DNA from: Argopecten irradians
Lineage: Eukaryota > Mollusca > Bivalvia > Pectinida > Pectinidae
NCBI RefSeq assembly: GCF_041381155.1
Contig: NC_091142.1
Span: forward strand, 8,046,778-8,110,777
Length of the DNA stretch: 64,000 nt
Direction of reading: 5' to 3'
A program made the position numbers and the translations under genes. Of this stretch, positions 1-64,000 are shown in pieces. The number at the start of each line of letters is the position of its first letter. Position 1 is the first letter of the stretch. The notes under the pieces are model-generated. The model saw only the letters and a list, made by a program, of their open reading frames with translations. It was not told where the DNA came from and searched no databases.

Positions 1-2112
1 TTTCATTTTTTGTTTAAATATTGTTTAAAAAAAAATAAATTACATGTAATATTAACATCCTCACTGAAATAATACCATTTTGAAATTATGAAACAAATAG
101 TTTTTTCATATGTGCTCAGTTCAAGGAATTGAATTTATTTGGTCAGATTTATTTTTCCAAATGAACTCGATCTTCCAAAATAGGTTTATATTCGTATTAA
201 TCGTTATTTACATAAATTCAAGCACTTTTACCCTTCAATAAATTAATCAGATTTATCAATCGAATAATTTTGAATTTATTTACTCATTTCATAAAATATT
301 CGCTTACTTGCATTGTCTTTCTCTCCAAAACATATAACTTATACATGTATACTTTTTTTCTTTCTTTTTTTTTCTGGGCAATTCAATTAAAGGTGCCCAG
401 GCCCATTCAATTTTTATTCGTTGATTATAATTGTTTATTCATTCAATCTGTACACCGCCTATGTGTATAATCGTCATACTATATAAGTCTTTGTAATAAA
501 CTTGTAGGTTTCTTAAGATTCTATAATTTGTGACACTTTAATTGTCAATGTGCAAAATATTAATTCATTGATACATGTATACTGAAAATCAATTATTAAT
601 TCAATTCTATATATATATATATATATATTGATGATATGGAGTCTGGTTCGCGAGTTTGAATCCCATGTGGAACAGTTGCCACCGTTATTGACCGCTGGTC
701 GATGTTTTTTCTCTAGTACTCAGGGCTTTCCTCCACCACCTTGCAGTTAATAGGACGTAAAACAAAAAAACACACCAAACTTACATTAATATTTGCGGGT
801 CGACCTATACGTACAAAGACAATTCAAATTGTCTGCAACTTGGATTGAATGATCTAGACTATCTATAAAAGACATTTAAATGTACTAGTATATAGTGGTC
901 TATATTTACAGGTAAAACAATTGCGAAGTTTGAGATAATCAGACGATTGTTAACTAGCACGGTCCCGATAAACTTCGTATTGTACTTGTACATCTAATAT
1001 AAAATTAACAATGGCTAAAATTTAGTACTATTGTTGCAAGATAAAAGATATAAATTCGATAGCATACCTTTACACATTGTAAGTAGCATTGTTAGCTTTA
1101 CGGTGCGCACAAGTATAAAGGCGCCCAATGGTATAATGTTTTTTTTCGTAAAGAAAAGCATTATCAGCTTGATTTCGAAATAAAACATTTTCAAGTTGCA
1201 AATGGTACATTAAATTCAAATCGTGATCAGAATAGTGTAATTCAATGGAATTATATTGAAAAATAATTCTTAAAGCTCAAAATAAAAAATCAAACAAAGG
1301 AATAGAAATTATTTACTAAAACAATTAAATATAAAGGTCGCGAAATTAAACATGCGAGATAGCAAAAACAATATTTACACTAAATTTCAATTTAAGAAAA
1401 TTCTATAAAATTCGGCTAATAATATGATAATATACTTTGTAGAAGAAATAGATATATGTAGCTCAACAAATGAGAAATCGGTCATACGAAGTTGACAATG
1501 CTTGGTTGTATTGTTTAGATATATAGGTCGTCCCCTGACAGTTCACCATTGTTTAACTTTGTTGAAACGCACGGGTGCCGATCTTCCAATGTTCAATGTT
1601 TAATGCAATATGGTTGATAAATCATAATAAATGGGTAACTTAATTCAAACCCTTTGGTCGGAATGTTGAAATGTGCGCGTGTTGCATTTCAATTTGGCGA
1701 CAGATTGATGTATATTGAATCTCATCACCTAAGTCGAAGGCTTGTGTCAGAAGTTACCAAGAACAGCTAAAATAAACTCTGTGGATTCATTATGAAGGAA
1801 TATTAGTACTTGTACCTGTAACGTAGAATTCAGACTGGACTTTAGATTTCAAATTTATGCTGATTCACGCCAACTTAATTAGTATCATTTACGGACATTC
1901 TAATGAACCGATGTCTTTGAGCCGACGAAATATCTAAGAGCTGTCGGCCGCACGACAGGACTATGCGGTATTTCAAGTGATTGAGGCCTACTAGGAACCA
2001 TGTCGACAAACTACAGAATATTTCTTTGACGCCATCTTTCGAGGAATAGAATTGGCTCTAGGTATACCAGGTGATTGTTTCTGAAGTTGAAGCATAAAAA
2101 TATCAGAAGTTT
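1..2112. other. Upstream intergenic region
   Basis: No open reading frame here looks like a gene; the sequence is AT-rich with many stops on both strands. It holds a (TA)n run at about 608-628 directly followed by a SINE-like tail (637-775). The last 300 bases are less AT-rich and probably form the promoter and 5' leader of the NHL gene at 2113, but no TATA box or initiator can be assigned with confidence. Confidence 0.5.
637..775 (+). repeat. SINE-like tail fragment
   Basis: The block has a tRNA-like box-B stretch (GGTTCGCGAGTTTGAATCCC), then a middle part with TTTTCTCTAGTACTCAGGGC and a tail with CAGTTAATAGGACGTAAAAC followed by A-rich sequence. The tail resembles the 3' ends of the repeats at 34528-34592 and 50916-51275. 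I read it as the 3' part of a tRNA-derived, LINE-mobilised SINE of a type common in bivalves; the family name was not checked. Confidence 0.5.
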
Positions 2113-3072
2113 ATGGCTGCGAAACCGAAAGCCGTTGGGATCTCTGGAACTTCATTGAAGTCGTCTTCCTCCAATGGTGATTCATCATCTTCAGATGATG
2201 CCTCTGGGAAGCAGAAACAAAAAATTCTGCCCAAGACAAAAGTCGTATCGGAATATGATGTATCGGGGGATATAATAAGCGTTCGTCCAGCACCAGACGG
2301 AGGCTTCTGGACATGTTTCGACTGTAGTGAAACGGTCACACAACGAGACAAAAATGGAGAGGTTGTGCGAGAGATTGTTCATGAAAGCCCTTTACGGGAC
2401 ATCAGCGTATCGCCAAAAACTCAGACCCTATGGGCCTGCTGTTTGAAGGATAAAACAGTTATGGAGCTAACGCCAGATGGAAATCTTAACGTGAATTTCA
2501 AAAGCGAGGATCAACCATGGTGCATATGTGCAACACTGGACGGAAACATCCTTGTTGGAATGGCGAAAAAGGTCGCGAAATATTCTCCGGAGGGAAAAGT
2601 TATCCTTGCGTCGAAGAAAATCCGGATTCCAGGGAGGAGACAACTGATTTGTCTACCGTATAAAATCTCTGAGTGTGGTGTTTCACACAACGTGGCCATT
2701 GTCGAACAGGACCAGCCTATAGATGGAGGAAAGGACGAACCGCATGTACTTGTCATGAACAAAGATTTTCAGGAACTGTTCCGTTACCATGGCAACGTTC
2801 CAAAGCGTCATTCGCAAGCTGCCAAGAAGAAAATAGAGCAAGGTTCATTTTTCCCGTTTGATGTGGGGTTCGATTCTGTCGGTAATGTTGTAATATCAGA
2901 CTACAATAACTGTAGTATTTATTTGTTGAGCAATCGAGGAGAATTTCTCAGTTTACTGTGCTGTAACTCTAAAGTGATCAGAGGTATTTCTGTGGATTCT
3001 GATGGCAGTTTATGGGCGGTGTTTGGGTCGTTCGGCTCCCAGAAAGTGAAGGTTTTGAAATACAGCACGTGA
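2113..3072 (+). CDS. NHL/TRIM-like beta-propeller protein, single exon
   Basis: An intact 319-residue reading frame. An in-frame TAA at 2095-2097 fixes ATG 2113 as the start within this exon. Residues 1-40 are Ser/Asp-rich and probably disordered (SSSSNGDSSSSDDASGK). From about residue 45 to the end, blades of 40-50 residues repeat, with recurring hydrophobic-SxDG/xPDG turns (RPAPDGGFW, ELTPDGNLNV, VGFDSVGNVVISDYNN, GISVDSDGSLWAVFG). This is the pattern of the C-terminal NHL-type propeller of TRIM2/TRIM3/TRIM71-like proteins, a family greatly expanded in molluscs. No RING finger, B-box or coiled coil precedes it, so it cannot be a conventional E3 ligase; a ligand- or RNA-binding platform is an inference. 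A TATCAG just before the ATG could be a splice acceptor for a 5' non-coding exon. Confidence 0.8.
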   Translation: MAAKPKAVGISGTSLKSSSSNGDSSSSDDASGKQKQKILPKTKVVSEYDVSGDIISVRPAPDGGFWTCFDCSETVTQRDKNGEVVREIVHESPLRDISVSPKTQTLWACCLKDKTVMELTPDGNLNVNFKSEDQPWCICATLDGNILVGMAKKVAKYSPEGKVILASKKIRIPGRRQLICLPYKISECGVSHNVAIVEQDQPIDGGKDEPHVLVMNKDFQELFRYHGNVPKRHSQAAKKKIEQGSFFPFDVGFDSVGNVVISDYNNCSIYLLSNRGEFLSLLCCNSKVIRGISVDSDGSLWAVFGSFGSQKVKVLKYST

Positions 3073-3132
3073 TGTCTGGTATTCACACTTTTACTGTAAA
3101 TTTGGATATTTTCCCGAGAGGTTGTTTCGCTA

Positions 3133-3138
3133 AATAAA
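3133..3138 (+). promoter_or_regulatory. Poly(A) signal of the NHL gene
   Basis: AATAAA lies about 60 bases after the stop codon at 3072, at a normal distance for a short 3' UTR. Cleavage would fall near 3150-3165, before the first MITE. Confidence 0.5.
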
Positions 3139-3231
3139 TCTTTCATGTGTTCGCTTTTTGATGATAGCGTGTTGTGGATGGGGAATGGTTTGTTTGGAAA
3201 GAGCTAAAATAAAAGTGGAATGTTCAATATC

Positions 3232-3609
3232 TAAAGATGCTCCACCGCCGACGAATGGTATTTTTTTCCTCTATCAAAAACAGACGTAGATGAATTTTTC
3301 AGTAAAACACGTTTCTTAATTTACACCATTGTCACCATTGAAAGTTTGAGCTACTTATACTACTTCTTAAAGATAAAAATATTGCAAATTATTAATTGCG
3401 TTCACAAAAAATGTCATGACACTATGTCCTATATGGAATAAAATACTGATTGCGCATCTACCAAAAGCAAAATACATTGTAGATTAATTTATTGGTATTT
3501 TTGTGTTAATTAGACACATATATACACTATCATAAGTGAGATATGAAACATCAGTTATTTTTCAAATAATGAGTTTTATTTATGATCTGTCGGTGATGGA
3601 GCATCTTTA
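3232..3609 (-). mobile_element. MITE family 1 (TA target site), copy 1
   Basis: Both ends carry AAGATGCTCCACCGCCGAC-type terminal inverted repeats inside a TA/TA target duplication. The interior matches the other family members reverse-complemented, including the GGTAATGGTGTAAA and CGGAATTTTTTCGGGATGCA-like blocks. It has no coding capacity, so it is a non-autonomous element probably moved by a Tc1/mariner-type transposase. Confidence 0.8.
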
Positions 3610-4413
3610 AAGTAGAAGGTAAGAAAATTCCATGTCAGAAATAATTCTAGTTTTACAATATCAGATATATTGGAAATACCAGAAACACTGAAGTGTTAGG
3701 ATTAATGCATACTATATATAGTACGTACAAAGCAGTTCTAATAGGTACTAACGAATATTTTACCACCTGGATGGAATATGTACATCAGTACGTAATAAAT
3801 CATTAAACAAAAATATCATTTAGCAGACTAATTTCATTGATAGCATTTCATATTTTGAACTGAGCAATTTATTGCACCATTTCCGGATACTTTGTTTGAT
3901 TGCTTTTTGTATTACTCGGTGCATTTCAATATTTTGGATAAATTATAGAAATTTTGAGTACGTCAACAAAATTTTGAGATCATCTTTATAATAATTTTCA
4001 GATTTACATTATATATCTTAAAAATAAAAATGAAATAAAATAAAATAAAAAATGAAATTCAATTATACGTACATTATGTATTTCCCGGTTAACCAAAATA
4101 AAAGAGAATATATTTGTACTTAATACTATTTACAACTTTTTATTTAACATGTTGTTATCTTTATTAATAAATAACCGATAACCAAGAACGTTTGTTGGTT
4201 TTTCATTACGACAATGAAGTTCAACCTTTGGTGATCTCTCTAGATCCGAGATTGACGATGAATTTATGACGGTAGATGATATATCGTCATTTTTATTTAG
4301 AAAATTAATTTTAAATATTTTACATAATTACACAGAACTCGGTATATGGGGAAACGCATAAGAAAATAATGGGAGAAGCAAAAAAAAATAAATGAATAAA
4401 AACAAAAAACAAA
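3610..4413. other. Intergenic, nothing recognised
   Basis: AT-rich DNA with an A-rich low-complexity stretch near 4018-4055 and no supported gene. The last bases (A-runs at 4381-4413) read as T-runs on the minus strand and would serve as the RNA polymerase III terminator of the tRNA that follows. Confidence 0.5.
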
Positions 4414-4503
4414 TCCCGCGAACCGGATTCGAACCAGTGACCTAAGGATCGCTAATGGTTACACCCCTACAGTCCTCCGCTCTACCAACTGAGCTATCAC
4501 GGG
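4414..4503 (-). tRNA. tRNA-Tyr (GTA) with 17-nt intron
   Basis: On the minus strand the gene starts CCCGTGATAGCTCAGTTGG and ends GGTTCGAATCCGGTTCGCGG plus GA. The acceptor arms CCCGTGA and TCGCGGG pair over all seven positions with one G-T pair, and A is the discriminator. Box A (TAGCTCAGTTGGTAGAG) and box B (GGTTCGAATCC) are intact. The anticodon GTA follows GGACT; one base after it (position 37) a 17-nt intron (GGGTGTAACCATTAGCG) interrupts the anticodon arm, as in nearly all eukaryotic tRNA-Tyr genes. A T-rich terminator follows. Length without the intron is 73 nt. No poly-A or other sign of a retroposed copy, so it is probably functional. Confidence 0.93.
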
Positions 4504-5774
4504 AGATATAGGAACAGGGAGAAAATATTGTACAAATTCATTCTATCTTTTCTTGGGAAACTCATTTCGTTATTCTTGACATAATGTAGGAATAATAGAT
4601 TTCATATCGTTAGAAATTGTTAATTTAATGTTTAAAGTCATTGATCTACGCTTATCTTTCAACAATAACTATAATGGAAGCCAGAAACACGTAGGCGACA
4701 AAGGCGTGATGTGGGTGTGGACTGGATAAAGAGAGACAACTCTTACCATCTTCGAGTTTCGTCGATATTAGCACATGCATTAAAATAAGGAAAAAGATAT
4801 TGCAAAATCCGAATTCAGGGAAATAATTTCATCGCGTATCAGAAAGTCAGGCAAAATTGGGAAATTCCACACAATTGACAGTTTTTTAAGAATGTACCTT
4901 ATTTGTGACACTGGCAAGAAGAACAAAATTAAAGAGTCCAACTTAGTATAGTACTGAAACGGAGAAAAATAATTAATTGAACGACAAGTCACTGAGCAAT
5001 CAAAACGGCGAAAGAGGTTTTGGAATATGGTAATTTTAACGTTGAAGACCTCTTTAGATACAGAAAACACTAATATTTCACCCTAAACAAAATTAGTGTG
5101 CTATTAGAGTCTTCAACGTTCAATGATACTATATTATATAGTATCATTGCATCTGAGGCAATTTTAAGGAAGTTTTAAAGAGATTCAGAATGTTCTGAAA
5201 AATATTGTATTTCATTCAATTTGGCATAAGTGCTGAAAAATGGCTAAGTCCATAAATCTATGCTTTGACCAATTGAAATAAAATTTTCCATTAACAATAT
5301 ACAATAAATGATTTCAAGAAATAAATTTGAACTTCTTGATAAATTTCTTGAAAATTATGTATTGTCCCATTACTTTCTATTGGGGGAACTGGGGGGGGGG
5401 AGGGGGGACCCTCAATTTAGATACAAGACCACAGTGAAATTGCAACCCCATTAATCAAAAAGTCCTCAGTATGATGGCAATTTTTGCCAAAATATATTAA
5501 AATGTTATGCAGTACGAAAAAGATATTCCGATTTTTGTGGTTCAAAATTATGGACTTTAATTTAATTTATAGAAATTGTTACCATATGAGCTTTTCACGC
5601 ACCTGAATTAATTAATTACTGGTAGAAATCTTAACTAAAATGTCATTTTTTTCTTAAGAATAACTTTCATAGACAAAAATCAATGCATACAATAGCCTTT
5701 GTCATTTTTTTTTATATATCATGCCTAAATCCGTAGCTCGTGCAATTTCGTCTTTATAACAGCCAAAATGAGAT

Positions 5775-5867
5775 CATCCTCGATACTCCAGGGGTTCCGA
5801 TCACTTACTATCTCTACATGGGGTGTAAAGATCGTAAGTGATCGGAACCCCTGGATTATCGAGGATG
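5775..5867. mobile_element. MITE family 2 (9-bp target site), minimal copy
   Basis: A near-perfect palindrome of 93 bp starting CATCCTCGATACTCCAGGGG and ending in its complement. It is flanked on both sides by AAATGAGAT (5766-5774 and 5868-5876), a 9-bp target-site duplication. The longer copies at 35086-35414 and 42792-43114 have the same ends and a longer centre. A 9-bp duplication suggests a Mutator-like transposase; this is inference. Confidence 0.8.
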
Positions 5868-6117
5868 AAATGAGATCAGCAACTTTGAATGACCTTAGGA
5901 TGAAAATAAAATATCTCAATATATAGTATACCAATTATCTCATATCAGCGGTCCATCTATAACGAATCAGCTACCGAACAAAGAAAACAGAAGTCAAAAA
6001 TAAAGTTAATACAAATTGTTTAATGATATCTAAAGGATTGGCGATGTGCAAAAAATGCAACAGTTCAAACTGCACGTTTATCAAAATATAAAAATTCAAC
6101 CGTTTCTTGACTATATT

Positions 6118-6229
6118 TGAACCACAGGGACCTGGCACGACTTGTTTACCAACAGTATATATGTGTATATATGATACAATAATATATACTGTTGGTAAAA
6201 AAATCCGTGCTAGGTCCCTGTGGTTCGAA
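6118..6229. repeat. Long hairpin palindrome
   Basis: Left arm TTGAACCACAGGGACCTGGC and onward pairs with the right arm ending TAGGTCCCTGTGGTTCGAA; both arms carry ACCAACAGTATATA. The loop is AT-rich. It looks like a small foldback or MITE element. Confidence 0.7.
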
Positions 6230-6608
6230 CGAAAATTGAAATCCAACTAAAATATAATTTTCAGGAGTTATTGCGTGTAACTCAATTTTATATGAACTGA
6301 ATCTACTACATGCAAACATCATCAATGTATCGTATCATGTAAACATATATATTGAGTCCGTGTGCTACCGGCAAGTCACGAGCGCAAAATTATAGTGCAA
6401 ACATTATTGAAAATATGTTAATGGCATTAAATACCAAGTCGTACTGCATGGTAGCAACTTTATTGTGCTATAAAAGAACTGTTTTTGCTCTAAAAACAAT
6501 AACTAATAATAAGTCGTCAAAAGTCGCATTACTTTTTTAAAATAAATTTTACAATGCTTGCATATAGAAAACAATAGAACATGCCATTCTCACTGTCCGG
6601 TTATCGTA

Positions 6609-6692
6609 CATCCTCGATTCTCCAGGGGTTATTTTCACTATCGTTTGTGGGTATTACGACAGGGATAGAAACTCCATGGAATGTCGAGGATG
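6609..6692. mobile_element. MITE family 2, diverged short copy
   Basis: Starts CATCCTCGATTCTCCAGGGG and ends AATGTCGAGGATG; the arms are mismatched and no clean 9-bp duplication remains, so it is older than the copy at 5775. Confidence 0.65.
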
Positions 6693-6849
6693 ATTATTGA
6701 AAGGATTTCAAAGTTTTGTCAGAATTATTGATAGCTGCTATTAGTTCATTTTGGTCTACCAGAGTTACTTCCCTTCGTTTCCACTCCATCAGTACTGATG
6801 ACTTAAAGGGAAGTAACTCTGCTCGGTAAGAATGCTACAATATAGTTAT

Positions 6850-9800
6850 TCACGCATCTTTTTTCTCCTCAAAGTGTCCGCGTTGAGCACCAAACGTCAT
6901 GACGGGATGACGGGTAACAGTCGTGAAGGAATCGACATAATCTTGTTCAGATAGCCGAATTTTGGCAAGAATCTCACGAGCTTCGTCCGTCATATCTTCT
7001 AGTTTATTCTTCTGGAACTTAATAGACTGTCCCCTAAACACGAGTAAGCATCCCAAACCTAATGATTCCAGTTTCTCGAAGAACTTGGTTGCGGCCCAGG
7101 CCGGATGGGTAGTTCTTGGTGAGGACATCCGCTGTTCCAGTGGCACAGGCGGGAAAAGACGATACTGGCAAGCGTGCGAGGCAGTCACAACTCGTCCTTT
7201 GGATGTCATCAGCTTTCGAATCTTTTGGCAGCACTTGAATATGAATTCAGTGTCTGGCATTTTGTAAAGATTGCTAGAATACTTGTTGTTAAGTTTGGCT
7301 TTGTTTGCGAATATCTGTCTAGGTATTGGTCTATAGCTTGTTTGTGGTCCGGTGTTTGAAGCTCCAGTGTTCGATTGCTTTTGATCACGTGCTATCATAT
7401 TCAAATTTGGCATTGCAACTGGAACTGACGACTGTTGGTTGTCGAAATTCTGTTGTGAAAATCCGCTGCCGGAAGTGGCAAGTGATGCATTTCCGGAGAT
7501 GTTCGGCGAAATCAAATGGCTCATTTGACCCACCTCCATCTGTTGGTCTGGAAACACTGGACCACCAGAGGACGCTACGAGCGTGTGTGACCTAGGGGGC
7601 GTTGATGTATATGATGTAGTGTAACCTTCACGGAAAACCATAATGTCGTTACTGGAAGGTACGTAAGACTCCGATCTTATATCAGAGACCTGGAAATCTA
7701 TGGAGCTGGATGGCACGTTCGATAGGTCGATCTTGCTAACGGTCGCAGTTCGTGGTATAAATTCTTCGTTGTAATATTCTTCGTCCCGATCCTCTATTTC
7801 TATCACATCTTTTGTGTCCATTTCCTCGTTAACCATGCATGAAGTTGTCACTTTGACGTTTTTGGAATCAGTGGACTCTAGCTCTTCGTCCGGCATTGCC
7901 AAGACTTGTATAGGTGTTGTTCTATTTCCGGTGTGTTCCTGTTCCGTCGGTCCCAGTAGTAACGCCACCTTTTGACGGAGAACACTAAGTACGAGAGAGT
8001 AAGCGTTCCGAACCGTGTCTTGATCAATTATCCTTGGAGGCAGAAAAGATCCACGATTGACCATCGCTAGTCCGTTCTTCAGTGCTGTAAGTATGGCGCA
8101 CAGTCTAACCACGTGACCGGAAGCAAAGTTTACAGACCCCCGACATCTTTCGTAATCAGAGTAACGTTCCTTGATACTTTGGATTTCATCAAAACACCTG
8201 AAATGAGACGATTTGTTTTTAAGTTTCGAGCATCATACACCAATGATCAATTAATTTTAAACAAAGACCAACAGAAACCTTAAAGATGCTCCATCGCCGA
8301 CAGAGCATAAATGATATTTATCATTTGAACAATAATTGGTGTTGAATCGTGTCTATTTATGCCTAATCAACACAAAAAATAATACAAAATAATTTATTTT
8401 GCCTTTGATGCATGCACAATCAGTACATCATTCCATATAGGATATAGTGCCACGGAATTTTTTCGGGATGCAATTAATTATTTTTCATATTTTCAACTTG
8501 AAGTAAACTTAGAAGCTCAAACTTTTCAATGGTGGTAATAGTGTAAAGTAAGTAACTTTTGTCACTGAAGAAAAATACTAAATTGTCTGCTTCTGTTTTT
8601 GATAGTGAAAAAATACCATTTGTCAGCGATGGAGCATCTTTAAGACCATCCGACGTACAAAGGGAAAGTGGTATTTATAGCCAAGTGGTCATTATACACA
8701 GGTCAAATTGTGTGGAAATTGGTCATTAGGGACAAAGTGGACTTATTAAACAGGTGATCAATAAAATTTATACAGAGGTGCCTGCAAAGAAAAATTTGAC
8801 AGTAGTTAAATGTGAAAGTACAATATTAATGTATATAAGCATTTGATAAACATACATATACATCTGTGTGTTTCACATATACAGATGATAGGTTCATATA
8901 CTATATTTGCAGATGGGATGATGATGAACATTGTGCATGATCTCTATTACTAAGATTCCTCCATATCACATCGATCATGGCAGTGGTTTATATATCATTA
9001 TAATTATATAATTAGCACATACTATAGAGGCCTAATGCAAACTATAATGCAATTAAAAATTATACTAAAATCGTTATAGATACTGAGATAGGTACAAATA
9101 TGCGTAGCTTCGCATAGTTGTTCCAAATTTAAGGGAATATAATTTACATATTTATAGTATTAGGAGCAGAAACTGTTTATAGTATGATTATTGTTTACTA
9201 TTAGTTTGAATCATGCTAAGTGTACTGTCATTATCGGAAAAAAAATCCAACAAATTGTAAATTATTTTCAATGTGTTTTAAAGAAACAACCAGTAATGGT
9301 ATTCAATCTCAGCATTGTTAAATTCATGAAACTATTGCAATAAATTAAAGTAAATTATTACCATTTTCAATAAAACAGAGAGAAAATTTAGGACGACGGC
9401 GGGAAACATAATACGACCCGCGTTATGAAAATAAACATTTTATTTATTTAATCAAATCGTTCAGAAGGTGATGATAAATGTAGTATTAACGGTAAGTTAA
9501 TAATTTTGAAGACTCTACAAAATTATCGATCTTGTTTTACATTCCCATTTAAAAATTAAAAGCCGTTTCGAAAAGGAGTGGGCCTTTAAAGAAATTACTA
9601 TTTTCAATAAAACAGAAAGAAAATAATGAAATCATTTATAGTTAAGTACGTAAAATGTATTGCTCGACTCATTAGGCTTCATTTGTTTCCATAACAATTT
9701 CATACCATAGTAACCATACAATAAACTAAAATTACACATACTTCTCTAACTCTGTTTTCCCGTCCGGACTGAACGTGTAAGTGATATTTTGAACCTGGTG

Positions 9801-10607
9801 AAGATTTCGGACGGACGATAGGACAGACTGCAAAGATGGCGAGTTGTTAGACGATTCATCGTTTTTTGCAATGGACGGACTCCAGTCAGGTGCACATACA
9901 ACCAGCACCCTCTCCAAAAGTCCCTCTGTGTCCGCACGATCAAACAGGACCGGGAGATCTAATGCTTGCACGTTTGCAGAAAAGTTGATGTATTTCCTAT
10001 GACAATTATTCTGGTTGTCTTGATTGTTGGCTGGACATTCGGGTCCATCATATAATCGTCTGAAAACGCTGTAGTCCCAATCTTTCATTTCTGTTTCGAC
10101 CTCCCTGCGTGAAATCCATGACCCAAGATCATCTTGAATTATATACACAGAACTTGTAGCAGACGATTCTCTGGACGTTTCTTGTTCTGATTTGAACAAA
10201 AGTTTGATATTCTGTTCATCAATAATCCGTCTAGGGGTAGATTGGTCACCGTTGACGCTATTTAAAGCACCAATTTCTTGCTCAAGTTTCAGATTTTCAT
10301 TTCTCACTTTTCCAAAGACTGTTGTTTTTCTTTCGCCGCGTCTAGCTGCTATTACTGTCCATAGAATAGGCGACTCCTGCCAGTGCGGACTAACTTGAAT
10401 GGTGGTGTTAGGCCCCATACAACTAGCTACAGAGGTTAATAGGGGACATAGCAACAATTCTTTAGCACAACTTAAAATAGCTGCATGCTCACAGACAAAT
10501 TTGTCCACGTCATTACTCAAAATTTCACTCCAATTCACCCGAATGCTTTGTGCAAGTCTAAATCTGTCTAAATGATTCCTCCTTGTAGAGATATCCGCGT
10601 CCGCCAT
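6850..10607 (-). CDS. DUF3987-family (primase/helicase-associated) protein, two exons
   Basis: Exon 1 is 10607-9742 and exon 2 is 8197-6850; donor GAGAA|GTATGT and acceptor TTTCAG|GTG join in frame to 737 residues. Residues 1-289 match the DUF3987 core: HWQESPILWTV then a degenerate P-loop AARRGERKT (about 87-96), an acidic IQDDLGSW (156-164) with WDYSVFRRLYDG (177-188), and DTEGLLERVLVVCAPD (226-241). After the junction, ASGHVVRLCAILTALKNG and a helix IIDQDTVRNAYSLVLSVLRQK fit the family's helical C-terminal part. A long Ser/Thr/acidic low-complexity linker follows, then a basic Cys-containing domain (EFIFKCCQKIRKLM onwards) that I do not recognise. In bacteria and phages DUF3987 proteins accompany primases; ATP binding and DNA replication or repair roles here are inference. 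The usual GKS/T of a P-loop is RKT. The intron contains two MITEs. It is head-to-head with gene A, 1.5 kb apart. Confidence 0.75.
8281..8642 (+). mobile_element. MITE family 1, copy 2 (in DUF3987 intron)
   Basis: TAAAGATGCTCCATCGCCGA at the left and GTCAGCGATGGAGCATCTTTA at the right, between TA duplications. It sits in the single intron of the DUF3987 gene, about 80 bp downstream (plus strand) of the splice acceptor. Confidence 0.8.
9389..9590 (-). mobile_element. Half copy of GGGCC-ended MITE (family 3)
   Basis: On the minus strand it starts TTTAAAGGCCCACTCCTTTT and runs to the CCCGCCGTCGTCCTAAA block, where the homology to the complete copy at 40845-41249 stops. It lies in the intron of the DUF3987 gene. 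The flanks carry a direct repeat of about 38 bp (9347-9387 and 9588-9625) containing TTTTCAATAAAACAGA. Confidence 0.7.
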
Positions 10608-12154
10608 TGTGTCTTGTAGCAGCTACACAGTACACCTCATAGCGCTATATACAAGCGATCGATAGTGGTAAAACATGGCCGATTCGTCCCTTGCGATAAT
10701 GTAGCCACAACTCAGCTAAAATTATGAGTTTGTGGTGCTAATTCCAATGAAAATGTTGACTTAGACAATAAACAGTAAACAAACACTATAGTTCGTCTGC
10801 AGTTCAACTCACAACAAGCTGTCTGACCCACATATCGTCTGCTAATGGCGGAAGCGTGCTAATTTTAGACCAGTACACAGCCGTAGTCAGTTGTGTCGCT
10901 GCAAGCTAATGCAGCTAGTAGTATCGGCCTAGCAGAGGCACCAACAGGAACTGCAATTATATGGCGATAACGCTAATTAGCGCCCAACTGAGATAATTCA
11001 GTATATGTATATAGAGGTGTTGTAATCGGAGAACGGTAAATAAATTGCAGTATGTTTCAGATATTTATGTATTGTGTAATGAATATTAGCACGGATATTG
11101 CAATACATTGTATAAATAATATTGAAATTTAAAGATGTTCCACCGCCAACAGAGATTAAACAATAATTGGTGTTTAATCGTATATAATTGACACAAAAAT
11201 TCATATGAAATAATTTAGTTTGCTTTTGGTGCATGTGAAATCAATACTTCATTTCATATATAGGACATAGTGCCACGGAATTTTTTCGGGATGGAATTGA
11301 TTATTTTAAATATTTTGCCTTGAAATAAAATAAGAAGCTCAAACTTTTCAATGGTGGTAGTGGTGTAAAGTATGTAACTTTTGCTTAATGAAGAAAAATA
11401 CTAATATTCGTCTGCTCCTTTTTTTGATAGTGAAAAAAATGTCAGTTGTCAGCGGTGGAGCATCTTTAACACTATTTGTGTCATATTGCTTACATATATA
11501 TTTTATGTTTATTTCTAAAAATCTTCAAAAATGAATATGAAAGTATGGAACATATCGGGAGTTTTATTTATTGTTCACACTGTACATGTATCATGTGTAA
11601 ATCAATATATATGTCATGTAAGAACATATAGGAAAATGTTGCGTTTGATTACCACGGCAACGGTTTCTTATTAAATCCATTCCATGAACATGTTGGTTTT
11701 TTTTTTTTTTTTTTTGTCATAAAATTATCTTTGAATATTGTGACATATTTATTTAATTTCAAAGGGTCATAAATTGTTAAAATTTCATGAAATAATAAAA
11801 AAAATAGAAGAATTTTGTTTATGTTGGAACCGCGTTAGGGTTTTTTTCTTCATTCAATCAATGAGCAAAGATTTTATAAGTTACGTTATCGTTTTTACAG
11901 ATAACAGTTGCAACATTGTATATTTTTTGTCTAAGCACCTTTAGTTTTTTTACAGAATAATGACAAAAGTAACGACATGGCAAAATCAATTACAGATTAA
12001 GATTAAATTATTAGCATCATTGAACAATAAATCTAAAAATGTGATTGATCCGGAATGTTGGTACACGTCTTACGGATCTAAATGTAGTATTTTCCCGGAA
12101 GTGAAGTGTGAAAAGTGTCTGCCGCTTGTTTTGACTTTGGAAGAATGAGGAACG
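10608..12154. other. Bidirectional intergenic region between DUF3987 gene and gene A
   Basis: The two genes are transcribed away from each other, so this 1.5-kb stretch should contain both promoters. TATATAGCG on the minus strand near 10646-10652 lies about 40 bases before the DUF3987 ATG and could be a TATA box. MITE family 1 copy 3 occupies 11130-11468, and a T-run lies at 11698-11716. A 62-codon open frame (11960-12148) ends in TGA six bases before the gene A start, in the same frame; no function is claimed for it. Confidence 0.45.
11130..11468 (+). mobile_element. MITE family 1, copy 3
   Basis: AAGATGTTCCACCGCCAACA at the left, GTCAGCGGTGGAGCATCTT at the right, TA on both sides; the interior is about 90% like copy 2 by eye. 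It lies between the promoters of two divergent genes. Confidence 0.8.
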
Positions 12155-15100
12155 ATGTGTATTTCATTAGTGGCACTTTTCGTGGAATTTTTACCGTATT
12201 TGTGTGTGGTTACTGTGCCGATCTACGGCTCATTTTGTGGCGTTGATATTATTTTACGCGTGTCGGTTCTTCTGTATGTGTATGTGATATGCAGCGAATT
12301 CGTACCTGGTGTTTTGGTAAGAACAGGAGAAAAGTTGAATCGAATATAAATATCATTTCAATGATATATTATGAACATCCGTAAAATTCTTAGCCATATT
12401 ATAAATAAACAAACGTAATTAAAAACAAGAAGCTCCAAATCTTTAACATAATATTACGAATCGAACACGAGTGAAAGTTTTGAATGTCTAGCAGACGATT
12501 TTTTTTCAAAACTTTTGGTTATCATTCTTGAAGACCTTTATCCTTCTGACTTCGCAGTTTCCAAACATATACATCCATGTGTATTTATTCTATGACTTTA
12601 TTTACATTTGATATTTTTATAGTTTTTCCCAAATCTTGATTTACATATGATATGCATGCCACGTTCGTTGCATACATTCTTAATTCATAGCCCAAACTCC
12701 ATTTGCAAAGTGGTGAAAAAGTCCTGAACTTAAACTTCTAAACCTGGCTAATGGTGACATAAACAAAAACAAACGAATAAAGTTATATACAGAATCCTAC
12801 AAAATGTCTAAATGCCAATACAGCTGGATTTTGAAATACATGTGTATCAGACATCGCGAAAGTTGAATAAAAAATGGCCAGACATTCAGAATGGCGAGGA
12901 CTGTTAGTAAACCGTACGGAACAAGATTTTGCCGAACCGAACATTAATGTGAATTTAAACATGTCATTTTCCACCAATTAGTATCCATGCTTTCATGATT
13001 ATTTTATGCAGTTTAAATTCTACATTGCTGTGGGGTTAAAAAAACCATTCTGGTACTCAATAATTGCTGGACAGTCGGTCCGGACCAGATTTTAAAATAG
13101 GCGGTCTGCATTAAATTTTTCCGGACATGTCCGTCGATCCGACTAATTTCGCTATGTCTGGAGTATCCCAAAAGGATGTGGGTATATATTATAAAGTACA
13201 ACTTACCGTCGATAAGTCACACCTTGGCATGATTTCTGTGATGTCACAATCACCAGAAGGTTGGCCAAATTGACAGTAAATTATACATTATCCATGTCGA
13301 TTTGGCATCTTGAAACTCCTGCATTAATTGTATTTGTCAATGTTTTGTAGTACCAGGTGATGCCGTACCTGAACCTTGGTATCCTTGGACTGATTTGTTT
13401 ATATCTGCCTGTGAGCCTGATCCCCTACCCTTTAATATGGATCTATGACAAGTTCATATGGATGTCCGAGTTTGGACTTCAAGTGGCTGAAATTGTGCTT
13501 GCCCTCAACTTTGTGATGCACGTCAGTGAGAGAGTTATGGAAAAGATCGAAGACGAACAGCCTCCAGTTTTAAAGGTACCATTTACACCGGAGATATGAA
13601 TAATGGTGTTAAACACAAAGTATCACAGAAAATATCTTTATTAGAGATAATTTTTAACTTCAATGTTTGATACATTGTATTTCTGATTCATCATAGGCAT
13701 ATATATATATAATTATAATTTATATTAATATATCTATAATTCAATTTGTTTCTAATTTTCAATTCAACTCAGTTATTTGAGACGATGCATATCCAAAGTT
13801 GTTACATGCAATAAATTTCAGTTGCTATCCAACATGATATTTATGGTTTATAAATGAGCATCAACACTTTTCTTTGTCAGAAGTCTTTATTATGATCAAA
13901 GGATGCAATACACAAATATAATTATTAGTTATCTGAGTGACCTTCTCCCTCAGGGACAGGTTTTTTTGAGGAGTAAAATAAACTAACACAAATGAGTCTG
14001 GATACATGACAGTATTAACACTATGAAAGGTTTAACACACACTGATAATCAAATGCAAGTAAGGCCAAAAAAAAATATGTATGTTTCAGGTACCCCTACC
14101 TACCCTAGTTTTTACCTCCGACCCTACCTATTTTATCACACTTTTTCAAAACAAAAATGTAGAGTGTGAAGTTTTCAGTTCAGATTTTTACGCTTGCTTT
14201 ACGTTAATCCAGACAAAATTCAATTATGGTAATGAGAAATAAAAGACTTCTAGCTAGCCTAAGCCTGAAAGACAAATTACTTTGTAATGTAGTAATAAAG
14301 CAACTCAACCTCTCCCCCACCCCTCCTAAAAAAAATAAAAATAAAAAATAAAATAAAATAAATTCCCGACCGACCGACCTACCTTATTTTTTTCAGTCAT
14401 GTAACCTGAAACATGCATATAATTTTTTTTGGCCTAAAAGAGATGTGTTGCCACCTTGTGCACTTATTGTCAATGTAAGAGCATGTTCATGATTTTACAT
14501 TAAGTTCCATTTGTTTCATTTAGATCTGTTTCAGCTTCATTTGCTTCAAAGTTTTCATAATTGGTTTCCACTTTCTTGGAATTACAAGTTTTTTGATTCT
14601 TTATTCTTTCATAATTTATTTCACTGATATATATACATTTGATACAAACATCACCATTGGTTTCTATTTCCTAATGATCGTTATGTGAATCACAAAGTTT
14701 CCTTAATCACTACACATGGTGGACAAGGCTTGTCCGACATGGTTGTTGTCATTTTGTTGTCTCCAGAAGTACCAGTCATAAATGAGCATCAACAGTTTCC
14801 TTTGTCAGATGTCTTGATTATGATCATTCTAAAGCTTTAAACAGCTATGAAACATTATTTTATCGGCACATGCAATGGCAGAAATTGCGACGGTCTACCA
14901 AAGAATTTGTTTGAAATGAGTTGAAATTTTTCCCCCAAACCTAGCGATACTTTTAATAGAGAAGATAAATACATATACAGTCAAATCTGCTCTAACGACC
15001 GCCTGTATATAACGACCGCCTGCTCTAACGACCGCCTGTATATAACGACCGCCTGTATATAACGACTTGTTTTTAGACTCCCCATGCGTTTTTACTATAT

Positions 15101-18100
15101 AATGTGCATAACGACCACCTGTCTAATGTGGCTAACGACCGGTCATTTTAGCCCAGTCAAGGTTGTCTAACGACCGGTCGCTGAGATCAACTTTTCTAGT
15201 ACAGTGTGTGTGTAGTAGCGTCCCTTTTACATGTACCTACTTCCGGTAATAACTCCCTTAGTAAGTAAATGGCAACCATTACTGTATATATATGTACTAA
15301 TAAATGTAGTTTTGATAGGAAGATGTCATACAGTATAACAAAATAAATTGAATTCTCTGTTATAGGTTGTTGTAGTTTGTTTCACTTCGCTGTGCTATGC
15401 CATGATGGCGTCACTTGGTATGGCAATCTACAAGGAGGGTTCTCTTGTACAGCTGTGGTGAGAAAACTTTGTTAGTTATAGTTAGTTAGTTACTTGTTTG
15501 TTATTACTGAAGTACATGATCAGATTGAAAACTTGGTTGAAAAGTTCAATCAATCAAAAATTCCCCTGAAAAATTAATCAAAGTATTACTGTAAACCCAC
15601 TTTCTTTAATTCGCATGAAATATACTTTCGCTGATTTCGCGACCAAATAAATTCGTGAAAGTTTATCTCCGGGAACTAACATCTATATCATTGATAAATT
15701 GATAGGAATATCCAGTCATTTTTTAATATCTGAGAATGTTAATCTTTGCGAACTTGTTTTGAAATGGAAATCGTGAAATTAAGTAGCCACTATGAATGTT
15801 GGTTTACACTATTTATTACAATGTATTTTGATTACGGTATACGAAATATGATAGCAGTTACGTATACCTTCAACTGCTAACTGTACTGTTTCAGAAATAC
15901 ATGTTTATTAATGAGTTATTAATTAATGGACTAACAAACACTGATTATTGATGAGTTATTAATGGACTAATGGTTATCGTTACTTTTCACAGGCTGTTGT
16001 TTCTCGTGCTGGTGCTGTGTCTGGCAGTTCACAACATGATGTGGATGTCACAGGAAGGTAAGATTGTTATCACTCCATGTTGGAAATTACAGGACAGAAG
16101 GCTAAATACAGGAGCAAAAGAAGTAATGACTTCTATAATTGAATGGAGAAAATTGAATTCTAATCAATTAAAAATTAAATTTTAATAAATTTCTATGATC
16201 TGGCTACAAAATATTTTTAAACAATTACAAGTTACTTTATCACAGATCATAATTATTGTCATAACAACAACAATATCATGTCAAATCACTGCTTTACATC
16301 ATGTTGTCCTTATAACAGTTGCCCTTTTATGTACAAGATAAAGAAACTATATATGTCTTCATTTTTTTTTTACTGAACGTAGTTTGAATTGCTTATTTTT
16401 CAAATATGAAGCATTTTATTAACATTTTTACAGGGATTTTGTGTGATGCAGCATTTTCTTGTCTTTGTTGTGTGGCAGTGCTGTATGCCATGAAGGATGA
16501 AACACAGCTTATTAAGCATCCGCTTAATACACCTGAGACCTGGTACAGGTGAGAATTTACTTTATACACCTGAGACTTGGTACAGGTGAGAATTTACTTT
16601 ATACACCTGAGACCTGGTACAGGTGAGAATTTACTTTATACACCTGAGACCTAGTACAGGTGAGAATTTACTTTATACATCTGAGACCTGGTACAGGTGA
16701 GAATTTACTTTATACACCTGAGACTTGGTACAGGTGAGAATTTACTTTATACACCTGAGACCTGATACAAGTGAGAATTTACTTTATACACCTGAGACTT
16801 AGTACAGGTGAGAATTTACTTTATACACCTGAGACCTGGTACAGGTGAGAATTTACTTTATACACCTGAGACCTGGTACAGGTGAAAATTTACTTTATAC
16901 ACCTGAGACCTGGTACAGGTGAGAATTTACTTTATACACCTGAGACCTGGTACAGGTGAGAATTTACTTTATACACCTGACCTGGTACAGGTGAGAATTT
17001 ACTTTATACACCTGAGACCTGGTACAGGTGAAAATTTACTTTATACACCTGAGACCTGGTACAGGTGAGAATTTACTTTATACACCTGAGACCTGGTACA
17101 GGTGAGAATTTACTTTATACACCTGAGACCTGGTACAGGTGAGAATTTACTTTATACACCTGAGACCTGGTACAGGTGAGAATTTACTTTATACACCTGA
17201 GACCTGGTACAGGTGAGAATTTACTTTATACACCTGAGACCTGGTACAGGTGAGAATTTACTTTATACACCTGAGACCTGGTACAGGTGAGAATTTACTT
17301 TATACACCTGAGACTTGGTACAGGTGAGAATTTACTTTATACACCTGAGACCTGGTACAGGTGAGAATTTACTTTATACACCTGAGACCTGGTACAGGTG
17401 AGAATTTACTTTATACACCTGAGACCTGGTACAGGTGAGAATTTACTTTATACACCTGAGACCTGGTACAGGTGAGAATTTACTTTATACACCTGAGACC
17501 TGGTACAGGTGAGAATTTACTTTATACACCTGAGACCTGGTACAGGTGAGAATTTACTTTATTACACCTGAGACTTGGTACAGGTGAGAATTTACTTTAT
17601 ACACCTGAGACCTGGTACAGGTGAGAATTTACTTTATACACCCGAGACCTGGTACAGGTGAGAATTTACTTTATACACCCGAGACCTGGTACAGGTGAGA
17701 ATTTACTTTATACACCTGAGACCTGGTACAGGTGAGAATTTACTTTATACACCTGAGACCTGGTACAGGTGAGAATTTACTTTATACACCTGAGACCTGG
17801 TACAGGTGAGAATTTACTTTATACACCTGAGACCTGGTACAGGTGAAAATTTATTTTATACACCTGAGACCTGGTACAGGTGAAAATTTACTTTATACAC
17901 CTGAGACTTGGTACAGGTGAGAATTTACTTTTATACACCTGAGACTTGGTGCAGGTGAGAATTTACTTTATACACCTGAGACTCGGTACAGGTGAGAATT
18001 TACTTTATACACCTGAGACTTGGTACAGGTGAGAATTTACTTTTATACACCTGAGACCTGGTACAGGTGAGAATTTACTTTATACACCTGAGACTCGGTA

Positions 18101-21100
18101 CAGGTGAGAATTTACTTTATACACCTGAGACCTGGTACAGGTGAGAATTTATAATTTAATCAATTTTCTGAAGATCTGGTACAGGTGAGAATTTACTTTA
18201 TACACCTGAGACCTGGTACAGGTAATGATTTAAAATTTACTCAATTTTCTGAAGATCTGGTACAGGTGAGAATTTACTTTATACACCTGAGACCTGGTAC
18301 AGGTGAGAATTTATAATTTACTCAATTTTCTGAAGATCTGGTACAGGTGAGAATTTACTTTATACACCTGAGACCTGGTACAGGTGAGAATTTATAATTT
18401 ACTCAATTTTCTGAATATCTGGTACAGGTGAGAATTTACTTTATACACCTGAGACCTGGTACAGGTAATGATTTATAATTTACTCAATTTTCTGAAGATC
18501 TGGTACAGGTGAGAATTTACTTTATACACCTGAGACCTGGTACAGGTAATGATTTAAAATTTACTCAATTTTCTGAAGATCTGGTACAGGTGAGAATTTA
18601 CTTGATACACCTGAGACCTGGTACAGGTAATGATTTAAAATTTACTCAATTTTCTGAAGATCTGGTACAGGTGAGAATTTACTTTATACACCTGAGACCT
18701 GGTACAGGTAATGATTTATAATTTACTCAATTTTCTGATGATCTGGTACAGGTGAGAATTTACTTTATACACCTGAGACCTGGTACAGGTGAGAATTTAT
18801 AATTTACTCAATTTGCTGAATATCTGGTACAGGTGAGAATTTACTTTATACACCCGAGACCTGGTACAGGTAATGATTTATAATTTACTCAATTTTCTGA
18901 ATATCTGGTACAGGTGAGAATTTACTTTATACACCTGAGACCTGGTACAGGTAATAATTTATAATTTACTCAATTTTCTGAAGATCTGGTACAGGTGAGA
19001 ATTTACTTTATACACCTGAGACCTGGTACAGGTGAGAATTTACTTTATACACCTGAGACCTGGTACAGGTGAGAATTTACTTTATACACCTGAGACTCGG
19101 TACAGGTGAGAATTTATTTATGCACCTGAGACCTGGTAAGGATGAGAATTTACTTTATACACCCGAGACCTGAAACAGTTGAGAATTCACTAAATTTTCT
19201 GAAGATTTGGTAAATATGAATATTCTTCAATATAACTGAGATCTGTACAATATTGAGAATTCATTTAGTATGTGTGAGACCATAATCTTCAAAGGAAGTC
19301 TTTACAGGCCTGTGATTAGTCAGTTTTTTAGGTCATCTGACCCGAAGGGTCAGGATGACCTATAGTTATCACGTTTTGTCCGTCGTCATACGCCGTCTGC
19401 CGTCCACCGTGCGTAAACTGTTCACATTTTGAACTTCTTCTCCAGTACTACCAGTGCGATTTGGCTGAAACTTGCATGAAATGATTCTGACATGATCCCG
19501 ACAAAGTGTTGTTACATCTCTGATTGATCCCAAATTGAAGATTGCTACCATGACACTATATCTAATTAATTTCCTATATGATTATTGCCAAGGTAGTCTG
19601 ATGACCGTTATTAAGGCCCTTGGGGTTCTGAATTATCTCCAATTTTACTATGTGATAGTAACCTGGAGTATCGAGGATGGCATGAGACCTACAGGTGAGA
19701 GAACACACTCATTACACTAGATACATGGGACCTGGTGAGCTTATTATTATATCAGGTATGACAATGACAAGTTATTGTTAAAATGTTTATTTCATTACAT
19801 GAACAGGTATGACAAGGTATTGTTGAAATGATTTATCATTACAGGTATGATAAGACACAGTCTTTAATTACCATTGGGAGATACATTATTGGCAGCTCTA
19901 TAGGTACGTACTGTACATTTATTATTTTTTTATTTGTTGGTGAAGATATTATCATCTATCCAAAAATATTATTTTGAGTTCAAATGCCTACTTTTAAGAT
20001 TTGATTTGTGTTTAAGTTATGGAAAATTGACTATGATGACCATTTTTTTTGTCCCTCAACTTTTCCATTTAATGTATGGGTTAGGCTTGTTTGTTTGAAA
20101 AAGTTGAAGATTAAGATGATATTTTCTTTCATACCTACGGGTGTAATACTGGCTGGTCTAGGGCAATACACTCATGTCACCTGAGGCTGTTTGCATGGCT
20201 ACCCATGCAATAAAGCCTTGTGACGTCACGGCGTCAGCAAAAATTCTATTTCCTTGGTAAAATTTTAACATTTTTTTCAGAAATATGATTGGTTTTGCTA
20301 TAACAGATGCAAACAATGGAATTTGTGTTGAAAATATCACGTAATTTTTCATGTATGGAAAATTGACTTCCAGTCGTGGATTTCTTCGAATTTATTTCAA
20401 AATGGCGGGATATTATAGTTGTAAAATTCCAATAAAACGTCAAGGTATGAAAGAAAAATACTCTTTCAAATTCATGTGTGGATATGAAGGATAGGGTTAT
20501 TCTACCCTCGGGATCACAAAATGTTATCCCTATCCTTCATATCCACATATGAAAGAGTCTTATATTCCTATCATTGGCGCATAAATCTTTTGTTTTTGTT
20601 GAAAAAAAAAATTCAATGTTCAAATTAAACAAAATTTATTGATAATTAGTATGGTAATATATCTTTTGACTTTTATGATGTAAGAAAACTTCATTAGATA
20701 TTATTCCGCCTTTGCATGTTACAGAGTTAGCTCACAATCAATACATGTACCTAGCCGCAAGTGCAGATAGCTCTGTTATATACAAATACAGAATAAATCA
20801 TAAAGTGTTTATTATTCACAGTAAAATCTGATTGGACAATAATAATCAAATTTAAATGTCAAAATATGAAATTAAATAAAAATTATAAAATGAATACCAT
20901 TTAGCCAATTATTTTTGTAGGATAATATTTCCACAATTTTTTGGATTATTGTTATTATCATACAATTTTATCCACAAATTATTATAAAACGATTGAAATA
21001 AAAAAACAACATTGTAGCGAATTAATATGAATTTAACTATCATTTTAGGCCAGAATTGTAAAAATAAGAGCAACAAAAGTAATTGGTTATATGGAATTGA

Positions 21101-22587
21101 CTTAGAGACTTTCTGTACTACTCTGTCCTTTTCTGTCGTAGATAATGCAGCCCTTGCTCTGGAATTCCTGATGAAGTTCCTACGGCCATTTTTCCTGGTA
21201 ACCTTAGGTATAAGACTGTATTGTATACTCTACATCACAGAGAAAGTCACCAAAAACTTCTTTGACAAGGTAAGATCAACAGTTTAAAAAGCAAATACAT
21301 AAAAATCATTTCTTTAAAGTTGCTCCACCGTCGAAAGAGCGAAAACGATATCTATCAGTTGGACAATGATCTAATTTCAATTTCAACAAAATTTTATTTC
21401 AATTAAATTAAATTGAGAAAGGATTAAACAATAGACAATGCCTATGTAAGTTTTTCCCCTGAATAAGAAGCTGAAACATTTCAATGATGGTAATAGAAGA
21501 ATAATACTAACTTGGCTTGTCTTGTTTTTAAGAGATAGAAATTGCCATTCGTGGGAGATGTAGCATCTTTGAATTTAATATGCTCACCTTAGGCCCAGTT
21601 TCATCAACATTCCTTAACCTGAAGGATTTTTCCATAAAATCTGTAATCCTTTCCTTATTCCTAAAGTTAAAGAATATTCATGAAACTGAGCCCAAATCCA
21701 AACGTGTTCAGCAACCCTCAACAAATCGCAAAAAACACTGTATAATATATATATTTGGTAACCGAATTTGGGTGGTAGCAATCTGATGGATTGAGGATTT
21801 TAAATAGTAGAAATGGTTGGGCTGATCCCCAGGGTACCCGAGAAGCATGGTCAAAATATTTGATCAAATTGCTATAAACTACTTGTTTTGAATGGATTTG
21901 CTAATATACATATATGGATTGAAGATTCAAAATTTAAATGGATGACTGGTCACCCTCCCCCAACCCCTGGAGACCTGAGTGATGGAACCAAAAGGAGTCA
22001 ATTTGGCCATATTGCTATTCTTTAAAAGTTATGAATAGATATTTGCTTTGTGTTGTATGTATAAATATTCTCATTGTGGTTGGTGAATTCAAGAAATCAA
22101 ATTTGTACAAAAAAAAATGTCTTCCAGGGGGTCGGATTTGGCCGTATTACAGTACTTGCGATTGACTTTTGCAATTCTTAAGTTTTAAATAAACTTTCAC
22201 TGTCTTTTATTAATTCTTGTCAAACTGCATGTTACCTAAATTTCCTTGTGAATTTACCTTCGTATGTGATGAAACCTGTTTCTGCCACAGGAGGATTCAA
22301 TGGATGACTATTTCGATCAGGAGGAACGTCTGTCGCCATGGCGATCACCTATTACAATGAAGCTTGCTGTGATTTTTATGTTCACTCAGATGACCACAAA
22401 CTTATTCTATGCTAGTCGTGGGATTTCCTTTGCCAGATTCTATCCTCTGGAATTCCTGGACAACTTCTATCCCAGTGACATTGTTTTGGGACGATTACTA
22501 CAGATACTTGTAGTTAATTTGTTTTACATGTGGCGGCTGTACTATTCTGAAGAATGGGCCTGGAGTGATTGGTTCTCATCATCATAA
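12155..22587 (+). CDS. Gene A: multi-pass membrane protein, unrecognised family, eight exons
   Basis: Exons: 12155-12316, 13351-13575, 15366-15457, 15993-16057, 16434-16548, 19845-19903, 21142-21269, 22291-22587; every junction is GT-AG and phases join to 380 residues. A stop lies directly upstream of ATG 12155. Hydrophobic segments suggest about nine membrane passes: two in exon 1 (4-24, 28-48), one or two in exon 2, one each in exons 3, 4, 5 and 7, and two in exon 8 (ITMKLAVIFMFTQMTTNLF; LLQILVVNLFYMWRL). No signal peptide or known motif was seen. Conserved with gene B: LLYxYxICxxxVPxVL, YKEGS/SKEGS, GILxDAAFSxLCxVALxYAMKxE, YITxKxTxNxxDKE and an F/RILxVNxFYxWRL C-terminus. Function and substrate unknown; a transporter, receptor or channel are all possible. 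Intron 5 starts with a minisatellite of duplicated donor sites. The splice model is inferred from sequence and paralogue agreement only. Confidence 0.75.
14063..14434. mobile_element. GGCCAAAAA-ended MITE in gene A intron 2
   Basis: The ends are inverted repeats of about 30 bp: GGCCAAAAAAAAATATGTAT with GTTTCAGGTAC at the left, GTAACCTGAAACATGCATAT with AATTTTTTTTGGCC at the right. The interior is CCTACC/GACCGACC rich on one side and A-rich on the other; no coding capacity. Confidence 0.75.
14983..15205 (+). mobile_element. pogo/Tigger-like terminus with ACGACCGCCTG repeats
   Basis: Begins CAGTCAAATCTGCTCTAACG, typical of pogo/Tigger-type ends, then repeats TAACGACCGCCTGTATA or CTCTAACGACCGCCTG about five times, and ends in the TAACGACCGGTCGCTGAGATC block. 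It lies in intron 2 of gene A. Likely a short internally deleted DNA transposon; the second terminus is not certain. Confidence 0.5.
15588..15809. mobile_element. ACTGTAAACC-ended MITE in gene A intron 3
   Basis: Left TACTGTAAACCCACTTTC and right ATGTTGGTTTACACT are inverted repeats; the interior has the TTCGCGA / TTCGTGAAA blocks seen again at about 38748-38970, 53560-53810 and 57880-58050. Non-coding. Confidence 0.6.
16529..19187 (+). repeat. 37-bp minisatellite made of an exon end plus 5' splice site
   Basis: The first unit starts inside exon 5 of gene A at 16529. The unit is ACACCTGAGACCTGGTACAG (the last 20 coding bases, for TPETWYR) followed by GTGAGAATTTACTTTAT (the first 17 intron bases), 37 bp in all. 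Roughly 44 units run head to tail to about 18160 with few changes (ACTTGG, ACTCGG, ACCCGAG, one-base T insertions). From 18160 to 19000 a higher-order unit of about 80 bp alternates the 37-mer with a variant containing TTTACTCAATTTTCTGAAGA, about eleven times; five more 37-mers follow and decay at 19130-19187. Nearly every unit keeps a consensus CAG|GTGAGA or CAG|GTAATG donor. The native exon-5 donor is the first (16548|16549). Use of any later donor would read TGA right after the true junction. Confidence 0.93.
19329..19624 (-). mobile_element. Short copy of GGCCC/GGTCATC-ended element (family 4)
   Basis: One end is the palindrome AGGTCATCTGACCCGAAGGGTCAGGATGACC (shown here only by its halves AGGTCATCTGACCC and GGGTCAGGATGACC), followed by CGTCCGTCGTC-like sequence; the other end is TAGTCTGATGACCGTTATTAAGGCCCTTGGG. 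The same two ends bound the 1.35-kb element at 59898-61245 in the opposite orientation, but here the tandem array is missing. It sits in gene A intron 5. Right of it, 19654-19681 is the right end of a MITE family 2 copy (CTGGAGTATCGAGGATG). Confidence 0.7.
19754..19844 (+). repeat. Duplicated splice-acceptor segments before exon 6 of gene A
   Basis: The exon 6 boundary ACAG|GTATGATAAG (19841-19854) is preceded by two similar blocks, TATCAGGTATGACAATGACAAG near 19753 and GAACAGGTATGACAAGG near 19801, each followed by GTTATTGTTRAAATG-like and TTTATTTCATTACA-like sequence. They look like tandem copies of the intron end with its acceptor. Confidence 0.6.
20121..20562 (+). repeat. Dispersed repeat family 5, copy 1, with terminal hairpin
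   Basis: Runs from TTTCATACCTACGGGTGTAATACTGG through GCATGGCTACCCATGCAATAAAGCC to a palindrome whose arms read CTCTTTCA...GGATATGAAGGATAGGG and its complement (20460-20556). A second copy lies inverted at 47901-48375. In gene A intron 6. Confidence 0.7.
21315..21570 (+). mobile_element. MITE family 1, copy 4, deleted and diverged
   Basis: TTTAAAGTTGCTCCACCGTCGAAAGAG at the left and GAGATGTAGCATCTTTGA at the right, with a shortened interior that lacks the CGGAATTTTTTCGGGATGC block. The oldest-looking member of the family. In gene A intron 7. Confidence 0.7.
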
Positions 22588-22800
22588 TAAAACGAGTTAT
22601 AAATTCTTCTAAATCTTTGTTCTACCTATATAGCTATTTGGTCTCCATTTGATACCTTTCACGAAAAAATGTCTCCGTATCCAATTTTATAGGAACTTGA
22701 GGAACTCCCCTAATCCCTCATTGGATATTTAAACAGTGAACTTTATTCATGTGGCAAATAAGGCAGTATAATTAATTTTTCTTTGTTTTCATACCAAATC

Positions 22801-24101
22801 TGGCCCGAAGGGCCGGTGAGCTTATGTCATGGCGCGGCGTCCGTCGTCCGTCGTCGTCCGTCCGTCGTCCGTCCGTCGTCCGTCCGTCCGTCTGTCCGTC
22901 AACATTTCCTTTAAATCGCTACTAGTCATAGAGTTTTGCATGGATTGTAACCAAATTTGGCCACAAGCATCCTTGGGGGAGGGGTAAAAGAACTTGTATA
23001 AATTTTGGCTCTGACCCCCCGGGGGCAGGAGGGGTGGGGCCCAATAGGGGAAATAAAGGAAATCCTATAAATCGCTACTTGTCCTAGAGTTCTGCATGGA
23101 TTGTAACCAAATTTGGCCACAAACATCCTAGGGGGAGGGGGAACAGAACTTGTATGAATTTTGGCTCTGACCCCCCGGGGTAGGAGGGGCAGGGTCCAAT
23201 AGGGGAAATAGAGGTAAATCCTTTAAAACCCTACTTGTCCTAGAGTTCTGCATGGATTGTAACCAAAATTAGCCACAAACATTCTTGGGGGAAAGGGAAC
23301 AGAACTTGTATAAATTTTGGCTCTGATCCCCCAAGGGCAAGAGGGGCGGGGCCCAATAGGGGAAATAGAGGTAAATCCTTTAAATCGCTACTAGTCAGAG
23401 TTCTGCATGCATGGAATGTAACCAAATTTGGCCAGAAATATCCTTGGGAGAATATGAACTGAGTTTGTATAAATTTTGGCTCTGGTCCCGGGGGGCAGAA
23501 GGGCGGGGCCCAATAGGGGAATTATAAGTAAATCCTAAAAAATCGGTACTTGTCCTAGAGTTCTGCATGGATTGTAACCAAATTTGGCCATAAACATCCT
23601 TGGGGGTAGGAGAACAGAACTTGTATAAATTTTGGCTCTGACCCTCCGGGGGCAGGAGAGGGGGGGCGCCCAATAGGGGAAATAAAGGTAAATCCTTTAA
23701 ATCGCTACTAGTCATAGAGTTCTGCATGGAATGTAACCAAATTTGGCCATAAATAATCCTTTTTGGAAGGGAAACAGAACTTGTATAAATTTTGGCTCTG
23801 GCCCCCCGGGGGCAGAACAAGTGGGGCCCAATAGGGGAAATAAAGGTAAATCCTATAAATCGCTACTTGTCCTAGAGTTTTGCTTGGATTGTGACCAAAT
23901 TTGGCCATTAACATCCTTGGGGGAAGGGGAACAGAACTTGTATAAATTTTGGCTCTGACCCCCTGGGGAAGGAGGGGTGGGGCCCAATAGGGGATTTAGA
24001 GGTTAATATTAAAATTCCTTCAGAAAAGAAACAATGAACCTGTATTCAGAACATTACTTGGCATTACAAACCAGGTGAGGGATACAGGCCCTCTGGGCCT
24101 C
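22801..24101 (+). mobile_element. GGCCC-ended element with G-rich tandem array (family 4 relative)
   Basis: Starts TGGCCCGAAGGGCCGGTGAG, then (CGTCCGTC)n at 22840-22905, then about seven tandem units of 150-210 bp built of AATCGCTACTTGTCCTAGAG, TTCTGCATGGATTGTAACC, AAATTTGGCC, a G-rich block, TTGTATAAATTTTGGCTCTG, a second C/G-rich block and CCAATAGGGGAAATA. Ends GGCCCTCTGGGCCTC. Identical 21-bp repeats TTGTTTTCATACCAAATCTGG (written as two parts: TTGTTTTCATAC and CAAATCTGG) flank it at 22783-22803 and 24102-24122. Open frames inside are repeat artefacts. Intergenic, 0.2 kb past gene A. Confidence 0.8.
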
Positions 24102-24332
24102 TTGTTTTCATACCAAATCTGGCTTTCAGAATATTGGCCAATATTTGTTTTGCATACCAATATGAAAAAAAATCCGAGAATGGCGCGAAACCCCGACGTT
24201 ATCGTGACGTCACAATAGAGACATTGACGTTGCGTATTGATTCGGAGAAAATAATCTCTTGAAAAAACACAATAATGTTACATTTAAACATACTTCATTT
24301 TATCAAATAGAGTATAAAATTAATTATAAGTA

Positions 24333-24475
24333 TTGATGTCACTATTTTTTTTAATTTTATCAGGGTATGAAACGTTTTTTTTGTAAACTTTTGTGAGAAT
24401 CCGCTACGCGGATTCGCAGTTTACATACAATTTTTTTTTATACCCCGATAAAATTTAAAAAAATAGTGACATCAA
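24333..24475. repeat. Long hairpin with CCGCTACGCGG apex
   Basis: Arms TTGATGTCACTATTTTTTTT and onward to TCAGGGTATGAAACG mirror the right arm that ends AAAAATAGTGACATCAA. The tip ATCCGCTACGCGGAT is a perfect GC-rich palindrome in AT-rich arms. Same design as the hairpin at 42260-42470. Confidence 0.8.
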
Positions 24476-25170
24476 TGCTTAAATGAATTCCAAATAAACA
24501 GCGGCAATTTTGAAGAAGTGCACTAGTACTTCATGTTGAAGTTGCCTATGTCCAGTAATTGGCTTTCATACTCTCAATAATTGCCAACTGAATGCAATTT
24601 CAATGCGTATATTTACATTTGATAACAATTCTGTATTAAGATCATGTGATATTTTTGCATCCATAATGAATAAACAATTCATTATCACTACCAATGACAG
24701 AACAGACGTTTCAACAACCATCTTCTTTGATCTCTGGCATGGTATTTATCATAATTACATGTACGTCAAAATAAGCGACCAGCAGTCATGCACTGAGTGA
24801 TAGAGTTAATGCAAACTGGGTGTGGTAAGGTTACATATTAAGAAAATGTAAATAAGCACTGGAGTATCGTGGATGGAATTTCTTACAGAATTTTAAGTTG
24901 AATATCCTTCATGAAATTTGGGTACTGAGATGGTATGTGTTGAACAATTATTTCAATTTCAATTTCCAAATATTTCATTGACAAAAAGATGATAATATGT
25001 CAATAGGATTAGAAATCAAGTAAAGCCTATCTTAGTCTTCTGATACAAGTGGCACAAACAAACAAAATCTACATGAAATATATGAGGTAACTCTGGTGTT
25101 TTTACAGAATAAGCAGTGATGAATTTGAATTTATGTATTCATGAATATGTTGAAATAAATGAAGACGCAA

Positions 25171-26042
25171 AATACCCTAAAATCTCGAAAATATGCCGGT
25201 CTTGAAAGTAAGCCCATTTCTTACAGTCAAATGCATCTTGAAAATAGGCCGCACTTGAAATTACATCTTCAATTATCCCAAAGAAATTATCTAAAAAAGA
25301 CAATCTTTTTTGAAGTGTGGTCTGACAATATACAATTCTTATAGCATTAATTACAGTGGTGTTATTTTATACATGCAAAGGTATAAATAAATGCATATTT
25401 GTATCTATCATCATATTTGTTAATGTACTTATTATTACCCATTATTATAGTTTTTATCTCTTTTTTTTCTTTTTTTTTTTTAAATATTGATACTTAATTT
25501 TAACACCTAAGAAAGGGTTCGAAAGTAAGCCGGTATCTTAGTTAAAGATGCTCCACCGCCGACAGAGCATAAATGGTATTCATCATTTGAACAATAATTG
25601 GTGTTTAATCGTGTATATATATGTAAAATTAACACAAAAAATAATATAAAATAATTTACTTCGCCTTTGGTGCATGCGCAATAAGTACTTCATTCCATAT
25701 AGGATATAGTGGCACGGAATTTTTTCGGGATGCAATTAATTATTTTTTTATGTTTTTAACTTGAAGTAAAATTAGAAGCTCAAACTTTTCAATGGTGGTA
25801 ATGGTCTAAAGAAAGTAACTTTTTTAACTGAAGAAAAATACTAAATCGTCTGCTCCTGTTTTTGATAGTGAAAAAATACCATTTGTCAGCGGTGGAGCGG
25901 TCTCTTAATTAATATATATAAGCCTATCATTCTTTACAGAATAAATGACTTAGAAAATAAGACATGCTTGAAAATAGGTCGATCCTGAAAATAAGCCTAA
26001 AAGAATATAAGCTGCGGCTTATTATCGAGATTTTAGGGTATT
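25171..26042. mobile_element. AATACCCTAAAATCTCGA-ended DNA transposon remnant, interrupted by a MITE
   Basis: Left end AATACCCTAAAATCTCGAAA with ATATGCCGG, right end the complement (TATCGAGATTTTAGGGTATT). Subterminal blocks CTTGAAAGTAAGCC and GAAAATAGGCC recur on both sides, as in pogo/Tigger-type termini. MITE family 1 copy 5 is inserted at 25553-25907. No transposase frame is left. Confidence 0.7.
25553..25907 (+). mobile_element. MITE family 1, copy 5, nested
   Basis: AAGATGCTCCACCGCCGACA at the left, GTCAGCGGTGGAGCGGTCTCT at the right (a small change in the outer end), interior nearly identical to copies 2 and 6. Inserted inside the element at 25171-26042, hence younger than it. Confidence 0.8.
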
Positions 26043-29000
26043 AGAACACGCGGAAAATCAAGTGGTTGACAGTATCACATGGAGACAAAATTCGAACATA
26101 CCGCAGTCTCCCAAAGCATAGACATTCACACACCGCAACACATTGCATGAAATAGAGACCGTTCTTAATTTATTTCTTTACTACAGATCAATGGTAGGTA
26201 TCAATATCCCTTTGTGGTCTAACAGTTTCTTTGTTTATTTTTTAATAAATAATAATTCCTTAAATTTGATATCAATTGGAAATGATGATGCAGTTAAGTA
26301 TGAGATTAAGGATATAGCAAGTTTCTGGTTTCTCGAGATTGTCTATTCCAGAGGCGAAACCAGACACTTACTATATCTCTCGACCCCATACTTTTACTTT
26401 TAATATACCGATGCATACAAGGTTATTATATCACTATGCATAATCCCGAAATGATATAGACGTACATGCATTGTTGAAATTCCATTTTTTCCTATATTCC
26501 TAGATTTTTTCTTGGAATTTTAACAGAAACGGACTATAACAACGTTTACTAAGTAAACGTATTTAAGTCATTCGATAAGGACAATATTGCAAAAATAAAG
26601 CAGCAAATTTAATACCATGAAAATGACGAAACTTCAGTTTTGAAAAGCAAAAACGACTACACAAACGACATTTTATATTATGACGTTTTCGTATGAAAGG
26701 CCGTTCATGTCAGAAACGAGATAATTTAACGCGCTAAAACTGCATTTTAAATGTTTTTTATCACGCGTTAAACTTGACAACCAATCAGAAACGTCGTTAT
26801 ATGTTGCCACATAGGAAACTGTGCTTTTCGCCTTTCCCATATGCATATGGTCAAAATCTCCCAGCGGCAGCCACTTGTGAACAGCACAATGATCTGAGAA
26901 TCAGTTAAAGATTAATAATCATGGACCCACCAGAGTGCCCTAAAATTATTTTTAGACGTTTAAGAGGTCTAGATAAAAAAAAACCTGTATAAATCACTTC
27001 GACGATTATAATGGCCTTATTTTGCAAAATCCATGTTTTCATTTTGAGAAAGTCCGTGCCTTCATAAGAACTTTATAGTCGACTTTGAAATGCTGTACGA
27101 AAATAAAGCAAAACGTTGGGAGGAAAACAACTATAAGTTACTACTATAAATTCTCGATTGGTGTGCTGAAAATTTTACTTATGCACTTTGGTCGAAGGTT
27201 TTGGTATTCATTCATCGTTCTGTGTGACTTTCTTTGATATTTACAGACGATTATTTAAAAAGTACTGCCACTCAAAACACTACCTAAATCTGGCGAGTCA
27301 TTTCCCGTATTTTGCAGTGAAATTGAAAGACGGTTTTGTGTTCCAATTAAAATATGAGAATATTCAACACTCTTCTTCATATAAATTGATTTGAAATAGA
27401 ACATACCGCTTTGAGAGTATTTTGCAATCCGGATCATTAAACCCCCAACCGAGCACCTGGCCGTGTAGGTCGTTTTAGTCAGCACCTTGAGACATGCGCA
27501 TTCGTAGTAATAACAAAAAATGGCGAAGCGGGAGGTTTTAATTGCGGTGCTACACTCTGAAAAGTGGCGTATCTACGTTAATAAAAGAGGTATCGTTATG
27601 GAAATGATAACCGAAGAATTTCATGGATACAGAGATTCGTTTAATGTGTTATCTTTTGTTGGAAACGCATAACAATGTAGCATAAAATAGCCGTCGAATG
27701 GCTCTACAGAACCCACTGTTAACATTTACGCTCATTTCGTTTATTTCGATGTACGTGTATAAGAATTTTAATCGATGATCAAAGTCAAATTTGAGCTTAA
27801 ATTGTCATTTTGTACTTATATTTTTCACGCCACAGTATAATAAATAACAAAACACAGTAACTAGGATTTTAGAGGGAAAAATTCTAATTTTGTACCAAAA
27901 GGGGTATAACTTACAACTATAAAAATGTTGTTAATAAATTTATACAATTCAGATAATGAATATAACAGTATTGGAAAACCTCTACTGTAAAGTACCGTAA
28001 TGGATGCAATTTTAGAATCAATTTTAGGAAGTGTGTGTTATCAATCTTCGCAACATATACTAAATATTGTTGTACATGTCTATTACTATTTAATGGCATA
28101 TGAATTGTCCATCGTTGACAATGGATTACACTAGTCATAAATTCATCCTTTTTTATTTCTGCTTCGTTTTGAATTTTTAGATACAAGAACATAAAAATAC
28201 AATGGTAATTATTTATAAACCATCGACATAAAAGGGAAAAAAACTGATCATTCAAACGAATGTTTTCCGATGACTATTAGGTCTAGAGAGGTGGACACGG
28301 TAGATCTAGAGTTAAGACATCATTGTCATCGTATGATGACTCAACTCGGTTCTTTGAATACAACAATGTATATATTTGCAAAGCCCGAAGTCGTGATTTG
28401 ACTTTTGGTTTCTGTAGAGTTTAATTAAGGAATAATTTTTATGGAGGCGCAGCCTGCCATCATGTAATCACTCTGGTTTTCAATTATCACCGGAACACTA
28501 TACCTTGGTAATCCTATCGACAGTTTCCGGAACTACGGGAGATAACTTTACACTGTGTATTGCAACGTACGTTGTGTATTATACAGCAGTCAGAGGTTCT
28601 CCGTTTATTACATGTTTCAGTCACATTATAATTTCCCACTTAATTACTTTAGACTTATTTTCAATGTTACAATTAGTTATTAGTTATTCTCACCGAAAGT
28701 GTGTCTCAATATCGGTACTTATACTAGTGAGTGCGCTGCATCTAGATCTGTTAGCCTTACTAACCTACGGCAGACTAACTTGCAAACCGCGAATCTAACA
28801 GTAATTGCATATAAACTTGTTTGTAAGTAAAAATAATTCAACTGACAATAAATGCCTTTTCAATTACGTGTATTTAATCGAATATTGATAGGCCTATCCA
28901 CTAATATTTTATAAAAATGAACTAGAATTCCCCAAACTAACGAACATGTCAACAAGAACAGTCCGTACAAAGGGAGACAAAAAAAAACTGTTACAAACTC

Positions 29001-29815
29001 TGCCGACGCACTCCAATGCAGAGTGTTAAATCACACATGTGTTCACTGCTTCACTCATGTTACCGGGGACGCCATCATGGCTTCTGCTGTTGATATTACG
29101 GTATATATTTGTAATTATAAGTACGATGTCATGATATTTAAATATCACAGGCCTAAAAGGATATAATCTGACAATGATTTTGACGAATTTTTTATTCAAT
29201 TTGACCGAACGAAAATCTGACGTACATGAAAAACGGCGAGGTCCCGTACTATCGCCATTACCTGACGCCGTGTTGGTCCTGGAATGGCTGGCGAGTTTAC
29301 AGCCGTGAGTGTTGATAATTTTGTTAAAAACTTGCTGTCAAAACTTCAATAATCCTTTAATATGTTTCATTTACAGTTGATCAGATCATTTTCGTGCATT
29401 TTTCAACGGCAAATAATGTACTAACATCCTACAATAAACACATTACTCGGAACGATAGAAAGTGAAAGAAGCGGTGAACGGACGGTGAATCGGCACGGAC
29501 AAAGCAGCAATAACAGTGTTTTACAGAGCAAATATATTGATGGAGCCACGATACAAATATTGATTAGTTTGTTTACGATATTTCAGGTAATTTGCGCATA
29601 TATTGTGTTTAAGTTATAAAAAATCGGCAATATTTTGAGTATTTCCGACAGAGAAAATCGCCCATTTTCTGACATGTAAACGTTTTAATTAATTTTTGAA
29701 GTCCTCATGTCGAATAATATTTGGAAATGATAGCATCACTGTATAATTTGATTCATTCTGAAGCAACATTATTAACAAAACATTTCTCAAAAATAAACAT
29801 AAAAGTACGGCGGCA

Positions 29816-30110
29816 CAGAAGTGACACGAAAAATATTTTTTTTAATGTAGGACCCCCCAAAAAAAAAAAAGATTTTATGTAGGGTGAAAAATATTTTTTT
29901 CTTTTACGTGCTCACGTAAAACTTATTACGTGAGCACGTAAAAACGTTTACGTGCTCAAGTAAAACAGTTTGTGTAAGACAAGAAATATTTTTTATGTAT
30001 GGTGAAAAATATTTTTTTTATGTGGGACGAAAAATGTTTTTTTTTTATGTAAGACAAAAAATATTTTTTTATGTAAGGTGAAATATATTTTTTTCTTGTT
30101 TTAACAATAT
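29816..30110 (+). repeat. Imperfect tandem repeat, TATGTAGGRYGAAAAATATTTTTTT
   Basis: Units of about 25-30 bp with the core GAAAAATATTTTTTT and ATGTAGG/ATGTAAGG recur at 29830-29900 and 29985-30105. Between them lie the ACGTG palindromes. Low-complexity; no gene. Confidence 0.6.
29903..29966. repeat. TTTACGTGCTCACGTAAA palindrome cluster
   Basis: TTTACGTGCTCACGTAAAAC, TTACGTGAGCACGTAAAAAC and TTTACGTGCTCAAGTAAAAC follow one another, giving five ACGTG/CACGT cores in 64 bp inside AT-rich repeat DNA. Confidence 0.6.
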
Positions 30111-32817
30111 CTTGTTTATTTGCAGATGTTGTATATTCTATACAAAGGGATATTCCGTTAAGATATTAAAGGATTTGTGCAGCCAAAATATTTTTTGATA
30201 ATACGTCAGGATATTGCTTTGGATGAATGAAAAATTAAGTCCCACCCAACGAATCGCCTAGCTTTTAGCGCTATCGGTTGGTTTTGGTCGTGATTTACGG
30301 GTAGTGTCGACTACGGTTCAGAGATAATGAGATACTGATGTAGATATTTTCAGTTTCAAAACATTCCATTTACACCATTTCAAACATTCAAACAAGCATA
30401 TATCTAACTTTAGATTAGATAATCTGTCCAATTTGATAGCGATATCAAAATGATGTTCGGATCAGTCTGGACTGAGATTTAGATAGCATATTATATAAAT
30501 TTCTGTGTAATAAAAAAAAACAGTATAATGTAACACTATCTTATTACTTATTATTGTTTTTTATTTCAAATTTCTACCATAACGATGAAATACGTCACAG
30601 TTTTTGAGTAAAAGTAAAATGTGGACGGTTATTAGTTATGTGATATTGGAGTGACAATACCGAACTTATACCGAAAATAATATGTATATCTATATTGTTG
30701 CCTTTGAAACTTTATCCATAACGTTTACTAAAAAGCAGAAATACATCAATGATATTTCTGATATGTGTTTCTAAATTACAGTATAAGTGTAGATTTAAAT
30801 TCATAATTTCAAAATTATACTAAATCCTTAAAATAGTATATCTATTGTCGATCCTTTTGTATATCATACCGAGATTTAATAGTTAGTATGATATATGAAC
30901 ATTTATCGTATAATCCAAAAAGTAACCACACATAGTGTTCAAATGAAAAAATAAAATTACTTGTATACAGGCATCATAAATAGATATGAAATGTTGTACC
31001 TTTTCAAAATTATACTTGGTGATATTTATATAAGTATATTTAGTGTGGTAATGCTGTAACCCTTCTTGTATGACTATACATGTAGATTCGAAACAGTGAA
31101 AATACTAGAACGAATATACGTACCCGGCCTACTATACCTTTCTAAAGACGACACCATTTTCTGTCAAAAACGTCTTTTGAGCTACAATATTGCAGCTATG
31201 AAAATACATGCTTAGAATTTTTCCTAAAACCTTAGAAATTACGGGTGATTGCTATATTCCACGATTCCGTAATTACAGTACTAGACTGGAATAATTTTTA
31301 AGGTTAAATCTTTAGTTGAAATAGTTCTTAGAACCATTTTTGTTTCTGAATAAGTCAACTTCCATTATTGTTTTATCTGTGTACGACATATATATATATG
31401 TAATATATATTCCTAGGTACATGTATGATCAGGGATATTTTATTTCCATTTGCTTTTACATCTTCATTTTAAAATGGAGGTGACAATAAAAAAACCTAGA
31501 GATAGATGTACGGGGTTTCCATAATTCAAGTCACAATCCAATTAACGGATGTCCTAACCTGATTGACAGTAAGACAATAGCAAATACCCGACATAGTCCA
31601 CCGAATAGCAAATTGCCCGCGGCCAGGTACTTACAGGTGAGTTCGATGAATGGCGTTTGGTACAGGTAAACAACATCCTGGCCCAGGTATTACATAACCA
31701 TCAAACCAAAGACATGGCTAATTATATATCTATATAGGGGTATCTACTCGTATATCGATTAAAAATTGAAAGCGACCGCACAGTCTGAAAAAATAGTTTG
31801 TTTTGCTAATATCTCAATATTTAGATCTTTTATAATATCAAAAATAAATTCTTTCTACCACATGTTGAAACGTTTTACGGTATTGTAATAAATGTATCTC
31901 AATTTATTCGGTTAGCAACACACAACACAATGTTGGTAATGATCAATCATCGGTGTGTATGTACAGAAACATATACACCGTATACATATATGTATATATG
32001 TTTCTGGTATGTACGTCAATACTTTAATAAAGGATTTCTGAAATTGTTTCATAAAATTTCATTTTACAGTCACAAACTTTGTAATTCACAATGTATCAAA
32101 GATGCAGACTACAGGAAAATATTATGTAATTAAAGCTTATTCGTTGCTGAACTCCTCGACAAAAAAAAATCGAAACTTTTATTTCTGTGTGGATTTTCTT
32201 TCATAATAACACGAAGATACCTGTTATTAGAGCATAAATTAGAGTATTTGAAACATCGAATTTCACTCTTTTAGTTATTTACATTCGAGCCAAAGTTATT
32301 GTATGATTAACTTCACTCAAAAGTAATCATAAAAAATCGTTGATCGGCTTTTCCTGTGACCGTCGATGTAAGTGATAGCACATCAGTTATAGTACAGCTA
32401 TAAGCCACGGACTATTATGATGTCACGGTTTAGAGCTAGAACATATGCATAATCGGGCGGTCAGAAGTTTGGACCTCGATATCGACGGTTTGTTATTCCG
32501 GTCGCGCGCGGCACGGATAGGTTTCTACACGTGCTAATAAAGCCATTTCCAGCATAAACTGAAATTATAATTTTTGACTGCACAATTCCTTTAACTAGTA
32601 CTTTCATTGCAACAAAATGTAATATTCCAATCCAGTATTAACTTCTGAAATTGAAATCAGGGGTATCAATGTTTATAATATCCTGAGTTGGGTTAGATGT
32701 TTTAATGGAATATCCCTTGAGAGGAAATTGGACATTGATTTCAACTTCACCTTACACTGTTGTTAACATTGACAGATTGACACTGGATTTGGCAATATTT
32801 GATTGTTGGGTTCATTA

Positions 32818-33105
32818 ATGGCATGGACGGCCTCCAATGTATGTTGTGTGTAGCATGCACAGACTGCGCTGTATTTGTTGGGTCTTCTTGTATAGTGGAA
32901 CTCTTGTCCTTTCATTGTGCTACATGTATTATGATATCACTGGAACATGCCGCTGAAGACACCCAAGCATCCCAACACACCTGGTCACATTAAACTGACA
33001 ATGGGTCAGCCAGTCGTTCTACTGCCAGTATATGCTGAGCTCAGCAGGAGCATAACTACCACTTTCATACACTTTGCCCAGATGGTAGAAAGTTCAAACC
33101 ATGAT
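32818..33105 (-). repeat. SINE-like dispersed repeat, copy 1
   Basis: Shares GGCATGGACGGCCTCC, TATAGTGGAACTCTTGTCCTTT, GCCGCTGAAGACACCCAAGC, GGTCACATTA...GGGTCAGCCAGTCGT and TGCTGAGCTCAGCAGG with the copy at 50916-51275. The minus strand is the sense one, judged from the tail of that other copy. Diverged; its own tail is lost. Confidence 0.6.
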
Positions 33106-33522
33106 TGAAATTTCAAAACATGTAAAAACCAACACAAACTTTCAAAAGGAATATATATTAGTCTTGCATCATTTTTATTCTATATATCATTATTCATTGT
33201 TCATATTTATTTCGCATACAATATTTTCAAGATCTTTGGAGCATTTGTTTTTAACAACTTTATAAGATTTAACATTTCCATGATTTAACCAATTTGCAAA
33301 TATTTGATCCACATTATTCTATAATAAACAACAGTCATTCTGCGAAAGCACAGAATTTTCAATCTGTTATTTCAATCCATATTGATTGAAAATAACCTGA
33401 ACATGTACTATTACCTCTTTTATGATATATCTTTAATATTTCAATATATCATTACCCTGTCTAGAATCTGAGCTACGCCTCCTTCAGTACTTTCAGTACT
33501 TTGATTATTAATGATTATGTAT

Positions 33523-33622
33523 TTTTACTGATGTGTAAACTGCATTTTTTGTACATATATTTTAAATGACGCGCGTCGTGTTGAAATATCTGTACAAAAA
33601 ATGCAGTTTACACACCAGTAAA
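33523..33622. repeat. Hairpin with GACGCGCGTC apex
   Basis: Left arm TTTACTGATGTGTAAACTGC and ATTTTTTGTACA; right arm TGTACAAAAAATGCAGTTTA and CACACCAGTAAA. The centre TGACGCGCGTCG is again a GC-rich palindromic tip. Confidence 0.75.
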
Positions 33623-34527
33623 CAACAAAAAAATAAAAACATTCCTTATATTTACATTTGGACCGACCATTTCATTTAAATTTAGTCTTCCGGTGAAATA
33701 AACCTTCGTTTTAGCCGAGTAATTGATGGAATCGCGAAACAGATGGCTCCAATTTGGCGGAACATGTGTCAAGTTCCGGGAGTAAATAAAATATAGTTCC
33801 ACAATAACTTTATCGTTTTTAATCCATTTATTCCATATGTTTTCATTTTATTCATTTTTTAATATTAACACAATGCTTCCCATTGCATTCAAACTGATGT
33901 TGATATCGAACCCTTGTAATGGTATATTTTAGCCTAACCGGATGCGCATTCACATAAGGGCGGAAGTCAGTGTTTTGGTTTGTGTTCTTGCGCAGCAGCC
34001 CCTCTGCGTTTACGCAAGTATAAACGATTGCCCGGCTAGTAAGGTTATATAGGAAAGTGAAAACGAAAATGTACAAAATAAGCGTGCCTTTTTGTCAGCA
34101 TCATATAACATGTCCACCAAGATGGCTAATTTTATTATCTGCGGTCTGCTGCTGATTGGTGATCTGGTGAACTCAAATGAAACAACGTCTCTGATTGGTT
34201 AGCTTAGTTTTTCAACTTTAACACGTTGAAAATATAATTGCAACATTTAATGCGTTAAACTTTAAAAAATGTTTAACGAATTGACGTTCAAAGCGCGAAA
34301 ACGCATTCACAAACAGTTATTCACGGTTGTCGTCATGCAGGACTGAAATATGTTTTCATCGATAGGTTATATTACACGTGTTTATGAAATGGCTTTATTG
34401 AAAGTGAAAACATGGAAGTCATATGATAAAATAATATAACCAATATTATTTTGTACTCGATGAAATTTCAATGTTTTGTACAATTCCCGAGCCTTTGTAT
34501 TCAGACAACGCAATACTTTGCACACTA

Positions 34528-34592
34528 AGGAGGCCATACTTAAATGACCCTGTCTGTTAATAGGACATTAAACTAATAAAATAAACAAGCCC
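34528..34592 (+). repeat. SINE-like tail fragment
   Basis: AAGGAGGCCATACTTAAATG, then ACCCTGTCTGTTAATAGGAC and ATTAAACTAATAAAATAAAC: the conserved 3' tail of the repeat at 50916-51275, here without a body. Confidence 0.6.
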
Positions 34593-34865
34593 AGGACAGT
34601 AATTCCGGCTTCAGCTTAGGTGCACAAATCTTACACATATATGGCATATTATAATTATATGTCTATGCCGACACGCTTTGATAGCGACTGTTGCTACAGG
34701 TTAAACAGTTTAACGTTAAATATACACTACTACTAACTTTAGAATTGCCTCAAGGATATTCCCATTAAGGGACTTTCCCGAATTTGCATTGATCACACAG
34801 ACGCTTGCATGCACTACAACAAGTCGAATCATAATTATTTCTTCTGCTTATTTGACTTTTGCACA

Positions 34866-37800
34866 ATGAGGAGCAATATTGAGTTATTTGTGGATTTTTT
34901 GTTTTTCCTGTGTGCAGTGTTAATGCCGGTCGTGTGCCTAATGTTCGGTGTAGATCTAACAATATATATGTCGTTTCTCCTGTACACGTATGCAATCTGC
35001 TGCCGATTAGTACCGAATGTTTTGGTAAGAACCAGTGTTTGTTTAAATTAAGTGTGTCATGTAAATGTTAAGTCTATCTTATAACCATCCGCGATACTCT
35101 AGGGGTTACTATCACTGACGTTATATCAACTCATGGACTATCTCATAGTAAAACTGGAGGCAGTTTAGCAGAAAAAAATGACCAATCACAGGCCAGCAAG
35201 AGACTTCCTTTAAAGACTACATACATAGAGAGAGAAGGGGGGGGGTAGGGTAGGGCGGGGGGAAGAGAAAGGCCCAACCTCAAAGCAACACAGTCAATAT
35301 TCAATTCTTTTGATGTACATCTGTACATGTGTCTTCTGTTGCCTCCATTTACTATGAGATAATCCAGGGGTGGATATTACGTCAGTGATAGTAACCCCTG
35401 GAATATCGAGGATGTGGTATAAGTCACATCGACCAAAGCGGCCGATATCAACAACTGTCTATTTGCCATATTAGATATGATACCCCAATTCAATGCTATA
35501 TGAGTTTCTTGTAGATGACAGTTTTTCAATGTCATACACCATAACAGATTATATATCTTAACAGTTTAGATAGGTTATTTCCATAACATTTTTTAGAGTT
35601 TCTTCTTGCTGTGACATAAGATCTCACCAATCTTCGCCAAGATGTTCCACAGCATGTTCAAAGTTCGTGTTGGATTTTGGAAATCTAAAATCATGTAAGG
35701 TTATAGTACCCCATATATTATTATTAGGTATGAAATAACTGCCTTCATAACTTCTGGTTCAGTATAGGATGTTGCCGTACCTCTACATCAGGTTCCTTTG
35801 CCTGGGACTGTCGTTTGTAGCTGTCAGCCTGATTCCAATCGAAGTAGTAAGGTTTTACGAAATATTCCTTTGGGTATCAGAGTTTGGATTCCAGATGGCT
35901 GAATTTCCACTTCTTCTAAATCATATGATGCATGTCAACCGCACAATCAAGGAAAAAATGAAGGGGAACTACATGTATTTTCTTGTTTCGAAGGTAAATA
36001 ATGCTTCACATCAATATTACATAATATAATTACATCATTATATCATAATATTTGATGCCAATTAATATTTACTTATAAATTGATTTCTTTTGGTCATGTG
36101 AAATGATAAATCCCTGATTCATAATTTACATATATTTATCTTGTGGTTCTGTTGTTCTACCTGTAACGTTTTGTAAACCTTCAATATTAGGGTTTATAAT
36201 TGAAAAGTTGATTAAGGTTTAAGGGTCAATTTATACAATATACATTTTTGGCCCTTTTTGGATGAATACATTTAGAATCATGTCCACGGAAAGTTATTTT
36301 TTCGGTGGGGAATCCCAAGAGAAAATTAATCTTTCCACGGGGACAATCTTAATTGTATCTCGACACACATGATCATGATTATTTTATTATATTTAATAAA
36401 TCTAAAATAAATCCATGTTTGTTATATTCCACATTAACAAGAGTAAAAATAAATCGTAAATATATTTACTAACAATGTTGCAAAATGTGTCGGACTGTAG
36501 TCAGTGGAGATGAACATCACGCTTTCCCGCGTGACATAAGCCGTTAATAACTGTATAGCACATTTTGTAGAAGGTTAGTGCTATTTTGGACTGAAGAAGG
36601 CCCTATAGTGGCTGAATATATATTTCATAGAAATGATTTTTTATTTTACTTTGAGTTTAATTAGGCCCTTTAATTCGGATTATTGATATACAAGCTTTAT
36701 ACCGTATTTATCTCATTATGTAGATTGCTTGGTTTTGCAGAATCTTTGTCGGGTAAAGGCTTTCAGCAACATCGTTGTTATTCTTGCTTGAAGGTACAAA
36801 CAACGATCATTTTCGGCCTCGTTCGGAGCTTCCAAGGTGTTATTTAACCAATTTACCTGGGGTTATTACTACACCTTCTTATTCCTTTGAAATATCTAAC
36901 TTATTCAATGGCATGGTGGCAAGTTTAATCCAATGAAAAAATATAATGTGAGGTATAATATGACGTGTTACACTGTACATGGATACCCTCTTTTATACCG
37001 ACCATAATTACATATAGTTTAGCCAGCTTTATTTTTCGTGTGCTATTGAATTCCGCATATGTCGAAGAGGACAAGGAAATGCTGTGAAATTATAACCACG
37101 AAAGTCTAGATCGCGAAATAATTACTCGCCGTGAAAATATCATTTGAATTTATCTTAGATTTTACTTTTTTTTTCTCTAAAACGCGAAATTAAGGCACAA
37201 CTAAAATTAGTTAATTTACAGAAATTTAAAAACCTTTCAAAATATTTCCCGAGTAATACTGTACAAATCGAAGCGCTTGATAGTTCTACTCTTTTAATTA
37301 TGATATCATCGTTACATACCGTCCGTGTCGAAATCCGAAAATCATGAACGTTTCTATAACGTATTTAGTGTTGACCTGAACTATGCATATATAACAATCG
37401 ATAGAGGTTTGTTTCAGGTTTTAGTGATATGTTCCGCGTTGCTATGGTATACACTTACAGCGTCACTGTGGGTGACTATTTCCAAGGAGGGATCTTCTGA
37501 GCAGCAAAGGTGAGGATAACAATTTGTATACATTCAAGGTATAATTTCAATTATTTCGCGGTGCTGAAATCATCCTCGATACTCAATGGGTTCCGATCAC
37601 TTGCAGTCTCTACACCCCTGGACTATCTCGTTGTAAAACCTGAGACAACAGAGCAGGTAACTTATTTGTTTGATGTACATGTACATCAAAAGAGCCGTAA
37701 AGCGATACAATGTGGTTGATTGTGTGGCTTTGAAATTTGGCGTCGCTCTCTCTGTACTCTTCAAAGGAAATCTTTGTAGGCATGTGATTGGTTCAGTTTT

Positions 37801-40160
37801 TTTCCCCTGAGCTGCCTTCAGTTTCATTATGAGATAGTCCAGGGGTGTAGAGATCGTGAAATATGAATAAACTTATCTTGCAAGATAAAATATCTTAATA
37901 TTTACTTTTAAAGATGCTCCACCGCCGACAGAGCATAAATGATATTAATCATTTGAGCAATAATTGGTGTTTATTCGTATAGATATATGTCTAATTAACA
38001 CAAAAAATAATCTAAAATGATTTGTTTCGTTTTTGGTGCAAGCGCAATCAGTACTTCATTCTACATATGATATAGTGACACGGAATTTTTTCGGGATGCA
38101 ATTAATTATTTTTCATATTTTTAACTTGAAGTAAAATTAGAAGGTCAAACTTTTCAATGGTGGTAATGGTGTAAAGTAAGTAACTTTTGAAACTCAAGAA
38201 AAATACTAAATCGTCTGCTTTTGTTTTTGATAGTGAAAAAATATCATTTGTCAGCGGTGGAGCATCTTTAATAGTTATGAGTTATAGATTGTAAATAATG
38301 CATGAATTGTAAAAAATTGTTTACGTAGTATTTTTGTAATACCTTATTTCTGTATAATTGGCACAGTCTGCTGTCCCTCGTACATGTTCTGTGCTTGACT
38401 GTACACTGTATAATGTTGATGTCGGAGAAAGGTAGGGTTAATATCATCTTATTTGCCTTCCAATGCTATAATGTCGATTATTTTCGTGCTGATGATAATT
38501 TCGGGATTTCGCGAAACATCCATATGATCGCAAAAACAGTTGAATTTCTGGTGTCTCGTTTCTGCTTAAAACCACGAATGTTCTTTGTTTTTGATGCCCT
38601 TTCCAGGTATCCTAAGTGATGCTGCTTTCTCCAGTCTTTGCTCTGTTGCATTGGTGTATGCCATGAAGAGTGAAAGTACAAATGCTCTGGCAGTGACGCA
38701 CGCCATGGATATTCATACTCAACATGACAGTAATTTGGTGTTATCATCTACTGTAAAGTTACTTATATTCGTGGGCTTTTAATTTCGCTTGATTCGCCGA
38801 TTTCACCACATTCCCGAAATTTTATACCTCGCGATTTTTTTCAAAAGTGATAGATTTATATAAATCAATAAATCAAATTTTCCTACGGCTAATGGGTGAT
38901 TCGTGAAAATTAACCCCCACGAATAAATTACAAATAGTAAATCGCAAAATTTAAAAACTATTCTGTAATTTGGATTATATATCAAACAGTTTTAATAAAT
39001 GATTTATATATTGATTTACGTTTTGTTTATTAATTTGAAATTTTGTTTTTTCTATGTATTCAGAGTTCTGGCATTATTGGAGTGCGTTCCTTCAGCGTGA
39101 TTTTCGGCTCAAGTTAGTTGTTAGAGTCTGCTGTATAGTTTACATTACTTACAAAATCACCCAAAATCCCTGGGATAAGGTAAGACCTATTTAGATTTAA
39201 TGTGTTGTTTTTATTATTGCTTAATATCATCACAATTTCAAATTTTACAAATTCGCATCAATCATTTAATATTAATTATACACAATACGAATAACCTCGA
39301 CGATAGGTTGTCTTTAAAACAATTTGAATATTTATTAGTTTAGTAAATACATATCTATGATGTATAAGATAAGTAAATAATAGCTAATTATTTTTTATTT
39401 ATTTTATTCTGTTATAGTTTCTATTGTTACCACAACAATATCCTCTGTATTAAATGATCTCTCTTTTGTTATTACAATAATGTATTTTCTCTGAAGAATG
39501 CTTACAGCTAGATTTAATTGATGAAATAGTTTCAAATAACAATATCAATAACAAGTAATTGGGTAAAACTCTTATGTCTGATGTTCGATTCCCAAGATAT
39601 AAGAGCAAATGTGGTCATATTAGGTCTTTTACGCAAACTAACAAACCGAATATGAAATAAGTGTCATAACAAATGTCCTGAAACGATAGAATCATATTCT
39701 CAAAATAAAAACAGTTACGGTACTGATTTTGAAACTACAAATTTAATTAGGCATATGACCTATTGAGTATCAAACGTGGGTTTAACATTGTGTTACTAAA
39801 ATGTTCTGACGTGTTTTTCTTGATTTTTGGGCAATCTAATAAAGTAACACATTTCTGTCTCAGGAAGAATCCCCAGTCTATGGTGACCAGGAGTTTCCTA
39901 TGCTCGGTGATAACCGGATCAGGAACGTTAAGCCCCCTCAATCAATCAATCAGGCTGACAAGGAAGAGCAGCGATTCTGGCGATCCCTATTCCTGATGAA
40001 ATTTGCTGTGGTTTTCATGTTCATTGGACTGTCAGTAAACCTATTCGATGTGAATAGAGGAAACTCCGTTCCCGGATTCAATGGTAACTATAGTCCGTGG
40101 CGGGTATTACGAATACTTGCAGTAAATGTGTTTTACCTGTGGCGACTTTCAGAAGAATAG
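34866..40160 (+). CDS. Gene B: tandem paralogue of gene A, seven exons
   Basis: Exons: 34866-35024, 35763-35993, 37418-37509, 38367-38431, 38607-38729, 39064-39179, 39864-40160, giving 360 residues. Exons 3 and 4 match gene A exactly in length (92 and 65 bp) and all phases agree, except that A's exon 6 has no counterpart: B exon 5 ends in phase 1 at a weaker donor (ACA|GTAATT) and joins the equivalent of A exon 7 directly. Hydrophobic segments fall in the same places as in A. B has an extra charged stretch at the start of the last exon (about 263-298, QSINQADKEEQ) and stops after WRLSEE, where A continues. The frame is also open upstream to an ATG at 34809, but similarity to A begins at 34866. 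Family and function unknown. No transcript evidence; the exon 5 donor is the least certain part. Confidence 0.72.
35086..35414. mobile_element. MITE family 2, long copy in gene B intron 1
   Basis: Left CATCCGCGATACTCTAGGGG, right CCCCTGGAATATCGAGGATG; arms continue with TTACTATCACTGACG, the CTATGAGATAATCCAGGGG mirror and TTTACTATG. A G-rich stretch (35236-35262) lies in the centre. No clear 9-bp duplication. Confidence 0.75.
37571..37857. mobile_element. MITE family 2, truncated long copy in gene B intron 3
   Basis: Starts CATCCTCGATACTCAATGGG and shares the GATGTACATGTACATCAAAAGAGC, TGTGGCTTTGAA and CTCTTCAAAGGAAATCTTTG blocks with the 42792 copy; breaks off after AGGGGTGTAGAGATCGTGAA, so the right terminus is missing. 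Confidence 0.7.
37909..38270 (+). mobile_element. MITE family 1, copy 6 in gene B intron 3
   Basis: TAAAGATGCTCCACCGCCGA to GTCAGCGGTGGAGCATCTTTA, with TA on both sides, about 97 bp before exon 4 of gene B. One of the best preserved members. Confidence 0.85.
38748..38970. mobile_element. ACTGTAAA-ended MITE in gene B intron 5
   Basis: Left CTACTGTAAAGTTACTTATA with TTCGTGGGC; right CCCCCACGAATAAATTAC and CTATTCTGTAATTT. Same family pattern as 15588-15809. It begins only 18 bases after the exon 5 donor of gene B. Confidence 0.5.
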
Positions 40161-40844
40161 GCTAGGAGCATTTGGTTCTCCTGAAAACGTCTATCTCCTG
40201 AAAACCTTGTGATTTATTTTCGATTCCTGGCCACTGGATCATAAAACAGTCTTCGACTTTTTTCTTGACGTAATTTTTTTGTAACGCCATCTGTGAGTGG
40301 CTAAGTCTACATGTACATGTATATTTAAGACAGTTTTGGACTTTGTATTGCTATCCTATCCTCTCTAGTATCCATAACCCTCGCAGAAACTGAGAAAGTA
40401 ATTGTCCATTAAAACCAAAATCATACGCTCAGTTGCCTTCTCTAAAACCGAAGCCATCTATGGTCTCTGCCTCCTATTATGTAAATGTGTAATATTACGA
40501 TGTAAATCTAAGGTGACCACCATGCATGATCCCTATAGGGGTCAAAATTTAAACAATATCCAATGTCTTTACAGAGATTTTTAGGACAATTAATATCACA
40601 GTTATAGTTTTGAAGCTATATCAAAATTCAAAATGGCTGCATTGGTCACGTTTACGCTATATAATTCAAATAATATCCCTCCTGACATCCAAACTACTAA
40701 AATATATTTACCTCGCCATAGAAGCAGATGTTGGTAGAAGGACTTTGTTTTAATCCATTAATAAACCTTTACCTTACACATTACAATATTATATTGTAAT
40801 TACCAAAACCAACATATTTGTAATTCGTGTAAAAAACTTAATGT

Positions 40845-41249
40845 TAAAGGGCCACTACCTTTCTGAAACGGCTTTTAATTTTTAAAATGGGAATGAAAAA
40901 CGAGATCGATAATTTTGTAGAGTCACAAAAGTTATTAACTTACCGATAATACTACACGTATCATCACATTCTGAACAATTTATTAAAATAAATAAAATGT
41001 TAATTTTCATAACGCGGGTCGTTTTATGTTTCCCGCCGTCGTCCTAAACACCGCGCGGTAGTTGACTATCTCTGCGCCAGACGGCAAAACGGCGAAATGA
41101 CTCTCCACTGTTATCATAAATTACGCAGGAAATCTAGCATATGTTTGGTGTTGTAACCTCATCTTAGGCCATCGGTATATATTTTCTGATGTTATTAATG
41201 TTTTTTAAGAAACCTTTATGTTTTGCTCCGGGAAGGTGGTGGGCCTTTA
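40845..41249 (+). mobile_element. GGGCC-ended MITE (family 3), complete copy
   Basis: Left TTAAAGGGCCACTACCTTTC, right GGGAAGGTGGTGGGCCTTTA: inverted ends of about 16 bp. Interior marks are AACGCGGGTCGTTTTATG, CCCGCCGTCGTCCTAAAC, TGGCG-like TCTGCGCCAGACGG and GTTGTAACCTCATCTTAGG. Partial copies are at 9389-9590 and 41771-43808. Confidence 0.75.
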
Positions 41250-42259
41250 TAAACAATCGATTATTTCTATGGTCTGCATTTGTGATGGAATTGAGTCAAA
41301 TGGTGACTGATACCGTAAGTTGAAAACTCTTCAGATTCGTTAATTTTAGAACTAAAACATCAAGTGAACTTAAACTATTTATGTAGATGGTTGACTCAGT
41401 GTTTTTATGCTGAGATAAAATTGTCCATCTTTCTGTACTCCTAGACACGACATATTACTCCCATGGGAATCTATACCATTAATTTTAAGTTGTATCTACA
41501 TGAAGAATTAGGAACTGATAATGTCACGTCTTTATTTGATCGTACTGAAATTTTACTATCAATTTTTTTCTAGTAGTACTAGAAAAATCTCCATTACTAG
41601 TATCTAATTTAGTTTTATCGTCGTTGTTTTGAAAATACATTTTGTTTATACAATACACAAACATTTAATGAATGGACGATTTGTCATTTCATAGTTATTT
41701 CAACTATTGTTCTACTGTTTAGTGCTAGATAAAAGTAACATGTAGATACTTTTTACAATGATATTTCATATAAAGGCCCACAACTCTTAAAAAGCCATAA
41801 GAAAATATGGTGACACCCTTATATCCCTACAGCCTAATAGTCCGAAAGCCCGTTAGTCCGAAGGTCTAATAGTCCTAAGGCCCTTTAGTCCGAAGGCCCA
41901 ATAGTCCGAAGGCCCGTTAGTCCGAAAATTAGTAAATATTGCAAGTTATATAGTTGTTATAATCAACGTACCAGTTGTATTTTCACGAAAACATTTTTCC
42001 GCAATTTCTAAGTTTCTTCATGGAGCATTGCAAGGTCAAAATTACATCAAAAGGGGGAAAAATGGTAATAAAAAAGTTAATATGTTATATTTCAATAATT
42101 CAATTTTGCTTGTTACGAGCATTTTCATTGGCTTGAAAATTCACTTTATCAGCCCATAAAGGAAAAAATGGCGTCGCCGTTTGTGACGTTGCTTCTGATT
42201 GGCTGAGATGACGGCGTAATGATTTCATAGACAAAAGAGTCCCAAAATAAATTTTGAGT

Positions 42260-42470
42260 ATTGAAGAGATTATCTTAAATAAATTGAATTATACGTATTA
42301 ATTTGAATAATTTTTTTTATGTTATAGAGATATAACATTAAAATCTGATTGTACTCTCATCATAAACCGCTTCGCGGTTTATTTAGAGTACACTAAGATT
42401 TTTGTGTTAATCTCCATAACATAATATATCTATTCAAGTTAATCCTTAATAAGATATCTCACAAGCATAC
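42260..42470. repeat. Long hairpin with CCGCTTCGCGG apex
   Basis: TTATGTTATAGAGATATAAC and GTACTCTCAT on the left mirror AGAGTACACTAAGA and TAATCTCCATAACATAA on the right around AAACCGCTTCGCGGTTTAT. Weaker pairing continues outward to GAGATTATCTTAA / TTAATAAGATATCTC. Confidence 0.75.
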
Positions 42471-42791
42471 GTTCGATGAATTATCTTACAAACATACAAG
42501 CTTTAAGATGTACGATTGTAAGCCTTATGTACACTGTAATTTGATTGCATTAGAATTAACGTTGCTCCATGAATAAATGAATCATATAATCAAATCTTAC
42601 CGAAAAAATGATCTTTATTATACATGTAAACGTCGTTATATTATACAATATGTACATGTGTTTAAAGACATATTTTTGCGTTTCCTTCCGCTTTCTTCGA
42701 CTTGTTTATTCTACCCTTAATGACGGAAATGGCCCGCATATGATATTTTGGGGGAGATTTTAAACCGGATTGCATTGTACGTATAAAATGC

Positions 42792-43114
42792 CATCCTCGA
42801 TACTCCAGGGGTTCCGATCACTTATGATCTCTACACCCCTGGACTATGTCATCGTAAAACTGGATGCAACAGAAGAAAACAGGTAATTTAGTCCTTTGAT
42901 GTAAATCCCCATCAAAAGAGCCGTATAACGGTACACTGTGGTTGACGGCGTGGCTTTGAAGTTGGGCGTCGCTCTCTCTGTAGTCTTCAAAGGAAATCTT
43001 TGCTGGTCTGTGATTGGTCAAATGTTTTCCGCTGAGCTGCCTTCAATTTCACTATGATATAGTCCAGGGGTGTAGAGATCGTAAGTGATCGAAACCCCTG
43101 GAGTGTCGAGGATG
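42792..43114. mobile_element. MITE family 2, long copy with intact 9-bp target duplication
   Basis: CATCCTCGATACTCCAGGGG at the left, CCCCTGGAGTGTCGAGGATG at the right, flanked by ATAAAATGC at 42783-42791 and 43115-43123. The interior matches 37571-37857 (TGGCTTTGAAGTTGGGCGTC, GTCTTCAAAGGAAATC). Confidence 0.85.
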
Positions 43115-43984
43115 ATAAAATGCATATACTCTTTAATATCAGATCCGTTCACGTATTTTAAGATTATGCTCTTTTTTTAAATTCGCAACATTTCGTTTGT
43201 TTATTATCATTTTTCGTATCAAATATATAGAGTCACATACATGTAATTATATATAATAAGTAGACCTTAGCACTTTTGCGTCGAAAATTGTAATAAACGT
43301 TTGTTTCATTTCGAGAAATGTTCGCATATAAATTCCAGTTATATAATCTGTTTTCGGACTAACGGGCCTTCGGACTATTGGGCCTTCGGACTAACGGGCC
43401 TTAGGACTAATGGGCCTTCGGACCAACGGGCCTTCGGACTATTGGGCCGTAGGGATATAAGGCGGTCACCGAAAATATAATGGATGATCTAAGATGAGGC
43501 TACAATACCACACAATTGCAAGATTTCCTGCGTAATCTTTTTTAACAGTGAAGATTTATTTCACTGTTTTTATGTCTGGCGCTGTGATAGACAACCAACA
43601 CGCGATAATTAGGGCAATGCCACAACGGGGGAAAACACGAGGCGACTCGCTTTATGAAAACTAGCATTTGATTCATTTTAACAAAATTGCTCGGAAGGTG
43701 ATGATGAGTGCTGTATTAACGGTATGCTAATAACTTTTGCGACTCTACAAACTTATTAATCTTTTACATTCACATTAAAAAAATATTAAAAGGTGTTGGG
43801 GCTTTAAGGATATACTTTCAATTGCATATAATTTTATCTATTTTCCCCTAAATGTATTTATGATAAATTTTATGGAAACGTATTAATACTGTCTGAGAGC
43901 TGTGTGTGTCTGGTTAGAATTATATACACGATATGCAATAACGTGTTGAATGTAGGTTTGTTCACACATACTGAATTATGTTAG

Positions 43985-46246
43985 TATACCCCGCGACGAA
44001 GTTAAGGGAGTATACTGGAATCGGGTTGTCCGTCCGTCCGTCTGTCTGTAGACACAACATTGTCCAGCTTATTCCTCATGAACTTCTTGACTTGATTTTG
44101 ATAAATTTGGTACAGAGAACGCTGACATGAAGGAGAGTTGAGTAAACTATATAGGGTTCTGCAATGTCCCCTACTAATGGAGTTATTACTAAAGGTGGTG
44201 TTCAAGCTAATGTTAAACATTCCATAGAAACTGCCCACAGCCCAATTTTCTTGAAACTTTGCATATTGAAAGTACTACTAGTTGTCCCTTTAAAATGACA
44301 CCTCTTTTTCCTTTTGAGATTTTAAAAAGTCCCAAAGGGCCTGAATTCTTTGTAGTCATTTTTATTAAAACTAGCTGCACAAACATGTCAAAAAAGGTTG
44401 GCCTTTGTTAAGTATTCTAAAATATTTATTCATAAATCATTTGAGTAGATCGTATACTTCATATTTAAGTCATTTCTTTTAGATTTTTAACGGAAAATTT
44501 TGTTTGAAATAATATTTTTTACGAAAAAGTAACACTTTTTGGAAAAAATGAAAACGAAACATTGCTCTTTGTCATCTCATTTCATCCTGTTACTGGTTTT
44601 GTCCACACTTTTACCCCCATTTAAAAATACTCCCATGACATTTTCTGTCAATGTGTAAATTAGGTTCAAAATTAAAATCCGGGAAAACTGTTTTTGAGTG
44701 ACTTCAAAATAGAGAGTGGATGTAGCAACGGATCAGTTTTTTGTTAGTATACCTAGTTATACATTTCCAGTTTATGATTCCAGAGTCCGATATAAGTGAA
44801 AATCAGTGTACAGTAATAATTTTTTATGCTTAATATCATGGTAACACCTTTTAAAATATTGGTTGCCATGGTAACAAAACGGAGGCCTCTGATTGGCTGA
44901 AATTTAAATGATGTCAGAATTAAGTGAAAATTGATATATAGAGGTTACAATGTATGGTGAATAACATGGTAACACTTTCAAAAAGATAAGTTGCCATGGA
45001 AACAAAATGGAGGCCTCTGATTGGTTGAAATTTAGATATTGTCAGATTTAACTGAAAATTGGTATATATGGGTTATAAAATATGCTGAATAACATGGAGT
45101 CCCTTTTTAAAAGATTGGTTGTCATTGAAACAAAATGAAGGTCTCTGATTGGTTGAAATTTAGATATTATTAGATATTAGTATAATTGGTACATATGGGT
45201 TATGGGGTATGCCGAATGAGATAGTAACAGTTTTAAATACATTGTTGCCATTGTTTCGAAATAAAAGCCGTCTGATTGCTAAAATTCCGATTGTAGCCTT
45301 TGTGGTGCTGGTATTATTTTTTAGATTATACACACTTTATTTGAAAATCAAATGTAACTCTGTGTCCCTCTTTAATCATTTTTAATTCAATTTAAAATAA
45401 TTTTTATCTACATAAGAGAGATGGATAATCTTAATTTGTATCTTTTGCGTTTAAGTTGCTGACGAAAATATATTTCTTTCCAATAATTATTTAATTTCTG
45501 ATATGAAAAGAGAAACTATTTGTTTCACCCAAGAGCATATCCAATTGTTAGGCTTTTTTGTACTGTTAGGGAAGATGCATGAATAGAAATGCAATAATGT
45601 TAGAGTACATATGTTAGGTAACAAAAAAATCTATCACTAACTGTTGTTTTATTATGGTGTCTATGATCAATTTTAAATTTATGGTCAACTAGGGCAAATA
45701 TTGATTTTTTTAGAAAATTCCCCTTTCTACATTTCAGCCTATAAAATGCTATTTTCCCGGATTTCATTTTTTTTTGAAAAAGTATCTGTTATAAGATTAT
45801 ACCTATAGCATGTTTTTAAAATGGTTTAAAAGTGTGGACAAAATCGATAACATGCCAGATATTTCGAGCAAACCCAATATCATCAATTTTCATCCTGACA
45901 AAAATTTGAGGTTTTTTGGCTTCAAAATCAATTTGTCGTAAAAACAATTCGTAAATATCATTATAAATGGATATGAAATAAAGAATGAAGTATCTTTTAT
46001 TAACAAAAATAATTAAAAATTAAAAATTATGATCAAAAGATGGACACAAGGGGTCCCCTTGCCACATACCCAAAGTAATTTTAGAAAACATCATTTCAGG
46101 CCCTTTATGTCTTTTTAAAACATACAAAATAAAGAAACAGCACATAAAAAGTAGTTATGTACCTAGACCTTTAACACTGCAAAATTTGAAAAAAATCGGC
46201 ACTTAGGCGGATTTTGCAACCCCACCTTTGTGCAGTGGGGGTATTA
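43985..46246 (+). mobile_element. TATACCCC-ended 2.3-kb element with tandem middle
   Basis: Starts TATACCCCGCGACGAAGTTA and GGGTTGTCCGTCCGTCC, a start seen widely in mollusc repeats; ends TTTGTGCAGTGGGGGTATTA, the inverted form. Between are a (GTCC)n tract, tandem units at 44861-45290 and AT-rich filler without a long reading frame. Non-autonomous; superfamily not determined. Confidence 0.6.
44861..45290 (+). repeat. Tandem repeat of about 128 bp with GCCTCTGATTGGCTG
   Basis: Three to four diverging units start GGTTGCCATGGTAACAAAAC, continue GGAGGCCTCTGATTGGCTGA and AATTTAGATATTGTCAG, and end with ATATGCTGAATAACATGG. Each carries one reverse CCAAT box (ATTGG). Confidence 0.65.
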
Positions 46247-47900
46247 GTCATCCACTCTGACGACAGTTCTAGCTCTGTTCACTCCTGAGGTTTTATGTAA
46301 CTCTCCTCCTAACTCTAAAATTGGTACTGTTCATTATAAGATGTCCCTGTGGGTGTTTTTTTTATAAAGTAAAAAAAAATGCTAAAATGCTGATTTGTTT
46401 ACCAACATGGAATTGTACTTTGTTATTGAAATGCATATTTTTTTTTATTTCATTTTACGAAATTGTTTCAATTCTCATATATTTACTATACTGTGAACGT
46501 GTAAATTAACGAGAGAGGGTAATTTTCGCTAATTACACGAAAACCTTTTAATCGCAAAAAAATTCTACCGCACGTAAGATTTTGTGAATATATATGAAAT
46601 ACATGTATATTATCAAAAGCCCGAAGTTATATATATCCCAATAATAATACCGACACGAAATGTTTACTTTTGTAATTGGCGAAATTAAACACTCGCAAAT
46701 ATATCCCACGTTTACAGTATATTGGAGTGTGAAATTTAAGTTTCACATAATAATTGATGTGTTTGTTTAGTGTGTGTTCATGCATTATTTTTGTAAAGTG
46801 TTTTGTTTTTCTTCATTTTCCTTAAGAAACAATATTTATGTACATTTTATTTTCATATTCATTTTTTTGTGAAGAGCCATACACAATGTGGATGCCAAAT
46901 GTTAAAGCCTTGATTATAAAACTATATGAATTATCATAAAACGGTTGATGAAATGGTATAGATAAAATGAGTTGGGCAGTGATTGTCTGCTATGGTGTGG
47001 GAAATCTGAAAATATACCATTACATCAATGTTTATTTTCTTTAGTATTAATTTCAAAACTTTTTTGAAAGAGCTTGAATAAAATAAAAGGTCATGTTGGC
47101 TTGTATATACCAAACGTTTGTAGTTTAAAAGATTATTAAATCTACAGTCTTCCTTTTCCAGCAAACAAATTCAAATCTTGTCCAAGGGAAATCACTCTCA
47201 TTATCTTGCAAATTTTCCCCACAAATGCTATCTATTGCAAATCATTTATACTTTGTCGGAAAAAATACCACTACACGTTCATTATATGCGAATACCGTGG
47301 TGTTGTACGGGAATGCTTATCTTAAGAATATGTACATGTATATTGAAAACACAATTTCATCGGATTATCGGATATAATACTTCAGTGTGATGTTTTAAAC
47401 TTGATTTCGGCAAAGAGTTTAGACTAATCAGTACAACACAGTTTGTGATTCGAATAAAGTGGCTTACACTTCAAATACAGTGTAGCCTGTCGAAGCCGGC
47501 CCTTGTCTAAACCATATTCCGATCTATTCTGGCTTAATTGTATAGTATTTTCCTCTCTTAATTATAGGAATTAAAACCTGTGTAATCAGGAAGCCTGTCT
47601 ATACTGGTCAAATATGCTGGTACTGATCAGATCAGGGTTGGACGCGTCGTTCTTTTCCTTTATTATTTAACGAAGGTCCCAGCTACATTCAGCACGTGGA
47701 AATGTGCATATTTATTTGATAAGTTGAGAGAGCTGGCCCAGATTTCTTGAAACAAACTGAATAAAGTCATTATTTTTCATACAAATTAAAGAAGCGGGGA
47801 AATTTAAGTTTTGACTTAAGTCTGCACGTTTGTTTCGAGAACTCGGAGTCAGGACTTTTTGTAGTGTTGTCAACAAGGACTATACTGACATTCCAGATAA

Positions 47901-48375
47901 ATATTATAAGACTCTTTCATATGTGGATATGAATGATAGGGATATTCTACCCGAGGGTCACAAAATGTAGTAAAACCCGAGGCTTGCCGAAGGTTTTGCA
48001 ACATTTTGTGATCCCGAGGTTAGAATATCCCTATCCTTCATATCCACTTATGAAAGAGTATTTTTCTTTCAGATCTCGACGTTTTATTGCAATTTTACAA
48101 CTATAATATCCCGCCATTTTGAAATTAATTCGAAAAAATCCACGGCTGAAAGTCAATTACGTGATATTTTCAACAAAATTTCCGTTGTTTGCATCTTTTA
48201 TAGTAAAACCTGTCAAGTTGGAAAAAATGTTAAAATTTTACAGAGGAGATAAAAATTTTGTTGAAGCCCTGACGTCACGAGGCTTTATTGCATGGGTAGC
48301 CATGCAATACAGCCTCAGGCGGCATGAGTATATTGCCCTGGACCAGCCAGTATTACACCCGTAGGTATGAAAGAA
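47901..48375 (-). repeat. Dispersed repeat family 5, copy 2
   Basis: Inverted relative to 20121-20562: begins with the hairpin (ACTCTTTCATATGTGGATAT ... CCACTTATGAAAGAGTATTT), passes CATGGGTAGCCATGCAATAC and ends ATTACACCCGTAGGTATGAA. The hairpin loop is longer than in copy 1 and has its own palindrome (AAACCCGAGGCTTGCCGAAGG). Confidence 0.7.
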
Positions 48376-50915
48376 AATCATAGATATAATACACTATTTA
48401 TATAAAGAGCGACGATTGCATGGAGCCACCGGACATGAATTTATGTCTGAATATGATGGTCGCCTTACTTTTTCCCCATTTTTCTACATTTCACGAATAT
48501 TATACAATATAACATGTCTTAACCGGAAGTTAATGTGACCAGTCCAATTTGGTTCGTTTCATACAGGTGTCCGGTTTGTAGAAAAATGTAACCTTTTCTG
48601 AACGACGGACGGCAGATGTCAGAGCTACAACTCCGTCCTATCAACTGTTGTGTGCTAAACACCCAGCGGTGAAAATGATGTCGAGTAAATTTGCGATTAT
48701 TAATTCAGCAATATCCAACATTTTTAATATAATCTGATCATTTATTTACAAACGTTCATGTCTATTTTTATAAGCACATTTCAATGGCTCGCATCATCGA
48801 TATGGCTCACTTGGCCGCGAAAATCTTGCGCTCCAAATATGGCAAGTTTATTTATAAAGAATGGCCTACAATATTTTACTATGACAGAAATATAATTCCA
48901 CAAACCCTTCCGGTTTGTACAGGATCCGGTTTAGACCCTGTTAATTCTGTTAATTTCCATATTGTAGCGGTACTATTTATAGCGCTCGTCACGCAAAAAA
49001 AATTGCGTTGATCGTATTTTCTGTTTATCATTATTATACTATCGAATCGTTGCACTTAATTGTTTGAGCTAAATTTCGCCTTCACCGTACAATTCGAAGA
49101 ACTTTGTGGACTAAAACTTTATTTGGTTCATTATGTACTGAGTAATTAATAAGCCATAATGAAGATATTCTCAGGTTCACTGCCTTACGAATCACATGTA
49201 CTTTAATATTACATACTTATCATTCTGTTGAAAACTTTGCGCGTGCATTTCACGAGGATGATGGATGGCAGCTCGGGTGTACTCTCCGCTGGTGTATATG
49301 TTACAGATGGCGGTTGTGTTGTTGCCTGTTAGGCCGTGATTTATGACTATCAGGGACGTGTCAGATCAGCAATGCCTCAATTGAAACCTGCCAAGTCCGC
49401 TAGGTCAATGACCACAATAAGCGTTTGTTTGTTTGTCTAAAGTACCACCGGAAAAAAACATCACACATCGCCATGAAAATGAGCTGTGGAAGGCCTAGTT
49501 GATATTTATTAATCAATGAATACATATCGTGAACGAAACATTTCTATGAATTTTCAATTCATCTACATTTGAATATACTTTAGTTTTACACATTCATTTT
49601 ATCTGACCCTTCACCAAATCATTAATTTCCCTTAGCCAAATCATTCCTCCTCTTTAACCTTGGGAAGTTTTACCACAGTCTAAACTTAGCTGTCTTGGAT
49701 ATGATGATATTTGATACAGTATATTTGTTTTTATCCGCGGGGGTTCAAAGTTCGCTTTGTACTGTCGAGCTAATTTCTACAAACACTAATACCAACTAAT
49801 AACATAGAAAATACAACGTTAAGATGACACTATAATTTATAATTATTTGAATTGACAAAGCGCAAACTAATCTCCCCGTGAATTGATGTCAAAGAACCTC
49901 GAAATTTTCTCGACGCGAAAAGCAAAAATTCTACAGTATTCTCTATTCACTGGTGTTTTTTAGTTAAAGTCTGGATATCCGTATCTGTCTTATTTTTTTT
50001 TTCATGATTCCAAAGAATTTTGAGAAAAAAATCCTGTTGCAAATCATCCAGAGACAGAACTAAATCGAAATAAAGATGAGCGTAATGATTCGGAATTTTT
50101 GATAATATTGAACATCGCTAGGTGGGTCCCATTTAGTCAAACAAGCTGAAGTTAGCCGACATTGTAAAGGCGTTGCCGAGAACGTCATGTGACTACCGTT
50201 CATGTAACTACGTTACGTCTGTCCGAACGCTTCCGAGAATGGGTCATAACTTTCCGACTTCTCTTCGGCAATAATCGTAACTTCTATGGCGACCAGTTAA
50301 AAATAAAGGCATGTTTACAAGTATCGACTTTCAACAACTGCTGTACCAAAGTTATCAAAAAATCATTATAAATATTCTTTGATATAAATTAATTTTAACT
50401 ACATCTACAAATACTAAAAATAACGGGGTCGAAACTAATTTGACTTCTTGTTAATAGTTACGTATAGTGTAACTTTTATAACTAGTATATCGCCTGTATG
50501 ACTCCAGGCCCTATCTCTAGGCTTCGTCTCACCGACTGGTGGTTCTATCTAATTCCTTTATTGGTTTTGAATGACCTTCTAAGAGATATTGTTAACCTGT
50601 ACTTGTGATACACGTGGCAGTTTATAAGAGGATTTTGTCTCTTTTTGATAGCGTGATCAGAACCTTGTAGCGCTCACTTACTGAATCATACAACCGAAAG
50701 CTCTCAGCAAAAAATTTGATCTGGTATTTAGACATTGAAAACAAACTTTCTTTCAAGTGCCATTTTCGCACATTTCGCAGATGTTTAGAAATCGCAAAAA
50801 TAAGCCGCTGCGAAAAATCCAATTACTAGTAAATAGAATATCTTAACTGAAGACACATTAAAAAAAGGTATTAGGCACGAATACGCGAAATTAAATCGCA
50901 AAGAAAAAATATTTG

Positions 50916-51275
50916 TTCGTTTGTTTGTTTGCTTGTTTGTTTGATTAATTAACGTCCTATTAACAGCCAGGGTCATGTAAGGACGGCCTCCCATGTGTAT
51001 GCGGTGTGTAGTGTGTAATAAAAAGCGGGGTGCGTGTTTTGTGAGACTGTGGTATATTCATGGTTTGCCTTTTTGTAAAGTGGAACTCTTGCCCTTTTTA
51101 AAGTGCTTTATCTCTGTATCTCCGCCTAAGACACCAAGCAAACCACTCCACCCAGTCACATTATATCGATAACGGGCGAATCAGTCGTCCTACTCCCTTA
51201 ATGCTGAGCGCTAAGCAGAAGCTGAAACTACTACTATTATAGACTTTGGTGTGTCTCGGTCAGGGGATCAAACCC
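50916..51275 (-). repeat. SINE-like dispersed repeat, copy 2, with (CAAA)n tail
   Basis: Read on the minus strand it ends GGAGGCCGTCCTTACATGAC, CCTGGCTGTTAATAGGACGT, then TTAATTAATCAAACAAACAAGC: a conserved tail followed by a (CAAA)n run, as expected for a LINE-mobilised SINE. The body has GGCAAGAGTTCCACTTTA and GGTGTCTTAGGCGGAGATAC. The 5' end toward 51275 lacks a clear tRNA promoter. Confidence 0.65.
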
Positions 51276-52603
51276 AAAAGTAGTAAAGAAATGAAAATAA
51301 GAAAAAAAGTAAATTTTCACGAACTAGAAATCGCGATCTTTGATAGCGGTTTGAGGTTCATACAGGTGAGTAGTATTCTGATTCCGAAAGTACTGACATG
51401 AATAACCATTATACAGGTATTCTATTTGTGTGAAAAAGGTAACGAAACCGTAAAATTATGTATAACCTATTTCTGTTTGCATATATGAATAAGAAAATCA
51501 TGTAAATAAGGCATATTTTCAGATAGCAGTGAATAAAGTACTGGCTATTATGTTATATAAACGTGTCCAAATATAAAAATTTCATGAATTATGGCCGTCG
51601 TTTATTCCATTAATTACAGTCTTCTATTTTCTTTTGACTAATGTGTTCTACATTTTATATAACATATTAACTATCAACTTTTAGTCACACTTACAATGGC
51701 ACAGTGTATTCATATATGAGATGTTTCTAATATTTGCTAGAAAGCCTGATGCATGAATTGTATGAAGTAAAACATTGAAAACGGATGCAACATTAATTAC
51801 GATATTTATGAACTCGATTTATTTCATGAATTATAAAAAAAATCATTAAAATACGACATTTTTTAATAACAAAGGCGTTTCATTCAGACAGAAGGTCTTA
51901 AAATACTTAGCCGTGACTCAGATTTGGATATTTTAACAAAATTATAATTCAGTTCAAAAACGATAATTCGTCAAGCAACTTGATTAAAGGAATATGTTGT
52001 TCATTTTAAACGAGTGAGAAAAATTAAGGTTCGGATGGTTGTTTTTTCTCTTTTTTTTTTTTAAATTTTTAGTTTTTTCTTTACCCAAAATAAAATTTTA
52101 TTCAATATTATATGTTATACATAATACTGAAAGTGTCCCTTCAACAGAAGGCCTTTCATACAGATTTCCATATTTCTATATATTTTACCTCTCTTCCTCC
52201 CTTCAAACATGATTGATTGATTGATGGGGCTTAAAGTTAGATATAGCATTTACCCAAATTTAAAAACTGTTTCGGTATAGATATATATATTAGATAAGTA
52301 TTTTCATATCAATGTATAGTCGGACAATTTAATTTACAACGAATGTAACCAATTTCGTTTTGAAATAATTGAACGTGAATATTTTCGTCCGTACTATAAA
52401 TAAACTTTAAAATTAGTTCTATTTACGCTACATGTACGAAGGAATAGCATTTTATTGGCCAAAAGTTAGCAGTGAAATCTCAGATATTATGACTACTAAG
52501 CATGATGATGTTTGATTTTCAATAAAAAAATAAAAATGTGACTGATAATGCTTATCTTAAAACAATAACTCAAAGAAAACATACTATCTGTTCTGTAAGT
52601 GTG

Positions 52604-52797
52604 TATTCAACACAGCGATCGCGCGATGTACTTTTCACCTTGCAACATATTTAAGAAGGCTTCATCCTGATTCCAAAACTCGGTTGTTACATTTCTGATA
52701 TATTCAACACAGCGATCGCGCGATGTACTTTTCACCTTGCAACATATTTAAGAAGGCTTCATCCTGATTCCAAAACTCGGTTGTTACATTTCTGATA
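52604..52797. repeat. Exact 97-bp tandem duplication
   Basis: Two adjacent copies (52604-52700 and 52701-52797) are identical over all 97 bases by eye. Each contains ACAGCGATCGCGCGATGTAC, a GC-rich island in AT-rich DNA. No reading frame crosses it. Confidence 0.9.
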
Positions 52798-55700
52798 TAG
52801 TCAGACAGATGTACAAAAACTGGAACGGGAAATAAACAGTCGTAAAAAGGCTAGTTTTAGGCAGATTTATAGGTAGACAATGGTTCAAGGACGACTTACC
52901 ATGCCGACAGAACAACTTGGTATACTGGTGTATCGGTCTGAGAGTAAGACCATCCTGTGTTGCGGTTAAATAGGTTATTAGCATAATTAAATAGTGTATT
53001 ACATTATTTTTAAAATTCACGATGTGTAGGATATTTAGTGACATCACAAATAAATCTCAACGTTACTTAACATGGATGTTACTTCTGATGAGGGCAAAAG
53101 GTCAAAAATTATTCCAAAGAATAGATGTTTAAAAAATTATCAGCCAAGGTGGTCGTATTATATTGTATTTATTTCTTAGTTTCTTTGTTATCATTTCTCT
53201 ACAAATGGATAAAAGAACGAACGTGTTAATGCAAGTTGGGCTTGTTTAAACACCAAAAGATTAAATTAAAAATCTATTAGATCGAGTTAAAAAAAACTTA
53301 CTCTAAGATTGTTCTTCTTTAAGAGCCGATGAACAAACTAGCACACTGTAATTAACCCATCCCCCACTTTTTTATACATTTAGACTCTTCTAAATCAAAG
53401 ACTAGATCAGTCCATTGTGAAATTCAGGGGTGAATAAGTTAACTGTAGTATATTTTCCCAGTTTATCAGATAAATATGATATTCATGTCAAACACGCCAT
53501 GCTAATTTAAGAATACATGTACATAGATAACTGACTAGAGTTTGATAAAAAAATGAGTCCGTGAAATACTGCATAATTGCTGATATTTGCGAGGCTTTTA
53601 ATTTTGCGGTTTAACTCATACTCGCGAAATTTTAAATTCTCGCAAAATTTTTCACAAGTCATGGTTTTACATATCACATGTATTATGTGAATGGCGCTTT
53701 CAAAGGTTACAAAGGCGATTCGTGGAAATAACCCCCGCTTATAAGTTTCAAACAGTAAACCGCAACATTTCACACCCGCAAAATTTAACAACTTAACAGT
53801 ATGTTCCCGTCTAACGATCTTCATGCAATATCCATCAGGTTTTTGTGTGATGACGACGATTTATCTGTATTCGAAAGTAATAGATTATCCAGAACGAAAT
53901 AAAGCTCAGCGTGTGTTTTAGAACTGTCTATATACACAGATTGCATTCCTCAATAGAGATATCGCCGGATTGGACCGAGACTCTCGCAACAGACTTCTGA
54001 ACAAATTCTTGAAGCAAATGTTGCAGAATTTGTTTGTCACCTTTAGCCTTTCCGCTGGATAATATGGCGTGTGTATGATAACTGATGAAAGGTGTGTGCT
54101 TCCTACCACTCGTACAAATCTGGTACTATAATTACCACAGCGGGAAAGAACGAGCCACAAAAAGCCAATCTTCTGTGTTTATTTAAAGACACCAACTTCC
54201 ATAGCACATGTATATAAGAATGTAATTATATAATTAACATACAGTCTAAAATTAACAACGTTGATAAGATATTCAATACAATGTTTTCGGACGGGATGTT
54301 TGTGTCTTGAACAACCTTAATTTACATCTGAATAAACATTTGGCGTTTATGATAAAACACACACTGGTTTTAACGGTTATGCAGCAATAACATACACCTA
54401 GAAAACAGACGGGGTTTACTTTTAGAGAGTCTACCTGCCACAATTCTGGTCCTGTTACTCTCTAACGTTAACTACACGTACAAATCGTTGTATTCATATT
54501 GCCATTGTTAGAATTTTTACATTTGTATAAAAAGTTCGATAAAATAATCAAATCAATAAGTTAACAACGCATCGAAGAATGTTTTATCTACGCTTGTTGT
54601 ATTTACGATTGATCAAAACAATAATACAAGGCACATGCATTTTGTGAAGGCACTTTGAAACGATTAAATGGGTGAAGTATCCTCTGAAATAAATGCTTCT
54701 GTAGCAATTACGAACCTAGCGAACATTTGTACCCAACGAATATTTCGTGTTGTGCAGTAAATCATTTTGTTGTTGAATTAAAATCATGGAATTGAAAAAA
54801 AAACTTTAAAAAGAGGATGGAATGAGCTATATAACATTATTACATAGGGATCGCATCATTGATAGCAAACCAGTTCCAGAGTGTGTCTGATATGGAACGA
54901 GGTCACCAACCTAGTCCAAGCGGTCATATAAACAAATACCCACTTAATCGCGGCGAAGACGTATTAGTAAAACAGTACTCACCAGATATCGGTGTAGAAA
55001 AACTAGCTCCACACAGCCAGTACGTAGGTTATATATCAACAGACCGATACTGTTATACCAATTATCATGGGGCGAAAGACCTCTCTGTTAAACATGGCCA
55101 AGTATTTTAGGACAGCTATCAGTTCCTCTGATGCAGTAAATTTAAAAAGGCTGTCTTCATTTCATCGTTTTTATCGTGTCGGAATAGCCAGAAAAGATTC
55201 AATGAGTCGACGCCCTCTTGTTAGTGTAACCAATAAGAAGATAACGCAGTTTAGTGTTCCAAGTTAATTACTAACATAGAATCTGAAATCCCCCATGTAA
55301 ATATTGAGTTTCTTGCCCCCTCTGTCTTGGACTCTATGCCATGGAATCAAGCAGAGGATAATTACTACAGGTTATAAAATATTCGTGAGTTAGTATTTTT
55401 ACGTTAGACTGAATTTCGCGAATTTCATGGGAGATAAAAAATTCGTGAAAATATTATTTGAAACATATACAAAACTATAGAAAACTATGTCGCGAAATGT
55501 TACTGGAGTGAAATAGTCATCAGGCATAAAACACGAATTTGGCAGTCAAATACATGTATCACCAAATTATTCTGTACCTAGAAATCGTTTCTTTGATACT
55601 TATACTCATATATTTTATCGCATTATATATAATCCTCTAGTTTTGCTATCATTATTTTATATTCATTCTTTACATGTATGATGGAATAATGGAGTAATTA

Positions 55701-56211
55701 TTCTTAGGAAGTAGACGAGGTTACTGTGGCGGATACGCTGTAGGTCGATGTTTGTTGGAGTGGAAATCAGAACTATTTCCAACCCACCTAGTGTCCTGGA
55801 TATACAATCAATTCATTTTCTCGTTATAAAACATGTATTAATACAAAACCTTACGTTTGTCGATTTAATATATATCAAAGATATTACATTATTAACGTTT
55901 AACGGAATCACAGACACTACAGGACGGTCTCAGACATATAACACACTGACATTATCAGAAAACGTTATTGCATAACTTGGTTTATATTTCGAACATAAAC
56001 ATTGTACATACATATTTAATCAAATATCACTCGACGAGCCCATGCATCTACAAATACCTTAAATATTTTATATTGTGCCTATTACATCAACGATTACGTA
56101 AGTGTTCTCACACAATATTAAATCTATATAAAATCAAAATATCTATAAAAAGCAACATCAGGCATGCTCACGCGCTCTAACAGCTGTTCACTCACTCTCA
56201 CACTCCTACAA

Positions 56212-58735
56212 CTATCGTTCCTTCTTTTCTTCCATGCTCGTTTGATTTTGTGTTTCTCCTTGCTCGCCGCCATTAGCCGTGGTAGTATTTACTTCCGGTG
56301 TAGGTTCATCATCAGAGACATCCGGTTCTTCATCTAGGTCACACAGACGTAAACTTTTATTCCAGAGTTGTCGCCCTTTAGCTTTATCCTTGACAAAGTC
56401 CTTCGTTTTTAAAGGCTTGCAATTCTCAAACATTTTCCCAGATTGATCCCTTATCCCTTCTGCGACTGCGCAGTAGACGATTGTCTGACATCCTTCCTCT
56501 GGGGTCTTGAAGAGAAACCTTGCAGCAGCCCGTAAGACCTGCCCGAAAAGTCCCGGCCAGTTCCTCAGCAGCTCCGTGTGGACACAGCCTGAAACAGTCA
56601 TAAATAACGTTGTGTGGTCGCGGCTGGCATGTCGTTTTCGTGAATACTGTTATCTTTCTAATCATATATCTATTAAGAACTTAGAGTGAGTTAATGGTAC
56701 TTTGGGAAGCTATTTATTTCTGTGATTAAGCATTTGGTGGATATCATCTGCCCCGCCACCGATTCTACATCTGGAATTTAATTTAAACATGCACCAAAAT
56801 AATTAGATTTTCATACTTCAGAGATAATATTGGCCTTATGTTTTGGCTCTATGAAATAGTTTAGAATGTCAATGACCTTGAGACAACTTTGATCGTATTG
56901 TGGAAGTATATCGCGTAGATTTCAATCTTGACACATATATTTACGATATCAAACGCTAACAGAACTGGTTTCGCGAGATGATGCGAGAAAATTACATTAT
57001 TGCCAAATATTCTTTTTTTTATTTTAAAATAATTACTAATTGCAAAATGAAGTTAAAGATGCACGACCGCTGACAAATGGTATTTTTCCGTATCAAAAAC
57101 AGAAGCAGACAATTGAGTTTTTATTGTTAAATGACAAAAGTTACTAACTTTACACCATTACCACCATTGAAAAGTTTGAGGTTCTAATTTTACTTCAAGT
57201 TAAAAATATGAAAAATAATTAATTGCATCCCGAAAACATTCCGTTTCACTATATCCTATATGGAATGAAGTAATGATTGCGCATGCACCAAAGGCGAAAT
57301 AAATTATTTTATATCATTTTTATGTTAATTAGACATTAAACACCATTTATTCTTCAAATGGTGAATATCATCTATGGTCTGTCGGCGATGGAGCATCTTT
57401 AAACTACATGTACATAATGTCGTTTTTATGAACTGAATCACAGATCAATGACAATAAAACAGACATACCTGGGTGGACGGCATAGCACAGAACGACGTCA
57501 GGAAACCAGCATCTGTGAGCCTCCACTGTAAACTGGGCGATGGCCAGCTTACTACGAGCGTATGCACCATAGATATCGTAGTTCTTCATGGACAGGTCCT
57601 CAAACTCCAGCTTACCCTTGGTGTAGGAATCAGAGCAGACATTGACGATGCGGCTCGGTGCACATTTCTTTAGTTTGTCCTTCAGAAGATATGTAAGGTA
57701 GAAATGACCCAGATAGTTGACGCCAAACGTCCTCTCGTAACCATCCTCAGTGGCGGCCCGGGGTCCCATGTAAGCTGTTGAGAAAATGTCAATACCATAT
57801 GACAATAGGTTTCTTCTTAGCTGTTTTCACTTTATGCATTGGGTAAGCATTAATGCAATACTTTTTCAAGAGGCTTTGTGTATTGTATACCATATTCGTG
57901 AGTATTTTCTTTCGTGGTTTGAAACTTTGAAATCATTCCGTGGGTTGAAATGTTCGTGGTTGGCTGATGGAACAATAGTAGTAATATTTATATTCCTGAT
58001 TCCTTAATCAACGAAATTTCTACACCACGAAAATTTCATATTATACAGTATATGCTTTTGAAATGAAAATCTATCAAAAGACAAGCACATAATATTTTCA
58101 GTTCTTTCAGCACTCTTACTGAAATTATGAATGGCATCTATAACGACAGACTTGATAGTATATAAAAATTTCATTCATAAGATGATTACTAGGTATATAA
58201 TTATTTAACTCAAAGTCGTATACTGGGCTAATGTTGCATTGGGCATAATTTTCCCTATTTCGCAGAACATTAACAGGAAATTGAAAATTTTATCAGTGAA
58301 AATATAATTGAAAATATATTACATATATCATTGAATATTCTTGTTATAATGCCATTTCGCAAAATATATTTTTTTTGTGATACAACGTATGCAATTTTCT
58401 CATTTAAAGTACAAATACGCCAACTGTACTCCTAAAATGGTAAGAATAGTTTAAGACTTCCGGTCATTCGTTATGACGTCATATTATCTCACCAGCATTG
58501 TTGATGAGGATGTCAAGTTTCGGTTCCTTTGCTTGGAAATCCTGGACGAACTCCTTAACGGTTCGCAAGCTACCAAGGTCAATATATGATGCGTACACGT
58601 CTTCATTATGTGTCTTCATACGTATTGCCCTGGCAACCGCTTCCGCCTTCTTTAAATTCCGACATGCAAGGATGACCTTGGCACCTCTTTTTGCAAGGTC
58701 ATATGCTGTAGATTTTCCGAGTCCACTAGACGCCC
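56212..58735 (-). CDS. Retinol-dehydrogenase-like short-chain dehydrogenase, three 3' exons
   Basis: Exons: 58735-58493, 57774-57469 and 56588-56212, all phase 1 to phase 1, giving 308 residues without the N-terminus. The first exon starts within the Rossmann motif (GASSGLGKSTAYDLAKRGAK) that binds NAD(P); it ends LDILINNAA, where most relatives have NNAG. The second has YERTFGVNYLGHFYLT, the Ser-bearing strand RIVNVCSDSY and the catalytic YARSK. The third continues HPGCVHTELLRNWPG and ends in an acidic, probably disordered tail (EEPDVSDDEPTPEVN...) longer than in RDH11-14. These features place it with the RDH11/12/13/14 branch; the likely reaction is retinal/retinol or related aldehyde-alcohol interconversion, probably membrane-associated. 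The N-terminal exon encoding the membrane anchor and start of the Rossmann fold was not found up to 64000. Confidence 0.85.
57054..57401 (-). mobile_element. MITE family 1, copy 7, in the last SDR intron
   Basis: Left TTAAAGATGCACGACCGCTGACA, right TGTCGGCGATGGAGCATCTTTA with TA at both ends; interior reads in the minus orientation. It ends only 67 bases from the exon 57469-57774. Confidence 0.8.
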
Positions 58736-59897
58736 CTGGAACCAGAATAAAATATTGCTTTATCGGACATGCATATCATATCGTGTAACATGTGTCGATT
58801 ACTTGATGTCATTTGGTAAATGTGTCGATTGCTCGATGACATTTGGTAAATGTGTCGATTGCTTGATGACATTTGACAAAATCATCTCGTTGCCGAATCT
58901 CCCCTTGACACTGCATCGCATTTTATCTTTTATCGAGTAGTCCTCCACCTGTGGAAGTGAAGCTCTGCTGGATTATGTAACATGGGGTCCTCCACCTGTG
59001 GAAGTGAAGCTCTGTTGGATTATGTAACATGGGGTCCTTAACTTTAAGGAATTCATTTATTCGTGCAGCTAAATTTCGCGTTTTATTATACAACGACTTT
59101 TTTCACGGAGGTTTTCAGTTTTCACCCATAATTTTAGCATTTTTCTGATTGTTACAAGTAACCAATGGAAAAGACACCTTTGTTAAGCTAAAATTGAAAT
59201 AATCTTAATCCCTTTGAGAAATTTCTACTCAGCCATTAAAAAAAAAAAAAAAAAAAAAAAAAACAAAAAAACAAAAAAATGAATAAATTAATTCCGGTGG
59301 ACGTTTGTATAATAATCAGCAGTCATTAAAATCAAGTTGTAAGATTGTTCACTTTTAAATGGAGAACAAACAACATACTGTTAATATCGCCAGGCTTATG
59401 CTTTCAGTCCAAGCTTATCAGCCAGTTTTTGTTACCAACGTAACAGTTGTTTACAATATCATGATCTTGATGTAAGCAGAAGATACAACATGTAAACAAA
59501 CTGTCATATACAGTGTACGTTAATGATTGCAGCACAGACTTCGTGACACCATGGAGAATCCTAAAACGTACGAATTAATCTTCAACATCACAAATCAAGA
59601 TTATTTAAACGATAATTTATACGAAATATGTCGTTCGTTTATATATATTGAGACTTTGGCGCCGTCAAAAACTTTATGTATAAATCTAAATTGCGGTTTA
59701 ATCTAAATGATGCTAATTAATATTAATTAAGAAAAAGATTTATAAGATTAAATGTTTGTATCAGTGTCACTGCATTTTTTGTATTTTAATGGAGGTATCC
59801 TCGATACTGCATGGGTTACTATCACTGTCGTTATAATTCGTTATTCGTTATTATTATGTTGGAATATTTCATAGCAAAACTAAAGGTCGTTAAAGAG

Positions 59898-61245
59898 AAC
59901 AAGAGGCCCAAGGGCCTTAACAGTCATCTGACTATCTTGGCAATGGCTGTATAGGAAAATAATTAGATATGGTGTCATGGTAGCCATCTTCAATCTGGGA
60001 TGAACCAGAGATATAACAATACTTTGACAAGATTATATCAGCCGCATTTCATGTTTCAAGTTTCAGTTAAATTGCACTGGTAGAACTTGAGAAGAAGTTC
60101 AAAATGTGTTTCAAGATGGCATCTGTGGCAGCCATCTTGTATCATCTGTGGCAGCCATCTTGGATTTTGGATCGACATAAAATATAACAACACTTGGTCG
60201 GGACCATGACAGGATCATTTCATGCAGGTTTCAGCTTAATCACACTGTTAGAACTTGAGAAGAAGTTCAAAATTCAAGATTTTGGAATATTTGACTCTCA
60301 TGACCTTGAAAGTAGGTCAAGGTCATTCATTTCCACAACTTTGATAGCCCTTTATCTCAGCATGCTACTGACTAAATATGAATACCCTGGATCTTTCGGC
60401 TAATTAAAAGGTGTAGTTAAAAGATTTTAGCTTAATTGACCCCTGTGACCTTGAAAGAAGGTCAAGGTAATTCATTTTTATAACTATGGTAAACCTTCAT
60501 CCCAGCATGCCACCAGGCAAAATATGAGTATCCTGGACATTTGGGTTAGTTAACAAAAATTGTTCAAAGAATTTAGCCTATTTGACCCCTGTGACCTTGA
60601 AAGAACGTCAAGGTCATTAATTTTCACACCTTTGGTAGCCCTTCATCCCAGCATGCTACAGGCCAAATATGAGTACCCTGGGTCTTTCGGTTAGTTAGAA
60701 GAAGTCGTTCAAAGATTTTAGCCAATTTGACCCCCGGTGACCTTGACAATACGTCAAGGTCATTTATTTTCACAACTTTGATAGCCCTTCATCCCAGCAT
60801 GCTACAGGCCAAATATGAGTACCCTGGGTATTTCGGTTAGTTAGAAGAAGTCGTTCAAAGATTTTAGCCAATTTGACACCCGGTGACCTTGACAATACGT
60901 CAAGGTCATTAAGTTTCACAACTTTGTAGCCCTTCATCCAAGCATGCTACAGGCCAAATATGAGTACCCTGGACCTTTTGGTTAGTTAGAAGAAGTTGTT
61001 CAAAGATTTTAGCCTATTTGACCCCTGTGACCTTGAAAGTAGGTCAAGGTCATTTATTTTCACAACTTTGATAGCCCTTCATCCCAGTACGCTATAGGCC
61101 AAATATGAGTACTTTGGGCCTTACGGCTATTGAGAAGAAGTTGTTTGAATGAAAAGTTTACGCACGGCGGACGGCGCACGGCGGACGACGACGGACGGTG
61201 CATGATGACTATTGGTCATCCTGACCCTTTGGGTCAGATGACCTA
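59898..61245 (-). mobile_element. GGCCC/GGTCATC-ended element with tandem array (family 4), long copy
   Basis: Left ACAAGAGGCCCAAGGGCCTT with AACAGTCATCTGAC; right GGTCATCCTGACCC, TTT, GGGTCAGATGACCT. The ends match the short copy at 19329-19624 reverse-complemented. A GGACGGCGCACGGCGGACG stretch lies just inside the right end. About six tandem units of 147 bp fill 60300-61130. Confidence 0.75.
60301..61060 (+). repeat. 147-bp tandem array with TGACCTTGA...TCAAGGTCA palindromes
   Basis: Each unit has TTGACCCCTGTGACCTTGAA, AGTAGGTCAAGGTCATT, CACAACTTTGATAGCCCTTC, ATCCCAGCATGCTACAGGCC and AAATATGAGTACCCTGGGTC. TGACCTTGA starts at 60301, 60446, 60592, 60738, 60884 and 61028; each is followed 6-7 bases later by TCAAGGTCA except unit 2 (TCAAGGTAA). 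Confidence 0.8.
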
Positions 61246-62131
61246 AAAAGAAAATTTGCATGTAAAACCAAATAACTTATTCCTGACTGCAACACTATAC
61301 AATGTTAGTACCGTATTCGACGTAGTTAGAGCCCCTCCCCCTATAAGCGTCTCATCCCTCTTCTTAAGGAGTTGGGTTATCCCATCCCATGGATTTAACT
61401 ATGCTTATAACATCGGCATAGTATCCTATATTACATGAACTTGCGAGTCGTTAACATTCATATGTGAATCACGACGTGTAAATAATGTGTATCAAAGCAA
61501 AGAAGGTATGCAAATGTATGTATACTGCGACATATTAATGTATCACGAGTACATAAAAAAAATAAGAATATGTCTTACTGTGTACTACAAATTTTATAAA
61601 ACGTTTTATTTTTTTTTTATTTTTTTTTATTTTTTTTTTATTTTTTGTATAACGAATTGAAACTTGCGTTTGTTCACTTCATTTAATTTTACACTCAAAT
61701 AGCGAATAGCCAACCTCTCATAACTCTATTTGAACCTTTTCAGCAAAGGGTTAATTTCATAATACACTGTACATATGGTATATATAAACTAAAAAAAGTT
61801 TGTTCATTCGTTTATTTATATCGGCCAGAGTCGTTATTTGGAAAAAAATATAATGTAAAACGAAATCAAGACAATGTTGATTTCCTTTCGCTCTAGCTAT
61901 ACAACTATTTTTTTCGAATAGAGCAGTTAAATAATACATGTTTATGGTATAAACAAATACGTGGGTATTGTAATGATTGATTGAGCTATGATGGAATACA
62001 AATTGCTTATGTGTTCAGAAGTTTGGTTTTTTTCCATCACTAAATGAAGTTATACTGCAGAAGAAATCAGAATATGTGTCTTAATGCATTGTTCAGGTTT
62101 TCTGCATTCAGACATAGCAAGATAAACACCT

Positions 62132-62428
62132 TCATCGATATTCCAGGTGTTACTATATATCACCGTGGCCATATCCACACCTTGAATATTTCGTACCAAA
62201 CCTGAAGGCTATGTGCAAACGGATGGTTGTGGTGTGGGTTTGAGTCTGGACTTCATTGTCCATTAAGGTACACTGTGGTTAATTGTGTGGCTTTGAAGTT
62301 GGTCGTCGCTGTCTGTAAAAGGAAGTTTCTGCTGGCCTATGTGTTCTGTATTATTCTCCTGTTTTATATGAAATATCCCAGGGTGTATATAACACCATAG
62401 ACAGTAACCTCAGGAATATCAATGATGG
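62132..62428. mobile_element. MITE family 2, diverged long copy
   Basis: TTCATCGATATTCCAGGTGT at the left and CCTCAGGAATATCAATGATG at the right, with GGTACACTGTGGTTAATTGT and TGTGGCTTTGAAGTTGG inside as in the 42792 copy. Many changes, so old. Confidence 0.6.
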
Positions 62429-64000
62429 AGTATCTCATTAGCTCTAATTTTAGATTTACATAATTTGATCCAGTATTGTTTTTACATTTTCAAACATCAT
62501 AGCAATCCTGGTTTTAACAAACGATGAAAGTTTGAAGATTTATGCAAGGAAAAAGATATATCAGGAATGAGACATAAATAGAGCATACTATGTTCAAACG
62601 TTCGTATGTGTATGTTTTTGTACCTTGAAAGTCATGAATTACAGATGTGTAACCTGATGCTGTTTTCGCAAAAAATATGATGAAAAACTAAATTTGCTTT
62701 CTTAGTTCAAAGTGTTATAACATACACTTCTTCAAAGTGAAAAACTCATCATCATATCTTTTACAGCCAATTTCACACCTCGTCAACTTTCTGTATGCTT
62801 TTTCTTTCGTCTTAACTATGTGTTAATGGTGAGATATATTATACCCGTACGAAACAGTGCGTAACTTGTACTATCAAAATGTTGATGGTAGTGACAATGT
62901 CCTTCGCATGTCCCTTACCACATCAAAAATTACATAAAAATTATACTAAATATCCTCTACAGCACTTATCCGAATAAATTTATCTCATTTAATCATTCAT
63001 CTATATGTAACGCCGTGCGCGTCCTTGACCTTCACCTTTTCTACTATAAAATATAATCTTACTTTTTTATAATCTATTTCACATACAGTGAAAACTGCCT
63101 TAGAGGCCACTTCTGTGTAAAGACCATCTGACAACTTTTACAACACAATTTGCTCTGTGTTATACAAATATATAGACCAATTAGCTACATATATAAAGAC
63201 TATATTTTCATACGTCCCTTGGGTGGTCACTGTAGACATGTTTGACTGTATTAACAGGGATATCTTAACCATTCACGACTCTCTCTTACATTTAAAACAT
63301 TCTCCCTCATTCAGGACCTTTGTGACACATTCGGGACGTTCTTCCCCATATTTGAGACCTTCTATCACACATGTATGACCTTATCGCTCCCCCTCTCTCT
63401 TCCATATACACGTTTTGTAATTTAAATTATCATGTTTGTTTTCTACCATAACTACCGGGGTTATCCTTTACTAGGGAAAGGATACCAAGGTGCAGGGCAT
63501 GGTATGACATTCCTAAATCAGAACACAACGCAATCAGCATACTCTATTCTAATATGCAATTTGCTTCAAAAGTACATTAATTTCATATGAGATATTAGTT
63601 CAAAGGTTGTAATTTGTCTTACTCAGTTAACTCTAGCACCAAAATTACAGAATCTCTTCTCGGTCAGTTTATTATATTTCTAATCGTCTTTTTAAAGCCT
63701 TGCTTTTAAATGTATATTTTCATAAGTGTTCCAAAGGGAATATTCATAATATTAACTGCCTCTGCTCCCAATTTTCGGCTGCATTACTTTTGTCAAGGAA
63801 ATGAACCGCAGTTTACTTTTCAGGTCGCCATCTTGCTATCATCTAGTTTTCAAAACACTCACTTTCTATGACGTCATAACACTATGACGATTAGCTAATT
63901 CCTGGTCTAAAAAGAGCTCATCAACATGTTTAGATCCCATTTTGCGCATCCCTTAAATGATTAAAAAGTCATATAAATTTCAGAACATCATGGCCGCAAT

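Follow-up and report, generated by a model that had tools for sequence, protein, structure and literature searches.

A minisatellite spanning an exon/intron junction of a conserved scallop gene carries 68 copies of a 5' splice site core

Intron 5 of gene A, which lies in the window (the 64,000-nucleotide stretch of Argopecten irradians DNA analysed here), opens with a minisatellite whose 37-bp unit spans the exon 5/intron 5 junction. The array starts inside exon 5, reaches 2.6 kb into the intron and, judged as a repeat, is far beyond chance. The coincidence of repeat unit and junction argues for a minisatellite seeded on that junction, and we think it likely that the array is an ordinary one of this kind that gene A tolerates. 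The gene and the parts of it that are needed here are the following.

12155..22587, + strand: gene A, a conserved mollusc gene of 8 exons encoding 380 aa
12155-12316, 13351-13575, 15366-15457, 15993-16057, 16434-16548, 19845-19903, 21142-21269 and 22291-22587, + strand: the exons of gene A
16434..16548, + strand: exon 5, with acceptor TTTTTACAG/ and donor CAG/GTGAGA, predicted from continuity of the open reading frame and homology to P0001
16549..16557, + strand: the exon-adjacent donor GTGAGAATT, which of all seven donors in gene A pairs most strongly with U1 (-11.1 kcal/mol)
19845..19903, + strand: exon 6 (R/YDKTQSLITIGRYIIGSSI), predicted from homology to P0001

The spliced gene A protein aligns over its full length with Mizuhopecten yessoensis LOC110463107, with about 89-90% identity. 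Exon 5 ends in phase 2 (...TGG TAC AG/), and the residues across its junction with exon 6, TPETWYR/YDK, are also present in the M. yessoensis protein; of the remaining 18 homologues, 17 match them more loosely and P0019 lacks the stretch. Protein homology thus supports the predicted exon 5/intron 5 junction as real. The exons downstream of the array have not decayed; exons 6-8 are about as similar to M. yessoensis (identity 0.887) as exons 1-5 (0.899), so that the full-length protein appears to be still under selection. A Pfam search with gene A gave no family above the cut-off, the single match, to V_ATPase_I, lying far below it (E 0.35), and a fold search of the PDB at E <= 0.001 with the P0001 model (mean pLDDT 74) gave no match; the structure alignment comprised 16 of the 19 homologues (all except P0005, P0014 and P0019).

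The array comprises a main body, a part with a longer period and a degenerate edge.

16523..19191, + strand: minisatellite with a 37-bp unit made of 26 bp from the end of exon 5 and 11 bp from the start of intron 5 (TRF, 70.1 copies, score 3804; unit parsing)
18097..19187, + strand: array segment in which a higher-order unit of 81 bp (37 + 44 bp) recurs (TRF period 81, 13.7 copies; spacing and donor types)
19107..19275, + strand: degenerate 3' unit copies in four pieces, with local alignment scores of 16.5 to 36 (the 99th percentile for random 40-mers of the window is 12.7)

The initial annotation had described a unit of 20 coding and 17 intronic bases across the junction. The unit does span the junction, but its phase is different, since the match to exon 5 extends back to 16523 with one mismatch and the unit therefore consists of 26 exonic and 11 intronic bases. 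Donor-to-donor spacing is 37 bp in 52 cases, 44 bp in 11, 38 bp in three and 35 bp in one. Units 2-44 have a mean identity of 0.975 to the unit consensus and the 3' edge of the array has decayed, a pattern typical of minisatellites. Assembly errors are known to arise from tandem repeats (extract of PMC6868369), and an array inflated or misjoined in the assembly would be one explanation of these data, but we regard it as highly improbable: the units differ from one another and fall in order into a 37-bp stretch, a stretch of 81-bp period and a decayed edge, the contig that holds the array exceeds 8 Mb, and a genome search in which exon 5 plus the first unit served as query gave at least 35 matches, only to the gene A array and to two exon 5 paralogues (these counts are lower bounds, with simple repeats and very common words skipped).

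A scan for the donor core GGTACAGGT with at most 2 mismatches, from 16434 to about 19130, found 68 donor cores at 16549-19106, 67 of which read AG/GT and 56 CAG/GTGAGA; by type they are CAGGTGAGA (56), CAGGTAATG (six), CAGGTGAAA (four), CAAGTGAGA (one) and CAGGTAATA (one). The six GTAATG donors and the single GTAATA donor are all within the 81-bp-period part (18097-19187). An extra match to the core, with 2 mismatches, occurs at 19695, separate from the array. With the junction placed by protein homology, these cores bear out the earlier proposal that a real 5' splice site has been amplified to about 70 donors. The further proposal that the donors are equally good does not hold for all of them; the nonamer of the first donor recurs identically in 55 later donors, and 12 of the 68 have a weaker U1 pairing energy than the first (for these energies we assumed the letters of the U1 5' end).

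Predicted splicing from a later donor leads, as previously claimed, to an immediate stop: all 67 later donors place one right behind exon 5, giving a product of 220 aa that ends in TPETWYR, against 380 aa for the full-length protein. When the 220-aa product was used in a protein database search for a truncated isoform, the six matches were all 326-382 aa long and none was cut at this point. These stops, together with the nonamer that 55 later donors share with the first, are what would be expected of a rheostat in which the number of decoy donors sets the rate of mis-splicing, and array length tunes the amount of full-length protein via nonsense-mediated decay. We consider this distinctly unlikely, however, because the donor columns bear no sign of selection, and because many identical donors would be expected to make the gene very leaky unless the first were favoured. 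Among 55 37-type units there are 25 variants in the 9 donor columns (2.78 per column) versus 29 in the 28 other columns (1.04 per column), a few of the 29 stemming from units shifted by a one-base insertion, so that variability outside the donor columns is slightly overstated. The count covers 55 of the 68 units; left out were the first unit, which is exonic, and 12 that depart from the 37-bp consensus at more than 8 positions (eleven 44-type and one 35-spaced, by spacing). Selection on the donors is thus not supported, the donor columns being more variable than the remainder of the unit, and their lack of better conservation argues for an ordinary minisatellite.

An AG end is followed by GT in all units but one, and with AG/GT at nearly every unit edge most jumps within the array rebuild CAG/GT. 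Of the 2211 internal jumps that span 70 nt or more, 2146 do so, as do 65 of the 66 from the first donor (pairs less than 70 nt apart were excluded; the count is 2151 when an AG in the acceptor unit is not required). Unit-to-unit splices could in this way excise pieces of the array and leave the mRNA unchanged. Recursive splicing had been mentioned in passing by the initial annotation; its sites (ratchet sites) have a strong polypyrimidine tract ahead of an AG/GT inside a long intron. Pyrimidine content before the AG of the 67 later units is low (0.50 in 55, 0.56 in nine and 0.62 in three), and silent internal splicing may thus be inefficient, although the seven real gene A acceptors range from 0.50 to 0.88 and that of exon 6 is the lowest, also at 0.50. 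The same AG/GT edges and rebuilt junctions would suit a stepwise, self-restoring splicing likened to recursive splicing or to dual-specific splice sites, in which each unit is acceptor and then donor and the opening of the intron is removed in steps that rebuild the donor each time; splicing via AGGT sites is reported for the UBC tandem array (extract of PMC10809524), which is in keeping with it. We find this reading unlikely, given the few pyrimidines before the unit AGs and given that it is superfluous as long as splicing goes straight from the first donor. Its extension to a self-restoring splice ladder, in which a failed step meets an immediate stop and a hypervariable copy number sets the output of the gene, seems to us quite improbable.

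Direct use of the first donor has its own difficulty in that U1 pairing and local sequence are the same for 55 other donors. When strong 5' sites are duplicated, the intron-proximal one is often favoured; under such a preference the last unit would be the default and gene A would be poorly expressed. Either of two duplicated 5' sites can win, depending on SRSF1 and hnRNP A1 (extract of PMC5585400).

Hairpins in the RNA were considered both for a special role and as a discriminator among the donors. Each unit can fold with CACCTG paired to CAGGTG, and all 68 donors look buried in the computed fold, with an unpaired probability of at most 0.018 (mean 0.002); the remaining six donors of gene A have values of 0.004-0.38. 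Compared with 100 dinucleotide shuffles, the first 370 bases form a more stable fold (z -6.3). In controls made by shuffling the unit and repeating it, however, 16 of 300 match or exceed this folding, and a single unit is equalled by 7.4% of 2000 random 37-mers drawn from the window. Given these two controls the signal for a special hairpin role is mild at most. Nor does folding set the first donor apart from the others in the array, its computed accessibility ranking 22nd of 68.

Two further features lie between the array and exon 6.

19300..19680, + strand: interspersed repeat 3' of the degenerate copies (blastn), with further partial copies in L024 and, elsewhere in the window, at about 59907-61249
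19756..19844, + strand: the exon 6 acceptor context, CAG/GTATGACAA, present twice more upstream of exon 6 (exon starts 19756 and 19807)

Splicing to the exon starts at 19756 and 19807 would yield early stops (244 aa and 227 aa, respectively). Sequence from the junction is thus duplicated at both ends of the intron, the end of exon 5 about 70 times and the start of exon 6 in three copies, and the coding sequence after joining is TAC AGG TAT, with AGGT at the join. Exon 6 and the array were sought in gene B and in the C5 paralogue, and neither was recognised there. All of this would agree with intron 5 having been born at this place when an AGGT segment was duplicated in tandem (the Rogers model). 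We nevertheless give that origin very little credence, as the intronic part of the unit, GTGAGAATTTA, has no obvious likeness to the start of exon 6, GTATGATAAGA.

The A. irradians genome is rich in minisatellites, which makes the placement of one on a junction less surprising. A 200-kb sample from its contigs C1-C8 contains 21 arrays with 5 or more copies and a length of 200 bp or more (from the 34 listed, the eight loci that overlap the gene A array, L001-L008, were set aside, as were two arrays of L009 and three in the window). None of the 21 carries AGGTRAG on the + strand. The C5 paralogue has intronic minisatellites too, one of which ends 15 bp upstream of its exon 5.

In the junction-seeded, tolerated minisatellite that we infer, a segment across the junction (26 coding and 11 intronic bases) would have been duplicated in tandem and would then have expanded, with homogenisation, by slippage or unequal exchange into the 5' part of intron 5. 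Gene A would remain functional because the exon-adjacent first donor is mostly used, or because AG/GT splices from unit to unit are silent. Where a later donor is used at the final step, a stop after exon 5 would follow and, presumably, nonsense-mediated decay. Tolerated in either of these ways the array needs no function, and at most some transcripts would be lost. AGGT tandem arrays are reported to be spliced, and the loss of fitness that comes with repeat expansion could thereby be ameliorated (Duan et al. 2024, extract of PMC10809524).

The scallop array is a natural experiment on splice-site choice among dozens of near-identical donors, and it could show whether proximity to the body of the exon, proximity to the acceptor or the order of transcription is the deciding factor, with a clear readout in that any final-step donor other than that of the first unit leads to an immediate stop. 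It also suggests a route, through AG/GT carried within the unit, by which a minisatellite-rich genome can tolerate junction-seeded repeats.

The initial annotation knew of no described system of this kind, but there are precedents, to judge from extracts of the literature, in the minisatellite donors of IFI6 and in the AGGT tandem-repeat arrays in print for UBC and fission yeast. Turri, Cuin and Porter are said to have found in 1995 that a minisatellite of human IFI6 (G1P3, 6-16) supplies several splice donor sites. The IFI6 minisatellite is transcribed and supplies multiple splice donors, as the scallop array would, and the scallop repeat too has a good 5' splice site per unit and starts at the native donor. 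The two differ in that the IFI6 unit is 12 bp long, in frame and present in about 26 copies, whereas the 37-bp scallop unit is part coding and part intronic, with 68 donors and a predicted stop when any later one is used. Two downstream repeat units of IFI6 act as donors and three mRNA species result (extract of PMC4526556).

In UBC, as described in the extract of PMC10809524, nearly all units have AG/GT and removal of whole units leaves the joined sequence unchanged; the scallop array likewise has AGGT in 67 of 68 units, so that unit-to-unit joining would restore the sequence. The UBC sites bound coding ubiquitin monomers; what was amplified in the scallop is a boundary between exon and intron that already existed, and keeping a unit would bring in a stop. 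In human paralogues whose gene structure is modified by minisatellites, novel introns may arise where repeats with units of about 30 bp have expanded at exon/intron boundaries (PMC2812944); these repeats average about 4 units, and in the extract of that paper none is shown as a donor array, against about 70 units in the scallop. A C. elegans minisatellite is over-represented close to alternative splicing regions (extract of PMC4039745). In fission yeast, 24-nt repeats flank two gained introns (Zhu and Niu 2013, extract of PMC3629103), and in potato an intron was gained by tandem duplication (extract of PMC4974935). These last two cases share with the scallop a segment tandemly copied at an intron, but there, as far as the extracts go, the intron is new and the copies are few, whereas the scallop has an array at one end of an intron.

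The window occupies G000:C9:8046778-8110777 in the 846-Mb Argopecten irradians genome. The features of gene A discussed first are as follows.

12155-22587, plus strand: gene A, eight predicted exons, product of 380 aa
about 19300-19680: interspersed repeat, lying 3′ of the degenerate array copies in intron 5
19756-19844 plus exon 6: exon 6 acceptor context, CAG|GTATGA occurring three times in a span of about 100 bp, with exon starts at 19756, 19807 and 19845

A protein search with a provisional 375-aa version of the gene A product as query matched 19 proteins, and all 16 of those that carry a species name are molluscan; the remaining three are without one. The best match, Mizuhopecten yessoensis LOC110463107 (P0001), is 89% identical and covers the query end to end. 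No Pfam family lies above cut-off for the gene A protein (one match, E 0.35); P0001 is modeled as mostly helical (mean pLDDT 74), and nothing in the PDB matched that model at E <= 0.001. Two protein searches list the gene A paralogue on contig C5 but no A. irradians model specific to gene A itself; clustering or absent annotation may account for the missing entry.

TRF places 70.1 copies of a 37-bp unit at 16523-19191, running from the end of exon 5 (16434-16548) into intron 5. The unit does span the exon 5/intron 5 junction, as the initial annotation proposed, but its division into 20 coding and 17 intron bases needs revision: one mismatch aside, the exon match extends as far back as 16523, which makes 26 exon 5 bases plus 11 intron 5 bases the best reading of the unit. 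There are 68 donor cores, from 16549 to 19106. These had been taken to be equally good, and this holds for the 56 that carry the nonamer CAG|GTGAGA, whose calculated pairing with the U1 5′ end (-11.1 kcal/mol) is the best of gene A's seven donors; the other 12 are weaker versions (GTAATG and GTAATA -8.1, GTGAAA -8.4 and CAA|GTGAGA -4.6 kcal/mol). From about 18142 to 19000, 37- and 44-bp units alternate as an 81-bp higher-order repeat. Copies degenerate past 19107, with 29/35 aligned bases identical at 19231-19275. Beyond the interspersed repeat, 19676-19712 scores 15.0 against the unit, above the 99th percentile of random 40-mers (12.7), and 19713-19745 scores 12.5, so a remnant of the array may persist at 19676-19745.

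Joining a later donor to exon 6 (19845-19903) is predicted to end translation at residue 220, right after TPETWYR, in 67 of 67 cases, in agreement with the earlier expectation of an immediate stop. AG|GT is present in 67 of the 68 units, and thus an internal splice between units usually restores CAG|GT: computed from the sequence, 2146 of the 2211 pairs with a spacing of 70 nt or more do so, as do 65 of 66 such splices from the first donor. Splices of this kind would be silent in the mRNA. A computed fold buries all 68 donors without setting the first apart from the others (rank 22 of 68); compared with unit-shuffled controls, of which 16 in 300 were as stable, the fold stands out only mildly. 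Its position closest to the exon 5 body and the order of transcription would favor the first donor; identical local sequence among the units may favor the last donor, and duplicated-donor experiments may favor the last donor as well. Duplicated junction sequence is also present on the acceptor side of intron 5, where use of the two extra exon 6 acceptors is predicted to stop translation early, after 244 and 227 aa.

Exons 6-8, downstream of the array, show no decay relative to exons 1-5 against three mollusc proteins, with identities of 0.887 and 0.899, respectively, to M. yessoensis, 0.604 and 0.581 to Mytilus (P0002), and 0.509 and 0.548 to Saccostrea (P0003). This suggests that the full-length gene A protein is still made. 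Among 55 units of the 37-type, 25 variants fall in the nine donor columns and 29 in the other 28 columns; thus, the array donors are not specially kept, which is an argument against the array itself having a role. The higher donor-column variation should not be taken as a sign of relaxed selection, since many of these variants are one linked type (GTAATG).

Two further members of the family bear on the array, and their features are these.

about 34860-40160, plus strand: gene B, tandem paralogue of gene A on the same strand
L009:3221-4904: 50-bp minisatellite of the C5 paralogue, filling the end of intron 4 and stopping 15 bp before exon 5

The C5 paralogue lies in stretch L009, which encodes residues 212-326 of the A. 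irradians protein P0019 with zero differences. Neither the donor array nor a recognizable exon 6 was found in gene B or the C5 paralogue, and exon 5 of each ends at a donor different from that of gene A. The C5 minisatellite is a second array abutting a splice site in this family.

The array is most likely a minisatellite that was seeded on the exon 5/intron 5 junction and then tolerated. A 200-kb sample of the same genome, taken as twenty 10-kb segments at round coordinates of contigs C1-C8, holds 21 arrays of at least five copies and at least 200 bp. The sample is minisatellite-rich, and some arrays are several kilobases long (L014, L027). If this density is general, arrays of this size would number in the tens of thousands genome-wide. 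Assuming a rough figure of 200,000 donors in the genome, about 1% of 37-bp seeds would contain a donor, and density and donor number together predict that several hundred arrays would start on a donor, absent counter-selection. AGGTRAG occurs on the plus strand in 0 of the 21 sampled arrays; one has three on the minus strand and looks zinc-finger-like by its unit.

Related repeats have been described. In IFI6, two downstream repeat units act as donors and yield three mRNA species (PMC4526556); two gained introns of fission yeast have 24-nt repeats around them (Zhu and Niu 2013, PMC3629103); the AGGT duplication model is reviewed in PMC4974935, and exons and introns of human paralogues have been modified by minisatellite expansions (PMC2812944). 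The initial annotation knew of no described system of this kind. Donor minisatellites and AGGT arrays are in fact known, and what stands is that full-text searches of open-licence papers found no case combining these features. The scallop array resembles IFI6 in being a donor-bearing minisatellite and tandem-repeat introns (Duan et al. 2024, PMC10809524) in its AG|GT units; unlike either, it has a unit that is part coding, part intronic, and retention of a unit would bring a stop.
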